DNA from: Paracoccaceae bacterium
GTDB taxonomy: Bacteria > Pseudomonadota > Alphaproteobacteria > Rhodobacterales > Rhodobacteraceae
Direction of reading: 5' to 3'
Assembly: GCA_027486345.1 (NCBI GenBank)
Contig: JAIXPH010000050.1
Coordinates: forward strand, 1-64,000
Length of the DNA: 64,000 nt
Position 1 is the first letter of the stretch. Every line of letters begins with the position of its first letter. A program made the translations under genes and the position numbers. The notes beneath the pieces are model-generated. The model had not been told where the DNA came from. It saw only the letters and a program-made list of their open reading frames with translations, and made no database searches. Below, in pieces: positions 1 through 64,000 of this stretch.

Positions 1-33
1 CTGCACGTCGGTCAGCCAGAAAAGGTTGCTCAT
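1..33 (-). CDS. IS5-family transposase, N-terminal fragment (cut by window edge)
   Basis: Eleven codons are visible, MSNLFWLTDVQ. This matches the conserved opening of many IS5-group DDE transposases, which begin with MSNLFWL followed by a short acidic stretch. AAGGAG lies about 8 bases before the ATG. The DDE catalytic residues are outside the window. The family call is by N-terminal resemblance only. Confidence 0.7.
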   Translation of the reverse strand, partial: MSNLFWLTDVQ

Positions 34-60
34 TGATCGGTCTCCTTGCGGAGGCTGAAT
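1..60 (-). mobile_element. End of an IS5-family insertion sequence
   Basis: The first 33 bases, read on the minus strand, encode the typical N-terminus of an IS5-family transposase (MSNLFWLTDVQ), and the element continues beyond the left edge. An AAGGAG ribosome binding site precedes the start. The outer boundary should lie a short distance upstream of the start, around 45-65, but the other inverted repeat and the target duplication lie outside the window, so the exact end is not fixed. Confidence 0.7.
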
Positions 61-317
61 CATGCCGCAACAGCAAGATCAATAGGTCCTGACCCTAGAA
101 GCGCTACGCTCACCGGGCGCTCAATACCCTCGGCGTGACACCGGATTTCCAAGCTCAGACCACGAATAATCTCACTTCCATCCTGCAACACGGCTTTCAT
201 TCTGAAGCCGCGTTGACCGTTATGGGTAGGTAGGCTCCATGTGTTTGTGATCAGTAGTCGTTTCGGTCGGCGCAACACCTCGATCAAGTCTGCCGTCGAA
301 AGAAAAACTTCGGCCAC
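60..317 (-). CDS. Hypothetical protein, possibly truncated by the IS
   Basis: This 85-residue ORF starts with GTG and has a GAGG motif about nine bases upstream. I do not recognise the family. There is no signal peptide or membrane segment, and the protein looks soluble with mixed charge. The stop codon at 60-62 falls at the suspected IS boundary, so the original gene may have been longer and lost its C-terminus to the insertion. The surrounding DNA has more A+T than the rest of the window, which fits recently acquired or decaying DNA. The 318-395 gap beyond it shows no gene. Confidence 0.45.
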   Translation of the reverse strand: MAEVFLSTADLIEVLRRPKRLLITNTWSLPTHNGQRGFRMKAVLQDGSEIIRGLSLEIRCHAEGIERPVSVALLGSGPIDLAVAA

Positions 318-395
318 AACGTACTACCTCAAGAACAACACCAACAGTCTATCGGCGAATGGGGAAATCGCAACCAGTGATTGCGCCCCCCCCCC

Positions 396-1124
396 TCACA
401 CCCTCCCCACCTCCTCCGCCCCCAGCACCCGCCACGCGCCCGGCGCTATCCCCTCGTCCAGCCGCAATCCTCCCATCGCCTCGCGGTGCAGGGCCTCCAC
501 ATGGTTGCCCACGGCGGCGAACATGCGGCGGACTTGGTGGTAGCGGCCTTCGGTGATGTGCAGGCGAGCCTCGCGGGGGCCGAGCACCTCCAGCTCTGCG
601 GGCAGCAGGGGTTTGGCCTCGCCCTCCAGCATCATCTGCCCTGAGGCGAAGACGGCCCCCTCCGCCCCGGTCAGCGGTCGGGCGAGGGTGGCGCGGTAGG
701 TTTTGCGGATATGGCGTTTGGGGCTGATCAGGCGGTGCAACAGATCACCGTCATCGGTCATCAGCAGAAGGCCCGAGGTCTGCTTGTCCAGCCGCCCCAC
801 GGTGGAAATCGCGGGGTCCCGCCGCCGCCAGCGGGCGGGCAGCAGGTCATAGACCAAGGGGCCGTCCTCCTTGTGCGAACAGGTCATGCCCAGCGGTTTG
901 TGCAGCAGGATCACCACCCCCGGCAGCGGGTCCAGCCTTTGCCCGTCCACCTGCATCCGCGCGGGTAGGTCCGGCGTCAGGGCGATGCGTTGCGAGACAT
1001 CCGCGACCTCCGCCCCGTCCAGCATCAGGCCCCCCGCCTTGGCCAGCCGCGCCATCTCGGTCCGGGAGCCGTAGCCCATCGACGCGAGCAGCCGGTCGAT
1101 GCGGGAGGTCGGGGTCTTGGCCAT
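396..1124 (-). CDS. rsuA: 16S rRNA pseudouridine synthase, RsuA family
   Basis: The 242-residue protein converts a specific uridine of 16S rRNA to pseudouridine (U516 in E. coli RsuA). An S4 RNA-binding domain covers roughly residues 8-55. The catalytic motif GRLDKQTSGLL follows, with the expected nucleophile Asp113. HQVRRM, typical of the family, lies near residue 210. The ATG at 1124 was chosen because the S4 domain begins a few residues later. RsuA and the related RluE/RluF enzymes cannot be told apart with certainty here. The short inverted repeat 369-373/381-385 beyond the stop is a weak terminator candidate. Confidence 0.9.
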   Translation of the reverse strand: MAKTPTSRIDRLLASMGYGSRTEMARLAKAGGLMLDGAEVADVSQRIALTPDLPARMQVDGQRLDPLPGVVILLHKPLGMTCSHKEDGPLVYDLLPARWRRRDPAISTVGRLDKQTSGLLLMTDDGDLLHRLISPKRHIRKTYRATLARPLTGAEGAVFASGQMMLEGEAKPLLPAELEVLGPREARLHITEGRYHQVRRMFAAVGNHVEALHREAMGGLRLDEGIAPGAWRVLGAEEVGRV

Positions 1125-1224
1125 GCTGCACCTGTGGTTCCTGTGCCGTCTGCCTAAGGTCTCATGCTCTGTCCCGCAAGCATTCCGGCTTTCCCTTGGC
1201 GCGGCGCTTCGGCATGGTCGGGGC

Positions 1225-2556
1225 ATGACCGATCTGACCCACAGCCGCCTGTTGCGCATCGCAGCGCCCATCGTGATCTCGAACGCCACGGTGCCGCTTT
1301 TGGGGGCGGTGGATACCGGGGTGGTGGGGCAATTGGGGCAGGCCGCGCCGATTGGAGCGGTGGGGATTGGGTCGGTGATCCTTGTGACGATGTACTGGGT
1401 GTTCGGCTTCCTGCGGATGGGGACATCCGGCCTTGCCGCGCAGGCGCATGGGGCGGGGGACATGGCCGAACGCGGGGCGATCCTGTTGCGGGCGCTGATG
1501 ATCGGCGCGGGGGCCGGGCTGGTGTTCATCCTGCTGCAAGGCGTGCTCTTCCGCGCCGCATTCGCCATCGCGCCCGCAGGCGCAGAGGTTGAAGCGCTGG
1601 CGCGGCAATACCTGTCCATCCGCATTTGGGGCGCGCCTGCCACCATCGCCGCCTATGCCGTCACCGGCTGGCTGATCGCGGTTGAACGCACGCGGGCGGT
1701 GCTGCTGCTGCAGCTTTGGATCAACGGGGTGAACATCGCGCTGGACCTGTGGTTCGTGCTGGGTCTGGGCTGGGGTGTGCCGGGGGTGGCCGGGGCCACG
1801 CTGATCGCCGAATGGTCCGGGCTGGCGCTGGGGCTGTGGCTTTGCCGGGATGGTCTGTGGCCGGTCTGGCGCGCGGCATTGGCGCGGGTGGCCGACCGGG
1901 CGGCGCTGGCGGTGATGCTGCTGGTCAACCGAGACATCATGATCCGGTCGGTGCTGTTGCAGGTGGGCTTTACCTCCTTCGTCTTCCTTGGCGCGCGGAT
2001 GGGGGATGTGACCTTGGCGGCCAATCAGGTGCTGATGCAGTTCCTGGGCATCATCTCCTACGCGCTGGACGGTTTCGCCTTTGCGGCCGAGACCTTGGTG
2101 GGCCAAGCCGTCGGCGCGCGGGCGCTGGGACAGGCGCGGCAGGCGGCGCGGATGTCGATGGGCTGGGGCGTCGCCGGGGGCGTGGTGCTGGCGGCGGTGT
2201 TCGCGCTGGCGGGGCCATGGATCATCGATCTGATGACCACCGCCCCCGACGTGCGGCTTGAGGCGCGTCATTTCCTGATCTGGGTCGTCGCGGCCCCCGT
2301 GATCGGGGTCTTCGCATGGATCTACGATGGCATCTTCATCGGCGCGACCCTGACCGCCCAGATGCGGCGCACGATGATGCTGTCGGCCTGCGTCTATGCG
2401 GTGGCCTTGGCTGTTCTGGTGCCCCTCTTCGGCAATCACGGCCTCTGGGCGGCGCTGATGGTGTTCTTTGCCGCGCGGGGTGTGACGATGTGGCGGGCCT
2501 ATCCCGCCCTTGCCACCCGCATCGCATCAGCGCCGCAGCAGACGGAACGCCTCTGA
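1225..2556 (+). CDS. MATE-family efflux transporter (DinF-like)
   Basis: This is a 443-residue inner-membrane protein of normal MATE length, with about twelve hydrophobic segments in two MatE repeats. It begins MTDLTHSRLLRIAAPIVISN, the usual MATE opening, so ATG 1225 is preferred over in-frame starts further upstream. MATE proteins export cationic compounds or drugs using a Na+ or H+ gradient; the substrate here is unknown. It is divergent from rsuA, and its last 30 bases overlap the convergent TIGR02186 gene. Confidence 0.9.
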   Translation: MTDLTHSRLLRIAAPIVISNATVPLLGAVDTGVVGQLGQAAPIGAVGIGSVILVTMYWVFGFLRMGTSGLAAQAHGAGDMAERGAILLRALMIGAGAGLVFILLQGVLFRAAFAIAPAGAEVEALARQYLSIRIWGAPATIAAYAVTGWLIAVERTRAVLLLQLWINGVNIALDLWFVLGLGWGVPGVAGATLIAEWSGLALGLWLCRDGLWPVWRAALARVADRAALAVMLLVNRDIMIRSVLLQVGFTSFVFLGARMGDVTLAANQVLMQFLGIISYALDGFAFAAETLVGQAVGARALGQARQAARMSMGWGVAGGVVLAAVFALAGPWIIDLMTTAPDVRLEARHFLIWVVAAPVIGVFAWIYDGIFIGATLTAQMRRTMMLSACVYAVALAVLVPLFGNHGLWAALMVFFAARGVTMWRAYPALATRIASAPQQTERL

Positions 2557-3282
2557 CGCGCCCCAACCGGCCAAGCCCGCCAAGGCGAGTGCCAGCAGCC
2601 CGTAAAGCAGCGGCTGTTCGCGCGACAGGTTGAACAGGAACCGCTCCAACCCCTCCTTGCGGACAAAGATCACCCGGTCCTGATGATCGACCACCCGCCC
2701 GTCGCGGGTCAGGAACAGCCGGACCTTGTATTCGCCCTCGGTCAGGTTGGCGGGCAGCACGATGTCGGTGCGGAACAGCGTCTCATCCGACAGCTGGACC
2801 GCGCCCTGCATCGATCGATACGCCCCATTGTCGCGGCGGATGCGCAGCAGGGCGTCGACGAAGGCATCCGACTCCCTCGCCTCGCCGGTCAATCCGATGG
2901 CGCGGATCGCACGGGGGATGGTGATGCGGTGACGCAGGTTGTCGGTCTCGGACAGGATGCTGTTCAGCGGGCCTGTCGTCGCCACGGCGTAAAAGCTGGG
3001 GGCCGCGTCGATGCGCACCCGTTCGCGGTTGATCCAGATGCCCGCCACACGGTCTTTCTTGCGAATGACCAGCGGCGTGCTCGGCCCTTCGACAGTGACG
3101 ATCACCTCCAGCTTGCTGGCGGGGATGGGGGCTTCGCGTTTGACCGCGCCGTAGATCAGCAGTTCCGACCCATCAAAATCCGCCGTGATCGACACCCGGT
3201 TCTGGCTGAGACCGGAGACGATCTTTTCCTCTGCCATCGCAGGGGCGGCGATCAGCGACAGGATCAGGGCCAGCCGCCTCAT
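2527..3282 (-). CDS. TIGR02186 family membrane-anchored periplasmic protein
   Basis: The protein has 251 residues: an N-terminal signal peptide (cleavage near AMA-EE, residue 17), a periplasmic beta-rich domain, and one C-terminal membrane helix (about 222-242) followed by a short basic tail. This layout matches the alphaproteobacterial TIGR02186 family. Its start overlaps the TSUP gene stop by four bases (ATGA), so the two are translationally coupled. In this group TIGR02186 proteins commonly accompany TauE/SafE-type exporters, and an accessory role in export is an inference from that linkage. Confidence 0.8.
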   Translation of the reverse strand: MRRLALILSLIAAPAMAEEKIVSGLSQNRVSITADFDGSELLIYGAVKREAPIPASKLEVIVTVEGPSTPLVIRKKDRVAGIWINRERVRIDAAPSFYAVATTGPLNSILSETDNLRHRITIPRAIRAIGLTGEARESDAFVDALLRIRRDNGAYRSMQGAVQLSDETLFRTDIVLPANLTEGEYKVRLFLTRDGRVVDHQDRVIFVRKEGLERFLFNLSREQPLLYGLLALALAGLAGWGASEAFRLLRR

Positions 3283-4196
3283 GGCAGCAACCCCGGCGTG
3301 ACGCTGAACAGCTCCGCCGGTTGCAAGAGCAGGTCCAGCGCGATCTTGCCCGCCACCGCCAGCACCAGCAGCGCCAGCAGGATGCGCAACTGTTCGGCCT
3401 TGAGCCGGACGCCCACCCGTGTTCCGAATTGCGCACCGATCACCCCGCCGACGATCAAGAGCATCGCCAGCATGATATCGACGGTCTGGTTCGTCACCGC
3501 ATGCATCAGCGTGGTAAAGGCTGTGACGAAGATGATCTGATAAAGCGAGGTGCCAACCACCACCTTGGTTGGCATCCCCAGCAGATAGATCATCGCCGGG
3601 ACCATGATGAAACCGCCGCCGACCCCCATGATGGCGGCAAGAAAGCCCACCAATGCCCCCACCGCCATCGGCGGCAGGACCGAGATATACAGGCCTGACG
3701 CCCGGAACTTCATCTTGAAGGGCAGGCCGTGCACCCAAGTGTGCACATGCGAGCGCCGCACAGGTGCGCCACTGCGGTTGCGAAACCACGCGCGCAGGCT
3801 TTCTTGCAGCATCATCGCGCCGATCAAGCCCAGAAACAGCACATAGGACAGTTGCACGAACAGATCGACCTGTCCCAGCGCGGTCAGCCGGGCAAAGACC
3901 CAGATCCCGATGCCCGATCCGATGAAGCCGCCCAACAGCAGCACCGTCCCCATGCGGAAATCCACCGCCTTGCGCCGCATCTGCGCCAGTACGCCCGATA
4001 CCGACGAAGCCACCACCTGATTGGCCCCGGTGGCCACGGCGACGGCGGGCGGAATGCCGATGAAGAACAGCAAAGGGGTGATCAGAAACCCGCCGCCCAC
4101 CCCGAACATGCCGGACAGAAAGCCCACGATGCCGCCGATGCCCAAAAGCAGGAATGCGTTGACCGAGACCTCGGCGATGGGAAGATAAAGCTGCAT
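3279..4196 (-). CDS. Sulfite exporter TauE/SafE (TSUP) family permease
   Basis: This 305-residue protein has about eight membrane helices. It contains the two internal TSUP repeats, each with a GxGGGF motif (near residues 34-38 and 196-201). TSUP members export sulfite, sulfoacetate or related organosulfur anions; the substrate cannot be read from sequence. It is the first gene of a two-gene unit with the TIGR02186 gene, overlapping it by ATGA. The start at 4196 gives a short cytoplasmic leader before the first helix. Confidence 0.88.
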   Translation of the reverse strand: MQLYLPIAEVSVNAFLLLGIGGIVGFLSGMFGVGGGFLITPLLFFIGIPPAVAVATGANQVVASSVSGVLAQMRRKAVDFRMGTVLLLGGFIGSGIGIWVFARLTALGQVDLFVQLSYVLFLGLIGAMMLQESLRAWFRNRSGAPVRRSHVHTWVHGLPFKMKFRASGLYISVLPPMAVGALVGFLAAIMGVGGGFIMVPAMIYLLGMPTKVVVGTSLYQIIFVTAFTTLMHAVTNQTVDIMLAMLLIVGGVIGAQFGTRVGVRLKAEQLRILLALLVLAVAGKIALDLLLQPAELFSVTPGLLP

Positions 4197-4274
4197 GTGC
4201 CGCGAGGTGTTCAGAGGTGACGGTCAGACCGCAGAGTCACCCCCTTTGGCCGCGATGTCAAACGCTTGGCATGC

Positions 4275-5087
4275 TCATCGGAGATGGCGCAGGAAATGCC
4301 GCAGCACACGTTCCAATTTCGCCGCGCCAAGGGGGGCCATGGCCTTGGTATGCTCGTGGCTGATCTTCTCATCCGACAGGCCCGCCGCCATGTTGGTGAT
4401 GGTGGACACCGCCGAAACCTTCAGGCCGAGGAAGCGCGCAAGGATCACTTCCGGCACCGTCGACATCCCCACAGCATCGCCGCCAAGGATGCGGATCGCG
4501 CGGATTTCGGCAGGTGTTTCAAAGGACGGCCCAGAATACCACGCATACACCCCTTCGGGCAGCGGCACACCTTCTGCCGCAGCACTCGCTTGCAGCGCGG
4601 CGCGGATGCCGGGGTCATGCGCATCGCCCATCGGCACGAAACGCGCATCGGTGCGCTCACCGATCAACGGATTGAGGCCGGAAAAGTTGATGTGATCCGA
4701 CAAGAGCATCAGGTCACCGGGCCGGATGTCTGACCGCAGGCTTCCCGCCGCATTGGTGACGATCAGACTGTCGGCCCCCAGTTCACGCAACACCTCCAAG
4801 GGCAGGCGCATCGCATGGGGATTGCCGTTTTCGTAGTAATGCTCCCGCGCGCCAAAGACGGCGACGCGCACACCTTCCAGCGTGCCGATCACAAGGTTGG
4901 GGTTGTGCCCCGACACCCCCGCATGCGGAAAACCCGGCAGATCGGCGTAAGGGATCGCCACCCCCTCCACCGCGCTGGCCAGATGACCAAGGCCAGAGCC
5001 AAGGATCAGGCCCAGCTTCACAGGCTCGGACCCAGCCCGCGCACGGATCAGGGCTGCGACGGTCGGGGCCTCAACGTTCCTTGACAT
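4275..5087 (-). CDS. Purine nucleoside phosphorylase (trimeric PNP/MTAP class)
   Basis: This 270-residue enzyme splits purine nucleosides with phosphate to free base and ribose-1-phosphate. The trimeric (PNP/MTAP) signatures are clear: GSGLG in the N-terminal phosphate loop, the GAREHYYENG region, TNAAGS, and VGMSTVPE near residue 200. The start overlaps the upstream permease gene by 17 bases, so it is the last gene of the nucleoside uptake operon. Imported nucleosides would be cleaved immediately. A second, unrelated hexameric PNP (deoD) lies at 46 kb. Confidence 0.93.
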   Translation of the reverse strand: MSRNVEAPTVAALIRARAGSEPVKLGLILGSGLGHLASAVEGVAIPYADLPGFPHAGVSGHNPNLVIGTLEGVRVAVFGAREHYYENGNPHAMRLPLEVLRELGADSLIVTNAAGSLRSDIRPGDLMLLSDHINFSGLNPLIGERTDARFVPMGDAHDPGIRAALQASAAAEGVPLPEGVYAWYSGPSFETPAEIRAIRILGGDAVGMSTVPEVILARFLGLKVSAVSTITNMAAGLSDEKISHEHTKAMAPLGAAKLERVLRHFLRHLR

Positions 5088-6039
5088 AGGGCTCGCCTCC
5101 TGCACGCGGGGGGATGGCTTTGCCGACAAACCCGGCAAGGACGAGGACGGTCAGCACATAGGGCAGCGCGTCGAGGAAGGTGACGGGCACCTTGAATTGC
5201 AACACGCCTTCCACGACGTCAGGCCGCAACGCCAGCGCCTGGAAGAACCCGAACAGCAGGCAGGCCCAGAGCGCCGCGACGGGCCGCCATTTGGCAAAGA
5301 TCAGCGCGGCAAGGGCAATGTAGCCGCGCCCCGCCGTCATCTCGCGCCCGAAGCCCGCTTGCAGGGCGGTGGCCATATAGGCCCCGGCCAGACCGCAGAG
5401 CACCCCGGTGATCGCCACGGCGGCAAAGCGCAGGCCCACAACAGAAATCCCCGCCGTATCCACCGCCGCCGGGTTTTCCCCCACCGCCCGCAGGCGCAGG
5501 CCAAAGCGCGTGCGATAGAGCACCCACCACGTCAGCGGCACAGTCAGGAACCCCAGATAAACAAGGAACGGATGGCCGGAGATCACCTCGTAATACAGCG
5601 GCCCGATCACAGGCACATCGCGCAACGCCGCGGCAAAGGGCAGGGTGATCGGGGCAAAGCGGGCGTCACCTTCCAACGGCGGGGTGCGCCCGCCTTGGGC
5701 GAACAGGCGCTGTGCCACCAGCACCGTGATGCCCGACGCCACAAAGTTCAGCGCCACGCCGGAAATCAACTGATTGCCCCGGAACGTGATGGACGCAATC
5801 CCATGGATCCCCGCAAGGATCAGCGACGCACCAATCCCCGCCAGAACCCCCATCCAGACCGACCCCGTCAGATAGGCGACCGAGGCGGAGGCCATCGCCG
5901 CCATCAGCATCTTGCCCTCAAGCCCGATGTCGAAAATCCCGGCGCGTTCGGAATAAAGCCCCGCCAGACAGGCAAAGAGCAAAGGCGTTGCCAGACGGAT
6001 CGTCGTGTCCAGCAGTTGCAGCAGCGTCGCGTAATCCAT
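5071..6039 (-). CDS. Nucleoside ABC transporter permease (second subunit, BmpE/YufQ-like)
   Basis: This 322-residue membrane protein has 8-9 hydrophobic segments of the BPD_transp_2 type. It carries family features such as YSERAGIFDIGLEGKML near the N-terminus and GENPAAVDTAGI in the cytoplasmic coupling region. The ATG overlaps the stop of the preceding permease by one base (TGATG), so the two permeases are coupled. Together with the BMP-type binding protein and the double ATPase it forms a purine nucleoside importer of the YufNOPQ/NupNOPQ class. Confidence 0.92.
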   Translation of the reverse strand: MDYATLLQLLDTTIRLATPLLFACLAGLYSERAGIFDIGLEGKMLMAAMASASVAYLTGSVWMGVLAGIGASLILAGIHGIASITFRGNQLISGVALNFVASGITVLVAQRLFAQGGRTPPLEGDARFAPITLPFAAALRDVPVIGPLYYEVISGHPFLVYLGFLTVPLTWWVLYRTRFGLRLRAVGENPAAVDTAGISVVGLRFAAVAITGVLCGLAGAYMATALQAGFGREMTAGRGYIALAALIFAKWRPVAALWACLLFGFFQALALRPDVVEGVLQFKVPVTFLDALPYVLTVLVLAGFVGKAIPPRAGGEPYVKER

Positions 6040-7145
6040 CACACCGCCCCCTTGGCCGCTTTGCCGCCCCGGAAGGCCGCGAAAATCCGCGTCAGCATCA
6101 TCCGCACCATCACATCCAAGGCCCCGGTGAACAGGATCACCAGACCCTGCACCACCACCCGCATCTCGATCGGGATCTTGGTCCACATGCCCAGTTCCGC
6201 CCCGCCTTGGAACAGGAACCCGAACAGGATCGAGGCCAGCACCACCCCCAGCGGATGATTGCGCCCCATCAGCGCCACCGCAATCCCGATGAACCCGGCA
6301 CCAGAGGCGGAGTTCTGCAACAGCCGCCCCGCCTCACCCATCACATTGTTGATGGCCATCATGCCTGCCAGCGCGCCCGACAGCAGCATCGCAATCATGG
6401 TGATGCGGAACGGATTGATCCCGGCATACTTCGCCGCATCTTCGGATTTGCCAAAGGCGCGGATCGAATAGCCCAACCGCGTGCGCCACAGCAGCGCCCA
6501 GACCCCCACCGCCGCCGCCAAGGCGATCAGCAGCGTGATATTGGCGGGCACCTTTGAGGTGAAGAAGAGATTGAACAGCGGCAGTTGGTTCAGCGTCGGC
6601 AGGGCCGTCGCCTCGGGGAAGTTCGCCGTCGCCGGGTCCATCTGCCCATCCGGGCGCAGCACATCGACAAGCAGGAAGATCAACAAGGCCGAGGCGATGT
6701 AGTTGAACATGATCGTGGTGATGACGATATGACTGCCGCGCTTGGCTTGCAGATAGGCAGGCACCGCCGCCCAGGCCGCCCCGAACAGCGCAGCGGCTAA
6801 AGTGGCCCCCAGGAGCGCCAAGGTCCAATGCGGCCACGGCAGGAACAGACAGGCCAGCGCCACGCCAAGGCCCCCCAACTGCGCCTGACCCTCGCCGCCG
6901 ATGTTGAACAGGCTGGCGTGAAAGGCCAAGGTCACCGCAAGCCCGGTGAACATGAAGGATGTGGCGTAATACAGGGTATAGCCCCAGCCATAGCCATCCA
7001 TCAGCGAGCCTTGGACCATCACGGTGATCGCCTCCCACGGGTCTTGCCCGATGGCGATGATGACAAGGGCGGCGATGATTGCGGCAAGCAACAGGCTGAC
7101 CAGCGGCACAAGGACCAGATCGGCCCATTTCGGCAAGCGTTCCAT
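6039..7145 (-). CDS. Nucleoside ABC transporter permease (first subunit, YufP-like)
   Basis: This 368-residue inner-membrane permease of the BPD_transp_2 superfamily pairs with the next gene. It has about nine or ten membrane helices. FNIGGEGQAQLGG (around residue 80) and the GKSEDAAKYAGI coupling-helix motif match YufP/NupP-type subunits. It begins one base after the ATPase stop codon, so it is part of a single transcript. The order binding protein-ATPase-permease-permease-PNP supports nucleoside import. Confidence 0.92.
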   Translation of the reverse strand: MERLPKWADLVLVPLVSLLLAAIIAALVIIAIGQDPWEAITVMVQGSLMDGYGWGYTLYYATSFMFTGLAVTLAFHASLFNIGGEGQAQLGGLGVALACLFLPWPHWTLALLGATLAAALFGAAWAAVPAYLQAKRGSHIVITTIMFNYIASALLIFLLVDVLRPDGQMDPATANFPEATALPTLNQLPLFNLFFTSKVPANITLLIALAAAVGVWALLWRTRLGYSIRAFGKSEDAAKYAGINPFRITMIAMLLSGALAGMMAINNVMGEAGRLLQNSASGAGFIGIAVALMGRNHPLGVVLASILFGFLFQGGAELGMWTKIPIEMRVVVQGLVILFTGALDVMVRMMLTRIFAAFRGGKAAKGAV

Positions 7146-7146
7146 C

Positions 7147-8691
7147 TTACGCGGCCTCCCCTTTGCCGGTCATCCCGGCCATCAGCAGACCCAACTCCCG
7201 CTCATCCGTGGTTTCGGGGTCGCGGAAGCCCATGATCTTGCCATCAAACATCACGGCAATGCGGTCTGACAGGCTGCGGATTTCGTCCAACTCCACCGAG
7301 ACCAACAGGATTGCCTTTCCGGCATCGCGAAGGGCGACGATTTGCTTGTGGATGAATTCGATGGCCCCGATATCCACGCCGCGTGTCGGCTGGCCGATCA
7401 GCAGAAGGTCCGGGTTGCGCTCAATCTCGCGGGCCACGACGATCTTTTGCTGATTGCCGCCGGAAAAGGATTTGGCGGGCAGCGTCGGGATGGGCGGGCG
7501 CACATCGAAACGCTCCATCTTGCGGGCGGTATCGGCGCGCAGGGCGTCGTTGTCCATGAACAGCGCGTTCTTCTGATATTCCGGCGCATCGTGATAGCCG
7601 AAGGCCACATTCTCCCACGCGGCGAAATCCATGATCAGGCCAAGATGCTGGCGGTCCTCTGGCACATGCGCCACACCCGCCGCGCGGCGGCTGCGGCCAT
7701 CGGCCCCGGCACCTGACAGCGGCAACTCTGCGCCGTTCAGGGTCACCCGACCCGTGGCGCGGGCAATGCCGCCCAAAGCCTCCAAGAGTTCCGACTGCCC
7801 GTTGCCCGCAACGCCCGCAATCCCCAGAATCTCACCGGCCTTGATCTCAAAGCTGACGCCTTTCAGCCGGATCACCCCGTGTTCATCGGTGACCGACAGG
7901 TTTTCGACCGACAGCACGGTGCGCCCCACGGTGGCCGGGGCCTTTTCCACCTCCAGCAGCACCTTGCGGCCCACCATCAACTCGGCCAGTTCTTCGGGGC
8001 TGGTCTCGGCGGTCTTGACTGTGCCGACCATCGTGCCGCGTCGCATGACGCTGACATTGTCGGTGGTCTCCATGATTTCGCGCAGTTTGTGGGTGATCAG
8101 GATCACGGTCTTCCCCTGATCGCGCAGACCGCGCAGGATGCGGAACAGGTGATCCGCCTCGGCTGGCGTCAGAACCCCGGTGGGCTCGTCCAGAATCAGG
8201 ATATCGGCCTGCCGGTACAGCGCTTTTAGGATTTCGACCCGCTGCTGATGGCCGACCGACAGGTCCTCGATCACGGCATCCGGGTCCACGTCGAGTTCAT
8301 ATTCGCGCGAGAGATCGCCCAACACCTTGCGCGCCTTGGAGAGTGATCCCGCCAGCATCGCGCCCTCTTCGGCACCAAGGATGACGTTCTCCAGAACAGT
8401 GAAATTCTGCACCAGCTTGAAGTGCTGGAACACCATCCCGATTCCGGCGCGGATGGCGCTCTGGCTGTCTGGGATGGCGGTGGGGGTGCCGTTGATCAGG
8501 ATTTCGCCCGAGTCGGCACGGTAAAAACCATAAAGGATCGACATCAGCGTGGATTTGCCCGCGCCGTTTTCGCCGATGATGCCGTGGATGGTGCCCTTGG
8601 GCACGGCAACCGAAATGTCCCTGTTCGCCTGCACCGGACCGAAGGCTTTCGAAATGCCCCTCAGTTCGATGGCATAGCCACCCTGTGCCAT
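7147..8691 (-). CDS. Nucleoside ABC transporter ATPase (double-domain, YufO-like)
   Basis: This 514-residue protein has two ABC domains in tandem, as in ribose, galactose and nucleoside importers. The first has the canonical Walker A GENGAGKST (about residues 38-46), the signature LSVGHQQR and Walker B ILILDEP. The second has the degenerate Walker A (AGVAGNGQSE) and signature FSGGNQQK typical of the class. ATG 8691 has AGGGGG upstream. It lies 138 bases after the binding-protein gene, separated by a hairpin. Confidence 0.94.
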   Translation of the reverse strand: MAQGGYAIELRGISKAFGPVQANRDISVAVPKGTIHGIIGENGAGKSTLMSILYGFYRADSGEILINGTPTAIPDSQSAIRAGIGMVFQHFKLVQNFTVLENVILGAEEGAMLAGSLSKARKVLGDLSREYELDVDPDAVIEDLSVGHQQRVEILKALYRQADILILDEPTGVLTPAEADHLFRILRGLRDQGKTVILITHKLREIMETTDNVSVMRRGTMVGTVKTAETSPEELAELMVGRKVLLEVEKAPATVGRTVLSVENLSVTDEHGVIRLKGVSFEIKAGEILGIAGVAGNGQSELLEALGGIARATGRVTLNGAELPLSGAGADGRSRRAAGVAHVPEDRQHLGLIMDFAAWENVAFGYHDAPEYQKNALFMDNDALRADTARKMERFDVRPPIPTLPAKSFSGGNQQKIVVAREIERNPDLLLIGQPTRGVDIGAIEFIHKQIVALRDAGKAILLVSVELDEIRSLSDRIAVMFDGKIMGFRDPETTDERELGLLMAGMTGKGEAA

Positions 8692-8777
8692 GTGGTCCCC
8701 CTGTCCGTTCGGCGGCGTCATTCGGCGGTTTTCGCCGGGCAACGACGGCTTTCTGCCGCTTGTCCGCCCTTAACAAA

Positions 8778-8807
8778 CATGCCGCGCCAAATCTCTGGCG
8801 CGGCATG
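8778..8807 (-). terminator. Intercistronic hairpin between binding protein and ATPase genes
   Basis: Perfect 12-bp inverted repeat CATGCCGCGCCA (8778-8789) and its complement (8796-8807), with a 6-base loop. On the minus strand it follows the binding-protein stop and is followed by TTTGTTAA. It may act as a partial terminator or mRNA stabiliser that leaves the binding protein more abundant than the membrane subunits, a common device in ABC operons. The function is inferred. Confidence 0.7.
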
Positions 8808-8829
8808 TCTCTTTCATGCCGTCAGGCGA

Positions 8830-9825
8830 TCAGAACGTCGCCGCCGGGCAGGTGTTGTCCGACATGTAGTCATGAACGGCGATCTCACCCGACTTGATCT
8901 TGGCGGCGGCCTCATCGACCTTGGCCTGCATTTCAGCGGTCACCAGCGAGGCGTTGTTTTCGTCCATCGCATAGCCCACGCCGTCATTGGCCAGACCCAT
9001 GACGTTGATGCCGGCCTTCAGGTCGGTGCCTTCCTTGAATGCCTCATAGACCGCGTTGTCCACGCGCTTGAGCATCGAGGTCAGGACCGAGCCGGGGTGC
9101 ATGTAGTTCTGGTTGCTGTCCACGCCGATCGACAGAATGCCTTCGTCGGCTGCCGCTTGCAGCACGCCCACGCCGGTGCCGCCCGCCGCCGCATAGATCA
9201 CGTCCGCGCCCTGGGCTTTCTGGCCCTTGGCCAGTTCCGCGCCCTTGACCGGGTCGTTCCAGGCTGCCGGGGTGGTGCCGGTCATGTTCAGAACGACATT
9301 GGCATCCGGGTTCACGGCCTTGACGCCCTGCGCATAGCCGCAGCCGAACTTGCGGATCAGCGGGATGTCCATGCCGCCGATGAAGCCGACGGTGCCGGAC
9401 TTGGAGGCCATCGCCGCCAGCATGCCGACGAGGTAGGAGCCTTCGTGCTCGTTGAACACGACCGACTTCACGTTCGGCTGATCCACGACCATGTCAACGA
9501 TGGCGAACTTGGTGTCCGGGAAGTCGGGGGCGACCTTGTTCAGCACATCCCCAAAGGCAAAGCCGGTCATGACGACGGGGTTGGCACCGGCTTCGGCCAG
9601 ACGGCGCAGCGCCTGTTCGCGCTGGGCTTCGTCCTGCATCTCAAGCTCTTTGTAGGTGCCGCCGGTTTCCTTGGCCCATTTCTCCGCGCCGTTGAAGGCA
9701 GCTTCGTTGAAGGATTTGTCGAATTTGCCGCCAAGGTCGAAAATGATAGCGGGGTCAGCCGCTGCAACGCCAGCGGTCAGCGCCAGCGTGGCCGCTGCGC
9801 CCAGAAACTGTTTCATCAGGGTCAT
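8830..9825 (-). CDS. BMP-family ABC transporter substrate-binding protein
   Basis: The protein has 331 residues with a Sec signal peptide (cleavage near VAAA-DP, residue 23) and the PnrA/BMP fold. DLGGKFDKSFNEAAFNGAEKW and GGMDIPLIRKF..GYAQG are typical family motifs. There is no lipobox Cys, so it should be a free periplasmic protein. BMP family members bind purine nucleosides, and the PNP gene at the end of this operon supports that ligand class. It is the promoter-proximal gene of the operon. Confidence 0.92.
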   Translation of the reverse strand: MTLMKQFLGAAATLALTAGVAAADPAIIFDLGGKFDKSFNEAAFNGAEKWAKETGGTYKELEMQDEAQREQALRRLAEAGANPVVMTGFAFGDVLNKVAPDFPDTKFAIVDMVVDQPNVKSVVFNEHEGSYLVGMLAAMASKSGTVGFIGGMDIPLIRKFGCGYAQGVKAVNPDANVVLNMTGTTPAAWNDPVKGAELAKGQKAQGADVIYAAAGGTGVGVLQAAADEGILSIGVDSNQNYMHPGSVLTSMLKRVDNAVYEAFKEGTDLKAGINVMGLANDGVGYAMDENNASLVTAEMQAKVDEAAAKIKSGEIAVHDYMSDNTCPAATF

Positions 9826-9953
9826 GAATGGACTCTCCCGGTTGTGATTTTGCCCCGCCGGCCTTGATGCGTTCCTGCCGGTCGGTTCGTCGCCAATTTA
9901 GGGCAAGTTCCGGCAAAACGGTCAACACCTCTTTGCGACCAAGATGGCCACTC

Positions 9954-9971
9954 TTTGATCTTATGATCAAA
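9954..9971. promoter_or_regulatory. Palindromic operator candidate upstream of the nucleoside transport operon
   Basis: TTTGATC-TTAT-GATCAAA is a perfect 7-bp inverted repeat with a 4-base spacer. It lies about 130 bases upstream of the binding-protein start, in the gap between rimI and that gene. The size and symmetry suit a GntR- or MarR-type dimer. No regulator gene is adjacent, so the binding protein is unknown. Confidence 0.5.
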
Positions 9972-9987
9972 ATTTCCGCGTTGTGCG

Positions 9988-10413
9988 TCAGGCTTCCGTA
10001 ACGGCAAGTGCACAGGTCATGATCAGGGCGTCGTCCGGTGACCCGTCGGGCCGGTGACAATAGCCCCGCCGCCGCCCGGATTCGGTGAAACCGGCGCGTG
10101 CATAGAGCGCGCGGGCGGCGGTGTTGCTTTCTGCCACCTCAAGAAACGCGGATGCGGCACCGCGCGCGGCCGACTCGGTCAGGAACCGCCCCATCAGACG
10201 CGCGCCGATGCCCTGTTGGCGCAGGGTCGGATCAACGGCGATGGTCAGCACCTCGGCTTCATCGGCGATCACCCGGCCCATCAGGAAGCCGCCCGGTTCG
10301 GTCAGCAGAAAGACCAGACGGTGGGCGAGAAGGTCGGTGAACTCCCCGGCGCTCCAGGGTCGGGGCGAGGTGAAGCAGGCCGCATGCAGCGCGGCGAGGG
10401 CGTCCGGTGTCAT
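9988..10413 (-). CDS. rimI: RimI-like ribosomal protein alanine N-acetyltransferase (GNAT)
   Basis: This is a 141-residue GNAT acyltransferase. The acetyl-CoA binding motif A is seen as DPTLRQQGIGARLM (about residues 77-90), and EVAESNTAARALYARAGF follows, as in RimI. RimI acetylates the N-terminal alanine of ribosomal protein S18. The start overlaps the tsaB stop by four bases (ATGA). The tsaB-rimI pairing is conserved across many bacteria and supports the assignment over a generic GNAT. Confidence 0.88.
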   Translation of the reverse strand: MTPDALAALHAACFTSPRPWSAGEFTDLLAHRLVFLLTEPGGFLMGRVIADEAEVLTIAVDPTLRQQGIGARLMGRFLTESAARGAASAFLEVAESNTAARALYARAGFTESGRRRGYCHRPDGSPDDALIMTCALAVTEA

Positions 10414-11057
10414 GGCAGGATGACAGGCGGCGGGTCGCTGGGCGGGGCCGCATCCGCGCCACGCAGGTAAAAGGGCGCGGGGCGGGGCTGGGGCGCATCC
10501 CGACGGGTGGCCGCGATCCGGGCGATGGCTTCGACCATTGGGACAGGTTGGGGAATGGCGGTGCCCCCGGTCGCCACAGCGGCGGCTTCGGCGGCAGAGC
10601 CTGCGAAACGCTCAAAGGCGCATTCGAAGGGAAGGGCTGCGACGGTCGTCACCCGCGCGGCATCGGCGTCGGGCGCGAATTCCTGCAAGTAAACCTCTCC
10701 CCGCCGCGCGTCTTCGACCACGGCCAGCGGACGGGTCAACCCATAAGCCCGGGCCTCCAGTGCCGTCACGCCAAGGGCGGGGATGTCCAGCGACAGCGCC
10801 AATCCCCGTGCCGCCGCCACAGCGATACGGACGCCGGTGAAATTGCCGGGACCGGTGCCGACGGCGAGGGCAGAGAGGTCCGCCCAAGTGACACCTGCCT
10901 CTTTCAAGACGTCATCCAACAAGGGGATCAGCCGTTCGGCCTGGCCTTTGTCCATCGCCTCAAACCGCAGGACCAGCAGACGGTCGCCGGACAACAAAGC
11001 GGCCGCGCAATGCGCGGCCGATGTGTCAAAGGCAAGGATCAGGGGATCAGGCCGCAA
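10410..11057 (-). CDS. tsaB: tRNA threonylcarbamoyladenosine biosynthesis protein TsaB
   Basis: TsaB is the 215-residue ASKHA-fold partner that dimerises with TsaD to make the universal t6A37 modification of ANN-decoding tRNAs. The N-terminal LILAFDTSA and the GTGPGNFTGVRIAVAAARGLA motif (about residues 67-87) are diagnostic. It overlaps the nfuA stop by 11 bases and the rimI start by 4, giving a three-gene coupled unit nfuA-tsaB-rimI. Coupling of Fe-S scaffold and t6A genes suggests shared regulation. Confidence 0.93.
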   Translation of the reverse strand: MRPDPLILAFDTSAAHCAAALLSGDRLLVLRFEAMDKGQAERLIPLLDDVLKEAGVTWADLSALAVGTGPGNFTGVRIAVAAARGLALSLDIPALGVTALEARAYGLTRPLAVVEDARRGEVYLQEFAPDADAARVTTVAALPFECAFERFAGSAAEAAAVATGGTAIPQPVPMVEAIARIAATRRDAPQPRPAPFYLRGADAAPPSDPPPVILP

Positions 11058-11607
11058 CGGGCCGGACCTCCAGCACCTCGGGGATATAGTGGCGCAGCAG
11101 GTTTTCGATGCCCATCTTCAGGGTCAGGGTCGAGGACGGGCAGCCCGCGCAAGCGCCCTGCATGTGCAGATAGACCACACCTCGGTCAAAGCCGTGGAAG
11201 GTGATGTCGCCGCCATCCTGCGCCACGGCGGGGCGCACCCGCGTATCCAGCAGTTCCTTGATCTGGCGCACGATGTCGCCATCCTCGCCGGTGTGTTCCC
11301 TGTGGCCGCCGCCGGTGCCTTCGCCAATCATGACCGGAGCGCCCGACTGGTAATGCTCCATGATCGCGCCAAGGATGGCAGGCTTGATATGGTCCCATGC
11401 CACATCATCGGCTTTGGTCACGGTTACGAAATCGGTGCCGAAGAACACCCCCGCAACGCCACCCGCCGCGAAGATGCGCTGCGCGAGGGGCGATTTGGCC
11501 GCGGCTTCGGCGCTGGGGAAATCGGCGGTGCCGAGGTCGAGCACGGTCTGACCGGGCAGGAATTTCAGCGTCGCGGGGTTTGGCGTGGATTCGGTCTGGA
11601 TGAACAT
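11047..11607 (-). CDS. nfuA: NfuA/NifU-like Fe-S cluster scaffold protein
   Basis: This 186-residue protein has an N-terminal Nfu_N domain (MFIQTESTPNPATLKFLPG, residues 1-85) and a C-terminal NifU domain (about 110-180). The NifU domain holds the cluster-binding pair Cys153-x2-Cys156 in GACAGCPSS. It assembles or carries a [4Fe-4S] cluster to target enzymes. It is the first gene of nfuA-tsaB-rimI. The upstream region has an ICE-like palindrome (11664-11680) that could bring it under Irr, whose gene is at 62 kb. Confidence 0.93.
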   Translation of the reverse strand: MFIQTESTPNPATLKFLPGQTVLDLGTADFPSAEAAAKSPLAQRIFAAGGVAGVFFGTDFVTVTKADDVAWDHIKPAILGAIMEHYQSGAPVMIGEGTGGGHREHTGEDGDIVRQIKELLDTRVRPAVAQDGGDITFHGFDRGVVYLHMQGACAGCPSSTLTLKMGIENLLRHYIPEVLEVRPVAA

Positions 11608-11663
11608 GGCTTCTTCCCTGACTGTTCTAGTCGGATATGCGCCTTGGGGCCGCGCCTGTCAAG

Positions 11664-11680
11664 TTTGGAACGGTTCTAAG
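11664..11680. promoter_or_regulatory. ICE-like (Irr box) palindrome upstream of nfuA
   Basis: TTTGGAA-CGG-TTCTAAG matches 12 of 14 defined positions of the published Irr-box form TTTAGAA-N3-TTCTAAA. The core GAAC-G-GTTC is a perfect palindrome. It lies 57 bases upstream of the nfuA ATG, where a promoter is expected. Irr regulation of Fe-S biogenesis genes is known in alphaproteobacteria; binding here is an inference. Confidence 0.5.
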
Positions 11681-11727
11681 TTTTTCGGCGGTTGGTGAGT
11701 GTCGGCACAAGCGCAACGCTCAGGATT

Positions 11728-11822
11728 GCCCCGATGCCCAAAGCATCGGGGCGCGGCCGTCCCGCCCCCCCGGGGCGGCCGCACATATATGTGCAACCAC
11801 TCCGGCGGGACGGCCGCGCCCC
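11728..11822 (-). repeat. Nested inverted-repeat element, copy I
   Basis: Three features are seen. (1) Hairpin GCCCCGATGC (11728-11737), loop CCAAA, GCATCGGGGC (11743-11752). (2) A 19-bp perfect stem between 11748-11766 and 11804-11822. (3) The internal palindrome GCACATATATGTGC (11781-11794). The hairpin and the long stem share the GGGGC at 11748-11752, so both cannot form fully at once. It lies 3' of the minus-strand stress protein gene and upstream of nfuA. Copies II and III are at 45881 and 61326. The rest of the 11608-11880 gap shows no gene. Confidence 0.85.
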
Positions 11823-11880
11823 TTGGCTGACGGTGAGCCAATAGCAATATGAGCACTTGGTCAGTCTACGGGCTTCCCCC

Positions 11881-12336
11881 TCAACTGATACTCTCCAGCC
11901 GCTCCTTCGACATATCCCCCGGCACGATGGTTACAGGGATCGGCAAGTTCCCCGAATTCCGGGTCATCGCCGTCACCAAGGGGCCGGGGCCGGATTTTTC
12001 CGTCGCCGCGCCAAGGACCAGGACGCCGATCTGCGGGTCTTCCTTCACCTGCGCCAGAATCTCGGTCACCGGGTCACCTTCGCGGATCACCAGCTCGGGG
12101 TTGATTCCCTTGCGGTCTCGCATCCATTTGGCAAAGACCTCGAAATGCGCTTCGATCCGCTCGCGCGCTTCGGCGCGCATCAGGTCGGCCACCCCCATCC
12201 AGTGCTGATATTCCTCGGGCGGGATGATCGACAGGATGGTGACCCCACCCCCGGTATGGGCCGCCCGAAGGGCAGCAAACCGCATCGCGTTCAGGCATTC
12301 CCGGCTGTCGTCGAGAACGACGAGAAACTTCCGCAT
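11881..12336 (-). CDS. Universal stress protein (UspA family)
   Basis: This 151-residue single-domain Usp protein begins RKFLVVLDDSRECLNAMRFA. The ATP-binding signature is partly visible as VLVLGAATEKSGPGPLVTAM, close to GxGxxG-9-GS but with Ala/Thr at some positions, so nucleotide binding is uncertain. Two ATGs are adjacent; the second (12336) has the better spacing to AAGGAG (7 bases). It stands alone. Usp proteins are usually induced in stationary phase or by stress, and no specific target can be named. Confidence 0.88.
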   Translation of the reverse strand: MRKFLVVLDDSRECLNAMRFAALRAAHTGGGVTILSIIPPEEYQHWMGVADLMRAEARERIEAHFEVFAKWMRDRKGINPELVIREGDPVTEILAQVKEDPQIGVLVLGAATEKSGPGPLVTAMTRNSGNLPIPVTIVPGDMSKERLESIS

Positions 12337-12411
12337 CATGGCTCTCCTTCGGATCGGATCATGCCGCCGCCCCGCGCGGGTGGCAAGGGCAGGACGCAAG
12401 GTCGCCGGGTC

Positions 12412-12453
12412 AAAGAGAAAACCCCTTCCGGCCGAGGGGGACACCGGAAGGGG
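12412..12453 (-). terminator. Rho-independent terminator
   Basis: Ten-bp perfect stem CCCCTTCCGG (12422-12431) and CCGGAAGGGG (12444-12453). On the minus strand it is followed by TTTTCTCTTT. It ends the trpS and downstream-gene transcript, about 105 bases past the stop at 12558. Confidence 0.85.
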
Positions 12454-12557
12454 CAAGGGGAAACGGGATCGGGGAAAGGATCGCCGTTCGCAGACGGGCA
12501 ACGTTCACCACGGCCCATGCAGAGCATGCCACCCCGATGTGACAGGCGAATGTCGCG

Positions 12558-13631
12558 CTAGTCGTCGCGCAACCGCCGCCGGGCCATCCGAAGGGCGACA
12601 GATTTCACCGCGCCCACGATCCCCTGCGCCAGCAGCAACAGGAAGGCGCAGAGCGCGCCGATGAACTGCACGGCCAGATCGGAAAACCGCACCGTCGCGC
12701 GCAGCATCCGGGCCGGTCCGGCAAGGTCCACCCCGGCGATCAGGCGCGACGGCCCCAAGGCCTCGGCCCCATTGGCCAGACGGCGGGCGGCGACGGGGCC
12801 ATCGATCAAGGGCAACAGATGCAGCGCCCGCGCGGTGCCGGTGACGCCTTGCAGGCGCGTCAGGTCGGTCGCGGTGGCAAACAGCGGCGCAAAGGCATCG
12901 GCGCGGATCGCGGCAGCCAGCTCGTCAGAATTCCGAACGGCAGGCAGACGCGCCCAATCCACCCCGTCGCGCACCGCGACGCGGATCACGCCCGACAAGC
13001 CATCGGACAGCCGCCCCGCCCCCCGCGCCACCTTGGCCAATCCCGCGCCTGCCTTGACCGACAAAGAACTGCCGCCCGAAAACAGCACCAGCGCCGTCGC
13101 CCCTAGGCCCACGATGGACAGGCCAAGGTCGATCTCGTCAATCTCCGTCCCCGCCAGATGCGCCGTCCCTGCCCGCACGATGCCCGCCACATCGCCCACC
13201 GGCGTCAGGTCCACCGGCGCGCGGCAGAGCAGCAGCAGGGACACCGTGCAGGCCCCGGCATCCATCACACAGGCCGCACAGCTTTGCGCGGTGGCGAGCA
13301 GCCCCGAATCCTGCGCCCGCAAGACTTGCAGGCGGTCCACCAGATCGGGGGGCAACTCAACGGAGCGTTCCCTCGCCAGATCGGTCAGCGCGTCCAGCAC
13401 CACCCAATCGCGCGGGTCTGCGTCAAGGTGCGTGGCAATACGCGCGGCCAAAGCCTCTGGCGTTGCCGCCTCGGCCAAGACGCTTTCGGTCGCCGCCACG
13501 ATCTCTGATGCCGCCGCATCGCGCCACAGGGTCAGCGCCGGATCGGTGGCCAGACGCGCCCCCGACCACAGCGTAAAGACCAGCGACGCCACAAGCGCCA
13601 GCGTCAGCAACAGCCGCGCCAGCGCCCGCAT
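12558..13631 (-). CDS. Hypothetical membrane protein
   Basis: This 357-residue protein is not recognised. An N-terminal hydrophobic helix (residues 5-25) is followed by a large, Ala-rich, probably periplasmic region. A Cys-rich hydrophobic patch (SCAACVMDAGACTVSLLLLC, about 115-135), a glycine-rich segment near 175-200 and a C-terminal helix (about 325-345) with a basic tail complete it. It starts four bases after the trpS stop and is probably co-transcribed with it. The paired Cys residues could form disulfides. No function can be assigned. Confidence 0.75.
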   Translation of the reverse strand: MRALARLLLTLALVASLVFTLWSGARLATDPALTLWRDAAASEIVAATESVLAEAATPEALAARIATHLDADPRDWVVLDALTDLARERSVELPPDLVDRLQVLRAQDSGLLATAQSCAACVMDAGACTVSLLLLCRAPVDLTPVGDVAGIVRAGTAHLAGTEIDEIDLGLSIVGLGATALVLFSGGSSLSVKAGAGLAKVARGAGRLSDGLSGVIRVAVRDGVDWARLPAVRNSDELAAAIRADAFAPLFATATDLTRLQGVTGTARALHLLPLIDGPVAARRLANGAEALGPSRLIAGVDLAGPARMLRATVRFSDLAVQFIGALCAFLLLLAQGIVGAVKSVALRMARRRLRDD

Positions 13632-13635
13632 CGCC

Positions 13636-14682
13636 TTAACGACGGCGTGAGCGGATCATGCCCACGATGTCATAGACCTGATCAACAATCGGCCGTGCAA
13701 TCGCCTCGGCCCGGTCGGCCCCTGCGCCAAGGATGCGATCAATCTCGGCCGGGTCCTGCATCAGACGGTTCATTTCCAGCGTGATCGGCTCCAGCTTCGC
13801 CACGGCCAGATCGGCAAGCGCAGGCTTGAAGGTGCCGAACTGCGCCCCGGCATAATCGCGGATCACTTGCTCGGGCGTATGTCCGGCCAAGGCGGCGTAG
13901 ATGTTGACCAGATTGCGCGCCTCGGGTCGGTCCTTCAGCCCGTCAAGGTTGTCAGGCAGCGGCTCTGGGTCAGTCTTGGCCTTGCGGATTTTCTTCGAGA
14001 TGGTGTCGGCATCATCCGTCAGGTTGATGCGCGATTGGTCCGATGGATCGGATTTCGACATCTTCTTGGTGCCGTCGCGCAGGCTCATCACGCGGGTCGC
14101 AGCCCCTTCGATCACGGGTTCGACCACCGGGAAGAAATCCACCTTGTAGTCATTGTTGAACTTGATCGCGATGTCGCGGCAGAGCTCAAGGTGTTGCTTC
14201 TGATCGTCGCCCACCGGCACATGCGTGGCCTTATAGGCCAGAATGTCGGCAGCCATCAGCGACGGATAGGCGAAGAGACCCAGCGAGACATTCTCGGAAT
14301 TCTTCCCGGCCTTGTCCTTGAACTGGGTCATCCGGCTCATCCAGCCCATGCGGGCGATGCAGTTGAAAATCCAGCCCAATTCAACATGGGCGGTCACCTG
14401 CGATTGGTTGAACAGGATCGACCGTGCCGGATCAATCCCGGCGGCGATAAAGGCCGCAGCCCCTTCGCGCGTCTGCTGGCGCAGCTTTTCGGGGTCTTGC
14501 CAGACGGTGATCGCATGCATGTCCACCATGCAATAGATCGTTTCGATGCCTTCTTCCTGCTTCTCGACAAAGCGCTTCAGCGCCCCGAGATAGTTGCCCA
14601 GCGTCAGTCCGCCCGAGGGTTGAATCCCTGAGAAGATGCGCGGGGGGAAGGTGGGCTGAGGCGTTTGGACCGCATCGGCCAT
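13636..14682 (-). CDS. trpS: Tryptophanyl-tRNA synthetase
   Basis: This 348-residue class I aminoacyl-tRNA synthetase of normal length charges tRNA-Trp. The HIGH-equivalent motif appears as SGGLTLGNY (around residues 23-31). KMSKS is present in full at 207-211. The start at 14682 was preferred over an in-frame ATG seven codons upstream because the conserved region follows soon after it. Downstream is the unknown membrane protein gene (4-base gap), then a strong terminator. Confidence 0.97.
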
Positions 14683-14786
14683 GATATGCTCCCATCTGGT
14701 CAAAGTTGCGCCTTGGGCTTATCGCTGGCCATGGGTTGCGTCAATGACGCGGACCGCCATGCCCTGATCCTGTGCAGGAGTGACCG

Positions 14787-15464
14787 ATGAACGATGCCGC
14801 CCCGCTGAACCCCCTCCCGCCCGTGGTTTGGGCGCTGGCCCTGCCGATGATCGCGATGGAGGCGGTGGTGACGCTTGGCGCCAGCGGTCTTGTCGGCGGA
14901 CCAGAGGCTGTGGGTTGGCGTCTGCAAGCGCTGGAGCGGTTCGTCTTTGCCCCGGATGTCATGCGCGCCATGCTGGAACAGGGGACCTATCCGCTGCACC
15001 ACATGATCCGGCTGGTCAGCTATCCCTTTGTCCACGCCAGCATGACCCACGCCCTGTTCGTGATCGTGATCCTGCTCGCCTTGGGCAAGATGGTGGGTGA
15101 GGCGTTTCGCTGGTGGTCGGTTCTGGCCATCTTCTTTGGGGCCACGCTGGCCGGGGCGGCGGCCTATACCGCGCTGCCCATGGTGCACACCCCGCTTTAT
15201 GGCGGCTATCCTCCGGTTTACGGGCTGATCGGCGGCTTCACATGGCTGTTGTGGACGCGGGCCATCGTCACCGGCGACAGCCGCTTGCGGGCCTTTGGCA
15301 TGATCGCCTTCCTGATCGGCACCCAGCTTTTGTTCACCGTCTTTGGTGGCATCGGGTGGGAGATCGTGGCCGATCTTGCCGGGTTCGCCGCAGGGTTCCT
15401 CTTGTGCTTCATCGTCAGCCCCGGCGGCATCGCCCGGCTGAAATCGCGGATTCGTCAGCGCTGA
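14787..15464 (+). CDS. Rhomboid-family membrane protein lacking catalytic residues
   Basis: This 225-residue protein has six membrane segments in rhomboid order. Family landmarks remain, including SYPFVHASMTHALFVIVILLALG (a degenerate HxxxxHxxxN region) and WEIVADLAGFAAG. The catalytic dyad appears lost: where active rhomboids have GxSG, this has PVYG (Tyr145), and the helix-6 His is Asp196 in VADLAGF. The oxyanion Asn after H88 is also missing (Val92). It is probably a pseudo-rhomboid that binds rather than cleaves membrane proteins. It converges on murJ with a 10-base overlap. Confidence 0.8.
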   Translation: MNDAAPLNPLPPVVWALALPMIAMEAVVTLGASGLVGGPEAVGWRLQALERFVFAPDVMRAMLEQGTYPLHHMIRLVSYPFVHASMTHALFVIVILLALGKMVGEAFRWWSVLAIFFGATLAGAAAYTALPMVHTPLYGGYPPVYGLIGGFTWLLWTRAIVTGDSRLRAFGMIAFLIGTQLLFTVFGGIGWEIVADLAGFAAGFLLCFIVSPGGIARLKSRIRQR

Positions 15465-16999
15465 CGGCGCATCGCGGCCCGCAGGTCGGACAGCCGATAG
15501 GCGCGGAACGCCAGAACCGCAGCGCCATAGCTGACCATCCCCGCCGCGATCAGCGCGGCCAAGGCCGGATAGCGCCAGCCCGGTGCAGACAACGGCCCGT
15601 CCATAAGCCAAGCGCCACCCCACAGCACCGCCGCCATCACTCCGCAGGCCGCAAGGATACGCGGCAGACGGCGGCGCAGGCGGTCGTCGATGCGCGCCTC
15701 ATCCCCCATCGCCCGCGACCCGCGCCAGAGCTGCCAGACCATGGTCCAGCCCGCCACGGTGGTGGCCAAAGCGGCAGCGGAAAAGCCGATCAGCGGCATC
15801 ATCCCCACGGCAAAGACCACGTTCACCGCCATCGACCAAAGGGCATAGCGGAACGGGCTGCGGCTATCCTCCCGCGCATAGAACAACGGTTGCAGCACCT
15901 TGTGCAGCACGAATGCAGGCAGCCCCGCGCCGTAAATGGCCAGCACCAAGGCGGTCGCGTGCGTGTCGGCGGCGGTGAAGGCTCCGCGCTCATACAGCAC
16001 ATGCGTCAGCGGCAGCGCGATCACCATCAGCGCCACAGCGGCGGGCAGGGTCAGCAACAACGCCAGTTCCGTGCCCCGGTTGAACGACTCCCGCCCCCCC
16101 ACGGCATCGCCCGCGCGCAGACGGCGGGACAGGTCGGGCAGCAGCACCGTGCCGATGGCGATGGCCACCACGCCGAGCGGCAGTTGATACAGCCGATCCG
16201 CATAGACCAGCCATGACACAGCCCCTTCGGTGTAGCTGGCGACTTGCCGCCCCACCAACAGGTTGACCTGCACCACCCCGCCCGTCAGCACGGCAGGCGC
16301 GGCGATCAGCGCCAGCCGCTTCAAATCCGGCGACAGGCGCGGCAGGCCGGGGGTAAAGCGCAGGCCCATCCGATGCGCCGCGACCCAAGTGAAGGCCAGT
16401 TGCGCGCCCCCCGTCACCGGCACCGTCCATGCCAGCGTCAGCCCCATATCCCAGCCCAGCCACACCGCCAGCCCCATCGCCGCGATGAACATCAGGTTCA
16501 TCAGCACAGGGACAAACCCGGCTTCGGTAAACCGGCCATAGGCGTTCAGCGCCCCCGACAGCAGGGCAACAAGGCTGATGAACAGGATGTAGGAAAAGCT
16601 GATCTGCCCGAACATCACCGCCAGATCAAAGCGTTCCGTCCCCGCAAAGCCCGAGGCCATCGCCCAGACCAGCCACGGCATCGCCAGCGTGCCCAGCACC
16701 GAAAACACGATCAGCACCGCCGCCAGCCCGTTGAAGGCATCCCGCGCAAAGCCCTGTGCATCATCGCCGCTTTCCAGCTTTTTGGCGAAGATCGGCACGA
16801 AAGCCATGTTGAACGCGCCTTCGGCAAAGAAACGGCGGAACATGTTGGGTAGCGAAAACGCCACGTTGAACGCATCCGCCACCGGACCTGCGCCAAGGTA
16901 AGCCGCCATCATCATGTCGCGCGCAAAGCCTGCGCCGCGTGACAGCAGCGTCCAGCCGCCCACCGTGACGGCAGAGCGGATCAGTCGGATCGGTTGCAT
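15455..16999 (-). CDS. murJ: Lipid II flippase MurJ
   Basis: This 514-residue protein has about 14 membrane helices of the MviN/MOP superfamily. It begins MQPIRLIRSAVTVGGWTLLS, followed by the FARDMMMAAYLGAGPVADAF signature (residues 25-44). MurJ flips the peptidoglycan precursor lipid II across the inner membrane and is essential in most Gram-negative bacteria. It lies 31 bases downstream of glnD on the same strand. The linkage of glnD, murJ and trpS recurs in this family of organisms. Confidence 0.95.
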   Translation of the reverse strand: MQPIRLIRSAVTVGGWTLLSRGAGFARDMMMAAYLGAGPVADAFNVAFSLPNMFRRFFAEGAFNMAFVPIFAKKLESGDDAQGFARDAFNGLAAVLIVFSVLGTLAMPWLVWAMASGFAGTERFDLAVMFGQISFSYILFISLVALLSGALNAYGRFTEAGFVPVLMNLMFIAAMGLAVWLGWDMGLTLAWTVPVTGGAQLAFTWVAAHRMGLRFTPGLPRLSPDLKRLALIAAPAVLTGGVVQVNLLVGRQVASYTEGAVSWLVYADRLYQLPLGVVAIAIGTVLLPDLSRRLRAGDAVGGRESFNRGTELALLLTLPAAVALMVIALPLTHVLYERGAFTAADTHATALVLAIYGAGLPAFVLHKVLQPLFYAREDSRSPFRYALWSMAVNVVFAVGMMPLIGFSAAALATTVAGWTMVWQLWRGSRAMGDEARIDDRLRRRLPRILAACGVMAAVLWGGAWLMDGPLSAPGWRYPALAALIAAGMVSYGAAVLAFRAYRLSDLRAAMRRQR

Positions 17000-17030
17000 G
17001 GCCTTTTGCCCCCCGCGCCCGCCCGCAGGA

Positions 17031-19823
17031 TCATGTCAGCGCACGTTCCGCGCCGTCGATCATGGCCTGCCGCAGCTTTTTCTCCAGCGCTTCCTGCCGC
17101 GATTTCTGGTGCAGCTTCAAGCCGAACATGTCCTTGACGTAAAAGCTGTCCACCACCTGCGCGCCGAATGTCGCGATCACGGCGCTGGCGATGTAGATGT
17201 TGTTGGCCGCCAAGGTGCGGGTCAGGTCAAACAGCAGCCCCGGACGGTCACGGGTATCGACCTCGATGATCGTATAAATCTCGGAGCCTTCATTGTCGAA
17301 GGTGATGTGGGTTGGAAAGCGGAACTCCCGTTCCCGTTTCTTCACCTTGTCGCGGTCGCGGAAGGCATCGCGGGGTTTGATCTCTCCGGCCAAGGTGCGG
17401 TGGATCATCTGGCGCAGGCGCGGCAGGCGCGTGATCTCATAGGGTTTGCCATCGGCATCCTGTACCCAGAACACGGCCGTCGCATAGCCGTCCTTTGACG
17501 TATAGGTCCGCGCGTCCACCACGTTCGCGCCCACCAAGGCCAAAGCCCCGGCCAGACGCGAGAAGATGCCCGGATGATCCACCAGCGCAAAACAGGCGCG
17601 GGTGGCGTCGCGATGTGCATCAGGATGCAGGTCTATGCGGATTTCATTGTCGGGCAGGTCGGTCAAAAGCCGGGCAAAGACCGCCTGCGTGTCCGTCGAT
17701 AGCCCCTGCCAATAGGGCACATAATGCCGCGCGGTTTCCTGCGCCAGACGCTCCGCCGGCCAATCGCGCAGAGCATCGCGCAGGGCGGCCTTCGCCTCAT
17801 CCTCGCGCTTTTCGCGGTTGATGGTTTCCAGCCCGCCCTCCAGCGCATCAGCGGTTTGCTGATAGAGCTGTCGCAGCAGCATGGCCTTCCAGTTGTTCCA
17901 CGTCCCCGGACCCACGCCGCGAATGTCGCAGACCGTCAGCACCGTCAGCAGATCCAGCCGCTTGCGGGTTTTCACCGCCTTGGCAAAGTCGCGCACCGTG
18001 CGCGGATCGCCGATGTCGCGCTTTTGCGCCATGTCTGACATCAGCAGGTGATAGCGCACCAGCCATTCCACGGTTTCGGTTTCTTCGGCCGTCAGGCCAA
18101 GACGCGGGCAGATGCGGCGGGCAATCTGCGCGCCGATGATCGAATGATCCTCGGGTCGCCCCTTGCCGATGTCATGCAGGAACAGCGCCAGATACATCAC
18201 CTTGCGGTCGATGCCGTCTTTCAGGATGCCCGACACCACCGGCAATTCCTCGACCAATTCCCCCCGTTCGATCTGGGCCAGGATCGAGATGCATTGGATG
18301 ATATGCTCGTCCACCGTGTAGTGGTGGTAGACGTTGAACTGCATCATCGCGACGATGGGTTCAAACTCGGGGATAAAGCTTCCCAGCGCGCCCAATTCGT
18401 TCATCCGCCGCAGCGCACGTTCCGGGTTGCCGTGTTTCAGCAAGAGGTCGGTGAAAATCTGCACCGCCTCGGGGTCGGCGCGCATGTCGTCGTCGATCCG
18501 GTCAAGGTTGGCGGCGATCAGGCGCATGACGTTGGGGTGCAAGAGGTAAGCCGTCCGCAGCGCCTCTTCGAAAGCGCGCAGCAGGTTCAGCTTGTCGGAC
18601 AGGAAGGTCTTTGCATCCGACACATCCAGCCGTCCCTGCACCACCCGATAGCCGGGGCGCACCTTCTTGTTGCGGCGGCGGAACAGGCCCATGAGGGTGG
18701 CTTCGGGCTTGGCGTGGCGGGCCTCAAGCTCGGTCAGGAAGATGCGGGTCAATTCGCCCACGCGGGTGGCCTGGCGGAAGTAATCCTGCATGAAATGCTC
18801 AACGGCGCGGCGGCCTGTGGTGTCGGCATAGCCCATGCGGCTGGCCACTTCGACCTGCAGGTCAAAGGCCAACTGATCCTGCGCGCGACCGGTGGTGTAA
18901 TGCAGGTGGCAGCGCACCGCCCAGAGAAAATCCTCGGCGCGGGCAAAGATGTCGAACTCTTCCCGCGTCAAGAGCCCCGCCTGCACGAGGCCCGAGCTTG
19001 ACCCCACCCGATGCAGGTATTTCCCGATCCAATAGAGCGTTTGCAGATCGCGCAGCCCGCCCTTGCCCTCTTTCACGTTGGGCTCCAGCACATAGCGCTG
19101 CCCGCCTTGGCGCTTGTGCCGATCCGCCCGTTCGGCCAGCTTGGCCTCGATGAATTCGGGGCCGGAGTTGCGGAACACCTCATCCCACAGCCGGTCGGCC
19201 AGCTCGGTGGCCAAGGGCGCGTGACCGGCCAGAAAGCGATGTTCCAGCATCGCGGTGCGGATGGTGATATCCTCACGCGCGAGGCGCAGGCAATCGCGCA
19301 CGGTGCGCGAGGCATGGCCCACCTTCAGCTTCAGATCCCACAGCATGTAAAGCATGGATTCGATCACGCTTTCCGCCCAGGGCGTGATCTTCCACGGTGT
19401 CAGGAACAAGAGGTCCACATCCGAATGCGGCGCCATCTCGGCCCGGCCAAAGCCGCCCACGGCCAGAACGGTGATCCGCTCTGCCTCTGTCGGGTTGGGC
19501 AGGGGGTGCAGATCAAGCGCCACGTGAAAGGCGGTGGTGACCAGCCCGTCGGTCAGATGCGCCTGCGCCCGGATCAGGCTGCGCGCGGCATGGGGGCGCG
19601 CGGCAAAGGCCGCGGCCAGTCTGGCGTTCCCCTCGGCCTTGGCCGCCAGCAGGTGCTGGACCGCGATGCTGCGGGCCGCGCGTGCATCCGGGGCGGCCGT
19701 CAGTTCTGCCGTGATGGCCGCCCGAAGCGCGCGCATGTCAATGATTTCGGCCCCCGGAAGGATCATCTCCTCGGGGGCCGGGGTGTCGACAGAGGTGGCC
19801 GCGGCCACCGTCGATTGGTTCAT
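17031..19823 (-). CDS. glnD: [Protein-PII] uridylyltransferase / uridylyl-removing enzyme GlnD
   Basis: GlnD senses glutamine and modifies PII proteins, controlling nitrogen assimilation. The 930-residue protein has the full layout: a nucleotidyltransferase domain with GGFGRAEMAPHSDVD (residues 123-137), the GlnE-like helical region, an HD hydrolase domain (His550-Asp551 in FLHDIGKG), and two C-terminal ACT domains (about 730-800 and 845-920). ATG 19823 gives a ~100-residue N-terminal extension before the catalytic domain. It lies 13 bases after the LpoA-like gene stop. Confidence 0.97.
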   Translation of the reverse strand: MNQSTVAAATSVDTPAPEEMILPGAEIIDMRALRAAITAELTAAPDARAARSIAVQHLLAAKAEGNARLAAAFAARPHAARSLIRAQAHLTDGLVTTAFHVALDLHPLPNPTEAERITVLAVGGFGRAEMAPHSDVDLLFLTPWKITPWAESVIESMLYMLWDLKLKVGHASRTVRDCLRLAREDITIRTAMLEHRFLAGHAPLATELADRLWDEVFRNSGPEFIEAKLAERADRHKRQGGQRYVLEPNVKEGKGGLRDLQTLYWIGKYLHRVGSSSGLVQAGLLTREEFDIFARAEDFLWAVRCHLHYTTGRAQDQLAFDLQVEVASRMGYADTTGRRAVEHFMQDYFRQATRVGELTRIFLTELEARHAKPEATLMGLFRRRNKKVRPGYRVVQGRLDVSDAKTFLSDKLNLLRAFEEALRTAYLLHPNVMRLIAANLDRIDDDMRADPEAVQIFTDLLLKHGNPERALRRMNELGALGSFIPEFEPIVAMMQFNVYHHYTVDEHIIQCISILAQIERGELVEELPVVSGILKDGIDRKVMYLALFLHDIGKGRPEDHSIIGAQIARRICPRLGLTAEETETVEWLVRYHLLMSDMAQKRDIGDPRTVRDFAKAVKTRKRLDLLTVLTVCDIRGVGPGTWNNWKAMLLRQLYQQTADALEGGLETINREKREDEAKAALRDALRDWPAERLAQETARHYVPYWQGLSTDTQAVFARLLTDLPDNEIRIDLHPDAHRDATRACFALVDHPGIFSRLAGALALVGANVVDARTYTSKDGYATAVFWVQDADGKPYEITRLPRLRQMIHRTLAGEIKPRDAFRDRDKVKKREREFRFPTHITFDNEGSEIYTIIEVDTRDRPGLLFDLTRTLAANNIYIASAVIATFGAQVVDSFYVKDMFGLKLHQKSRQEALEKKLRQAMIDGAERALT

Positions 19824-19836
19824 TCCATGCCCCTGC

Positions 19837-21021
19837 TCAGAAACCCGCACCGCCAAAGGCGCTGGGGGCCGGGTCGATGACAACGACCGCGTTGTTGCGG
19901 ATTTGCGCCACGGCAAGACCACGCTCGTTCGATCCATTCGGCAGCAGGCGGAAGATGCCGTTGACGCCGACATAGCCCGCGCCTTGCGTCAGGGACGTGC
20001 GGTCCAGTGGCGATCCCCGCTTGGCCAGCGCTGCGACGGCCGCCACGCCGTCATAGGCCACGCCCGACAGCCAATGCGGTTCGGACCCGTAGGTGGCGCT
20101 GTAGCGGGCCTTGTACTGCTCATGCAGGACCGGGTCCGGCATGGTGAACCATCCCCCCTGCACCCCCGGCAAGGTGACCACGGTGGGCAGGATATCCCAA
20201 CGCGTGAGGCCGATGTACTGTGTGGTGGCCGGGCTGACGCCGTTCTCTGACAGCATCTGAGTGATCAAGGGCAGCGCCCCGCCCGCGTCCGAGGTCAGGA
20301 ACACGGCCTGCGCGCCGGTGGTTCTTGCCTGCGCCGCGATGCCCGGCACGGCCTGAATGATGCCGTTCTGGGAGTATTCGAACCCGGCCGTCGCCACCAC
20401 GCTGGCCCCGGCGGCGGCGGCGCCTTGCTGGATGGCGTTGCGCCCGATCTCGCCCGCCGCGTTGTTCTCGTGCACGATCATGAGCCGGGATTTGCCGTTG
20501 CGGGCGGCGTGACCGGCAAGGCGACGGGCGGTGTTCTCAAACGTCGGGCCAAGGACAAAAAGGTTGCCCCCCGCGATCTGCGAGTTGTTCGAGAAGGACA
20601 GTACGTTGATCCCCGATGCCGCCACGGCGACGGCGGCGGCATTGGATTCCTCGGCCCGCAACGGCCCCAGGATGATCTGCGCGCCTTCGGCCACGGCGGT
20701 CTGGGCCGCGTTGGCGGCCTGCGCGGGCTGGCCTGCGGTGGGATAGACGTTCAGCGTGACCTGGACCGACCCGCCCAGATCGGCGATTGCCATGCGCGCG
20801 GCATTCTCAAGGTCGCGGGCCAGGATGTCATCCCCCGGCGTGGCCGATCCCGCCGGAACCAGCAGCGCCACGGTGACCGGCCCGCCGGTCCCGCTGGCGG
20901 CGCTTGTCGTCGGTCCGGCCGTCGGTTGGCAGGCGGCCAGCGCCAAAAGGGCAAAGCCCGCGGCCAGGGGCCGTGCGGCGGTGGCCAGCGACTTGCGGGT
21001 CCGGAGCAAAAGCGACAACAT
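19837..21021 (-). CDS. Penicillin-binding protein activator (LpoA/YraM-like lipoprotein)
   Basis: This 394-residue outer-membrane lipoprotein candidate has a signal peptide ending in the lipobox LALAAC (Cys31). It is followed by a periplasmic-binding-protein type I fold resembling branched-chain amino-acid receptors. In E. coli LpoA (YraM) activates PBP1a. Divergent placement from rsmI with yraN next reproduces the yraL-yraM-yraN neighbourhood, which supports the homology. E. coli LpoA is longer because of an N-terminal TPR domain that is absent here. Confidence 0.85.
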   Translation of the reverse strand: MLSLLLRTRKSLATAARPLAAGFALLALAACQPTAGPTTSAASGTGGPVTVALLVPAGSATPGDDILARDLENAARMAIADLGGSVQVTLNVYPTAGQPAQAANAAQTAVAEGAQIILGPLRAEESNAAAVAVAASGINVLSFSNNSQIAGGNLFVLGPTFENTARRLAGHAARNGKSRLMIVHENNAAGEIGRNAIQQGAAAAGASVVATAGFEYSQNGIIQAVPGIAAQARTTGAQAVFLTSDAGGALPLITQMLSENGVSPATTQYIGLTRWDILPTVVTLPGVQGGWFTMPDPVLHEQYKARYSATYGSEPHWLSGVAYDGVAAVAALAKRGSPLDRTSLTQGAGYVGVNGIFRLLPNGSNERGLAVAQIRNNAVVVIDPAPSAFGGAGF

Positions 21022-21112
21022 GCGAATTCCTCGTATCTGGGGCACGGCAGGATGCAAAAGGCTGCACAAGCCTAAGATGTTCCACCGGGGAAGTAAACTT
21101 GCGGGGCATGCG

Positions 21113-22051
21113 ATGACTGGGGCAACGGACGGATCGGCGCAGGATGGCTCGCCGCCGCTGGGGGATGGGCCCGCAGCACTGGAGCCCGCGCAGGGCGGCG
21201 GCGCGATCCGCAAGCGGCTCTCACCGGGGCTTTACCTGGTGGCGACGCCGATCGGGGCCGCGCGTGACATCACGCTCAGGGCGCTGGACATCCTCGCCTC
21301 CGCCGATGTGCTGGCAGCCGAGGACACGCGCACGCTGCGCCACCTGATGGAAATCCATGGCATCCCGCTGGACGGGCGCCCCATGGTGCCCTGCCACGAC
21401 CACAACGAACGCGAGGCGACCCCGCGCCTGCTGCGCGCCATGGCCGAGGGAAAGTCGGTGGCCTATGCCTCCGAGGCCGGAACGCCGCTGGTGTCTGATC
21501 CGGGCTTCCAACTCGCCCGCGCGGCGATTGCCGAAGGTCTGTCGGTGCTGGCCGCCCCCGGCCCGTCGGCCGTGCTCTGTGCCCTCACCGTGGCGGGCCT
21601 GCCCTCGGATCGGTTTCTCTTCGCAGGCTTTGCCCCCAACACGCAGGCGGCGCGGAAACGGTTTCTCGAGGAGCTGCGCGACGTCCCCGCGACGCTGGTG
21701 CTCTATGAGAGCCCCAAGCGCGTTAACCATACGCTGGAAGAGTTGTCGCGGGTGTTCGGACCTTTGCGTTACGCTGCAGTGTGCAGGGAATTGACGAAGC
21801 GATTCGAGGAAGTGACGCGCGGGACCTTGGCCGACCTCGTCGCGCAATTCGCGGATCGCGATGTGAAGGGTGAAATCGTGCTTGTCGTCGACCGCGCGCC
21901 GGATGCCGTGGCTGATGCCGAAACGGTGGAAGCTGCCCTGGACCGCGCGCTTCAGACCATGAGCGTGAAGGACGCGGCGGCGATGGTGGCCGAGGCCTTC
22001 GGTCTGGCGAAGCGGGATGTATATCAACTGGCGCTGAAACGGTCGGATTGA
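21113..22051 (+). CDS. rsmI: 16S rRNA 2'-O-ribose C1402 methyltransferase RsmI
   Basis: This 312-residue SAM-dependent tetrapyrrole-methylase-fold enzyme has LYLVATPIGAARDITLRAL (about residue 40), AAEDTR, ASEAGTPLVSDPG and YESPKR. These are the RsmI hallmarks. It methylates C1402 in the decoding centre. Its N-terminus carries ~38 poorly conserved residues from ATG 21113; a start closer to the core without ATG cannot be excluded. It is divergent from the LpoA-like gene and followed after 24 bases by yraN. Confidence 0.94.
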   Translation: MTGATDGSAQDGSPPLGDGPAALEPAQGGGAIRKRLSPGLYLVATPIGAARDITLRALDILASADVLAAEDTRTLRHLMEIHGIPLDGRPMVPCHDHNEREATPRLLRAMAEGKSVAYASEAGTPLVSDPGFQLARAAIAEGLSVLAAPGPSAVLCALTVAGLPSDRFLFAGFAPNTQAARKRFLEELRDVPATLVLYESPKRVNHTLEELSRVFGPLRYAAVCRELTKRFEEVTRGTLADLVAQFADRDVKGEIVLVVDRAPDAVADAETVEAALDRALQTMSVKDAAAMVAEAFGLAKRDVYQLALKRSD

Positions 22052-22075
22052 CCGGACGCGCCAAAGGGGGCGCGG

Positions 22076-22450
22076 ATGCAGGCAGATATCAGGGCGGATC
22101 GTGGTATGCGGTCGCATTTGACCGGGCTTGCTGCCGAAGAGGCGGTGGCCAGGCATTACGATGCGGTGGGCCGGACGGTCTGCGCACGCCGCTGGCGCGG
22201 CCAATGGGGTGAGATCGATCTGATCGCGCGGGATGGCCAGCAACTCGTGCTGATCGAGGTCAAGCAAAGCCGCACCCATGACGAAGCCATGGCGCATATC
22301 ACGCAAAGTCAGGTAGAGCGTGTGTTCCACGCGGCTGCGGAATATGTCGAAAGCGAACCTGCCGGGCCGATGACCGACCTGCGCTTCGATCTGGCCTTGG
22401 TCGATGCGCTGGGCCGGGTGGTCGTGCACGAAAACTTTTGGGTGAACTGA
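22076..22450 (+). CDS. YraN family (UPF0102) endonuclease-like protein
   Basis: This 124-residue protein has the PD-(D/E)xK-like core seen in Yra[11 protein letters not shown], then [10 protein letters not shown] (residues about 45-70). This matches the metal-binding Glu-Asp...Glu-x-Lys pattern of the Holliday-junction resolvase-like fold. The cellular role is not established. It is co-directional with rsmI with a 24-base gap, as in many proteobacteria. Confidence 0.9.
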
Positions 22451-22511
22451 CGGGGTTTGCATCCGCCGCGGGCTTCGGCCATCAAGGGGCACGCGAAACG
22501 GAGTATGTCCC

Positions 22512-23462
22512 ATGCCGATCAAGCCGCTGAATGTTGCGCTGCAAATGGATCCTATCGGGTCCGTTAACATCAACGCCGATTCCACCTTCCGCATCGCGCT
22601 GGAGGCTCAGGCCCGGGGGCATTCGCTGTTCTTTTACACGCCGGACAAGCTGGCTTTTGACGAAGGCCGGGTGATCGCGCGCGGCTGGCCCATCGAGGTG
22701 CGGCGAGAGCTTGGCAATCATGTGACTTACGGCGAAGAGACCGAAGTGGACCTGGCGACCTTCGATGTGGTCTGGCTGCGGCAAGATCCGCCCTTTGACA
22801 TGGGCTATATCACCACGACCCATTTGTTGGAGCTGATCCACCCCAAGACGCTGGTCGTCAACGATCCGTTCTGGGTCCGCAACTCCCCCGAAAAGATGTT
22901 GGTGCTGCGCTTTCCCGACCTGACGCCGCCGACGATGATCGCCCGCGATCTGGCCACGATCCGTACCTTCAAGGCCTGGCACGGTGATGTGATCCTGAAG
23001 CCGCTTTACGGCAATGGCGGGGCCGGGGTGTTCCGGCTGGACCCGAATGACCGCAATCTGGCGTCTTTGCATGAGCTGTTCACCGGCATGAGCCGCGAGC
23101 CGTTGATCGTGCAGAAGTTCCTGCCGGATGTGGCCAAGGGCGACAAGCGGGTGATCCTTGTCGATGGGGAGCCTGTGGGCGCGATCAACCGTGTGCCGCA
23201 GGCGGGGGAGACGCGGTCAAACATGCATGTCGGCGGACGGCCGGAAAAGATCGGCCTGACCGAACGGGACTTGGAGATTTGCCGCCGCATTGGTCCGGTT
23301 TTGAAGGAAAAGGGGCAGGTGTTTGTCGGCATCGATGTTATAGGCGACTGGCTGACCGAGATCAACGTCACCTCGCCCACCGGCTTGCAGGAGTTGGAGC
23401 GGTTCGACGGCACCAATGCCGCGGCGCGCATCTGGGAGGTGATCGAGGCGAAACGGGCGTGA
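22512..23462 (+). CDS. gshB: Glutathione synthetase
   Basis: This 316-residue ATP-grasp enzyme joins gamma-glutamylcysteine and glycine. Typical regions are visible: [21 protein letters not shown] at the N-terminus, [15 protein letters not shown] in the ATP-grasp core, [19 protein letters not shown], and [15 protein letters not shown] near the C-terminus. It follows yraN after 61 bases. Its end faces the convergent comM gene with a four-base gap. Confidence 0.97.
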
Positions 23463-23466
23463 CGCG

Positions 23467-24978
23467 CTACCCCTGACCGCCGACCATCAACCGGTAACTG
23501 ACCGCCTCGGCAACATGGGGGCGCCGCACCTGATCTTCGCCATCCAGATCGGCGATGGTGCGCGCGACCCGCATCACCCGGTGATAGCCGCGCGCTGACA
23601 AGGCAAAGCGTTCCGCCACCCGCGTCAGAAAATCGCGGCCTTCGGGATCGGGGCTGGCGACCTCTTCCAGCAGCTTCCCCTCAAGGTCGGCATTCACGCG
23701 GGCACCCGGCGCGCCCTCGAAGCGGGTCTCTTGCCGGTGACGTGCCGCGCGCACCCGCGCGGCGACGGTAGCCGATGTGTCGCCAGAGGCGGGCAGGTCC
23801 AGATCGGCGTATCCCACGGGTGGCACCTCCACCCGCAGGTCAAAGCGGTCCATCAAGGGGCCAGAGATGCGGCCCATGTAATCCTCGCCGCACACAGGCG
23901 CGCGGCCGCAGGCGCGGCCCGGATCGGTCAGATAGCCACATTTGCAGGGGTTTGCCGCGGCCATCAGCAGGAACCGGCAGGGATAGCGCACATGGGCATT
24001 GGCGCGGGCCACCACCACCTCGCCCGTCTCGATCGGCTGGCGCAGGGTTTCCAGCACGGCGCGGGGGAATTCGGGGAATTCGTCCAGAAACAGCACGCCA
24101 TTGTGCGCCAGACTGATTTCCCCCGGTTTTGCGCCCTTCCCCCCGCCCACAATCGCCGCCATCGACGCGGTATGATGGGGTTCGCGGAAGGGTCGCGTGC
24201 GCGAGATGCCGCCCTCATCCAGCAATCCCGCCAGCGAATGGATCATCGAGGTTTCCAGCGCCTCCATCGCCGACAGCGGCGGCAGGATGCCCGGCAGGCG
24301 GGCGGCGAGCATCGACTTGCCGCTGCCCGGGGTGCCCACCATCAGCATGTGGTGCCGTCCGGCGGCGGCGATTTCCAGCGCGCGTTTGGCGCGTTCCTGC
24401 CCCTTCACCTCGCGCAGGTCGCGGCGTTGAGGGTCGGCTATGACTTCGCCCGCCTCGGCGGGAGTGATCGGAACTTGGCCAGTGTAATGGCGCAGCACCT
24501 CATCCAGAGACCGTGCGGCCAGCACTTGCGTTGCCCCAACCCAAGCCGCCTCGGCCCCGCAGGCCTTGGGGCAGAGCAGCACGCGGTCCTCTTCCGCCGC
24601 CGCCATCGCGGCGGGCAGGGCACCAATGACGGGCATCAGGCGCCCATCGAGTGACAATTCGCCCAAGGCCACGGTCCGCTCCACCTCATCCTTGGGGATG
24701 ATTTCCAGCGCGGCGAGCAGGGCCAGCGCGATGGGCAGATCGAAGTGCGATCCTTCCTTGGGCAGGTCGGCAGGCGAAAGGTTGATGATAATGCGCTTTG
24801 ACGGCAGCGCGATGGACAACGCGGCCACGGCGGCGCGCACGCGTTCGCGCGCCTCACTCACCGCCTTGTCGGGCAGGCCCACGATGCCGAAATAGGGCGC
24901 GCCGTTCGAGACGGCGCACTGCACCTCGACCATCCGCGCCTCGACCCCTTCGAAGGCCACCGTATAGGCCAATGCCAC
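23467..24978 (-). CDS. comM: ComM/YifB family Mg-chelatase-like AAA+ ATPase
   Basis: This 503-residue AAA+ helicase-like protein promotes branch migration in natural transformation in other bacteria. The order is an N-terminal S5-like fold (AYTVAFEGVEARMVEVQ), Walker A GTPGSGKS (Lys221), Walker B VLFLDEFPEF, a four-Cys zinc-like insert (NPCKCGY...C...C), and the C-terminal ChlI domain. GTG 24978 is chosen because the conserved domain starts there; the nearest upstream ATG adds 38 non-conserved residues. Confidence 0.92.
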   Translation of the reverse strand: MALAYTVAFEGVEARMVEVQCAVSNGAPYFGIVGLPDKAVSEARERVRAAVAALSIALPSKRIIINLSPADLPKEGSHFDLPIALALLAALEIIPKDEVERTVALGELSLDGRLMPVIGALPAAMAAAEEDRVLLCPKACGAEAAWVGATQVLAARSLDEVLRHYTGQVPITPAEAGEVIADPQRRDLREVKGQERAKRALEIAAAGRHHMLMVGTPGSGKSMLAARLPGILPPLSAMEALETSMIHSLAGLLDEGGISRTRPFREPHHTASMAAIVGGGKGAKPGEISLAHNGVLFLDEFPEFPRAVLETLRQPIETGEVVVARANAHVRYPCRFLLMAAANPCKCGYLTDPGRACGRAPVCGEDYMGRISGPLMDRFDLRVEVPPVGYADLDLPASGDTSATVAARVRAARHRQETRFEGAPGARVNADLEGKLLEEVASPDPEGRDFLTRVAERFALSARGYHRVMRVARTIADLDGEDQVRRPHVAEAVSYRLMVGGQG

Positions 24979-25025
24979 CCTGATTCCCCGCCGGCTGTTC
25001 GCCTCAGGGGTAGGCCGGGAATGGT

Positions 25026-25895
25026 TTACGAATGGTAAAGGGCCATGAAGGCAGGCCAGGCTTCGGGGTCCGCCACGGTCTTGTCGCGGCAAAAAGCGTT
25101 GCAGAAGCCAAAGCGGCGGCCATCCAGTTCCAGCACATGGGTCACGGGCTTGCCGGAATAGGGGCAGGCGGTGTTTTCCGCCGTAGCCCCCTCAACCGCC
25201 CGTGCAGGCAGGGGCTTTGGACCCGGCCAATCCCGGCGCGGATAGTCGCGGCGGTAGTAATCCTGATCCGCGCCATCGACCATGCCCATCGCCCGCCAGC
25301 GGCGGAAGGACGGATGCGCCAGATGCGCCTGCACATAGGCGCGTGCGCGGTCGCTGACAGGCAGGTTGTAGCCCGCGATCCGCCCGGCCACAGGGGCAAA
25401 GAACACATCCGCCGCCGAATAGTCGCCACAAAGCCAGACGTCGGACCCGGTCTGATCCCGCGCCCAATCCCAGATCACTTCAAGCCGGGCCAGATCGGCC
25501 AGCACCTCTGGCGGTGGCGCACAATCCGTGTAGCTGACACGCAGGTTCATCGGGCAATAGGACCGCACCGCGCCAAAGCCTGCATGCATCTCTGCCGCCA
25601 GCACACGCGCCACAGCGCGGGCCTTGGGATCGGTCGGCCAAAGCCCGGCGTCCGGATGGCGGCTGGCCAGTTCTTCGGCAATGGCGATGGTTTCGGGCAC
25701 CACCACGCCATCGGGCGTCCGCATGGTGGGGGCGGTCTTGCCGGGGTGGAATTGCCGCAACAGCGTGGGCAATTCGTCGGTATAAAGCCGCGCGCTGATG
25801 GTCTTGACCGGGATGCCGAAGGCGTCAAAAAACAGCCATCCCCGCAGGCTCCACGAGGAATAGGCGCGGTCGCCGATCACGAGGTCATAGGTCAT
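25026..25895 (-). CDS. Glutathione S-transferase with C-terminal Cys-rich domain
   Basis: The 289-residue protein has a thioredoxin-like GST N-domain (MTYDLVIGDRAYSSWSLRGW) and an all-helical GST C-domain ending near residue 205. A tail of ~55 residues follows with CPYSGKPV (Cys244) and FGFCNAFCRDK (Cys265, Cys269). The tail resembles TRASH/YHS metal- or thiol-binding modules rather than a GST. GSTs conjugate or reduce substrates with glutathione, and gshB is nearby. The substrate is unknown. It lies between the phosphatase and comM genes on the same strand. Confidence 0.85.
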   Translation of the reverse strand: MTYDLVIGDRAYSSWSLRGWLFFDAFGIPVKTISARLYTDELPTLLRQFHPGKTAPTMRTPDGVVVPETIAIAEELASRHPDAGLWPTDPKARAVARVLAAEMHAGFGAVRSYCPMNLRVSYTDCAPPPEVLADLARLEVIWDWARDQTGSDVWLCGDYSAADVFFAPVAGRIAGYNLPVSDRARAYVQAHLAHPSFRRWRAMGMVDGADQDYYRRDYPRRDWPGPKPLPARAVEGATAENTACPYSGKPVTHVLELDGRRFGFCNAFCRDKTVADPEAWPAFMALYHS

Positions 25896-25964
25896 CTGCC
25901 ATCCCTTTTCCGTTTGCAGCGAAAGATTAGGGGAGCCGCCGCCGCTCGCCAAGGCGCTTTCACC

Positions 25965-26549
25965 TCAGGGCAGGTGGTTGATCGCCTGCACGGTCCATCC
26001 GTCTGGGCCATGATCGAGACGGGTGACGGACAGGTTGTCGATGCGATGGCCCAGAACCTCGGCCCCGGCGCAGGCAAGGGCGCGCTGCACCTGGGTCAGG
26101 ATGGCACCGAAATGGGCGACGATGACGATATCGCGGCCCGCATGGGCTGACAGCAGGGCATCGGTCGCGGCGGTGATGCGGGCAGCGGCGTCGTTCCAGC
26201 TTTCGCCATTCGGGGCGCGATGATCGCCCGGATCATCCCAATAGGCGAAAGACAATTCAGGGTGGCTGTTGGCGATGTCATCCCACGCCATGCCGTCCCA
26301 ATCGCCGAAATGCAATTCCCTTAGGCCGGAATGGTGCGGCAGACGGTCCCGTCCCGCGCCGATGGCATCGGCGGTGGCCACGGCGCGGATCAGGTCGGAC
26401 GAGATCAGGACCGCCCCCTTGGGCAAATGCGCATCCAGCCGCGCCAATGCGGCACGGTCGGACAGGTCGGCGGGCACGTCGCGCCAGCCCACCATGGTCT
26501 TTTCATGCGTCGGCCCGTGACGGACCCACCAGAGCCGGGTCACAGCCAT
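25965..26549 (-). CDS. Histidine phosphatase family protein (CobC-like)
   Basis: This 194-residue phosphoglycerate-mutase-fold phosphatase has the phosphohistidine motif VRHGP near residue 10 and a second catalytic His in VAHFGAIL near 150. It overlaps the end of cobU by 10 bases, which suggests a role as alpha-ribazole phosphatase (CobC) in cobalamin assembly. The family also includes fructose-2,6-bisphosphatase-like and other enzymes, so the exact substrate is inferred from context. Confidence 0.8.
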   Translation of the reverse strand: MAVTRLWWVRHGPTHEKTMVGWRDVPADLSDRAALARLDAHLPKGAVLISSDLIRAVATADAIGAGRDRLPHHSGLRELHFGDWDGMAWDDIANSHPELSFAYWDDPGDHRAPNGESWNDAAARITAATDALLSAHAGRDIVIVAHFGAILTQVQRALACAGAEVLGHRIDNLSVTRLDHGPDGWTVQAINHLP

Positions 26550-27100
26550 TCGGGTCGCTCTCCTTTCAGCACCATCGGCAAGCCTGCCATCACCCCGATC
26601 ACCAGATCGGCCTGCGCGGCGATCCGCTGGTTCAGCCGCCCTTGGGCATCGCGGAAGCGGCGGGCCAGCGCATTTTCGGGAACGATGCCCCAGCCGACCT
26701 CGTTCGACACGACGGTGACAGGGGCGGGGCAGGTCGAGAGCGCAGCCAGCAAGGCGCTGCCCTCGGCGTCAAGGTCATGCTCGGCCAGCAAATGGTTGGT
26801 CAGCCAGAGCGTGGCGCAATCGATCAGGACCACCTCCTCCGGGGCGGCCTTTGCCAAGGCGGTGCACAGGTCGAGCGGGGCCTCGACGGTGATCCACCCC
26901 GCGCCCCGGTCGGCACGGTGGCGGGCGATGCGGTCGCGCATCTCGTCATCCCAAGCCTCGGCGGTGGCGATGTAGCGGCGCGGGCGGGACGTGGCGGTGA
27001 CCAGCCGCTCGGCCAGCCCCGATTTGCCGGATCGGGCACCGCCGACGACCAGCCCCAACCGGGGCGGAAGAAAATTGCGTGTGGCAGGTGATCCGGTCAC
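26540..27100 (-). CDS. cobU: Adenosylcobinamide kinase / guanylyltransferase CobU
   Basis: This bifunctional enzyme phosphorylates adenosylcobinamide and adds GMP in vitamin B12 synthesis and salvage. The 186-residue protein has the P-loop GGARSGKSGLAE and the family motif SNEVGWGIVPENALARRFRD. GTG 27100 is preferred because GAGG lies eight bases upstream and the P-loop follows at a normal distance. ATG 27145 is in frame but lacks a good ribosome site. The first codons overlap the candidate rpoH promoter on the other strand. Confidence 0.9.
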   Translation of the reverse strand: MTGSPATRNFLPPRLGLVVGGARSGKSGLAERLVTATSRPRRYIATAEAWDDEMRDRIARHRADRGAGWITVEAPLDLCTALAKAAPEEVVLIDCATLWLTNHLLAEHDLDAEGSALLAALSTCPAPVTVVSNEVGWGIVPENALARRFRDAQGRLNQRIAAQADLVIGVMAGLPMVLKGERPEWL

Positions 27101-27117
27101 GGTTCGGCCTCGTAAAA
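27089..27117 (+). promoter_or_regulatory. RpoE-like promoter candidate for rpoH-II
   Basis: TGATCC (27089-27094) and TAAAA (27113-27117) are separated by 18 bases. TGATCC is the -35 hexamer of sigma-E/ChrR promoters in Rhodobacter sphaeroides, where rpoH-II is a known sigma-E target. The -10 differs from the usual TAAGA-like form by one base. Transcription would begin about 60 bases before the rpoH ATG. Confidence 0.45.
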
Positions 27118-27181
27118 GGGTCAGAACGGCAAAAGGCCGCTGCATGTTGTCTGAATGTCTGTCCGAACCGGGGGGTTCATC

Positions 27182-28060
27182 ATGGCGCTTGACGGATATA
27201 CTGACCAATCAATGTCCCGCCAAGCGATGCGGGCGGAACTTCTCGACGCCGAGACCGAATTGGGGTTGGCGCGGGCCTGGCGTGACAGGCGCGACGAACA
27301 GGCGCTGCATCGGCTGGTGACCGCCTACATGCGGTTGGCGATCAGCATGGCGGCCAAGTTCCGCCGCTATGGCGCCCCGATGAACGACCTGATCCAAGAG
27401 GCCAGCCTTGGCCTGATGAAGGCGGCCGAGAAGTTTGACCCGGACCGCGGCGTACGCTTTTCCACCTATGCCGTCTGGTGGATCAAGGCCAGTATTCAGG
27501 ATTACGTGATGCGCAACTGGTCCATGGTGCGCACCGGCTCCACCTCCAGCCAGAAGGCGCTGTTCTTCAATCTGCGCCGTGTGCAGGCCAAGCTGGAGCG
27601 TGAGGCGGCGGCGCGGGGCGAAACGCTGGACCAGTTCCAGTTGCGCCAGCAGGTGGCGACCGAGGTCGGGGTCTCTCTGGCCGATGTCGAGATGATGGAA
27701 GGCCGTCTGTCGGGCAGTGACTTCAGCCTGAACGCCACCCAATCGGCGGATGAGGATGGCCGCGAGTGGATCGACGCGCTGGAGGACGAACAGCCGCAGG
27801 CCGCCGAGCAGGTCGAAGGCGCGCATGACGCAGAGCGGCTGCGCGACTGGTTGGTCAAGGCGATGCAGGCCCTCAACCCGCGCGAACGGTTCATCGTGGC
27901 CGAGCGCAAGCTGCGCGACGAGCCGCGGACTTTGGAAAGCCTGGGCGAGGAATTGGGCCTGTCCAAGGAGCGCGTCCGCCAGCTGGAGGCCGCCGCCTTT
28001 GCCAAGATGCGCCGCAGTCTGGAAAGCCAGTCGCGCGAAGTGCATCACTTCTTGCTGTGA
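27182..28060 (+). CDS. rpoH2: RNA polymerase sigma-32 factor, RpoH-II type
   Basis: This 292-residue sigma-70 family factor has region 2 (YAVWWIKASIQDYVMRNWSMV), the RpoH box (QKALFFNLRR) and region 4 with a helix-turn-helix (LGLSKERVRQLEAAAFAKM). Its N-terminus MALDGYTDQSMSRQAMRAE resembles the RpoH-II paralogue of Rhodobacter rather than RpoH-I. RpoH-II directs the singlet-oxygen and oxidative stress response in that genus. ATG 27182 is used; an in-frame start nine codons upstream is less like the family. A terminator follows the stop. Confidence 0.92.
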   Translation: MALDGYTDQSMSRQAMRAELLDAETELGLARAWRDRRDEQALHRLVTAYMRLAISMAAKFRRYGAPMNDLIQEASLGLMKAAEKFDPDRGVRFSTYAVWWIKASIQDYVMRNWSMVRTGSTSSQKALFFNLRRVQAKLEREAAARGETLDQFQLRQQVATEVGVSLADVEMMEGRLSGSDFSLNATQSADEDGREWIDALEDEQPQAAEQVEGAHDAERLRDWLVKAMQALNPRERFIVAERKLRDEPRTLESLGEELGLSKERVRQLEAAAFAKMRRSLESQSREVHHFLL

Positions 28061-28084
28061 TCGCAACCAAGGTGATCTGCCGGA

Positions 28085-28113
28085 GCGCCCGCAGTTTGCG
28101 GGCGCATTCTTTT
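28085..28113 (+). terminator. Rho-independent terminator of rpoH-II
   Basis: Nine-bp perfect stem GCGCCCGCA (28085-28093) and TGCGGGCGC (28097-28105), with a three-base loop, followed by ATTCTTTT. It starts 24 bases after the rpoH stop. Confidence 0.85.
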
Positions 28114-28115
28114 GC

Positions 28116-28228
28116 GCTCTGTCCCGCGCGAAACGCGCAGGCCAGAGCCTGAGGGGGCTTGTGCAGCCCCCGTCGCCCGGCAGGCCGGGCGACTCCCCCT
28201 GCAGGATATTTGAACAACGGGGAAGGGG
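28116..28228 (+). repeat. 3'-flank hairpin cassette, type A, copy 1
   Basis: After the rpoH terminator come three more hairpins: GCTCTG/CAGAGC enclosing GCGCG/CGCGC (28116-28148), GGGGGCT/AGCCCCC (28153-28171), and GTCGCCCGG/CCGGGCGAC (28172-28193). The constant tail GGATATTTGAACAACGGG starts at 28204. The last two hairpins plus tail recur almost unchanged, inverted, at 39486-39563. The remainder of the gap to coaBC shows no gene. Confidence 0.8.
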
Positions 28229-28304
28229 CAGGCTGCGCGGTCTTGGCGGTTGAGTTCCCTCGGCTGGACCCATACACCTGTGGCAGGGCAATTTCGGGTG
28301 ATCC

Positions 28305-29501
28305 ATGCTGGGCGGCAAGCGCATCCTTCTGGTGATCGGCGGTGGCATCGCCGCTTACAAGGCGTTGGAACTGATCCGGCTGTTTCGCAAGGCAGGCGCG
28401 GCGGTGACGACGGTGCTGACGCGGGCCGGGGCGGAATTTGTCACGCCGTTGTCGGTTTCGGCTTTGGCGGGGGAGAAGGTTTATACCGACCTGTTTGACC
28501 TGACGGATGAGGCGGAGATGGGTCACATCCAGCTGTCCCGCAGCGCCGACCTGATCGTGGTGGCCCCGGCGACGGCGGACCTTCTGGCCAAGATGGCGCA
28601 GGGGCGGGCGGATGATCTGGCCTCGACGCTGCTGCTTGCGACCGACACGGCGGTGTTGGCCGCACCGGCGATGAACGTGCGGATGTGGGGCCATCCGGCG
28701 ACACGGCGCAATCTGGCGCAGGTGCAGGCGGATGGGGTGCGTCTGGTCGGCCCGGATGAGGGCGAGATGGCCTGCGGCGAATATGGTCCGGGGCGGATGG
28801 CCGAACCTGTTGCGATCCTCGCTGCGGCGGAGGCGATGCTGTCCCAAGGGCCGCTCAGCGGCAAGACCGTGCTTGTCACCTCTGGCCCCACGCATGAGCC
28901 GATTGATCCAGTGCGCTACATCGCCAACCGATCCTCGGGTGCGCAGGGCACGGCGCTTGCGGTGGCCTTGCGCGATCTAGGGGCGCGGGTTGTTTTTGTC
29001 ACCGGCCCCGCCGAGGTGCCGCCGCCCACGGGCGTGGACGTGATCCGGGTGGAGACCGCGCGTCAGATGCTGGAGGCGGTGCAGGCGGCCCTGCCCGTCG
29101 ATGCGGCGGTGATGGCGGCGGCGGTGGCGGATTGGCGGGTCGCCAATGCGGCGGGGTCGAAGCTGAAGAAGGACGGGTCGGGCCGTGCCCCGGCGCTGGA
29201 ATTTGCGGAAAACCCCGACATCTTGGCGACAGTGGCGCAGATGGCGACGGGTCGCCCGCGTCTGGTGGTGGGTTTTGCCGCCGAAACCGATGACGTCGTG
29301 GCCCATGCCGTGGCGAAACGCGCGCGAAAACGCTGTGACTGGATCGTGGCCAATGATGTCAGCCCCGGCACCGGGATCATGGGCGGGACCGAGAATGCGG
29401 TGGTGCTGATCACCGCCGACGGCCAAGAGGCCTGGCCGCGCATGGCCAAGGATGAGGTCGCCCGCCGATTGGCGCAACGCATCGCGGAGGCTTTGGCATG
29501 A
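28305..29501 (+). CDS. coaBC: Bifunctional phosphopantothenoylcysteine decarboxylase / phosphopantothenate-cysteine ligase
   Basis: This 398-residue protein carries out two steps of coenzyme A synthesis. The N-terminal CoaC flavoprotein domain (residues 1-180) has [29 protein letters not shown] and APAMNVRMW. The C-terminal CoaB domain has [20 protein letters not shown] and the AAAVADWR strand. It overlaps dut by four bases (ATGA), starting the coaBC-dut-moeB-like operon. Confidence 0.96.
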
Positions 29502-29965
29502 TCCCGACCGTTCTGGTGCTGTGGGAGGAGTGGGCGGACACCACGCTGCCTTTGCCCGGTTATGAAACCGCAGGTGCCGCCGGGGCCGATCTGCGCGCCA
29601 ATCTGCGGGCTGAGGACCGGGCGACAGGCTTCACCCTTGATCCCATGCACCGCGCCATCATCCCCACCGGCCTGCGGGTAGAAATCCCGCCGGGATTTGA
29701 GATGCAGATCCGCCCCCGCTCTGGCCTTGCGCTGAAACATGGCATCACCCTGCCCAACACCCCCGGCACCATCGACAGCGATTATCGCGGTCCCTTGGGG
29801 GTGGCGCTGATCAATCTGGGGCATGAGCCTTACGTCATCCACCATGGCGACCGCATCGCGCAGGCGGTGATCGCGCCGGTGGTGCAGGCCGTGTTTTCGG
29901 TGGCCGATGTCTTGGGGGCGACGGATCGCGGTGAAGGGGGCTTCGGCTCGACGGGTAAGCGATGA
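29498..29965 (+). CDS. dut: dUTP diphosphatase
   Basis: This 155-residue trimeric dUTPase hydrolyses dUTP to dUMP, which keeps uracil out of DNA and feeds dTMP synthesis. All five conserved motifs are visible, including [44 protein letters not shown] and the C-terminal [10 protein letters not shown]. It is coupled by four-base overlaps to coaBC upstream and to the MoeB-like gene downstream. Confidence 0.97.
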
Positions 29966-31023
29966 TCCTTGTCCTTGGCATGGCAGCGGCGCTCTGGGGC
30001 ATCGGCGCGGTGATGAAAGCCCCGGTCCGGCTGCGGCTGTGGATGATCGCGGCGCTCTGGGCCGGGGTGGTCCTGGGCCATCTGGCCTTGCCCGACGGCC
30101 ATCCTTTGCGCGAAGCGACAGGTGGCGCGCCACAAGGGTGGCTGGCGCTGGGCATCATCGCAGCCCTGGTGATCGCCTATCGCGCGGCTCTGGCCCGTTT
30201 GCGGCGTCGCGTCGCCCCGGTCGTGGTGGCAGGACCGCCCCAAGGGGCCTTCCGCCCGGCGGAACTGGACCGTTACGCCCGCCACATCCTGCTGCGCGAG
30301 ATCGGTGGTCCCGGTCAGCGCCGGATGAAGGATGCCCGCGTGCTGGTGGTGGGGGCAGGGGGCCTTGGCTCGCCCGCGTTGATGTATCTGGCGGCGGCGG
30401 GGGTGGGGACCATCGGTGTCGTCGATGGCGATGTGGTCGAAGGGTCGAACCTGCAACGCCAGATCATCCATGCGGACGCCCGGATCGGGATGCCCAAGGT
30501 GTTTTCGGCGGAACTGGCGATGAAGGCGCTCAATCCCTTCATCACCGTGGAATGCTACAATCGCCGTCTGGATGAGGGGGTCGCGCGGGACCTGATCGGC
30601 AGCTTTGATCTGATCCTCGACGGGACTGATAACTTCGACACGCGCTATCTGGTCAACCGCATCTGCGCCGACTTGGGCAAACCGTTGATCGCCGGGGCCA
30701 TCACGCAATGGGAGGGGCAATTGTCCCTGTGGCATCCGGCGGAAGGTGGGCCTTGCTATGAATGCGTCTTCCCCACCCGTCCCGCGCCGGGCCTTGTGCC
30801 GACCTGTGCCGAGGCGGGGGTGGCCGCGCCCTTGCCCGGTGTGATCGGGTCGATGATGGCGATGGAGGCGGTCAAGCATCTGACCGGCGCGGGCGAACCC
30901 CTGCGCGGGCGCTTGATGATCCATGACGCGCTCTATGCCGAGACTCGGGTGATCGGGGTGAAGCGGCGGGCGGATTGTCCCGCCTGTGCCGCCGTACAGA
31001 CCAGCGCCGCCCCCTCACCCTAA
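29962..31023 (+). CDS. HesA/MoeB/ThiF family adenylyltransferase with N-terminal membrane segments
   Basis: This 353-residue E1-like enzyme has the ThiF fold from residue ~98: [17 protein letters not shown] (nucleotide site), [22 protein letters not shown], and zinc Cys pairs CYEC and CPAC. Such enzymes adenylate the C-terminal Gly of MoaD or ThiS for sulfur transfer. Unlike standard MoeB (~250 residues), it starts with two or three hydrophobic helices (residues 1-80) that should tether it to the membrane. The stop codon lies inside a C/T-rich repeat (31011-31048). Confidence 0.88.
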
Positions 31024-31048
31024 CCCTCTCCCCCGGCGGGGAGAGGGG
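31011..31048 (+). repeat. CCCTCACCCTAACCCTCTCCC-type dispersed motif with hairpin
   Basis: A CCCTCACCCTAACCCTC run covers the end of the MoeB-like gene. It continues into a 10-bp stem, CCCTCTCCCC (31024-31033) with GGGGAGAGGG (31038-31047). Similar C/T-rich runs are scattered in many proteobacterial genomes. The hairpin could end the coaBC operon, although no good T-run follows. Confidence 0.6.
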
Positions 31049-31080
31049 ATTGCGCCCTTGCTTATTGCGCCCATTTTCTT

Positions 31081-31162
31081 GGCTCAAATATCCCACGGGG
31101 GTCGTGCATCGGAGTCGCCATCGATCCAAGAACCGATGGACGACAGGGTGTGAACCCCCCGC
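31081..31162 (-). repeat. 3'-flank hairpin cassette, type B, copy 2 (degenerate)
   Basis: Read on the minus strand, this is a close inverted copy of 54566-54643: the GGGTTCACACCC region, the CCATCGGTTCTTG arm, GACCCCCGTGGGATATTTGA. Its internal stem has several unpaired changes relative to the copy at 54 kb. It follows the minus-strand dioxygenase gene (stop 31173), with the same polarity as that gene. Confidence 0.75.
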
Positions 31163-31172
31163 CGCCGACAGA

Positions 31173-31967
31173 TCAGCCAAAGCGCCAGCTTGAGGCCGTC
31201 ACCCCGCCGAACAGGTCGGTGTCGTGGTAGGTGCGGGTTGCCGCCTCGCCCTCAGCCGCACCGAGTGCTGCGAACAGTGGCACGAGGTGATCTTCCCGCG
31301 CGTGGCAGGTGCGGGCGTGGGGGGCGCTTTCCCAATCCAGCAGGGCGGCGGTGCGGTCGGTTGGGGGCTGCCGCAGGGTGGCATCCAGCCATTGGTCGAA
31401 GGCAGTCGATGGCCCTTTCGCGCCGGTGCCGAACAGGCGCAGATTGTGGTAGGACAGGCCCGAACCCACGATCAGCACCCCCTCATCCCGCAGGGGTGCC
31501 AGCGCCCGACCCAGCGCCAGATGCGCTGCCGGGTCATAGTCCTGCCGCAAGGACACCTGATAGACCGGCACATCCGCCTGCGGGTACATCACATAGGCCG
31601 GAACGAAGGTGCCATGGTCGAAGCCCTGACGGTCATCCAGCCGCGCGGGCAGTCCCGCCGCCGTGATCAGGTCAGCCGTGCGGCGGGCAAGGTCGGGCGC
31701 GCCGGGGGCGGGATAGACGATCTTGTAGGTCTCGGGCGGGAAGCCGCCGTAGTCATAGACCATGCCGGGGCGGGCGGCGGACATCACGGCAAAGCTGGCA
31801 TCCTCCCAATGGCCGGACACCATCAGCACTGCCTTCGGCTTTTCCCCGATCTCTTCCGGCATCCGGGCAAGGGAGGTCTCAAGATTGCGCAGCATGTGGC
31901 GCATCTGCGGCAGCCAGGGCCAGGGTCCGCCGCCATGCGAGATGAAATAGGTGGGCAGTCGGGCCAT
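31173..31967 (-). CDS. Class III extradiol ring-cleavage dioxygenase homologue (DODA type)
   Basis: This 264-residue LigB-fold enzyme has metal-ligand histidines visible in YFISHGGGPW (His11) and SGHWED (about 52), with further His residues in DHGTF and YHNL. DODA-type members cleave catechols such as DOPA or act as redox-related metalloenzymes; the substrate is not evident. It stands alone, divergent from the amino-acid binding protein gene. The 222-base gap between them shows no gene. Confidence 0.85.
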   Translation of the reverse strand: MARLPTYFISHGGGPWPWLPQMRHMLRNLETSLARMPEEIGEKPKAVLMVSGHWEDASFAVMSAARPGMVYDYGGFPPETYKIVYPAPGAPDLARRTADLITAAGLPARLDDRQGFDHGTFVPAYVMYPQADVPVYQVSLRQDYDPAAHLALGRALAPLRDEGVLIVGSGLSYHNLRLFGTGAKGPSTAFDQWLDATLRQPPTDRTAALLDWESAPHARTCHAREDHLVPLFAALGAAEGEAATRTYHDTDLFGGVTASSWRFG

Positions 31968-32189
31968 GCTCTTGTCCCCTTCTTCCGGTCGCCTCGAACC
32001 ATGCGCCGCGACTCCGTGTCGTGCAATATGCAGGGCGGCACAGATGTTCTTCCGCAATCGCACGCTTGCAGAGGCGGAATCTTCCCAAATCCGGGCGAAG
32101 CGGGCCTGTTCGCTGGCGGCAGGCTGGACTCTCGGCGGGGCCGCGCCATAGTTTGCGGCAATGTGTTCGCCGTGACAGGGAGATGACAA

Positions 32190-32987
32190 ATGAAACTGAC
32201 CGCCGCACTTGCCGGATTGGGGCTGATGCTGGGGGCCGCCGCCCCGCTCGCCGCCGCTGCCGCCGATCTGCCCGATCTGGCCGGGCGCGAGATTGTCGTG
32301 GTGACGGAAAACGCCTATCCGCCGCTGCAATTTCTTGACAAGGCCGGCACGCCGATCGGCTGGGAATATGACGCCTTTGCCGAAATCGCCAAGCGCCTGA
32401 ACGCCACCGTGAAATATGAGACGATCAGCTGGGACGCCATGATCCCCGCCGTCTCCGAAGGCCAGTTCGACATGGGCATGACCGGCATCACCATCCGCGA
32501 TGATCGCAAGGAAAAGGTCGATTTCTCGGATGCCTATATGCGGTCGGAAATGCTGATGATGGTGCGCGGTGACGAGACGCGCTTCACCGATGCCGCCAGC
32601 TTCGCCGCCAACCCCGAGCTTCTGATGGCCGCGCAGCCCGGCACCACGCCCTTCTACGTCGGCGTCTATGAGGTGCTGGACGGCAATGAGGAAAACGCCC
32701 GCATCGTAAAGTTTGAAACTTTCGGCGCCGGGCTTGAGGCCTTGAAGGCAGGCGACGTGGACCTCGTGCTGTCGGATTCCACGGCCGCGCTTGCCTATGT
32801 CAACGGCTCCAACGGGGCGCTGAAACTGATCGGCGATCCCTTGGGGGCCGAGGATTTCGGCTTCATCTTCCCGAAAGGGTCTGACCTTGTCGCCCCGATC
32901 AACGCCGCGATTGCCAGCATGAAGGCGGACAAGGCCTTTGACGCGCTGAACCAGAAGTGGTTCGTCGATTACAAGATGGAAGACTGA
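32190..32987 (+). CDS. Amino-acid type ABC transporter substrate-binding protein
   Basis: This 265-residue periplasmic protein of the SBP_bac_3 family has a signal peptide (cleavage near AAA-AD, residue 25). Core motifs include [45 protein letters not shown] and DVDLVLSDS. The ligand is probably a polar amino acid, but this is not readable. The permease gene follows 44 bases downstream across a hairpin. Confidence 0.92.
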
Positions 32988-33001
32988 TCACAGGACAAGG
33001 T

Positions 33002-33024
33002 TGCCCCGGCATCGCGCCGGGGCA
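33002..33024 (+). terminator. Intercistronic hairpin between binding protein and permease genes
   Basis: Nine-bp perfect stem TGCCCCGGC (33002-33010) and GCCGGGGCA (33016-33024), with a 5-base loop and no T-run. It is probably an mRNA stabiliser or partial terminator that raises binding-protein expression over the permease. Confidence 0.6.
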
Positions 33025-33031
33025 TCAGATC

Positions 33032-33829
33032 ATGGTGCCGTCCCCGTCCCCTGAGCGTGATTTTCCGTGGTGGCTCCTCCTCGTGGTCGGGGTGGGGGTC
33101 TGGCTGTTCTATGAAGTGCTGGCCAATCCCGACTATTCCGCCGTGCTGGCCACGCTGTCCAAGGGCATCGTGATCACCGTGATGGTTGCGGTGGTGGGCT
33201 ATCTGGGGGCCTGCCTTCTGGGCCTTGCGCTGGCTGTCGGGTGCCTGTCGCGTTTCCTGATCCTGCGCCAACTCTGTCGATTGTATATCGAGGTGATGCG
33301 CGGCGTTCCGATCATCGTCCTGCTGCTCTATGTAGCCTTCGTCCTGTCACCCCTTGTGGTGGCTGCGTGGAACTGGGCGGCGGCTCCGTTCGGACTGGAC
33401 GGCCTGCGCACCCGCGATTTCCCATTGCTCTGGCGGGCGGTGCTGGCGCTGATCCTCGCCTATGCCGCGTTCTTGGCCGAGATTTTCCGCGCCGGTCTGC
33501 AAGCCGTCGATCCCGGCCAGATCGAAGCCGCAAAGGCGCTGGGCCTGAACGGCTGGCAACGCTTTCGCCTGATCGTGTTCCCGCAGGCGTTCCGCATGAT
33601 CCTGCCGCCCTTGGGCAATGATTTCGTGGCGATGGTGAAGGATTCCTCGCTGGTGTCGGTGTTGGGCGTGGGTGACATCACGCAACTGGCCAAGGTCACG
33701 GCGGCGGGGAACTTCAAGTATTTTGAGACGTATAACGTCGCCGCCCTGATCTATCTGACCATGACCATCGGGCTGAGCCTCTTGATGCGCCGTCTGGAAG
33801 CGCGGCTGAAGGCGCGGCAGGGCGGGTGA
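33032..33829 (+). CDS. Amino-acid ABC transporter permease
   Basis: This 265-residue inner-membrane protein has five or six helices of the HisM/GlnP type. The EAA coupling motif is clear (QIEAAKALGLNGWQRFRLIVFPQAFR, about residues 168-193). The conserved VMRGVPIIVLLLY motif of this family lies earlier. It works with the upstream binding protein. No ATPase gene follows: the next gene is an M3 peptidase, so the ATP-binding subunit must be encoded elsewhere. Confidence 0.93.
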   Translation: MVPSPSPERDFPWWLLLVVGVGVWLFYEVLANPDYSAVLATLSKGIVITVMVAVVGYLGACLLGLALAVGCLSRFLILRQLCRLYIEVMRGVPIIVLLLYVAFVLSPLVVAAWNWAAAPFGLDGLRTRDFPLLWRAVLALILAYAAFLAEIFRAGLQAVDPGQIEAAKALGLNGWQRFRLIVFPQAFRMILPPLGNDFVAMVKDSSLVSVLGVGDITQLAKVTAAGNFKYFETYNVAALIYLTMTIGLSLLMRRLEARLKARQGG

Positions 33830-33839
33830 GGTTGCGCCA

Positions 33840-33889
33840 GCGGGGGCCAGCCCCCGCACCCCCGGGATATTTGAACAACGGGGAAGGGG
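33840..33889 (+). repeat. 3'-flank hairpin cassette, copy with short stem
   Basis: Stem GCGGGGG (33840-33846) and CCCCCGC (33851-33857), then CACCCCCG and the tail GGATATTTGAACAACGGG at 33865. It lies 10 bases after the permease stop, in the same orientation as that gene. It has one hairpin instead of the two in the type A copies. Confidence 0.75.
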
Positions 33890-33946
33890 GCAGGGTGGAC
33901 CTTCGCGTCGCCCATGCCTAGCTTGTCCGCCAAAGGAGTTTTCGCC

Positions 33947-35965
33947 ATGACCAATCCGCTGCTTACCCCCTGGACCGCGCCTTTTGGCCTGCCGCCCTTT
34001 GCCGATCTCCGCGACGAGGACTTTGCCCCCGCCTTTGACCAAGGTCTGGCCGAGGCGCGCGCCGCCATTTCGGCGATTGCGGACAGTGCCGAGGCCCCGA
34101 CCTACGCCAACACCATCGCGGCGCTGGAACTGGCCGAAGGCACGCTCGACCGGGTGGGGGGCGTGTTCTACAACCTTGCCGGGGCCGACAGCACCGACGC
34201 ACGCGAAGCCCTGATGCGCGACCTTGCGCCCAAGATGTCGGCCTTTTCGTCCGAGATCACCAACAACAAGGCCCTCTTCGCCCGGATCGACGATCTGTGG
34301 CAGCGCCGCGATGCGCTGGGGCTGGACGCGGAACAGATGCGTGTCCTGACCCTGTATCGCCGGATGTTCGTCCGGTCAGGTGCGGAACTGACAGGGGATG
34401 CGGCGGAGCGTCTGACGGCGGTCAAGGCGCGGCTGGCGGTGCTGGGCACGCAGTTTTCGCAAAACCTGCTGGCGGATGAACGCGACTGGTTCATGCAACT
34501 GGCCGAGGAAGACCTGATCGGTCTGCCCGCATTCGTCGTCGATACCGCCCGCGCGGCGGGGGTCGAACGCGGTCAGAACGGCCCTGTCGTCACGTTGAAC
34601 CGCAGCTTGATCGTGCCCTTCCTGCAATTCTCACCCCGCCGCGACCTGCGCGAAGTGGCTTACGGCGCTTGGGTGGCACGCGGGGCCAATGGTAACGCCC
34701 ATGACAACCGGGCGATTGCCGCCGAGATTTTGGCGCTGCGCGAGGAACGGGCGAAACTGCTCGGCTACGCCAGTTTTGCCGATTTCAAGCTGGAACCGGA
34801 AATGGCCAAAACGCCCGCCGCCGTGCAGGATCTGCTCATGCGCGTCTGGGAACCGGCCCGCGCCAAGGCCCTGTCGGATGCGGCAGTGCTGGAAGCGATG
34901 CTGCACGCCGATGGCCAGACCGGGCCGCTGGAGCCGTGGGATTGGCGCTACTATTCGGAAAAGCGCCGCAAGGCAGAGCATGACTTGGACGAGGCCGCGC
35001 TGAAACCCTACCTGTCTTTGAACGCCATGCTCGGCGCGATGTTCGACTGCGCCACCCGGCTGTTTGGTCTGGAATTCCGTGAAATCGACGGACCCTTCTA
35101 CCACCCCGACGTTCGCGGGTGGGAGGTCACGCGCAACGGCACCCATGTGGCGGTGTTCCTCGGCGATTACTTCGCGCGGTCGTCAAAACGGTCGGGCGCG
35201 TGGTGTTCGGCAATGCGGTCGCAGCGCAAACTTGGCGGGGAGCAGCGCCCTATCGTGGTTAATGTCTGCAACTTCGCCAAGGGCGATCCGGCGCTGTTGT
35301 CCTATGACGATGCGCGCACCTTGTTCCATGAATTTGGCCACGCGCTGCACCAGATGCTGTCGGATGTGACGCATGGGTTCATCTCGGGCACCTCCGTCGC
35401 GCGGGATTTTGTCGAACTGCCGAGCCAGCTTTATGAACACTGGCTCGAGGTGCCGCAGGTGCTGGAACAGCACGCCCGCCATTGGCAGACGGGTGAGGCG
35501 ATGCCCGCCGACATGCTGAAACGGCTGCTTGATGCGGGCACCTATGATCAGGGTTTTGCCACGGTGGAATTCGTGGCCTCGGCCATGGTGGACCTTGCCT
35601 TCCACGAAGGTGCGGCCCCCGCCGATCCGATGGCGATGCAGGCCGAAGTGTTGGACTCCCTAGGTATGCCAAACGCCATCCGCATGCGCCACGCCACGCC
35701 GCATTTTGCGCATGTGTTTTCCGGCGACGGCTATTCGTCCGGCTATTACAGCTATATGTGGTCCGAGGTGATGGACGCCGACGCCTTCGCCGCCTTTGAG
35801 GAAACCGGCGATCCCTTTGACCCCGCCACTGCCGCGCGGCTGGAAAAGCACATCCTTTCCGCCGGTGGATCGGAAGAGGCAGAGATCCTTTACACCCGAT
35901 TCCGCGGCAAGATGCCGGGGGTCGAGGCGCTGCTGAAAGGCCGCGGCCTGTTGGACGCGGCCTAA
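33947..35965 (+). CDS. M3 family zinc oligopeptidase (OpdA/Dcp type)
   Basis: This 672-residue cytoplasmic metallopeptidase degrades peptides, such as cleaved signal peptides. The zinc motif HEFGH is at 461-465 and is followed by the family's HALHQMLS...GFISGTSVARDFVELPSQ. AAAGGAG precedes the ATG. Oligopeptidase A and dipeptidyl carboxypeptidase have the same fold and cannot be separated here. It ends 28 bases before the convergent AruI-like gene. Confidence 0.93.
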   Translation: MTNPLLTPWTAPFGLPPFADLRDEDFAPAFDQGLAEARAAISAIADSAEAPTYANTIAALELAEGTLDRVGGVFYNLAGADSTDAREALMRDLAPKMSAFSSEITNNKALFARIDDLWQRRDALGLDAEQMRVLTLYRRMFVRSGAELTGDAAERLTAVKARLAVLGTQFSQNLLADERDWFMQLAEEDLIGLPAFVVDTARAAGVERGQNGPVVTLNRSLIVPFLQFSPRRDLREVAYGAWVARGANGNAHDNRAIAAEILALREERAKLLGYASFADFKLEPEMAKTPAAVQDLLMRVWEPARAKALSDAAVLEAMLHADGQTGPLEPWDWRYYSEKRRKAEHDLDEAALKPYLSLNAMLGAMFDCATRLFGLEFREIDGPFYHPDVRGWEVTRNGTHVAVFLGDYFARSSKRSGAWCSAMRSQRKLGGEQRPIVVNVCNFAKGDPALLSYDDARTLFHEFGHALHQMLSDVTHGFISGTSVARDFVELPSQLYEHWLEVPQVLEQHARHWQTGEAMPADMLKRLLDAGTYDQGFATVEFVASAMVDLAFHEGAAPADPMAMQAEVLDSLGMPNAIRMRHATPHFAHVFSGDGYSSGYYSYMWSEVMDADAFAAFEETGDPFDPATAARLEKHILSAGGSEEAEILYTRFRGKMPGVEALLKGRGLLDAA

Positions 35966-35993
35966 GTCTGCGGTGGGCCTGATCCGGTTTCGG

Positions 35994-37571
35994 TCAGGTC
36001 AGAACCCGCACCTCTATCATCCTTGGCCCGTCCTGCGGCATACGCAGGGCGGCCGCCAAGGCCGCGGGCTCTTCGGCCACCGATTGGAACGGCAGATCAC
36101 AGGCGGCGGCAAAGGGTTCCATCTTCAAGGGTGAGGGCGTGCAGCCAATGACCTCAACCCCCGCACCTGACATCGCCTCGGCAATCTCGCGGAAACCTGC
36201 GTTGTTCCAGACGACAAAGGTGATCGGCAGGCGTTCATCCACCGCCGTCCGCAACTCGCCGGGGCTGAATTGCAAACCGCCGTCGCCGATCAGGCAGACC
36301 ACCGGCACACCGGGCGCGGCCACGGCTGCTCCTACCGCCGCACCGGGACCAAAGCCCAAGGCGCCATATCCCGTGGCCGCATTGAACCAGCCCCCCGCGC
36401 GGTCATGGTCGTAAAACAGGTTCGCGGCATAGACCGGCTGCGTGGAATCCCCCACGATGATCGCCCCCGGCAAGGAATCCCGGATCGCCTCGACCATCGC
36501 CAACTGGCGCGGCATGGCGGGATGCAGCGTGGCGAGTTCGCCCCGCGCCGCCGCCCGTGCCGATGCCGCCCGTGTCTCGCCTTCGGCTTGACGCGCCCGC
36601 ACCCGCGCCGCAAACCACGCCGCCACCGCCGCCGCATCACCTTGGATCGCCACCGCGCACGGATGGCGCTTCAACTGATCGGCGCAGAGATCCACACGGA
36701 TCATCTTGGACAGGTCCGGGAAGCCGCCCCGCACATACATGTCGTAATCCGTCGGCCCCAGTTCGGTGCCCAAGGCCAGCACCTGATCCGCCCCCGCAAT
36801 CACCGCCCGCACGGCATCCAGCGAGGCCGACCCCGGCACCGCCAAGGGATGCCCGTGCATCAGCCCCCGCGCGTTGGTGGTCAGCACCACCGGCGCATCC
36901 AGCGCCTCGGCCAGCCGTTGCAGCGAGTCCCCCGCCCGCCGCGCGCCCCCGCCTGCAAGGATCACCACCCGCCGTGCCGTCTCCAGCCGCGCCAGCGCCG
37001 TGGTCAGCGTCGATTCCGGCGGCATCGCCACGCCCATCGGAACCGCAGGTGCGGCCAGGTCCGGGCAAGGCAGCGGCATCACATCGGTTGGCACCTCAAT
37101 ATGCACCGGCCCCGGACGGCCCGAGGTCAACCGCGCAAAGGCGCGGTCCAGCGCCGGACCAACCTGTGACGGGTCTTCGATCCGCTCGGTCGGGCACAGC
37201 GCCGCCACCATCCGCGCCTGGTCGGGTAACTCATGGAGCAGCCCCAACCCCTTGCCCAATGACGCCCGCCGATTGACGCCCGAGATCACCAGCATCGGCA
37301 CCGAGTCCGCCTTGGCCTGCGCCATTGCGGTCAGCGTGTTGGTCAACCCCGGCCCGGTGATGACAAAGGCCACCCCCGGCTTGCCCGACACCCGCGCATA
37401 GCCATCGGCCATGAAACCCGCGCCCTGTTCGTGGCGCGGCGTGACATGGCGGATACGCCCGCCCGCCAGACCGCGATAGAGCTCCACCGTATGCACGCCG
37501 GGGATGCCAAAGACGACCTCCACCCCGCGCGCGGCCAGACCTTCGACCAGCGCTTCGCCCACCGTCCTCAT
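35994..37571 (-). CDS. Thiamine-diphosphate enzyme, probable 5-guanidino-2-oxopentanoate (2-ketoarginine) decarboxylase
   Basis: This 525-residue member of the acetolactate synthase superfamily has an N-terminal Pyr domain with FGIPGVHTVELYRGL and catalytic Glu in RHEQGAGFMADGYA, a central domain, and a ThDP-binding motif GDGGLQFSPGELRTA...NN. It overlaps the AruH-like transaminase gene by ATGA. In Pseudomonas the AruH/AruI pair converts arginine to 2-ketoarginine and then 4-guanidinobutyraldehyde. The assignment is by family resemblance and this pairing. A general 2-keto acid decarboxylase is possible. Confidence 0.75.
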   Translation of the reverse strand: MRTVGEALVEGLAARGVEVVFGIPGVHTVELYRGLAGGRIRHVTPRHEQGAGFMADGYARVSGKPGVAFVITGPGLTNTLTAMAQAKADSVPMLVISGVNRRASLGKGLGLLHELPDQARMVAALCPTERIEDPSQVGPALDRAFARLTSGRPGPVHIEVPTDVMPLPCPDLAAPAVPMGVAMPPESTLTTALARLETARRVVILAGGGARRAGDSLQRLAEALDAPVVLTTNARGLMHGHPLAVPGSASLDAVRAVIAGADQVLALGTELGPTDYDMYVRGGFPDLSKMIRVDLCADQLKRHPCAVAIQGDAAAVAAWFAARVRARQAEGETRAASARAAARGELATLHPAMPRQLAMVEAIRDSLPGAIIVGDSTQPVYAANLFYDHDRAGGWFNAATGYGALGFGPGAAVGAAVAAPGVPVVCLIGDGGLQFSPGELRTAVDERLPITFVVWNNAGFREIAEAMSGAGVEVIGCTPSPLKMEPFAAACDLPFQSVAEEPAALAAALRMPQDGPRMIEVRVLT

Positions 37572-38755
37572 GCCGCGTCCCCCTTCAGTCCCAAGGCATG
37601 CCGCCCGATCCGTTCCGCCGCCTCGGTGATCAAGGCATCCGGCTGGGTCAGGCTGATCCGCAGCCACCCGGCCAACCCATCGCCAAAACTTTCCCCCGGC
37701 ATCACCGCCACACCTTCGGCCTCCAGCAAGCCCAAGGCAAAGGCCTCCCCACTCAGCCCCGTCGCGCGCACATCCACCACGCAGAACATCCCCGCCTGCG
37801 GCACATGCACATGCAGCCCCGCCACACCCTGCAACGCGCCCGACAGGATCGCCGCCCGCCGCTGGAACCGCGCCATCATCTCGGCGGCCACAGGCGAGGG
37901 GGCCGAGACCGCCAAAGCCGTCATATCCGCGATAAACGGCTGGCTGCCGAACAGCATCGTCTCTGAAAGCGGCAACAGCCGGTCCATGAACTCCGCCGGT
38001 CCGACGCACCAGCCCGACCGGAACCCCGGCGCGGCATGCGATTTCGACAGGGATGAGGCGACCACCACCCGCTCGGCATACTCCGGCAGATCGAGGGGAG
38101 AGGCAAAGCGAACCCCCGGAAAGCACATATCCTCATAGACCTCATCGCAGAGCACCCACAGGTCATGCTCTGCCGCCACGGCACAGAGCGCGCGCAGATC
38201 GTCATGCGACAACACCGCCCCCGTCGGATTGTGGGGCGAGTTCAGGAACAACACCCGCGTGTCCGGCGTCACCCGCGCCGCCACATCCGCCGCCTGCATG
38301 CGAAACCCATGCTCCGCCCGCAGCGGCACGGGGATCACCTCTGCCCCGGTGGAGCGGATCAGCCCCTCATAGGTGGCATACATCGGATCGCCCACCAGCA
38401 CCGCATCCCCCGCCGTCACCAGCGTGTTCAGCACCGCATACAGCGTGGTCTGGGTGCCGGGCAGGCAGATCACCTGATCCGCCCCAAAGGCCCGCCCCCG
38501 CCGCGCCGTGTATCGTGCCGCCAAGGCGGCCAGCGTCCCCGGCTCGCCGCGCCCGTTGCTGTATCCGGTCCGTCCGGATTGCATCGACGCCGCCGCCGCC
38601 GCGATCAGCGTATCGGGGGTCGCCACATCCGGCTCGCCGATGGTCAGTTCGATCACCCGCCGCCCTTGGGATTTCAGCTTGCGCGCGCGGAAATGGATAT
38701 CCCATTTCGCGCCGCCAAGCCCGGCCAGACGGTCGGTGACGGGGGCATATCTCAT
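37568..38755 (-). CDS. Class I/II aminotransferase, AruH-like (arginine:pyruvate transaminase candidate)
   Basis: This 395-residue fold-type I PLP enzyme has NSPHNPTG (Asn176), CDEVYED (Asp204, Tyr207), SSLSKSHA (Lys238) and a later substrate-carboxylate Arg in WLRISLT. It opens MRYAPVTDRLAGLGGAKWDIH, like Pseudomonas AruH, and shares LNSPHNP, SLSKSHA and the GMFVVxDxRxTGLS-like segment with it. Overlaps of four bases with both neighbours make one transcript: tetR, aruH-like, aruI-like. Confidence 0.78.
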   Translation of the reverse strand: MRYAPVTDRLAGLGGAKWDIHFRARKLKSQGRRVIELTIGEPDVATPDTLIAAAAASMQSGRTGYSNGRGEPGTLAALAARYTARRGRAFGADQVICLPGTQTTLYAVLNTLVTAGDAVLVGDPMYATYEGLIRSTGAEVIPVPLRAEHGFRMQAADVAARVTPDTRVLFLNSPHNPTGAVLSHDDLRALCAVAAEHDLWVLCDEVYEDMCFPGVRFASPLDLPEYAERVVVASSLSKSHAAPGFRSGWCVGPAEFMDRLLPLSETMLFGSQPFIADMTALAVSAPSPVAAEMMARFQRRAAILSGALQGVAGLHVHVPQAGMFCVVDVRATGLSGEAFALGLLEAEGVAVMPGESFGDGLAGWLRISLTQPDALITEAAERIGRHALGLKGDAA

Positions 38756-39399
38756 GGCTTTGGTCCTTCGGTTTCAGTCAATTCTGGCAAGTCCAGCACA
38801 CGCGCGGCGGCGGTCAGGGCGATGCGCTGCACCTCGCCGGGGGCAAAGCCTTGCGGCAAGAGCCCGCCTTCCAACCACAACCCATCCAGCAGAGCGTTCA
38901 GCGCAATCGCGGCATCCCGTGGCGGCAAGGGGCAAACGGGCAGGGCCGCAATCAACCCCTCCAAAGCATCGCGAAACGCCAGATAGCCCGCCTCATGCGC
39001 CGCACGCAGGGCAGCATCCTGACGGGTGCGGTGGATATAGGCCGCCCAAAGCGCCACCGTCCGCCCATCCAGCGCCGCAGGGTCCAGCGCCGCCGCCAGA
39101 TAGGCCCGCAGCCGTGCCACCGGGTCCCCCCCTGCCGCCACTGCCGCCGCCAGACAGGGATCGACCATGCCTTGCATCATCCGGCCATAGGCCACCCGCA
39201 TCAGCCCGTCCTTGTCGCCGAAATAATGCCGGATCAGCCCCGGTGTCACCCCGGCCCGCGCCGCCACTGCGCGCAGCGTCGCCGCTTCAATCCCGCCCTC
39301 GGCCACCAGATCCAGCACCGCCGCGACCAGCGCCGTGCGGCGGGCATCCTCGCTGTCGCGGATATAGGGGCGTCGGTCTGACTGGGGCGCAGGATGCAT
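38752..39399 (-). CDS. TetR/AcrR family regulator (BetI-like)
   Basis: This 215-residue repressor candidate has a TetR N-terminal HTH: ATLRAVAARAGVTPGLIRHYFGDKDGLM (about residues 40-67). A C-terminal ligand domain of BetI_C type follows (WAAYIHRTRQDAALRAAHEAGY). ATG 39399 has AAGG five bases upstream. It overlaps the transaminase gene by ATGA, and the palindrome at 39410-39429 lies directly upstream. It probably autoregulates the aru-like operon in response to an arginine-derived keto acid. Confidence 0.88.
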   Translation of the reverse strand: MHPAPQSDRRPYIRDSEDARRTALVAAVLDLVAEGGIEAATLRAVAARAGVTPGLIRHYFGDKDGLMRVAYGRMMQGMVDPCLAAAVAAGGDPVARLRAYLAAALDPAALDGRTVALWAAYIHRTRQDAALRAAHEAGYLAFRDALEGLIAALPVCPLPPRDAAIALNALLDGLWLEGGLLPQGFAPGEVQRIALTAAARVLDLPELTETEGPKP

Positions 39400-39409
39400 G
39401 ACGGCCTTC

Positions 39410-39429
39410 AATTATTCGCGCGTATAATT
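39410..39429. promoter_or_regulatory. Operator candidate for the TetR regulator
   Basis: AATTAT-TCGCGCGT-ATAATT is a 20-bp palindrome with a single mismatched pair, starting 11 bases upstream of the tetR ATG. It is the most A+T-rich spot in the gap and contains -10-like hexamers on both strands. Binding here would block transcription of tetR-aruH-aruI. Length and spacing suit TetR dimers. Confidence 0.6.
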
Positions 39430-39485
39430 CCGCGAAACCCACCCCCCGACAAGCCCGAAACCACCGAAAAACCGCCCACCCGCGA

Positions 39486-39563
39486 CCCCGCTTCCCCGTT
39501 GCTCAAATATCCTGCCGGGGGAGTCGCCCGGCCCGCCGGGCGACGGGGGCTGCAAAAGCCCCC
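39486..39563 (-). repeat. 3'-flank hairpin cassette, type A, copy 3
   Basis: Inverted relative to the 28 kb copy and nearly identical over ~70 bases. It has stem GGGGGCT/AGCCCCC (39545-39551/39557-39563), stem GTCGCCCGG/CCGGGCGAC (39523-39531/39536-39544), and the tail GGATATTTGAGCAACGGG read on the minus strand. It lies 3' of the minus-strand CDF gene, in the gene's orientation. Confidence 0.8.
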
Positions 39564-39566
39564 TCT

Positions 39567-39626
39567 GCCCGCTTTGGCGCCTTGCGCCAAGGCGGGCGCA
39601 TCGCGTGCAGGGCGCTTGCGCCCTGC
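39567..39626 (-). terminator. Tandem hairpins downstream of the CDF gene
   Basis: A 14-bp stem with one wobble (39567-39580 with 39584-39597) and a 9-bp stem GCAGGGCGC/GCGCCCTGC (39607-39615/39618-39626). They lie between the CDF stop (39653) and the type A cassette, so the transcript would end in four consecutive hairpins. No T-run is present, so the role may be stabilisation or Rho-linked rather than intrinsic termination. Confidence 0.55.
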
Positions 39627-39652
39627 GCCTTCGGATCACCGGCGGGACAGGA

Positions 39653-40543
39653 TCACCGGGGCCGACGCTCGGCCACATCCTTGTGGATGATCACATCGGT
39701 CTGCGGGTAGGCGGCAAGGATGGCGCGGCGCAGGGCGGCGCCGATGTCATGCGCCTCGCGCAGGGTTTGCTCGCCGTCCAGTTCGATATGGATGTTCACG
39801 AAGACCCGGCTTCCGGCCGTGCGGGTCTTCAGATCGTGATACCCTCGAACCCCCGGCCAGCCGGCGGCAATCTCGCCGATCCCGGCCAGAATCACCGGAT
39901 CGGCGCGGCGATCCATCAGCGCGTCAAAGGCCGCCTTGCCGATCCGCACCGCGCCCATCGCCAGCATTCCCGCCGCCGCCAGCGCCACGATGGCATCGAT
40001 CGATTCCAGCCCGAACCGGCGCGAGGCCCAAAGCGACAGAATGGCCCCGATATTGGGCAAGAGGTCGCCCAGATAATGCAGCCGGTCCGCCGCCACCACC
40101 TTGCTGCCGGTGCGCCGTGCCACCTGACCTTGCCAGATCACCAGCCCCAGCGTCAGCAGCACCGACAGCACCATGACCGCGATGCCCGCCTCTTCCCGCG
40201 CCAACGCCTGATCCGCCGGGTTCAGCAAGCGCACCACCGCCGCCCAGCCGATCACCCCGGCAGAGATCAGGATGAACAGCGACTGCCCCAGCGCGGCCAG
40301 ATCCTCGGCCGAGGTATGGCCAAAGGCGTGATCCTCATCCGCGGGTTTGGCGGCATAGATGATCGCGGCCATCGCCCCCAGACTGACCATCAGATCCATC
40401 GCCGAATCCGCCAGCGACGCGGCCACGGACAAGGCGCCGGTTTCCCCCAGCGCCCACAGCTTGACGATCACCAGAGTGGCGGCGACGGCGACAGAGGCCA
40501 GACCTGCGGTCAGGTTCAGGCGCGGGGCGCGGGTGTCGGACAT
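39653..40543 (-). CDS. Cation diffusion facilitator (FieF/YiiP-like)
   Basis: This 296-residue CDF antiporter has six membrane helices followed by a cytoplasmic metal-sensing domain. Site A residues appear as DSAMD in helix 2 and HYLGD in helix 5 (a DxxxD/HxxxD arrangement typical of Zn/Fe/Cd transporters). DEDHAFGH lies in the loop, and a ferredoxin-like C-terminal domain follows. The start at 40543 (MSDTRAPRLN) fits the family better than an ATG six codons earlier. It is monocistronic. Confidence 0.92.
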   Translation of the reverse strand: MSDTRAPRLNLTAGLASVAVAATLVIVKLWALGETGALSVAASLADSAMDLMVSLGAMAAIIYAAKPADEDHAFGHTSAEDLAALGQSLFILISAGVIGWAAVVRLLNPADQALAREEAGIAVMVLSVLLTLGLVIWQGQVARRTGSKVVAADRLHYLGDLLPNIGAILSLWASRRFGLESIDAIVALAAAGMLAMGAVRIGKAAFDALMDRRADPVILAGIGEIAAGWPGVRGYHDLKTRTAGSRVFVNIHIELDGEQTLREAHDIGAALRRAILAAYPQTDVIIHKDVAERRPR

Positions 40544-40650
40544 GGGGCAGCCTGCGGGCAAAGGAGCGTGGGCCTCCCGCTACAACCCTTGGGCGGTTTG
40601 AGGCAAGTGCTACCGACTCGCAGCTTTCGGGCGTGCAGCCTTGTCCGCCG

Positions 40651-41511
40651 CTACTCGACGATCTCGCCCGGATCGACCCCCCAGAGCGCGGTCTTGCGGA
40701 CCCATCCCTTTTCGCCGTCGATCGACAGGCGGCACCAATCGGGGACGCATTCCTGAATCCAGCCGATCACATCCTTTTCCGCCTTGAAGCTGACGGCGGC
40801 ATCATCGTCGGGCGTGTCGTGGAATTCGGCCATGTCCACCGCCACCTGCGCCGACCGCACGCCGGACAGCAAGGAATAATGCACCCAGCCGCCCGCGCCT
40901 TCGGAATCCTCGATCCGCCGCCAATGCTCGTATTCCCCGGTGATCCGCAGTGGCATTCCGGCGCGCACGAAGACCCAGTCGATGCGGTGGGTCAGACCCG
41001 GTCCGCGCCGCGCGTTGCCCTCCTTGCCTTTCAGGCTGACATAGCGCGGCAAGGGCAGGTTGGTGACCGATCCCCGGTTCGGGTCGCGCGGGGGCGGCTT
41101 GGGCTTGGCATCCTTGGGTGCGGCGGCTGGTACGTTTGCCGCTGCCGGGGCCGCCAGCGCCGGGGCATCGGTCGGCGCTGCGGTCGTGGCGGTGGGGGCC
41201 GCGTCGCTGTCCGGGGGCGATGCCCCATCGACCGCAGGCGCGGCGGTGCCGTCATCGGTGGGCGCGCCATCAGCCTCGCCCGGCCCGGCTGTCGCGTCTG
41301 TCGCGGCAGGCGCGGTGGCCTCGACCGCAGGGCGCGGTTTGGGTCTCAGCGCGCTTGTCTGGGCCAACCCCGCTTCCGCCGCCATGGTCAGGCACAGCGC
41401 CGCCACCAGTCCGATCCCGCTGCCAGCCCCTGTCCATCCAGCCCCAGTGCCGCCCGCCCCTGTGCAGGCTGTGCCAAAGGCCCGTCGCGCCCCAGTTCCG
41501 CCCTTTGCCAT
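40651..41511 (-). CDS. SH3-domain periplasmic protein
   Basis: This 286-residue protein starts with a Gly-rich segment, a hydrophobic signal-like helix (about residues 33-50), a long Ala/Pro/Asp-rich low-complexity linker (to ~145), and a C-terminal bacterial SH3 region of the SH3_4 type (SLKGKEGNARRGPGLTHRIDWVF...WVHYSLLSG...). Such domains bind peptidoglycan or proteins in the envelope. It is divergent from the 2-hydroxyacid dehydrogenase gene. The start is uncertain because of the atypical N-terminus. Confidence 0.82.
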   Translation of the reverse strand: MAKGGTGARRAFGTACTGAGGTGAGWTGAGSGIGLVAALCLTMAAEAGLAQTSALRPKPRPAVEATAPAATDATAGPGEADGAPTDDGTAAPAVDGASPPDSDAAPTATTAAPTDAPALAAPAAANVPAAAPKDAKPKPPPRDPNRGSVTNLPLPRYVSLKGKEGNARRGPGLTHRIDWVFVRAGMPLRITGEYEHWRRIEDSEGAGGWVHYSLLSGVRSAQVAVDMAEFHDTPDDDAAVSFKAEKDVIGWIQECVPDWCRLSIDGEKGWVRKTALWGVDPGEIVE

Positions 41512-41729
41512 CGCGTCCCGCCTGTCCTGCCCCCGCGCCGATCCGCGCCGGGGCCATGCCCTTGCCGTGCTCCCGTCCTGCCGCCTCTGCCGGGCGCATG
41601 GGGGAACCCTTCCTCCTGACAGCCACCGGCGTTCCGAACGACCCCCGTTCCGAACAGACCTTGTGCCCTGCCACTCTTGGCGTCACTTTGCCGGAACGGG
41701 AACGGATTTGGAAGTGGACGGAGGAGAGA

Positions 41730-42716
41730 ATGCCCGCGCAACGCCTGACTGTTGTCGTGACGCGACGGTTGCCTGAGCCGGTGGAAACCCGGATGAAGGA
41801 ACTCTTCGATGTCGAACTGCGTGACCCCGACACCGCGATGAGCCGCGACGAACTCGCCGCCGCCCTGCGACGCGCCGATGTGATCGTGCCGAACCTGACT
41901 GACCAGATCGACGCGGCCCTGATCGCGCAGGCCGGGGACAAGCTGAAACTGATCGCCAATTATGGCGCGGGGGTGGACCATATCGACGTCGCCACCGCCC
42001 GCCAGCGCGGCATCCTTGTGTCCAACACCCCCGGCGTGGTGACCGAGGACACCGCCGACATGACCATGGCGCTGATCCTTGCCGTCACCCGCCGTATCCC
42101 CGAAGGCATCGCCACCATGCAAGCTGGCGAATGGCAGGGCTGGTCCCCCATGGCCATGCTGGGCGGGCGCATCGGCGGGCGGCGTCTGGGCATCCTTGGC
42201 ATGGGCCGCATCGGTCAGGCCGTGGCCCGCCGCGCCCGCGTCTTTGGCATGCAGATCCACTACCACAACCGCCGCCGCCTGCGCCCCGAGGTGGAAGACC
42301 AGCTTGAGGCGACATGGTGGGAATCCCTCGACCAGATGGTCGCACGGATGGATGTGCTGTCCATCAACTGCCCGCACACCCCGTCAACCTTCCACCTGAT
42401 GAACGCGCGGCGGCTCAAGCTGATGAAACCCAGCGCCGTGATCGTGAACACCTCGCGCGGAGAGGTGATCGACGAAAACGCCCTGACCCGCATGCTGCGC
42501 GCCGGAGAGATCGCGGGCGCAGGGCTGGACGTCTATGAACGTGGGGCCGAGATCAACCCCCGCCTGCGCGAACTGCCCAATGCGGTGCTCTTGCCGCACA
42601 TGGGATCGGCCACCATCGAAGGCCGGATCGAGATGGGCGAAAAGGTGATCCTCAACATCAAGACCTTCGCCGACGGCCATCGCCCGCCGGATCAGGTGTT
42701 GCCGGGCATGCTGTGA
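41730..42716 (+). CDS. D-2-hydroxyacid dehydrogenase (glyoxylate/hydroxypyruvate reductase type)
   Basis: This 328-residue NAD(P)-dependent enzyme has the Rossmann motif GMGRIGQAVARRA and catalytic Arg in NTSRGEVIDE. The Glu of the catalytic set is expected near YERGAEINPRL, and His lies in LLPHMGSAT. The match is best to GyaR/GRHPR-like enzymes reducing glyoxylate or hydroxypyruvate. GAGGAGAG precedes the ATG. It is divergent from the SH3 gene across a 218-base gap without other features. Confidence 0.9.
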   Translation: MPAQRLTVVVTRRLPEPVETRMKELFDVELRDPDTAMSRDELAAALRRADVIVPNLTDQIDAALIAQAGDKLKLIANYGAGVDHIDVATARQRGILVSNTPGVVTEDTADMTMALILAVTRRIPEGIATMQAGEWQGWSPMAMLGGRIGGRRLGILGMGRIGQAVARRARVFGMQIHYHNRRRLRPEVEDQLEATWWESLDQMVARMDVLSINCPHTPSTFHLMNARRLKLMKPSAVIVNTSRGEVIDENALTRMLRAGEIAGAGLDVYERGAEINPRLRELPNAVLLPHMGSATIEGRIEMGEKVILNIKTFADGHRPPDQVLPGML

Positions 42717-42857
42717 CAGGCGCGGTGCGGCAACCCGCGCCCGCCCAACCTGTGCCCGCAAAAACGGCCCCGTGATTTCCCCAGACGCGCCATGAAATGG
42801 CCATTTCTGCACCCGCAGGTTGTGCCATCGGTTGTTGCCATTGCAACGGGGTTTTCC

Positions 42858-43829
42858 ATGTCGGCCAGCCACGCCATTTTCTCGTTCACCGTCTTCGCAG
42901 GCCTTATCCTTGCGGGCGACTATGTGATCTTTCACCAGCAGAACAAGGTTCTCAGCCAGACCGGATCAGAGACCGGCAGCTACTGGGACTATCTGTCCAG
43001 ACGCCTGACCGCCACCCGCACCCCGGAAGTCGAAACGCGGCTGTCCGACTTCCTGCCCGCGGCAGCCGAAGGCTGGACCCGTGCGCCCTATGTCCGCGCC
43101 GATGGCGAAGCAGTGACCGGGCGGCGCTATATCGAGACCTCACTTGCGGTGGACACGACGAATGATCTTCTCGGCAAACTCGAGGCGGATTTCGTCAACA
43201 CCTCCCATGCCGCGGAAACCTATCTGTCCGGGGATCGCCGGGTCATCGTCTTGGTCAGTCATCGCCCCACGGATTGGGGCTTTGACCCCACCACCCGCAT
43301 GGTCGCGGCTGTCACGCTCGCCATCGGCAGCAGCGCTGGCAGCGGAGAGACCTTCGGTTCGGTCAAGGGCGTGACCTTCCGCCAGAAGCCGCAGGTCAAT
43401 CACGACAACCTCTCCAACACTGACAGCCCGGTCGACTATCGCCATTTCGCCGCCGCCCTTGGCGACACGCTGACGTTTCAAGTGATCACCAACGCGCTGG
43501 ATGCCGATGTGCAGGCCATTCTTGGTCAAATCGACATGGTCGGCCTTGCCGCTCTGGCGGAGGTGCCCGAAGCCATCGTCAACGATCAACGACCGACCGT
43601 CTGGGGGGCCGCCGCCGCCGCCGCCTCGGGGACAGACCATGCCGCGGCCAACCCGCCCAAGGACGCGTCGGAGTCCGGCTTGTTCGCCGCGCTTGGCACA
43701 TCTGTCGCTGCCGAGCCAGCATCGGCGCGGACCGTGCCGCAGGACGATGAGGCCGGGAGCCTGCTTGATATCGCCAAGCCCGCGCAGGGCACCTGCGTGC
43801 GCCGCGCCGGGGAGTTGATCTGCCCCTGA
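42858..43829 (+). CDS. Hypothetical membrane-anchored protein
   Basis: The family is not recognised. From ATG 42858 the protein has 323 residues, with one N-terminal membrane helix (IFSFTVFAGLILAGDYVIF) and a soluble periplasmic region (residues 30-250). An Ala/Pro-rich tail ends in CVRRAGELICP, which may carry a disulfide. An in-frame ATG at 42792 would add 22 residues, but ACGGGG upstream of 42858 gives better spacing. It lies 141 bases after the dehydrogenase gene on the same strand. Confidence 0.7.
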   Translation: MSASHAIFSFTVFAGLILAGDYVIFHQQNKVLSQTGSETGSYWDYLSRRLTATRTPEVETRLSDFLPAAAEGWTRAPYVRADGEAVTGRRYIETSLAVDTTNDLLGKLEADFVNTSHAAETYLSGDRRVIVLVSHRPTDWGFDPTTRMVAAVTLAIGSSAGSGETFGSVKGVTFRQKPQVNHDNLSNTDSPVDYRHFAAALGDTLTFQVITNALDADVQAILGQIDMVGLAALAEVPEAIVNDQRPTVWGAAAAAASGTDHAAANPPKDASESGLFAALGTSVAAEPASARTVPQDDEAGSLLDIAKPAQGTCVRRAGELICP

Positions 43830-43840
43830 GCCTTGGCGCA

Positions 43841-43867
43841 GCAAAAGGCCCCGCGGCTGGCGGGGCC
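43841..43867 (-). terminator. Rho-independent terminator for the small lipoprotein gene
   Basis: Eight-bp perfect stem GGCCCCGC (43847-43854) and GCGGGGCC (43860-43867). On the minus strand it is followed by TTTTGCTGC. It lies 40 bases past the stop at 43907 and may also slow the opposing transcript. Confidence 0.75.
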
Positions 43868-43906
43868 GTCGTCGCCTTGGCGCTGACCGGGCGTCAGGTC
43901 TGGGCC

Positions 43907-44056
43907 TCAGGGCTGGGCTTCCATCCCGCCCATGCCGCCGCCTTGGAAATAGCCGTTGCCGCGCACGCCGCCATAGTTGGTGACGGTGGTGTTGCCGCAG
44001 GCCGACAGCACCGTCATCATCAGAACGGCAGCGGCCAATAGGATCTGTTGCGTCAT
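43907..44056 (-). CDS. Small lipoprotein
   Basis: This 49-residue protein has a signal peptide ending in the lipobox VLSAC (Cys20). The mature part is short and Gly-rich (GGVRGNGYFQGGGMGGM). AAGGGG lies upstream of the ATG with good spacing, and a terminator follows the gene. Small lipoproteins of this size often sit in the outer membrane. No function can be given. Confidence 0.75.
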   Translation of the reverse strand: MTQQILLAAAVLMMTVLSACGNTTVTNYGGVRGNGYFQGGGMGGMEAQP

Positions 44057-44215
44057 GATCGAATTCCCCTTTTCGACATTATCTCCCTTGTCACAGAGCT
44101 GAATGGCAGCATTCGGGCAGAGCTTGGGCCATGGCGTGGCATCCTTTCGTCTGGGTGCGGTGGAACCCATCCGCACCCGCGCGGCGTTTGGAACGGCGCC
44201 ACACAGGAGAAGACC

Positions 44216-44707
44216 ATGCCCACCGATGCCGAACTGCGCGCGCAATTCTGGACTGCCCTCCGCTCAGACCGGACGGTGATGCTGGGCCTTGCGGGCGACT
44301 GGCCCGAACCGCCCCGCCCGATGACCGCCCTGATCGAGGGTGACTCTGACCACGGTCCGCTCTGGTTCTTCACGTCAAAGGACACCCAGCTTGCCGAAAT
44401 GCTGTCCGCCACGACGCAATCGCTGTTCACCTTCGCGTCCAAGGGTCACGACGTCTTTGCCACCGTTCACGGCAATCTGACGCCAGACACCGACCGCGCG
44501 CGGGTCGACAGGCTGTGGTCGCCCTTCGTCGCAGCGTGGTATCCCGGCGGCAAGGATGATCCGAACCTGCTGTTGCTGCGCTTTGATCCGGTGGAGGCCG
44601 AGATTTGGCAGTCCGGCACGACGCTGATGGCGGGGCTGAAGATGCTGTTGGGGGCGGATATGAAACAGGACTATCAGGACAAGGTCACCAAAGGACCGCT
44701 GAGCTAA
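44216..44707 (+). CDS. Pyridoxamine 5'-phosphate oxidase family (general stress protein 26-like)
   Basis: This 163-residue split-barrel flavin-binding protein is of the Pyridox_ox_2 class. Its features fit the general stress protein 26 subgroup: MTALIEGDSDHGPLWFFTSKDTQL, LFTFASKGHDVFATVHG, and WSPFVAAWYPGGKDDPNLLLLRF. Members bind FMN or F420-like cofactors; the physiological reaction is unknown. It is divergent from the small lipoprotein gene. Confidence 0.88.
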   Translation: MPTDAELRAQFWTALRSDRTVMLGLAGDWPEPPRPMTALIEGDSDHGPLWFFTSKDTQLAEMLSATTQSLFTFASKGHDVFATVHGNLTPDTDRARVDRLWSPFVAAWYPGGKDDPNLLLLRFDPVEAEIWQSGTTLMAGLKMLLGADMKQDYQDKVTKGPLS

Positions 44708-44758
44708 GGACAAAGGGCGCTTGCCTTTTGCGGTCGGGCGGGGCTTCCTGACGGGATC

Positions 44759-44965
44759 ATGCCGATCCTTGTCCTTCTTCTGCTGATTGGGGTTTTCCTG
44801 TTCCTCTGGCTGTCGCGCCGGGGGTCAACGCTTACGCGCCATTGCCGCTGGCGGCTGGACCGCACCGCTGGTCCGCAGGTCTGGCGCTGTGCGGTCTGCG
44901 GCGCGCAAACCGAAACCACAGGCGGCGCATCCCCCCGACAGTGCCTGAAATCCGGCACTGCCTGA
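44759..44965 (+). CDS. Small membrane protein with zinc-ribbon-like Cys residues
   Basis: The 68-residue protein has one N-terminal membrane helix (ILVLLLLIGVFLFLWL) followed by a basic region with Cys29, Cys44, Cys47 and Cys62. CAVCGA is a knuckle-like CxxC. It sits 51 bases after the flavoprotein gene and 13 bases before the DUF1989 gene, so it may be co-transcribed. It has no assigned family that I recognise. Confidence 0.6.
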   Translation: MPILVLLLLIGVFLFLWLSRRGSTLTRHCRWRLDRTAGPQVWRCAVCGAQTETTGGASPRQCLKSGTA

Positions 44966-44978
44966 CCCCGGAGCCGCG

Positions 44979-45842
44979 ATGAAACCTGACCACCCTGCCC
45001 ATGTCGCCCCCGTTGACGCCGCCGCGCGCAAGGCGATTGCCCCGGTGATCTGCTACCCGGTCGAAGGCCTGCCGCGCCCGGACCTGACCCCCTATCTCGC
45101 CGCGCGGGAGGGCTGGGTCCCGGTGTCGGAAACACTTGTCCCGGCACGCGAGGCGAGATGTTTTTCGGTGCCCGCGGGGCATTTCTTTCGCATCGTTTCG
45201 GTTGAAGGGCCACAGGTCGGGGACCTGAACCTTTGGGCGGCAGGTGATCTGCGCGAGCGGTTCTATTCCGGCAAGACCCGCGCCCTGCATGGCACGCATC
45301 TGTCATCCGGCGACAGGATGTGGTCGTCTTTCCCCACGTTGCGCCCGATGGCGACGATCACTGATGACACGCTGGATTGGTATGGGTTCGATGCCTTTGG
45401 CGGGTCCGTCCATGACGTGATCGGCACGCGCTGTGATCCCTATACCCACAATCTGCTCAGCGATGGTGGCCAGTATCACCACTGCTGCCACTCCAACCTG
45501 ACGCGCGCCTTGGCCGATCACACCGGCCTGTCGTTGCCTGAGGCCGAGCCCCATGTGCATGACGTGCTGAACGTGTTCATGTGCACCGGCTTCACCCGCG
45601 ATACGGGCCAGTATTTCATGAAGGCCAGCCCCGTGCGCCCCGGCGACCATCTGGAGTTTTTCGCCGAGATTGATCTGATCGGCGGTCTGTCGGCCTGTCC
45701 GGGGGGCGATTGTTCGTCCGAGCACTCCTCGGACGCTGCCGCCTGCCATCCGCTTTTGGTGCAGGTGTTCCGGCCTCTTGCGCCGCCGGTGGGGTGGGTG
45801 GGGCCTGCGGTGAACGGATACGACCGGAGTCATGGGCGGTGA
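44979..45842 (+). CDS. Urea carboxylase-associated family protein (DUF1989)
   Basis: This 287-residue protein has DUF1989 features: ARCFSVPAGHFFRIVSVEGPQVGDLNLWAAGD, then YTHNLLSDGGQYHHCCHSNLTRAL, HDVLNVFMCTGFTRDTGQYFMKASPVRPGDHLEFFAEID, and CPGGDCS. His and Cys clusters suggest a metal site. Homologues flank urea carboxylase or guanidine genes elsewhere, but no such gene is adjacent here. The C-terminal ~40 residues extend past the usual domain. Confidence 0.87.
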   Translation: MKPDHPAHVAPVDAAARKAIAPVICYPVEGLPRPDLTPYLAAREGWVPVSETLVPAREARCFSVPAGHFFRIVSVEGPQVGDLNLWAAGDLRERFYSGKTRALHGTHLSSGDRMWSSFPTLRPMATITDDTLDWYGFDAFGGSVHDVIGTRCDPYTHNLLSDGGQYHHCCHSNLTRALADHTGLSLPEAEPHVHDVLNVFMCTGFTRDTGQYFMKASPVRPGDHLEFFAEIDLIGGLSACPGGDCSSEHSSDAAACHPLLVQVFRPLAPPVGWVGPAVNGYDRSHGR

Positions 45843-45880
45843 CAGCGAAAGAGTTACTGCTCGTCGCAACGATAGGGATT

Positions 45881-45974
45881 GCCCCGATGCCCAAAGCATC
45901 GGGGCGCGCCCGCACCGCCCCCACCGGGCGGGCGCACGTATACGTGCACCCACCCCGCGGTGCGTGCGCGCCCC
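45881..45974 (-). repeat. Nested inverted-repeat element, copy II
   Basis: Hairpin GCCCCGATGC (45881-45890), loop CCAAA, GCATCGGGGC (45896-45905) is unchanged from copy I. The long stem 45901-45918 with 45957-45974 has 17 of 18 pairs. Its inner part reads GCACCGC/GCGGTGC where copy I has GTCCCGC/GCGGGAC, so both sides changed together. The palindrome is GCACGTATACGTGC (45934-45947), again changed symmetrically. It lies between convergent DUF1989 and deoD, 72 bases past the deoD stop. No gene lies in 45843-46045. Confidence 0.85.
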
Positions 45975-46045
45975 TTGGCTGACCTAAGCTGCATTGCGGA
46001 AACGGCCCTTAACCCCTTGTTAAGTAAGTTGACAGCCGTCAACCC

Positions 46046-46750
46046 TCACGCAAAAGCCGCCGCCAAGGCAATCTCCACCATCGCGCCAAAGCTGCGCTCC
46101 CGCTGGTCCGCAGGCAGGGCCTCATGCGTCAGGATGTGGTCCGAAATCGTCAGCACCGCCAAAGCCCTGCGCCCATAGCGCGCAGCAAGGGTGTAAAGCT
46201 CCGCCGCCTCCATCTCCACCGCGAGGCATCCATGGCGCTGCAGTTGATCGGACAGGTCCTGGCGTTCGTCATAGAATGTATCCGACGAATAAATGCCCCC
46301 CACATGGGTGGGAATCCCCTTCTCCGCCGCCGCCTTATGCGCTGCCGCCAGCAGCCCATAATCCGCCACTGGGGCAAAGGACATTTCCTTGAAGATCGAC
46401 CGCGACGGGGACCCAAGCGTCGAACAGGCCTGCGCCAGCACCACATCCCGCACATTGACATGCGGCTGCAACGCCCCGGCCGAGCCGATGCGGATCAGGG
46501 TCTGCGCGCCGTAGTCGCGGATCAATTCGTTGGCATAGATCGACAACGACGGCATCCCCATGCCTGAGCCGTGAATGGTCACACAATGCCCCTTGTAGGT
46601 GCCGGTATAGCCGAGCATCCCGCGCACCTCGTTCACCAGAACGGGGTTTTCAAGGAAAGTCTGCGCCGCCCAACGGGCACGGTAGGGGTCGCCGGGCAAG
46701 AGCACGGTTTCAGCAATCTCGCCGGGTTTCGCGCCGATGTGGAATGTCAT
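46046..46750 (-). CDS. deoD: Purine nucleoside phosphorylase, hexameric DeoD type
   Basis: This 234-residue NP-I family enzyme phosphorolyses 6-oxo and 6-amino purine nucleosides. DeoD signatures are present: [59 protein letters not shown] and the catalytic Asp in [10 protein letters not shown]. It is not related to the trimeric PNP at 4.3 kb, so the cell has two PNP folds. It stands alone, convergent with DUF1989. Confidence 0.95.
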
Positions 46751-46825
46751 GTGAGCCTCCGTTCCTGTCCGGGCGGAGGCTAGGGGAAGTGGATGGCAAG
46801 GGGAAGGGAGTGCCTTTCCCTGCCG

Positions 46826-47188
46826 TTACGCCGCAACCTGCCCCGCCATCGCGGCGAAGTCATGGGCGTTGGGGCAGAAGGCGCAGTCCGAGGGGCGGAC
46901 AAGCGCCTTCTTGGCCAGCACCAGTGCGCAGGTCGCGCGGTCGCGGCAAGAGCCGCAGGTGCCCAGCAGTTCAAGGTATTGCGCGTGGTTCGCGCGTAGG
47001 TCCTCAGCCGAAATTCCGAAATTCGCGGCCATTGCCGCCATCCGGTCTGGCGCATCATGGGGCATCCGGGCGAAGGCGGTCACCTGCGCGCGCGTCATGC
47101 CGAGGTCGTCAAGATCGCGATCCGTCAGCGCGTCGATTTCCTTTAGCTCGCGCCAGCGGTCCACCAGCGCCCTGATCCGTTCCAGCAT
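46826..47188 (-). CDS. DUF6455 family Cys-rich small protein
   Basis: This 120-residue protein has an N-terminal segment resembling DUF1127 (WRELKEIDALTDRDLDDLGMTRAQV). A C-terminal half carries Cys78-x2-Cys81-x5-Cys87 and Cys102-x2-Cys105 with a nearby His. The five Cys could bind zinc or an Fe-S cluster. The family is common in Rhodobacterales and has no established function. It is monocistronic, between deoD and ecm. Confidence 0.85.
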   Translation of the reverse strand: MLERIRALVDRWRELKEIDALTDRDLDDLGMTRAQVTAFARMPHDAPDRMAAMAANFGISAEDLRANHAQYLELLGTCGSCRDRATCALVLAKKALVRPSDCAFCPNAHDFAAMAGQVAA

Positions 47189-47307
47189 CTTTGCCTCCTA
47201 TCCTTGCGGTTGGGGACAGATTGCCCGGCTGTGCGCCGGGGGCCTTGATCCAGCGCAAATGGCGACGCGCGTGACGAAAAGTCGTCAGGCCCGCAGAGGG
47301 GATGGCG

Positions 47308-49305
47308 TCACTCCGCCGCAATCGGGGCGCGGTCGACCAGTCCGACGATGTCCATCATGATGCGGTTCAGCTCAAAATCCTTCGGCGTGTAGACGGCGGC
47401 CACACCCATTGCGCGCAGGCGGGCGGCGTCGTCTTCGGGGATGATTCCGCCGACGACCAAGGGCACATCGGACAGGCCAGCCTGACGCATCCGCTCCAGC
47501 GTTTCGGTGATCAGGGGGATATGACTGCCTGACAGGATCGACAGGCCCACCACATGCGCGCCTTGGTCTGCGGCGGCGGCGACAATCTCGGCGGGCGTGA
47601 GGCGGATGCCTTCGTAGTGGATGTCCATCCCGCAATCGCGCGCACGGGCGGCGATTTGTTCGGCGCCGTTGGAATGGCCGTCGAGGCCCGGTTTGCCGAC
47701 GAGGAATTTCAATCGCTTGCCGAGTTTGGACGACACGGCATCCACCGCCTCGCGGATCGGTTCCAGCCCTTCGGTGCGGTTGGAGGGGTTGCGCGACACG
47801 CCGGTGGGGGCGCGGTATTCGCCAAAGGCGGCGCGGACGACGGCCCCCCATTCGCCGGTGGTGACGCCGGCCTTGGCGGCGGCGATGCTGGCGGGCATGA
47901 CGTTTGCGCCGGTTTGGGCGGCGTGACGCAGGGCATCGAGCGCTGTCTTGACGGCCACGGGATCGCGGGCATCGCGCCATGCGGCCAGACGTTCGAGTTG
48001 GTCGCGTTCGGCATCGGCATCGGCCATCATGATGGAGCCATCCCCGGCGGTCAGGGGGGAGGGCGCGGCCTCGGTCCAGCGGTTGACGCCAACCACCACA
48101 GTCTCGCGGCTTTCGATCCGGCCCAGACGGTCCGCGTTCGACTCGACGAGCCGTCCTTTCATGTATTCGATGGCCGCAACGGCCCCGCCCATGGCGTCGA
48201 TGTTGGACAGTTCGGCGCGGGCACCGGATTTCAACTCTTCGACCTTGCGGTCGATGGCGGGGTTGCCGTCAAACAGGTCGTCATATTCCAGAAGGTCGGT
48301 CTCATAGGCCAGAATCTGCTGCATGCGCAGCGACCATTGCTGATCCCACGGGCGGGGCAGACCAAGGGCTTCGTTCCATGCCGGAAGTTGAACCGCACGG
48401 GCGCGGGCCTTTTTCGACAGCGTCACGGCCAGCATCTCGATCAAGATGCGATAGACGTTGTTTTCAGGCTGCTGTTCGGTCAGGCCGAGGCTGTTGACCT
48501 GCACGCCATAACGGAAGCGGCGGAATTTCTCATCCGTGATGCCATAGCGGGTTTCGCAGAGCTCATCCCAGAGATCGACGAAGGCGCGCATCTTGCAAAG
48601 CTCGGTCACAAAGCGGATGCCTGCGTTCACGAAGAAGGAAATCCGGCCCACCATCGCCGGGAATTCCTGCGGCGTGACTTTGCCCTTGAGGTCATCCAGC
48701 ACAGCGCAGGCGGTGGCCAAAGCAAAGGCCAGTTCCTGTTCTGGCGTCGCCCCGGCCTCTTGCAGGTGATAGGAACAGACGTTCATCGGGTTCCACTTCG
48801 GCAGGTGCCGCTGGGTATAGGCCGCGATGTCGGTGATCATCCGCAGAGAGGGCTTCGGCGGGCAGATATAGGTGCCGCGCGAGAGGTATTCCTTGATGAT
48901 GTCGTTCTGCACGGTGCCTTGCAGTTTCGACACATCCGCCCCTTGCTCTTCGGCAACGGCAATATAGAGCGCCAAAAGCCACGGCGCGGTGGCGTTGATC
49001 GTCATCGAGGTGTTCATCTGTTCCAGCGGGATATCCCGGAACAGGGCGCGCATGTCGCCCAGATGGCCGACGGGAACGCCGACCTTGCCCACCTCGCCGC
49101 GCGACAGGACATGGTCGCTGTCATAGCCGGTCTGGGTGGGCAGGTCGAAGGCGACCGAAAGCCCGGTCTGCCCTTTGGCAAGGTTGGTGCGATAGAGCGC
49201 GTTCGAGGCGGCGGCGGTCGAATGTCCGGCATAGGTGCGGAACAGCCAAGGTGCGTCCTTCTGGGGCGTATCCTTGTGGGCGGCATCTTTTGCGGGGTTT
49301 GACAT
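47308..49305 (-). CDS. ecm: Ethylmalonyl-CoA mutase
   Basis: Ecm converts (2R)-ethylmalonyl-CoA to (2S)-methylsuccinyl-CoA in the ethylmalonyl-CoA pathway. The 665-residue protein has the methylmalonyl-CoA mutase TIM barrel (YAGHSTAAASNALYRTNL...FDLPTQTGYDSDHV...) and a C-terminal B12-binding domain with Asp542-x-His544-x2-Gly547. Length and the ccr gene nearby favour Ecm/MeaA over methylmalonyl-CoA mutase. CAGGAGG precedes the ATG. The gene is followed by 119 bases without features before DUF6455. Confidence 0.93.
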   Translation of the reverse strand: MSNPAKDAAHKDTPQKDAPWLFRTYAGHSTAAASNALYRTNLAKGQTGLSVAFDLPTQTGYDSDHVLSRGEVGKVGVPVGHLGDMRALFRDIPLEQMNTSMTINATAPWLLALYIAVAEEQGADVSKLQGTVQNDIIKEYLSRGTYICPPKPSLRMITDIAAYTQRHLPKWNPMNVCSYHLQEAGATPEQELAFALATACAVLDDLKGKVTPQEFPAMVGRISFFVNAGIRFVTELCKMRAFVDLWDELCETRYGITDEKFRRFRYGVQVNSLGLTEQQPENNVYRILIEMLAVTLSKKARARAVQLPAWNEALGLPRPWDQQWSLRMQQILAYETDLLEYDDLFDGNPAIDRKVEELKSGARAELSNIDAMGGAVAAIEYMKGRLVESNADRLGRIESRETVVVGVNRWTEAAPSPLTAGDGSIMMADADAERDQLERLAAWRDARDPVAVKTALDALRHAAQTGANVMPASIAAAKAGVTTGEWGAVVRAAFGEYRAPTGVSRNPSNRTEGLEPIREAVDAVSSKLGKRLKFLVGKPGLDGHSNGAEQIAARARDCGMDIHYEGIRLTPAEIVAAAADQGAHVVGLSILSGSHIPLITETLERMRQAGLSDVPLVVGGIIPEDDAARLRAMGVAAVYTPKDFELNRIMMDIVGLVDRAPIAAE

Positions 49306-49351
49306 CGGGGCCTCCTGAATCGGGTCGGCAATTTTATTTCGCTGGAACTTC

Positions 49352-49379
49352 GATACAGGACATTTTGTGACACTGTCAA
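49352..49379 (-). promoter_or_regulatory. Promoter and overlapping palindrome upstream of ecm
   Basis: On the minus strand TTGACA (49374-49379) is followed after 16 bases by TGTATC (49352-49357). The perfect 11-bp palindrome TGACAGTGTCA (49368-49378) overlaps the -35, so a repressor or activator could bind there. It lies 47-74 bases upstream of the ecm ATG. Confidence 0.5.
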
Positions 49380-49442
49380 TTCGCCGCAGCGCGGCATTGG
49401 GCGGGGCTTTACTTTTCAGGGCGGCGCTTCCAGCTTTGGGCG

Positions 49443-50825
49443 ATGGCAACGATGGTTGAAGTCCCGCTCTGGCTGCTTGTGTTGATCCTGCTGCTGTCGG
49501 CGGTGGCAGCCTTGGACCGTATCCTTGCCCCGTCGGTCCGCTGGTTCTTTCGCCGCCGGATGGAGCGGGCGGTGGCAGCGCTGAACGCACGGCTGGAGCG
49601 CCCGATCGAGCCGTTTCGTCTGGCGCAACGGCAGGACATGATCCTGCGGCTGGCCTATGACCCCAAGGTGACAGCGGCTGTCGCGGACTATGCCGAGGAG
49701 GCGGGGATTCCCCCACAGGTGGCCTTTGAGCAGGCGCGGGGCTTTGCGCGCGAGATCGTGCCCGCCTTTTCCGCCACGATGTATTTCGGTTTTGCCGTCC
49801 ATGCGGCGCGCTGGCTGTCGCGCAGGCTCTACCGGGTGCGGATCGGCAAGGTGGATGCGGAGCTGGCGCATATCGACCGCGCGGCGACGGTGGTGTTCGT
49901 GATGAACCACCGCAGCAACATGGATTATGTGCTGGTGACATGGCTGATCGCGGATCGGTCGGCGATCTCCTATGCGGTGGGGGAATGGGCGCGGGTCTGG
50001 CCGCTAAGCCGGTTGATCCGGGGGATGGGGGCCTATTTCATCCGGCGCAAATCGCGCAACACGCTCTATCGGCGGGTGCTGGCGCGCTATGTCCAGATGG
50101 CGGCGGCTGAGGGCGTGGCGCAGGCGATTTTCCCTGAGGGCGGCTTGTCCTTGGATGGGCGCGTGGGGGCGGCGAAGCTGGGGCTTCTTTCCTATATCGT
50201 CAGCGGCTTTGATCCGGCGGGGCGGGATATCGTCTTTGTGCCGGTGGGGTTGGCCTATGATCGCGTGCTTGAGGATCGGCTGCTGACCGAGGCGGCGGAC
50301 AAAGGGGAGCGCCGGTTCCGTGCGCCGATTGGCCCGATCCTGTGGTTTGCGATCTGGCGGCTGGGCAGCATCCTGCGCGGGCGGTTTCCGGGGTTCGGCA
50401 CGGCGGCAGCGGGCTTTGGGGCGCCGGTGTCCCTGCGCGCCTTCATCGCCAGCCACGGCGGCGCGGATGTGACCGAGGCGCTGGGCACCCGGCTGATGGC
50501 CGAGATCACCCGCGTCGTGCCTGTGCTGCCCGTGCCTTTGGTCGCGGCGGCGCTGGCGGCTGCGCCGGGGGACCGGGTGGCGCTGCTGGCCGAGATGAGG
50601 CGTCTGGTCGATTTGCTGCGCGCGTCGGGCGCGGTGCTGAAACTGCCGCCGCAAGGGGTGGAGCAGGCCTTGGACGAAGGGCTGACCCCGCTGTTGCGCC
50701 GCGGCATCGTCACCGCCGATCTGCGCGCATCCGCAGAAAGTGCCGCCGTTCTGGCCTTCTATGCTGCCCCGGTGTGGCAGGCTTTGCACCCGGAGGCCGA
50801 AAATGCTGCAATGCCGCAGACATAA
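49443..50825 (+). CDS. Glycerolipid acyltransferase (PlsB/PlsC-like)
   Basis: This 460-residue membrane-bound acyltransferase has an N-terminal hydrophobic anchor (residues 8-26). NHRSNMDYV supplies the H-x4-D catalytic motif (about residue 154), and IRRKSRNTLYRRVL and FPEGGLS follow. These are the canonical glycerol-phosphate acyltransferase blocks. The size and layout are closer to bacterial PlsB-like proteins than to small PlsC. It is divergent from ecm and lies between ecm and ccr; the metabolic link is not obvious. Confidence 0.85.
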   Translation: MATMVEVPLWLLVLILLLSAVAALDRILAPSVRWFFRRRMERAVAALNARLERPIEPFRLAQRQDMILRLAYDPKVTAAVADYAEEAGIPPQVAFEQARGFAREIVPAFSATMYFGFAVHAARWLSRRLYRVRIGKVDAELAHIDRAATVVFVMNHRSNMDYVLVTWLIADRSAISYAVGEWARVWPLSRLIRGMGAYFIRRKSRNTLYRRVLARYVQMAAAEGVAQAIFPEGGLSLDGRVGAAKLGLLSYIVSGFDPAGRDIVFVPVGLAYDRVLEDRLLTEAADKGERRFRAPIGPILWFAIWRLGSILRGRFPGFGTAAAGFGAPVSLRAFIASHGGADVTEALGTRLMAEITRVVPVLPVPLVAAALAAAPGDRVALLAEMRRLVDLLRASGAVLKLPPQGVEQALDEGLTPLLRRGIVTADLRASAESAAVLAFYAAPVWQALHPEAENAAMPQT

Positions 50826-50850
50826 AATTACAAAAAAAACCATTCAACTA

Positions 50851-50879
50851 TTGCAAAGTTGCGCGCCCATCCTTTAACT
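50851..50879 (+). promoter_or_regulatory. Promoter candidate for ccr
   Basis: TTGCAA (50851-50856), 17 bases, TTAACT (50874-50879), inside an unusually A+T-rich stretch (50822-50880). The region also reads TTGCAAAGTTGCG, a partial direct repeat. It lies about 50 bases before the ccr ATG. Regulators of ccr binding here are not identified. Confidence 0.4.
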
Positions 50880-50930
50880 ACCCCTCGACAGCGCCGATTC
50901 TGCGGCGCGGCATCTTCAAGGGGGGCCATC

Positions 50931-52223
50931 ATGGCACTGGACACGCAGCAGGCGATCACCACCTACGACGCGCCCAAGAAAGACCTGTACGAGATCGGTG
51001 AGATGCCGCCCTTGGGTCATGTGCCGAAACAGATGTACGCTTGGGCCATCCGCCGCGACCGGCATGGCGCACCGCTGCAATCCTTCCAGCAGGAGGTCGT
51101 CGATACCTGGACCATCGACAGCCAGGAGGTGCTGGTGCTGGTGATGGCGGCGGGCGTCAATTACAACGGCGTCTGGGCGGGTCTTGGCCAGCCGATCAGC
51201 CCCTTTGACGGCCACAAGCAGCCGTTCCACATCGCCGGATCGGACGCCGCCGGGATCGTGTGGAAGGTCGGTGAGAAGGTCACGCGCTGGAAGGTCGGCG
51301 ATGAGGTGGTGATCCACTGCAATCAGGACGACGGCGACGACGAAGAATGCAACGGCGGCGATCCGATGTTCTCGCCCACCCAGCGCATCTGGGGCTATGA
51401 AACCCCGGATGGGTCTTTCGCGCAGTTCACCCGCGTGCAGGCGCAGCAGTTGATGCCGCGCCCCGCCCATCTGACGTGGGAGGAATCGGCCTGCTACACG
51501 CTGACGCTGGCCACCGCCTACCGGATGCTGTTCGGCCATCATCCGCATGACCTGAAACCCGGCCAGAACGTGCTGGTCTGGGGCGCGTCGGGGGGCCTTG
51601 GGTCCTATGCGATCCAGTTGATCAACACGGCCGGGGCGAATGCGATCGGCGTCATCTCGGACGAATCGAAGCGGGACTTCGTGTTGGGTCTGGGAGCCAA
51701 GGGCGTCATCAACCGCAATGACTTCAAGTGCTGGGGCCAACTGCCCAAGGTGAACAGCCCCGAATACAACGACTGGCTGAAAGAGGCGCGCAAGTTCGGC
51801 AAGGCGATCTGGGACATCACCGGCAAGGGCGTGAACGTGGACATGGTGTTCGAACATCCCGGCGAGGCGACCTTCCCGGTGTCGTCGTTGGTGTGCAAGA
51901 AGGGCGGGATGGTCGTGATCTGCGCGGGCACCTCGGGCTTCAACTGCACCTTCGACGTGCGCTACATGTGGATGCACCAGAAACGCTTGCAGGGCAGCCA
52001 CTTCGCCCATCTGAAACAGGCGGCGGCGGCGAACAAGCTGATGTGCGAACGGCGTCTGGACCCCTGCATGTCGGAAGTGTTTCCCTGGGCCGACATCCCG
52101 CAGGCGCATGAGCTGATGCTGAAGAACCAGCACAAGCCGGGCAACATGGCGGTCCTCGTGCAGGCACCGGTCACGGGGCTGCGGACCTTTGAAGACACGC
52201 TGGAAGCCTGCCGGTTGCGGTGA
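50931..52223 (+). CDS. ccr: Crotonyl-CoA carboxylase/reductase
   Basis: Ccr is the key enzyme of the ethylmalonyl-CoA pathway, reductively carboxylating crotonyl-CoA to (2S)-ethylmalonyl-CoA with NADPH. The 430-residue MDR-superfamily protein has AAGVNYNGVWAGLGQPISPF, HCNQDDGDDEECNGGDPM, the nucleotide site WGASGGLGSYAIQL, and the FEHPGEATFPVSSLVCKKGGMVVIC segment. ATG 50931 gives the usual MALDTQQ start. It is monocistronic, ending at a strong terminator. Confidence 0.97.
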   Translation: MALDTQQAITTYDAPKKDLYEIGEMPPLGHVPKQMYAWAIRRDRHGAPLQSFQQEVVDTWTIDSQEVLVLVMAAGVNYNGVWAGLGQPISPFDGHKQPFHIAGSDAAGIVWKVGEKVTRWKVGDEVVIHCNQDDGDDEECNGGDPMFSPTQRIWGYETPDGSFAQFTRVQAQQLMPRPAHLTWEESACYTLTLATAYRMLFGHHPHDLKPGQNVLVWGASGGLGSYAIQLINTAGANAIGVISDESKRDFVLGLGAKGVINRNDFKCWGQLPKVNSPEYNDWLKEARKFGKAIWDITGKGVNVDMVFEHPGEATFPVSSLVCKKGGMVVICAGTSGFNCTFDVRYMWMHQKRLQGSHFAHLKQAAAANKLMCERRLDPCMSEVFPWADIPQAHELMLKNQHKPGNMAVLVQAPVTGLRTFEDTLEACRLR

Positions 52224-52249
52224 TCTGTAACCAAAGCCCCTGAAAGTCG

Positions 52250-52281
52250 CGCCGTCCCGCAGTGGGGCGGCGTATTTGTTT
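52250..52281 (+). terminator. Rho-independent terminator of ccr
   Basis: Nine-bp stem CGCCGTCCC (52250-52258) and GGGGCGGCG (52264-52272), with one T-G wobble and a five-base loop, followed by TATTTGTTT. It starts 27 bases after the ccr stop. Confidence 0.8.
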
Positions 52282-52377
52282 CGGGCTTGGAAACTTCTCG
52301 TAAAGACTTTTGCCGTTACCCTGCGCTGGGACGATGGGGCGGACGGGCCGCCTTGCGCTCATTTGGCGGGGTTGCCC

Positions 52378-52563
52378 ATGCCGCATGACTGGATTTTCGA
52401 CGTTCTGGCCGACCTGAAGGTCTATGCCGAACGCAACGGTCTTTCTGACACCGCCGCCAAGGCCGCAGAGGCGTTGATGGTCGCGCGGGCCGAAATCCGC
52501 CGCAGCGATCCGGATGCCCAAGCGCCGCCGCGGTCCGCCCTGCGGGGACGCCGCATCAACTGA
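52378..52563 (+). CDS. Small conserved-looking hypothetical protein
   Basis: This 61-residue soluble protein, MPHDWIFDVLADLKVYAERN and on, has a predicted helical N-terminal half and a basic tail. GCGGGG lies upstream of ATG 52378. It has no signal peptide or Cys. It sits between the ccr terminator and the helicase gene and may be expressed with the latter. The family is not recognised. Confidence 0.6.
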   Translation: MPHDWIFDVLADLKVYAERNGLSDTAAKAAEALMVARAEIRRSDPDAQAPPRSALRGRRIN

Positions 52564-52622
52564 CGCACGACGCAGGGGTTGGCCTCTCGCATCCGGCGGT
52601 CGGGTCGGCTAGGGTCTGCGCC

Positions 52623-54164
52623 ATGACTCAAAGCCCTGCCGTGCCCGCGCTGACCTTTTCCGACGATCAGGCCGAAGCCTGGGACCGCGTTGCCGCGGAT
52701 CTGATGGCGCATGGGATCGACCTTGTGGATGGCGGGACCGACGCCGCCGAAGAGGGGCGGACGCCTTCGGTTCTGGCGGTGGTGGGCAAGGCGGGGTCGG
52801 GCAAGACCATGCTGCTGGCCAGCCTGACCAAATCGCTGCTTGCCGCCGGGGTGGAGTTGGTGTCGGGCGATTACGAAGGCCGCCGCAAGAAGGACCGCCG
52901 CACGCTGGCGGTGCTGGCACCGACGAACAAGGCGGCCTCCGTGCTGCGGATGCGCGGCGTGCCTGCGACGACGATCCACCGCATCCTTTATACGCCGGTC
53001 TATGACCCGCAATATGAACGCATCGCCGAATGGCTGACCGGGCAGGGCGACCGGCCCGAAGTGGAAGGGCTGACCGAACTGGCGCTGGACCGGGCGCATG
53101 CCTTTTATCAGACAGTCGCCTCGATCCCCGGCGCGCTGGCGGCGGCGGGGTTGAAGGGGTCGGATTTCATCAAAGGCTGGAAGCGGCGCGAAGAGCCCTT
53201 GGACGTGGGGTTCGTCGATGAAAGCTCAATGCTGGATGAGCGGCAGTTTGAGGATCTGAAAGAGATTTTCCCGACGCTGGTGCTCTTTGGCGATCCGGCG
53301 CAATTGGCCCCGGTGGGGCTGTCGGGCGAGATGGCCTTTGACCGCCTGCCCGAAGGCCGCAAGCTGACGCTGAGCCGCATCCACCGCCAGACGCAGGACA
53401 ACCCGATCCTCGATCTGGCCCATGCTTTGGCGGATGAGCGACTGGATTTCCACAGCTTTGAGCGCATGGTCGAAGAGGCCGCGCGGCGGGATGAGCGGGT
53501 GATCTGGGCCGAGCGGGTGGATGCTGACATGATGGCACGCTCCCCCGTGCTGGTTTGGCGCAATGCCACGCGGATCCGGTTGATCACCGCCTTTCGCGGT
53601 GCGCATGGCGCACCGGATGACCAGTTGATCCCCGGAGAGCCGCTGATCTGCGACGGCATCGAATTGCCGCTGAAGCACCGCAAGAAGCGGATCGACCTTG
53701 AGGCGCGGGGTCTGATCAAGGGCGCGCAGGTGATCTACCTTGGCCCCGGCAGCAAGGACGGTTTCGCCAAGCTGCATGTGGTGGGGGCGGAAGAGCCGCA
53801 GGTCTCTGCGGCCTCGATCATCAAGATCGAAAAACCCGATGAGGATGAACCCTTCATCCCCGCCGCCGCCAAGATGGGGGCCGCCTTTCTGCACGGGTCA
53901 GCCGTGACGATCCACAAGGCGCAGGGGTCGCAATGGGAAAACGTGCAGGTCTTTGCGCCGGACCTTTACGCGGCGGCGCAGGCAGGCCGATCCGAGGCCG
54001 GGGTGCCCCTGTGGAAACGTCTGGCCTATGTGGCGATCACGCGCGCCGAAAAGCGGCTGTTCTGGGTGGTGCGCAACCGTCTGGCGCGCCCGCAACAGGC
54101 GCTGGGCGTGGCCGATCTGCGCAGGACCGCCCCCGCGGCCCTGTCCCTGTCAGGCGAGGAGTAA
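52623..54164 (+). CDS. SF1 DNA helicase, RecD/Dda-like
   Basis: This 513-residue helicase has Walker A VVGKAGSGKT (Lys61), motif Ia LAPTNKAASVLR, Walker B VGFVDESSML, motif III LFGDPAQLAPVG, and late motifs TIHKAQGSQWENV and YVAITRAEKRLFWV. The architecture resembles Dda or RecD2 without the long N-terminal domain. A role in replication-fork repair is likely but inferred. The last four codons and stop lie in the first unit of a 17-bp tandem repeat. Confidence 0.9.
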   Translation: MTQSPAVPALTFSDDQAEAWDRVAADLMAHGIDLVDGGTDAAEEGRTPSVLAVVGKAGSGKTMLLASLTKSLLAAGVELVSGDYEGRRKKDRRTLAVLAPTNKAASVLRMRGVPATTIHRILYTPVYDPQYERIAEWLTGQGDRPEVEGLTELALDRAHAFYQTVASIPGALAAAGLKGSDFIKGWKRREEPLDVGFVDESSMLDERQFEDLKEIFPTLVLFGDPAQLAPVGLSGEMAFDRLPEGRKLTLSRIHRQTQDNPILDLAHALADERLDFHSFERMVEEAARRDERVIWAERVDADMMARSPVLVWRNATRIRLITAFRGAHGAPDDQLIPGEPLICDGIELPLKHRKKRIDLEARGLIKGAQVIYLGPGSKDGFAKLHVVGAEEPQVSAASIIKIEKPDEDEPFIPAAAKMGAAFLHGSAVTIHKAQGSQWENVQVFAPDLYAAAQAGRSEAGVPLWKRLAYVAITRAEKRLFWVVRNRLARPQQALGVADLRRTAPAALSLSGEE

Positions 54165-54199
54165 GGTCAGGCGAGGAGTAAGGTCAGGCGAGGAGTAAG
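54149..54199. repeat. Three-copy 17-bp tandem repeat over the helicase stop codon
   Basis: Three perfect copies of GTCAGGCGAGGAGTAAG at 54149-54165, 54166-54182 and 54183-54199. The first encodes the end of the helicase, including the TAA stop. Copies two and three are non-coding duplicates. This looks like recent slippage expansion. Confidence 0.9.
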
Positions 54200-54200
54200 G

Positions 54201-54250
54201 CAATTTTCTTGCAGAAAGAAAATTGGCAAATTCCTTGCCAAGGAATTTGG
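54201..54250. repeat. Paired A+T-rich hairpins after the helicase gene
   Basis: Hairpin 1: CAATTTTCTT (54201-54210) with AAGAAAATTG (54216-54225), loop GCAGA. Hairpin 2: CAAATTCCTTG (54227-54237) with CAAGGAATTTG (54239-54249), almost no loop. Both are perfect. They stand out sharply from the GC-rich surroundings. They may terminate the helicase transcript or be a small dispersed palindromic element. Confidence 0.7.
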
Positions 54251-54310
54251 CGCGCACTGGTCGGCGGCGGTTCCGCGCTGTAACCTTTGCGCCAGATAAG
54301 GGAGACCCCG

Positions 54311-54547
54311 ATGGCCTGCGTTTTCGTCCAGTTCCGCTGCACCCCCGGCAAGACCTATGAGGTGGCCACCGCGATTTACGACCGCGAGGTGGTGAGCGAG
54401 CTTTACTCTACCTCTGGCGAATATGACCTGATCGCCAAGGTCTATATCCCTGATGAGGCGGATGTAGGCCACTATCTGTCTGAAAAGCTGTTCGATATTC
54501 CGGGGATCATGCGGACGCTGACCACGATGACCTTTCGGGCGTTCTGA
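54311..54547 (+). CDS. Stand-alone Lrp/AsnC ligand-binding (RAM) domain protein
   Basis: The 78-residue protein corresponds to the C-terminal ligand-binding domain of Lrp/AsnC regulators: FVQFRCTPGKTYEVATAI..., SGEYDLIAKVYIPDEADV, and a final TLTTMTFRAF. No helix-turn-helix is present. Such single-domain proteins form dimers or octamers and may bind amino acids or modulate full-length Lrp proteins. GGGAG precedes the ATG. It is convergent with pyrD. Confidence 0.88.
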   Translation: MACVFVQFRCTPGKTYEVATAIYDREVVSELYSTSGEYDLIAKVYIPDEADVGHYLSEKLFDIPGIMRTLTTMTFRAF

Positions 54548-54565
54548 GTGCGTCTGATGTCGGAG

Positions 54566-54658
54566 CGGGGGTTTCACACCCCGTCGTCCATCGGTTCTTG
54601 AACCGATGGCGAATCCGATGGACGACCCCCGTGGGATATTTGAGCAACGGGTAAGGGG
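54566..54658 (+). repeat. 3'-flank hairpin cassette, type B, copy 1
   Basis: Competing perfect stems are visible: CGGGG/CCCCG (54566-54570/54579-54583), CCATCGGTTC/GAACCGATGG (54588-54597/54600-54609), GTCGTCCATCGG/CCGATGGACGAC (54583-54594/54615-54626), and CGGGGGT/ACCCCCG (54566-54572/54625-54631). The tail GGATATTTGAGCAACGGG starts at 54634. It follows the Lrp-like gene in the same orientation and abuts the pyrD stop from the other side. Confidence 0.8.
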
Positions 54659-55720
54659 TCAGAGCCAGTCTTGGCGGGCTGTTCCCACGGCTTCGGTCAC
54701 GTTGGCAAAGCCGTCGCGGGCGAGCAGGGTGTCGAGCCCCTTGGCCAAGTTTGGGATCAGGCTGAGGCCTGCATAGACCATCGCCGAATAGACCTGCACC
54801 GCCGACGCGCCCGCGCGGATTTTTGCATAGGCTTGGTCGGGCGTGCTGATGCCGCCGACGCCGATCAGGGGGAGTTTGCCCTGCGTCAGGTGGGACAGGC
54901 GGGCGAGGACGCGGGTGGATTTTTCAAACAGAGGGGCGCCGGAGAGGCCGCCGGTTTCACCTTTGTGCGGGCTGGATAGGCCGTCGCGCGATAGGGTGGT
55001 GTTCGTGGCGATGATGCCCGCGAGGTTCGCGGCCAGCGCGACGTCGGCGATTTCTTCGAGGTCTGCGGGGGAGAGGTCAGGGGCGATTTTCAGGAAGATC
55101 GGGATGGGGCGGCTCAATCGGGCGCGCGTTTCCATCACGCCTTGCAGCAGGGCGGTGAGGGCGGCGCGGCCTTGCAGGTCGCGCAGTTTTTCGGTGTTCG
55201 GGGATGAGACGTTGACGGTGGCGAAATCGACATGCGGGCCGCAGATGGCCAGCACGCGGGCGAAATCGGCGGCGCGGTCGGTGCTGTCCTTGTTCGCGCC
55301 AAGGTTCAGGCCCACCGGCACTGTTCCGCGTGTGTGGGCGGCGAGGCGGGCGGCGATGGCGTCAGCGCCTTGGTTGTTGAAGCCGAAGCGGTTGATGACG
55401 GCGCGGTCTTCGGTCAGCCGGAACAGGCGCGGTTTGGCGTTGCCGGGTTGCGCGCGGGGGGTGGCGGCACCGACCTCGACAAAGCCGAACCCGGCGCGGG
55501 TCAGGGGGGCCACGGCCTCGGCGTTCTTGTCATAGCCTGCGGCGAGGCCGATGGGATTGGCCAGCGACAGGCCGGCGAGGGTGGTGTGCAGGCGGGGGGA
55601 GGTGATGACGCCCGGCAAGGGCAGCAGCCCCGATTGCAGCGCGCGGATGGACAGGCCATGCGCGGTTTCGGGATCAAAGCGGTGCAGCAGGGCGAGCCCC
55701 GCGCGTTCCAATACGCTCAC
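54659..55720 (-). CDS. pyrD: Dihydroorotate dehydrogenase (quinone), class 2
   Basis: PyrD oxidises dihydroorotate to orotate in pyrimidine synthesis, passing electrons to quinone. The 353-residue protein begins with the membrane-associating helix ([22 protein letters not shown]) typical of class 2. [15 protein letters not shown], the catalytic Ser region [14 protein letters not shown], and the FMN site GVGGI follow. GTG 55720 has GGAGGGG upstream and fits the family start. It overlaps the DUF952 gene by four bases. Confidence 0.95.
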
Positions 55721-56055
55721 CAGATCCCCTCCGGGAAGATATGGCCGGAACTGCCGAGCGGCAGGGATTTGTCCCATACGACGTCTGCCATGGAAAGGCG
55801 GCGGTAGAGGTGGGGGAAGAGGGCGCCGCCGCGCGACGGCTCCCATTTCAGGGCCGGACCCAAGGCGTCGGTGTTGCAGGCCACCAGCACGAGGTCGCTT
55901 TCCGTGCTGAACCACTTGGCCGCCGTTTCAGCCACCTGCGCGGCGGTGGAAAAATGGATGTAGCCATCGGCCACGTCGATGGGCGCACCTGTGGTCTCAC
56001 CGGCGGCGCGCAGGGCATCCCATTCGGGGCGGCGGAATATCTTGTAGATCAGCAT
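55717..56055 (-). CDS. DUF952 family protein
   Basis: This 112-residue protein has the DUF952 pattern: [54 protein letters not shown]. The fold is ADP-ribosyltransferase-like (KptA/Tpt1-like), and the function is unknown. Translation is coupled to pyrD by the overlap. The start at 56055 is an ATG; an upstream in-frame start adds 12 unlike residues. Confidence 0.9.
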
Positions 56056-56138
56056 GGCCGCGCTATGGCACGGCGGGGCCCTGCCGGTCAATCGCCCTGG
56101 GCCTTTTGCGCTGGGAACAAAGCGCCTAAACTCTCTCC

Positions 56139-56789
56139 ATGTGCGGACGTTTCACCATCACCCACCCGGAAGAGGCGCTGGCACGGCTGTTTGCCGCCGT
56201 GCCGGGGAATGATCTGCCGCCGGTGCCGCGGTTCAATGTCTGTCCGACGACGCCGGTGGCGGTGGTCACCTCGGACGATGGGGCGCGGCGGCTCAGGGCG
56301 ATGCGCTGGGGGTTCATTCCGGCATGGTACAAGGCCCCGAATGACGGGCCGCTGATCATTAACGCCCGCGCCAATACGGTGGCCACCAAACCCGCGTTCC
56401 GTGAGGCAATCCGGGCGCGGCGCTGCATCGTGCCCGCCAGCGGATTTTACGAATGGCAAGAGGTGGGGGGCAAGAAGCTGCCGTGGTATTTCACCCGGAC
56501 CGATTGCCAGCCGATGGCCTTTGCCGGGCTGTGGCAGCGGTGGGGCAATCTGGATACGGTGGCGATTGTGTCCACGGATGCCGGTCCGGGGATGGCGGGG
56601 CTGCACCACCGCGAGGCGGTGATGCTGGAACCCGCCGATTGGCCGCTTTGGCTGGGTGAGGCCGGGCATGGCGCGGCGGTCCTGATGCGCGCCAGTGCCG
56701 AAGGGGTGATGCAGTGCCACCGCGTCGATCCGGCGGTGAATTCCAACCGGGCCGAGGGGCCGGGCCTGATCCTGCCGGTTGCCGCCTGA
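56139..56789 (+). CDS. SOS response-associated peptidase (SRAP/YedK/HMCES family)
   Basis: This 216-residue protein forms a protective thiazolidine crosslink with abasic sites in single-stranded DNA through its N-terminal Cys2 (MCGRFTIT). Other conserved features are NVCPTTPVAVV, INARANTVATKPAF, PASGFYEWQ and LHHREAVML. It is divergent from the DUF952-pyrD pair and ends 55 bases before tRNA-Gly. No LexA-type box was identified upstream. Confidence 0.94.
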   Translation: MCGRFTITHPEEALARLFAAVPGNDLPPVPRFNVCPTTPVAVVTSDDGARRLRAMRWGFIPAWYKAPNDGPLIINARANTVATKPAFREAIRARRCIVPASGFYEWQEVGGKKLPWYFTRTDCQPMAFAGLWQRWGNLDTVAIVSTDAGPGMAGLHHREAVMLEPADWPLWLGEAGHGAAVLMRASAEGVMQCHRVDPAVNSNRAEGPGLILPVAA

Positions 56790-56844
56790 CCGCGCCGACG
56801 CGTCTTGCATCCCCCTGTGGCTTTGGCTATCAGGAGGCATCATT

Positions 56845-56918
56845 GCGGGCGTTGTGTAATGGTAAGACCCCTGCCTTCCAAGCAGGAGACGCGGGTTCGA
56901 TTCCCGCCGCCCGCTCCA
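56845..56918 (+). tRNA. tRNA-Gly (anticodon TCC), CCA encoded
   Basis: It folds as a complete cloverleaf. Acceptor stem GCGGGCG (56845-56851) pairs with CGCCCGC (56908-56914). The anticodon stem is CCTGC/GCAGG with loop CTTCCAA (anticodon TCC at 56877-56879). The T-arm is GCGGG-TTCGATT-CCCGC. The CCA end is encoded at 56916-56918. It reads GGA/GGG glycine codons. No direct repeat of the 3' end is seen downstream, so there is no sign of an integrated element. Confidence 0.97.
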
Positions 56919-57050
56919 TACCCTCCTTCCATGACTGCTTGATGGCCGCGCAGGTGCTTCCCACCTGTGGGTCTGGGTGATTCCTGTCCGGCCTTTCGAC
57001 GGAAGCGGCCTGCGCCTGCGTATGAGGGTATGTTGTGAAAGGATGTATCC

Positions 57051-57878
57051 ATGCCTCAGACCCCCGATGACGATGACGGACCCGAAGGATTGACGGCCGA
57101 TCTGCCGCATTTGCTGCGGCGGCGGATGGTGTTGGCAGGGCTTGGCCTTGGGGCGGCGGGTTTGGGCTATTGGGCGCTTGGCGGTGGGGCGCGGGCGGCC
57201 AGTGCCACGGCGGCGGATGGGTCGGTTTGTGTGGCCTTGCCCGCGCAGACGGCGGGGCCGTTTCCGGCGGATGGCACCAACACCCGCGCCGGTCAGACGG
57301 TGAATATCCTGACCGAGGCGGGGGTGATCCGGCAGGATATCCGCGCCTCAATCGGTGGGTGGACCCCGGTGGCGGATGGCGTGCCGGTCGAGGTGGAAAT
57401 CACGCTGGTCGATGTGGGCCGCGCCTGTGCGCCGCTCGCAGGGATGGCGGTCTATCTGTGGCAATGTGACGCCGAGGCGGTCTATTCGATCTATGGCGCG
57501 GCGGATCGCAACTATCTGCGCGGCGTGGGCATCAGCGATGCGGCGGGGCGGTTGCGCTTTACCACCGTGTTTCCGGGCTGCTATCCGGGCCGTTGGCCGC
57601 ATCTGCACTTTGAGGTTTTCGCCAGTGCCGATCAGGCGGTGTCAGGTGATGCCGCGTTGCTGACCGGGCAATTTGCCTTGCCCGCGGCGGAGTGCCGCGC
57701 GGTCTATGCCGATCCGCGCTATGGGCAAAGTCTTGCCACGCTGGGCAGCCTCAGCCTGACCGGCGACGGCATCTTTCGCCGCTCTTCGGCGGAAGAGTTG
57801 TCGGCGCAGATTCTGGCGTTGCAGGGCGACCCGGTGGCGGGGTTCCGTGCCGTGGGGCAGGTCGGGTTGGTCATCTGA
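57051..57878 (+). CDS. Exported intradiol ring-cleavage dioxygenase-like protein
   Basis: This 275-residue protein has a twin-arginine-like leader (RRRMVLAGLGLGAAGLG, residues 23-39) and then a catechol/protocatechuate dioxygenase beta-sandwich. Candidate Fe(III) ligands are Tyr145 or Tyr148 (VYSIYG), Tyr178 (CYPGR), His184 and His186 (WPHLHFEV). Most intradiol dioxygenases are cytoplasmic; this one should be exported folded. Aromatic substrate and pathway are unknown, and no catabolic genes are adjacent. The 132-base gap before it shows no gene. Confidence 0.86.
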   Translation: MPQTPDDDDGPEGLTADLPHLLRRRMVLAGLGLGAAGLGYWALGGGARAASATAADGSVCVALPAQTAGPFPADGTNTRAGQTVNILTEAGVIRQDIRASIGGWTPVADGVPVEVEITLVDVGRACAPLAGMAVYLWQCDAEAVYSIYGAADRNYLRGVGISDAAGRLRFTTVFPGCYPGRWPHLHFEVFASADQAVSGDAALLTGQFALPAAECRAVYADPRYGQSLATLGSLSLTGDGIFRRSSAEELSAQILALQGDPVAGFRAVGQVGLVI

Positions 57879-57941
57879 CATAGGGAGCGCAGGGCCGGTG
57901 GCCCTGCGGTTTGGCCTGCATGCCCGGTGGCGCGGGTGGCG

Positions 57942-58340
57942 TTATTTCACGCGGCCCGCGCCGATGATCGGCTGATACCCGTCCTGATCCATCCGGCCTT
58001 CGCATTTCCCGGAGGTGTAGAGGCGGAAGCTGTAACGGACACGGTTGGTGCTGCCATCGCTGGACGGTTCGTTGCGATAAAGGACAAATCCCGTGAAGTC
58101 GGCGGCCTGGACCAGTTTCGCCGTTTCTTCGGCATAAAAGCCATCGGGCAGTTTGACCTGCGTCACGCCGCGCTTTGCATCCGCGATGAAGCCGATGCCG
58201 ATCCAGGAAATCGCGATATTGTTGGATTGCGCGCCGCGCCAACTGTCATAGACGCATTCCACACCCTCGGCCGTTGCCACCGTTGCGGAGGCGAGTGCGA
58301 AAGACAGCGCCAAAGCGCCGTTATGGAAAAGTTTGGACAT
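57942..58340 (-). CDS. Small secreted hypothetical protein
   Basis: This 132-residue protein has a Sec signal peptide (cleavage near ATA-EG, residue 24) and a mature beta-rich domain with two Cys (ECVYDSW and GKCEGRM) that can form one disulfide. The family is not recognised. It is convergent with the intradiol dioxygenase gene and divergent from the small ORF region at 58.4 kb. Confidence 0.72.
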   Translation of the reverse strand: MSKLFHNGALALSFALASATVATAEGVECVYDSWRGAQSNNIAISWIGIGFIADAKRGVTQVKLPDGFYAEETAKLVQAADFTGFVLYRNEPSSDGSTNRVRYSFRLYTSGKCEGRMDQDGYQPIIGAGRVK

Positions 58341-58439
58341 ATGCGAACCCTCGCGTTACCAGCACGTTACAGGCCATCATGGTAGAATTCAGTTTGTCGA
58401 GCGTCAACCAAAAGGAGAGGCGAGCGATGGACGTGCCTC

Positions 58440-58619
58440 ATGACGCTGGACGGCCTGAGCTTTGCTGGTGACGGGATTTTCTGTCTGTTTTTGGCAGAAG
58501 AATTGGCGGTCCTGGTGCTGGTTTTGTCGGGGGACCTGCTATCGGGCTATCGGGCAACGCGGCAGTTGGGTGGGTGGTCTGACCTTAGGCGTGCTTGCGA
58601 TCTTCGGAGGCAGGGATAG
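58440..58619 (+). CDS. Possible 59-residue small protein with an overlapping leader ORF
   Basis: The ORF reads MTLDGLSFAGDGIFCLFLAEE and on, with a hydrophobic stretch (IFCLFLAEELAVLVLVLSG) and a basic tail. The best ribosome site in the area (AAAGGAG) instead serves a 14-codon ORF at 58427-58471 that overlaps it in another frame and ends in TGA. Translation of the longer ORF by reinitiation is possible. The region is less GC-rich than its neighbours. Reality is uncertain; I see nothing else in 58341-58628. Confidence 0.3.
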   Translation: MTLDGLSFAGDGIFCLFLAEELAVLVLVLSGDLLSGYRATRQLGGWSDLRRACDLRRQG

Positions 58620-58628
58620 GCTTTGGCC

Positions 58629-59102
58629 ATGTCAGATGTTTTGACTCGTCCTTATGCCGCGACAGATCTAACGGCCTGTCTGGCTGTGTTTGGCGGCAAT
58701 GTGCCCGATTTCTTTGCCCCTGCCGAGCGGGAGGAGTTTCGGGCGCATCTTTTGGCTTTGCCGGACGCTGCGCCTGTCTATCTTGTGCTCAGTCATGCGG
58801 GTGCCGTGGTTGCCTGTGGCGGGGTGACAGCAGGAGACAAACAGGGCGATGCGCGGCTGGTCTGGGGGATGGTTGCGCGGGATTGGCACAGGCGCGGGCT
58901 TGGTCGGCGTCTGCTGCGAGAGCGTCTTGCCTTGGCGCGCGGTCTTTTGGGGCTGCGGACAGTGTCACTGTCCACCAGTCAACACACGCGCGGGTTCTAT
59001 GAGGCTGAGGGGTTCGTTTTGACCGGGGTCGTGCCAGATGGCTTCGGCGCAGGGTTGGACCAATGCGATATGGTTCTGACCCTGTCGCCGGGCGGTGGCT
59101 AG
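58629..59102 (+). CDS. GNAT family N-acetyltransferase
   Basis: This 157-residue GNAT protein has the acetyl-CoA motif VARDWHRRGLGRRLLRERLAL (about residues 87-107) and a C-terminal HTRGFYEAEGFVL segment. The substrate is unknown. The codon bias includes more T than its neighbours. ATG 58629 is used; a TTG two codons upstream is an alternative. It converges on fabI with a four-base gap. Confidence 0.85.
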   Translation: MSDVLTRPYAATDLTACLAVFGGNVPDFFAPAEREEFRAHLLALPDAAPVYLVLSHAGAVVACGGVTAGDKQGDARLVWGMVARDWHRRGLGRRLLRERLALARGLLGLRTVSLSTSQHTRGFYEAEGFVLTGVVPDGFGAGLDQCDMVLTLSPGGG

Positions 59103-59106
59103 GCGG

Positions 59107-59913
59107 TCACTTCTCGACCGCGCCGCCCAGATTGTCCTGTTGCGGCATGCCCAGCACGTGGAAGCCGCCATCGACGCGGATGATCTCTCCGGTCGTGAAG
59201 GCACCGTAATCCGAGGCGAGGTAAACCGCCGTGCCGCCGACCGATTCCAGCGTGGCGTTGGAGCGCAGCGGGGCGTTCTGTTCGGTGTGGCGATAGGTGG
59301 CGCGTGCGCCGCCGATGGCCGCCCCGGCAAGGGTTTTCATCGGACCGGGCGAGATGGCGTTGACGCGCACCTTTTGCGGGCCAAGGTCATTGGCCAGGTA
59401 CCGGACCGAGGATTCCAGCGCCGCCTTGGCCACGCCCATCACGTTGTAATTCGGCGTGACGCGGTTTGATCCGCCATAGGTCAGCGTCAGCAGGGTGCCG
59501 CCATCGGGCATCATCTCGGCCGCGCGGCGGGCGACGTCGATGAAAGAAAAGCAGGAAATCGCCAGCGAATTGGTGAAATTCCCGCGCGTGGTGTTGATGA
59601 AGCGGCCCGTGAGTTCGTTCTTGTCGGAATAGGCGATGGCATGGACAAGGAAGTCCATCGTGCCCCACCGGTCCTTCAGCGCGCCGAAGCAGGCATCAAG
59701 GCTGTCATCGTTCATCACATCAACATCGACAATGAAATCGGACCCGAGCGACTGCGCCAGCGGCAGCACGCGCTTGCCAAAGGCCTCACCCTGATAGGAA
59801 AACGCCAGTTCCGCGCCTTCGGCCGCCATCGCCTTGGCGATGCCCCAAGCGATGGAGCGGTCATTCGCCACGCCCATGACAAGCCCGCGCTTGCCCTTCA
59901 TCAGTTCCGCCAT
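59107..59913 (-). CDS. fabI: Enoyl-[acyl-carrier-protein] reductase (NADH) FabI
   Basis: FabI catalyses the last reduction of each fatty-acid elongation cycle. The 268-residue SDR protein has the FabI nucleotide pattern GKRGLVMGVANDRSIAWGIA, HAIAYSDKNEL, and the catalytic region YNVMGVAKAALESSVRYLA (Tyr and Lys six residues apart, a YxxMxxxK-like spacing). It lies 65 bases downstream of fabB on the same strand. FabI enzymes are triclosan targets. Confidence 0.96.
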   Translation of the reverse strand: MAELMKGKRGLVMGVANDRSIAWGIAKAMAAEGAELAFSYQGEAFGKRVLPLAQSLGSDFIVDVDVMNDDSLDACFGALKDRWGTMDFLVHAIAYSDKNELTGRFINTTRGNFTNSLAISCFSFIDVARRAAEMMPDGGTLLTLTYGGSNRVTPNYNVMGVAKAALESSVRYLANDLGPQKVRVNAISPGPMKTLAGAAIGGARATYRHTEQNAPLRSNATLESVGGTAVYLASDYGAFTTGEIIRVDGGFHVLGMPQQDNLGGAVEK

Positions 59914-59978
59914 GACTGCCCCCTGCGCGCCGGTCGGTTACCCAAAACAGAAACTCATCACTTCAGGTACTTGTGTCG

Positions 59979-61208
59979 TCAGCCCAAGTACCTGCTCATC
60001 ACCAAGGTCGCGTTGGTGCCGCCGAAGCCGAAGCTGTTGGACAGGACACTGTCGATCTCCACATTCTCGCGCAGGCTGGTCACGATTTCCGACGGATCGA
60101 GCGCCGGGTCCAGCGTGGTCACATTGGCCGAGGCCGCGATGAAATTGCCCTGCATCATCAGCAGGGAATAGATCGCCTCATGCACGCCGGTCGCGCCAAG
60201 GGAATGGCCGGTCAGCGACTTGGTCGAGGCGACGGGCGGGGTGGACCCTTTGCCGAAGACGCGGCGGATGGCCTCCATCTCGGTCACGTCGCCGACGGGC
60301 GTGCTGGTGCCGTGGCTGTTGATATAGTCGATCTTGCGGCCCTGCGGCAACGTGGACAACGCGACGCGCATGGAGCGTTCGCCGCCTTCGCCGGATGGTG
60401 CCACCATGTCATGCCCGTCCGAGGTCGCGCCGTAGCCGGTGACTTCGGCGTAGATCTTGGCCCCGCGCGCGAGGGCGTGGTTCAACTCTTCCAGCACGAC
60501 CACACCGCCGCCGCCTGCGATGACAAAACCGTCACGCGTGGCGTCATAGGTGCGCGATGCGGTGGCGGGCGCGTCGTTGTATTTCGACGACATCGCGCCC
60601 ATGGCATCGAACAGGCAGGACAACGTCCAGTCCAGTTCCTCGCCGCCGCCGGCAAAGACGATGTCCTGCTTGCCGAACTGGATCAGCTCCGCGCCGTTGC
60701 CTATGCAATGCGCGCTGGTGGAGCAGGCCGAGGTGATCGAATAGTTCACGCCCTTGATCTTGAACGGCGTGGCAAGGCAGGCGCTTGTGGTCGAGGACAT
60801 GCCTTTGGTCACGCCGAAGGGGCCGATCCGCTTGGGCGAGCCGGTTTCGCGGACGATGTTATGTGCCTTGAAGAAGGACTTGGTCGAGGGCCCGCCAGAG
60901 CCCACGATGATGCCCGTGCGGTCGTTGGACACGTCCGACGGTTCAAGGCCCGAGTCCTTGACCGCCTGCGCCATGGCGATGAAGTTGTAGGCCGCGCCAT
61001 CGCCCATGAAGCGCAGGTCGCGCTTGTCGATGTGGTCTTCCAGCACGATGTTCGGCTGGCCATGGACCTGAGAGCGAAAGCCGCGCTCGGCATATTCGGG
61101 GGCGAAGACGATCCCCGACTTGCCCGCGCGGAGCGAGGCTTCCACCTCGGCGGCGGTGTTCCCGATGGGCGAGACGATCCCAATCCCGGTGATGACGACG
61201 CGACGCAT
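59979..61208 (-). CDS. fabB: 3-oxoacyl-[acyl-carrier-protein] synthase I FabB
   Basis: This 409-residue condensing enzyme is needed for unsaturated fatty acid elongation. The catalytic Cys162 lies in [11 protein letters not shown], and the two active-site His lie in [11 protein letters not shown] and [13 protein letters not shown] sits eight bases before ATG 61208. Between fabA and fabB lies copy III of the nested inverted-repeat element, which could affect fabB expression relative to fabA. Confidence 0.95.
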
Positions 61209-61325
61209 GCGGTTATCCTCCATGATCCTTGGTTTGTCTCTAAGGGAGAGGGGGGAAAGGGGCAAGGGGGATGGGTAGACGCAAAGATTGCGGCCTTCTT
61301 CATGGCCCGCGCAACGACAAGGATG

Positions 61326-61420
61326 GCCCCGATGCCCAAAGCATCGGGGCGCGGCCGTCCCGCCCCGCCGGGGCGGCCGCACATATATGTGCAGCCACCC
61401 CGGCGGGACGACCGCGCCCC
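61326..61420 (-). repeat. Nested inverted-repeat element, copy III
   Basis: Hairpin GCCCCGATGC (61326-61335), loop CCAAA, GCATCGGGGC (61341-61350). The long stem 61346-61364 with 61402-61420 has one C-A mismatch that becomes a G-U pair on the minus strand. Palindrome GCACATATATGTGC at 61379-61392. An alternative stem GCGGCCG (61351-61357) with CGGCCGC (61374-61380) is also possible. It sits between fabA (stop 61448) and fabB (start 61208). The rest of the gap shows no gene. Confidence 0.85.
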
Positions 61421-61447
61421 TTGGCGAATGGCGCGGCGAATGGTGGT

Positions 61448-61957
61448 TTACGCCTCTGACAACGCGACCTTCATGTCCTTGACGATGTAGATCACCTCGC
61501 CGTCGGCCTCAACGATGCCGTCGGCCACGCCCATCGTCAGGCGGCGGGTGGTGAGGGCCTTGGTGAAATCGACCTTGTAGGTCAGCATCTTGCGGTCGGG
61601 GCGGACCATGCCGGTCAGTTTGACCTCTCCGACCCCCAGCGCATAGCCGCGCCCCAGCCAGCCGCGCCAGCCGAGGTTGAAGCCGGTCAACTGCCACAGA
61701 CCGTCAAGGCCAAGGCAGCCGGGCATGATCGGGTTGCCGGGGAAGTGGCAGTCAAAGAACCACAGGTCCGGGGTGATGTCGAATTCGGCCACCACATGGC
61801 CCTTGCCATGCAGGCCGCCATCTTCGGAAATCTCGGTGATGCGGTCCATCATCAGCATCGGAGGCGCGGGAAGCTGCGCGTTGCCGGGGCCGAAAAGCTC
61901 TCCCCGCGCGCATTTCAGAAGGGCTTCCTTGTCAAAGCTGGACGGATAAAGGGCCAT
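61448..61957 (-). CDS. fabA: 3-hydroxydecanoyl-[ACP] dehydratase/isomerase FabA
   Basis: FabA introduces the cis double bond for unsaturated fatty acids. The 169-residue hot-dog protein has the catalytic His71 in [12 protein letters not shown] and Asp85 in [12 protein letters not shown] 61957 fits the family; an in-frame ATG seven codons upstream is less likely. It is divergent from irr and followed by the structured repeat and fabB. The gene order irr / fabA-fabB-fabI is typical of Rhodobacterales. Confidence 0.95.
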
Positions 61958-62076
61958 CGGCGCCGGTTTCCTTGTCAAAGTGCATCCGAACCCCGTCTAG
62001 CATCCGCAGGGAAGAGGTGGCAAGGGCGGCGGTCCCGCGCCCTTTTGATCCGGCCACGCCCTGCGCGCGGTTTTGA

Positions 62077-62106
62077 TTGAAAACACCCCGCAGCGGGCTT
62101 TATATG
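62077..62106 (+). promoter_or_regulatory. Promoter candidate for irr
   Basis: TTGAAA (62077-62082), 18 bases, TATATG (62101-62106). Transcription would begin near 62113. This makes ATG 62131 a more natural irr start than ATG 62104, which lies within the -10. The spacer holds a short GCGGGC/CCCCGC repeat. Confidence 0.4.
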
Positions 62107-62130
62107 GCTGGACAAGGATTGGACCCGCGC

Positions 62131-62547
62131 ATGATCGAGACGGCACAGCAACGGGGCACGGAATGGTTGGCGCGCGGGGGCCTGCGCCCGACGCGGCAGC
62201 GGCTTGCGCTGGCGGCGCTGTTGGTCGGCGACGGTCAGGACCGGCACGTGACGGCGGAAAGCCTTTATGCTGCCTCAAGCCAGACGGGCGAAAAGGTCAG
62301 CTTGGCCACCGTCTACAACACGCTGCGGGCCTTTTGTTCCGCCGGGTTGATGCAGGAGGTCGTGGTCGATGGCGCGCGCAGCTATTTTGACACGCGCATG
62401 GATGACCACCCGCATTTCTATTGGGAAGACCGCGCCGAACTGACCGACGCGCCGGCGGATCAGTTGCGCATCAGCGGCCTGCCCGATGCGCCCGACGGGA
62501 TGCAGATTTCCCGCGTGGATGTTGTCATCCGTCTGAAACGGGCCTGA
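62131..62547 (+). CDS. irr: Fur-family iron response regulator Irr
   Basis: This 138-residue Fur superfamily regulator is of the Irr type. The winged-helix segment LRPTRQRLALAALLVGDGQDRHVTAESLY and VSLATVYNTLRAFCSAGLMQEV are followed by DDHPHFYWED. Irr senses iron status through haem or its synthesis and controls iron and Fe-S genes. The start is not certain: ATG 62131 has AAGGA upstream, while ATG 62104 or TTG 62077 are in frame. Divergent from fabA. Confidence 0.9.
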   Translation: MIETAQQRGTEWLARGGLRPTRQRLALAALLVGDGQDRHVTAESLYAASSQTGEKVSLATVYNTLRAFCSAGLMQEVVVDGARSYFDTRMDDHPHFYWEDRAELTDAPADQLRISGLPDAPDGMQISRVDVVIRLKRA

Positions 62548-62553
62548 CACGGC

Positions 62554-62582
62554 AAAAAGGGTGCCGGGTTGCCCCGACACCC
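62554..62582 (-). terminator. Rho-independent terminator of the fasciclin gene
   Basis: Stem GGGTG-C-CGGG (62559-62568) with CCCG-A-CACCC (62573-62582), one internal C-A mismatch and loop TTGC. On the minus strand TTTTTGCC follows. It lies 22 bases past the stop at 62605, and also lies between convergent irr and the fasciclin gene. Confidence 0.75.
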
Positions 62583-62604
62583 CAGTTCGGCCAGCGCGAG
62601 GCGA

Positions 62605-63153
62605 TCAGCGCGGGACCAGAACCGCGTTCACCACATGGATCACACCGTTGGACTGGTTCACGTCGGCAATCGTGACCTTTGACGCGTTCCCCATTTCGTC
62701 GATCAGATAGAGGTTCTTGCCTTTGACCTGTGCGGACAGCGCGTCGCCCGACACCGTCTGCATGTGATAGAACCCATCGGGCGCGGCCTTGGCGCGGCGC
62801 ATGATGTCGGCCCCGGACAGTTTGCCCGCGACGACATGGGCTGTCAGCACCTTGACCAGCATATCCTTGTTTTCCGGCTTCAGCAGCGTGTCCACCGTGC
62901 CTGCGGGCAGGGCGGCGAAGGCGTCATTCACCGGGGCAAAGACGGTGAAGGGGCCGGAGGATTGCAGCGTTTCCACCAAACCTGCGGCCTGCACGGCGGC
63001 GACCAAGGTGGTGTGATCGGCGGAATTCACGGCGTTTTCCACGATGTTCTTTTCGGCGAACATCGGCGCGCCGCCGACCATCGGGTTGTCTTGGGCAAGG
63101 GCGGGCAGGGCCAGAACGGTGGTCAGGATCGCGGCGGCAAAGGTCAGTTTCAT
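62605..63153 (-). CDS. Secreted fasciclin (FAS1) domain protein
   Basis: The 182-residue protein has a signal peptide (cleavage near ALA-QD, residue 20) and one FAS1 domain. FAS1 motifs H1 and H2 are visible as FTVFAPVNDAFAALP and the C-terminal ADVNQSNGVIHVVNAVLVP. Such proteins are periplasmic or surface adhesins, often induced by oxidative stress in related bacteria. It is monocistronic. Confidence 0.92.
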   Translation of the reverse strand: MKLTFAAAILTTVLALPALAQDNPMVGGAPMFAEKNIVENAVNSADHTTLVAAVQAAGLVETLQSSGPFTVFAPVNDAFAALPAGTVDTLLKPENKDMLVKVLTAHVVAGKLSGADIMRRAKAAPDGFYHMQTVSGDALSAQVKGKNLYLIDEMGNASKVTIADVNQSNGVIHVVNAVLVPR

Positions 63154-63324
63154 GATGCAGGCTCCGGGTTCAGGGTTGCGGCTTTCTGGGCCGTCGCAGC
63201 ATCTACGGGGCGGTTTGGCGGGAAGTTTCCGCCTCACGAAAGCGTCAACAGGTCTGGGGGCTTTCTTTTGGCTTGGCGGGTCGGTAAGGCTACTGAAACG
63301 TTATAGGTGACGGAGGAGCGCCCG

Positions 63325-64000
63325 ATGACCGAAGATGATCTGACCAATTTGGTGGACAGCCTGACCCTGCAAGAGCAGGTTTCCCTGCTGTCGGGGCAGG
63401 ATTTCTGGTCGGTGGCGCCCTTGCCGGATCATGGCATCGGCAGCCTGCGGGTGACGGATGGCCCCAACGGCGCGCGCGGGGGTGGGTCGTTGATTGGTGG
63501 CGTGCAATCGGCGGCGTTTCCGGTGGGGATCGCGCTGGGCAGCACATGGGACCCGGCGCTTTTGGATGAAATCGGTGAGGCCTTGGCCGATGAGGTAAAG
63601 TCGAAGGGCGCGCATGTCCTGCTCGCCCCCACGGTGAACATCCACCGCAGCGTGACCAACGGGCGGAATTTCGAGTGTTATTCCGAAGACCCCGAACTGA
63701 CCGCCGCCCTCGCCGTGGGCTATATCCAGGGTCTGCAATCCAAGGGCATCTCGGCCACGATCAAACATTACGCGGGCAATGAGTCCGAGATTGAGCGCAC
63801 GACGATCAGTTCTGACGTTGATGAGCGGACCTTGCGCGAGATTTACCTGCGCCCGTTCGAGGATGCGGTGAAGAAGGCGGGGACATGGGGGATCATGTCC
63901 TCCTACAACAAGCTCAACGGCACCTATGCGGCGGAAAACCATTGGCTTTTGACCAAGGTGCTGCGCGAGGATTGGGGCTATGACGGCATCGTCATGTCCG
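63325..64000 (+). CDS. Glycoside hydrolase family 3 beta-glucosidase, 5' part (cut by window end)
   Basis: The open frame runs from ATG 63325 (GGAGGAG upstream) to the window edge, 225 codons. GH3 N-domain features are present: GIGSLRVTDGPNGARG, APTVNIHRSVTNGRNFECYSEDPELTA, and ATIKHYAGNESEIERTT. The reading stops at GYDGIVMS, exactly before the expected catalytic Asp. No signal peptide is seen, so the enzyme should act in the cytoplasm on imported oligosaccharides. A sugar-transport or LacI-type gene probably follows outside the window. Confidence 0.93.
   Translation, partial: MTEDDLTNLVDSLTLQEQVSLLSGQDFWSVAPLPDHGIGSLRVTDGPNGARGGGSLIGGVQSAAFPVGIALGSTWDPALLDEIGEALADEVKSKGAHVLLAPTVNIHRSVTNGRNFECYSEDPELTAALAVGYIQGLQSKGISATIKHYAGNESEIERTTISSDVDERTLREIYLRPFEDAVKKAGTWGIMSSYNKLNGTYAAENHWLLTKVLREDWGYDGIVMS

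Follow-up and report, generated by a model that had tools for sequence, protein, structure and literature searches.

Palindromic intergenic repeats of the Rhodobacteraceae differ in subfamily and orientation at shared genomic addresses

The three palindromic elements in the 64,000-nucleotide window analysed here (contig JAIXPH010000050.1, positions 1–64,000) belong to a large family of intergenic repeats, about 100 letters long, in the Rhodobacteraceae. Related genomes share addresses of these repeats, and at a shared address the resident copies can differ in subfamily, in orientation or in both. The reading favoured here, with a probability of about 0.5, is that of a non-coding, REP/ERIC-like palindromic family whose resident copies, we infer, are overwritten by other copies.

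Copies I, II and III lie at 11728–11822, 45881–45974 and 61326–61420, with the layout given in a preliminary description of the window, which also quoted the arm and palindrome changes between copies correctly. Its left boundary does not hold: the conserved unit extends about 18 nt further left, over GCGCAACG-like letters. The hairpin pattern, with up to three mismatches, occurs three times in the window against 0.03 expected from shuffling. All six folds, of three copies on both strands, score better than every one of 200 dinucleotide shuffles (z between −5.35 and −7.72), and in every copy the minus strand of the window folds better than the plus strand. On this structured strand the segments run in the order a''–b–c–loop–c'–b'–a'–inner stem–a; hairpin A is formed by a' with a and the inner stem, the long stem by b with b', and the central palindrome by c with c' (Table 1). 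Minus-strand genes ending at 11881, 46046 and 61448 precede copies I, II and III, which follow them in the sense of the structured strand. At the gathering score, Rfam contains no family for the repeat in the window, and in three relatives nothing was found up to E 0.1; hits of copy I to MIR9666, asR3 and CcsR1 fall far below cut-off and were rejected. The sole Rfam match in the window at the gathering score is a tRNA gene at 56845–56915.

Table 1. Parts of the three repeat copies, in window coordinates
Feature	Position	Strand	Basis
Copy I, R1-matched stretch, subfamily T1	11710..11845	-	model R1, 140.7 bits
Copy I hairpin A (segments a + a')	11728..11752		sequence inspection/hairpin pattern
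Copy I long-stem arm b'	11753..11766		sequence/folding
Copy I central palindrome GCACATATATGTGC	11781..11794		sequence
Copy I long-stem arm b	11804..11817		sequence/folding
Copy I segment a'' (GCCCC), alternative partner of a'	11818..11822		sequence + covariation
Copy II, R1-matched stretch, subfamily T2	45863..45997	-	model R1, 135.6 bits
Copy II hairpin A	45881..45905		sequence/hairpin pattern
Copy II long-stem arm b'	45906..45918		sequence/folding
Copy II central palindrome GCACGTATACGTGC	45934..45947		sequence
Copy II long-stem arm b	45957..45969		sequence/folding
Copy II segment a''	45970..45974		sequence + covariation
Copy III, R1-matched stretch, subfamily T1	61308..61443	-	model R1, 130.4 bits
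Copy III hairpin A	61326..61350		sequence/hairpin pattern
Copy III long-stem arm b'	61351..61364		sequence/folding
Copy III central palindrome	61379..61392		sequence
Copy III long-stem arm b	61402..61415		sequence/folding
Copy III segment a''	61416..61420		sequence + covariation

Three paralogues alone cannot separate selection for pairing from one inherited subfamily difference, here that between T1 (copies I and III) and T2 (copy II). Covariation in a larger alignment, named beforehand as the point on which the claim of such selection might fail, is strong, and a covariance model, R1, was built from 41 copies. Alignment A4 holds 86 matches (85 distinct) from nine genomes and, having been fitted to R1, leans to the R1 structure; 96.6% of its 3045 cells pair, against 79.2% after shuffling. 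Both-sided changes occur in 25 of 37 pairs, and the covariation score of 0.411 (0.127 when shuffled) was reached by none of 500 shuffles, kinship among copies inflating these and all other pairing and covariation counts. A MAFFT alignment, A3, points in the same direction (97.4% against 90.5% shuffled). From it RNAalifold recovered the three helices unaided, together with four further pairs that were dropped; for the plus strand it gave a different and weaker structure (−46 against −72 kcal/mol). The larger alignments uphold the constraint on pairing; the change among the three window copies is a difference between subfamilies.

Segment a' pairs with a in 98.3% of cells (covariation 0.576 against 0.116) and with a'' in 96.2% (0.522 against 0.120), and most copies listed keep both partners through the a' variants GGGGC, GGGTG, GGGCG, GGTGC and GGGCC. 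An alternative to b:b', the helix c':b', reaches at least 11 contiguous pairs in 31 of 85 copies. Covariation of a single segment with both its partners implies conservation of two folds that exclude each other and cannot coexist in full; the repeat offers a clear case of such folds held in a non-coding element. The two forms have nearly equal energies (median difference 0.1 kcal/mol), as is expected where the same pairs move between forms, and hence this equality is not independent evidence.

The imperfect pairs are also distributed unequally between the strands. On the structured strand of A4, G·U occupies 259 cells and its mirror case, A·C, 14, though the cells are not independent; without three fixed wobble pairs the counts are 88 and 13, and by position, with all included, 18 and 6. 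These pairs mostly have their U in the 5' arm, by 41 to 12 in the long stem, by 119 to 6 in the central helix and by 11 to 0 in a'':a'. This bias is likely to reflect a constraint on a single-stranded form of the structured strand, either RNA or ssDNA; a cruciform-forming DNA site, as proposed earlier, is possible. The covariation of the arms might instead be mutational. Template switching in quasipalindromes, a mechanism known in principle, would copy one arm to the other without selection, and the arms here are long and close together. However, neither the one-strand bias nor covariation with two partners is expected from it, and imperfect pairs persist, with U·G in 80 of 82 cells at columns 126/130 and in 53 of 84 at columns 47/77. 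A mutational origin is judged improbable.

The window's own genome (G000) comprises 4.08 Mb in 65 contigs. Copy I as query gave 49 matches there, many of them self-matches of the palindrome on the opposite strand. R1 gave 77, of which 28 overlap a stronger match on the opposite strand; the places left, at least 49 in all (at least 42 at 40 bits or more and 7 below 40 bits), may be an undercount, the first look having scored 150 of 4981 candidates. R1 matches 10 of 19 genomes of the genus (G007 weakly), and a second model, R2, matches 71 of 149 genomes of the bacterial family, the own genome included. A sample of 142 genomes from across the class yields three matches: besides the own genome, one from its family and one from a different family. 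Eleven fetched loci match at 61–76 bits (alignments listed for eight) and repeat the helix order in different letters. Plasmids of Phaeobacter, Leisingera, Tritonibacter, Ruegeria and Sulfitobacter carry the repeat (64 records). Copy I itself found no match among plasmids and phages, a wider relative of the repeat found none among phages, and the hairpin pattern does not occur in viral contigs. No description of the repeat was found in the literature searched for Rhodobacteraceae relatives and for repeats generally, a search outside which most subscription journals lie. In one genome, model matches are crowded together (G012:C71:2858-3321 and G012:C4:35950-42412). Separately, four loci (L086, L029, L225 and L223) hold short derivatives with hairpin A but without much of the inner part.

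The copies stand in spacers, mostly adjoining the 3' ends of genes. They are not scattered at random inside genes: in none of 168 copies from ten genomes does the overlap with a called gene exceed 60 nt, the calls coming from a codon-usage caller trained on this window. Plasmid matches touch annotated features at a hypothetical protein in H17–H25 and at xdhC in H29; in three such matches inspected the overlap is about 12 nt. Where both neighbours are called, 60 of 152 copies occupy convergent spacers, 77 tandem and 15 divergent ones. Compared with the window's own 39 spacers of at least 60 bp (5, 23 and 11, a small baseline from one window), convergent spacers are enriched (Fisher p 0.001) and divergent ones depleted (p 0.007). 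Within tandem spacers 41 copies are sense and 36 antisense (p 0.65); the family has no orientation bias. The structured 3'-UTR RNA envisaged in the preliminary description therefore agrees with the position of the copies but not with their orientation, and that reading is unsupported.

A rival reading is that of an element acting at 3' ends in both directions, whose hairpins on either strand would stop or shield the transcripts of neighbouring genes, so that selection would fill the address and ignore orientation and subfamily. Besides the enrichment of convergent and depletion of divergent spacers, this idea is favoured by the short distance to stop codons (medians of 48 nt and 22 nt on the two sides) and by the fact that both strands of the window copies out-fold all shuffles. 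It leaves unexplained the one-strand G·U bias and the likeness of copies within a genome, and at three sites (L065, L072 and L250) a separate terminator-like hairpin followed by a T run was seen by eye. As a full explanation it is a tentative possibility.

Evidence bearing on overwriting comes in part from comparison of G000 with two further genomes, G010 and G016. Among copies fetched with R1, one flank matches that of a G000 copy in 18 of 24 cases in G010 and 20 of 25 in G016, and both flanks match in 13 and 15, respectively; the remaining copies may be private or distant, or may sit where a contig ends. Loci found by the exact hairpin pattern have a matching flank beside the element in 18 of 18 cases in G016 and 12 of 15 in G010, on one side only in 6 of these 30; at L113 in G010 about 2.6 kb separates the element from the matching flank. 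Orientation is kept in 54 of 95 two-flank pairs and changed in 41, and 15 of the 33 shared loci that these pairs represent contain an inversion, with the reservation that several of the compared genomes are MAGs or drafts in which the subfamily of a copy, and less so its orientation, could be misassembled.

The contents of an address change as well. The site of copy II holds T2 in the own genome and T1 in G010; near copy III, T1 in the own genome corresponds to T2 in G010, with extra sequence between element and gene in the latter. At the site of copy I both genomes hold T1, and G016 holds a T3/T1 chimera; in more distant species the spacers at sites I and II have no element. Eight species have an element at a site beside a LysR-type-like regulator gene, judged by eye; three arm types and both orientations occur there. 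For 59 main-type copies of the three genomes, identity is 0.856 in 23 orthologous pairs and 0.836 in 1123 other between-genome pairs (permutation p 0.08); 565 within-genome pairs average 0.852. The subfamily is the same in 10 of the 23 orthologous pairs and 342 of the 1123 others (one-sided p 0.13). Since orthologues share a subfamily somewhat more often, some memory of the address may remain, and turnover is not shown to be complete. Because subfamilies swap at shared addresses, the difference among the three window copies that had been described as compensatory is in the main one between subfamilies, which overwriting in place has probably spread on a constrained fold.

A resident population whose members overwrite one another is the simplest account. 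A resident copy would be replaced by a copy from elsewhere in the genome, that is, by gene conversion, in part over short tracts, and the initial event might be a break in the palindrome. With its palindromic arms the donor could pair in either direction, and the fold of one strand would belong to a single-stranded form used during copying; addresses may also stay filled through a slight advantage of the copy as a two-way hairpin at 3' ends. Three chimeric copies (C46:47017 and C15:5344 in the own genome, L051 in G016) and a half element, found at one site in G010 and G016 with a different arm type in each, possibly represent partial conversion tracts. Several points weigh against overwriting. 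Of the proposed steps, the one explained least well is the inversion of a copy at its own site. The ends that would ease inversion, GCGCAACG and its inverse, stand on both sides in just 20 of 162 copies, GCGCAACG being present at the left end in 100, while 33 have its inverse at the right (at most one mismatch). In eight plasmids of Phaeobacter inhibens the copy beside rfbB holds one orientation and nearly one core, with hairpin A in two main forms. Hot-spot insertion could also mimic part of the pattern.

Such insertion might be the work of a target-specific mobile repeat, entering the same 3' spacers repeatedly and independently by means of an unidentified transposase. Both orientations at one address, and a left-end motif common to 100 of 162 copies, are in its favour. 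The high sharing of addresses and the half element with differing arms argue against it. The marks of a MITE would be terminal inverted repeats, for which the 20 copies above have matching ends on both sides, a target-site duplication and an autonomous partner. A loose left-end pattern gave 90 matches against 14 for a reversed control, and those inspected, at known copies, revealed no autonomous element sharing these ends; no target-site duplication was seen by eye, with no clean empty site for comparison. Repeated insertion is considered rather unlikely. It is also doubtful, if conceivable, that the repeat is a selfish palindrome free of any transposase, which persists because its resident copies are overwritten: its two-state, one-strand hairpin would provoke breakage or copying, and repair from another copy would rewrite the site in either orientation. 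If true, this would constitute a drive resembling homing, acting on non-coding repeats whose addresses are fixed. It is an old question whether host benefit, transposition or gene conversion maintains bacterial palindromic repeats. The question is now testable: address, orientation and sequence change separately in this family, and each can be followed through many species.

The closest kind of known element is the REP/ERIC-like repeat, with no known transposase. ERIC/IRU of enterobacteria is an intergenic imperfect palindrome of about 127 bp that has no transposase of its own; likened by description only, it is similar in style to the present repeat and differs in host group. Homogenisation of REP sequences by gene conversion is an idea reportedly advanced by Higgins in 1988; here orthologous sites are compared and inversions are included.

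A REPIN-like mobile palindrome, another of the early suggestions, agrees with the general style of a dispersed intergenic palindrome in tens of copies, but lacks its partner. A search for Y1_Tnp (RAYT), positive in 5 of 14 control genomes, gave nothing above cut-off in the 19 genus genomes, among which drafts may miss genes; one weak hit below cut-off lies in G009, a genome with no R1 match. GTAG occurs in the 5' stretch of just 33 of 162 copies. As in the REPIN–RAYT systems described in the available text of PMC3116915 and PMC8049555, a non-autonomous hairpin population inhabits the genome; unlike those systems, the present repeat has no RAYT found with it, is not composed of two inverted REPs, and differs in subfamily and orientation at shared addresses. 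That it is a REPIN moved by a RAYT transposase is very improbable indeed.

GTAG- and CGTC-tagged REPs, according to the main text of PMC3733652, are 20–40 bp long with an unpaired GTAG or CGTC tag, lie between genes, mainly convergent or unidirectional ones, and have G–T pairs in their stems; the CGTC class has no dedicated transposase. The present repeat is likewise an intergenic palindrome of convergent and tandem spacers with G–T pairs and no known transposase, but is at least about 100 nt long, has three helices and carries no constant tag. Nor does it fit the CGTC type, defined by an 8–9 bp stem opening with AT pairs, a CGTC tag and a CCA tail: its stems are GC-rich and longer, and 30 of 162 copies have CGTC in their 5' stretch. 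The names Rhodobacter, Paracoccus, Ruegeria, Roseobacter and Rhodobacterales do not occur in the main text of PMC3733652, species-listing figures excluded.

Two smaller features accompany some copies. An insertion of about a dozen nucleotides, similar to GAGTCAGA, lies in the c'–b' loop of a subset of copies in several species: L083 (G000:C60:18322), L255, L257, L258 and L260 (G010), L241 and L246 (G008), and L239 (G014). A second short palindrome, GTAGGGTGCGCA...TGCGCACCCTAC, which starts with GTAG like some REP repeats in a genus where no Y1_Tnp reaches cut-off, recurs beside copies in several genomes (L002, L010, L031, L206, L210 and L338).
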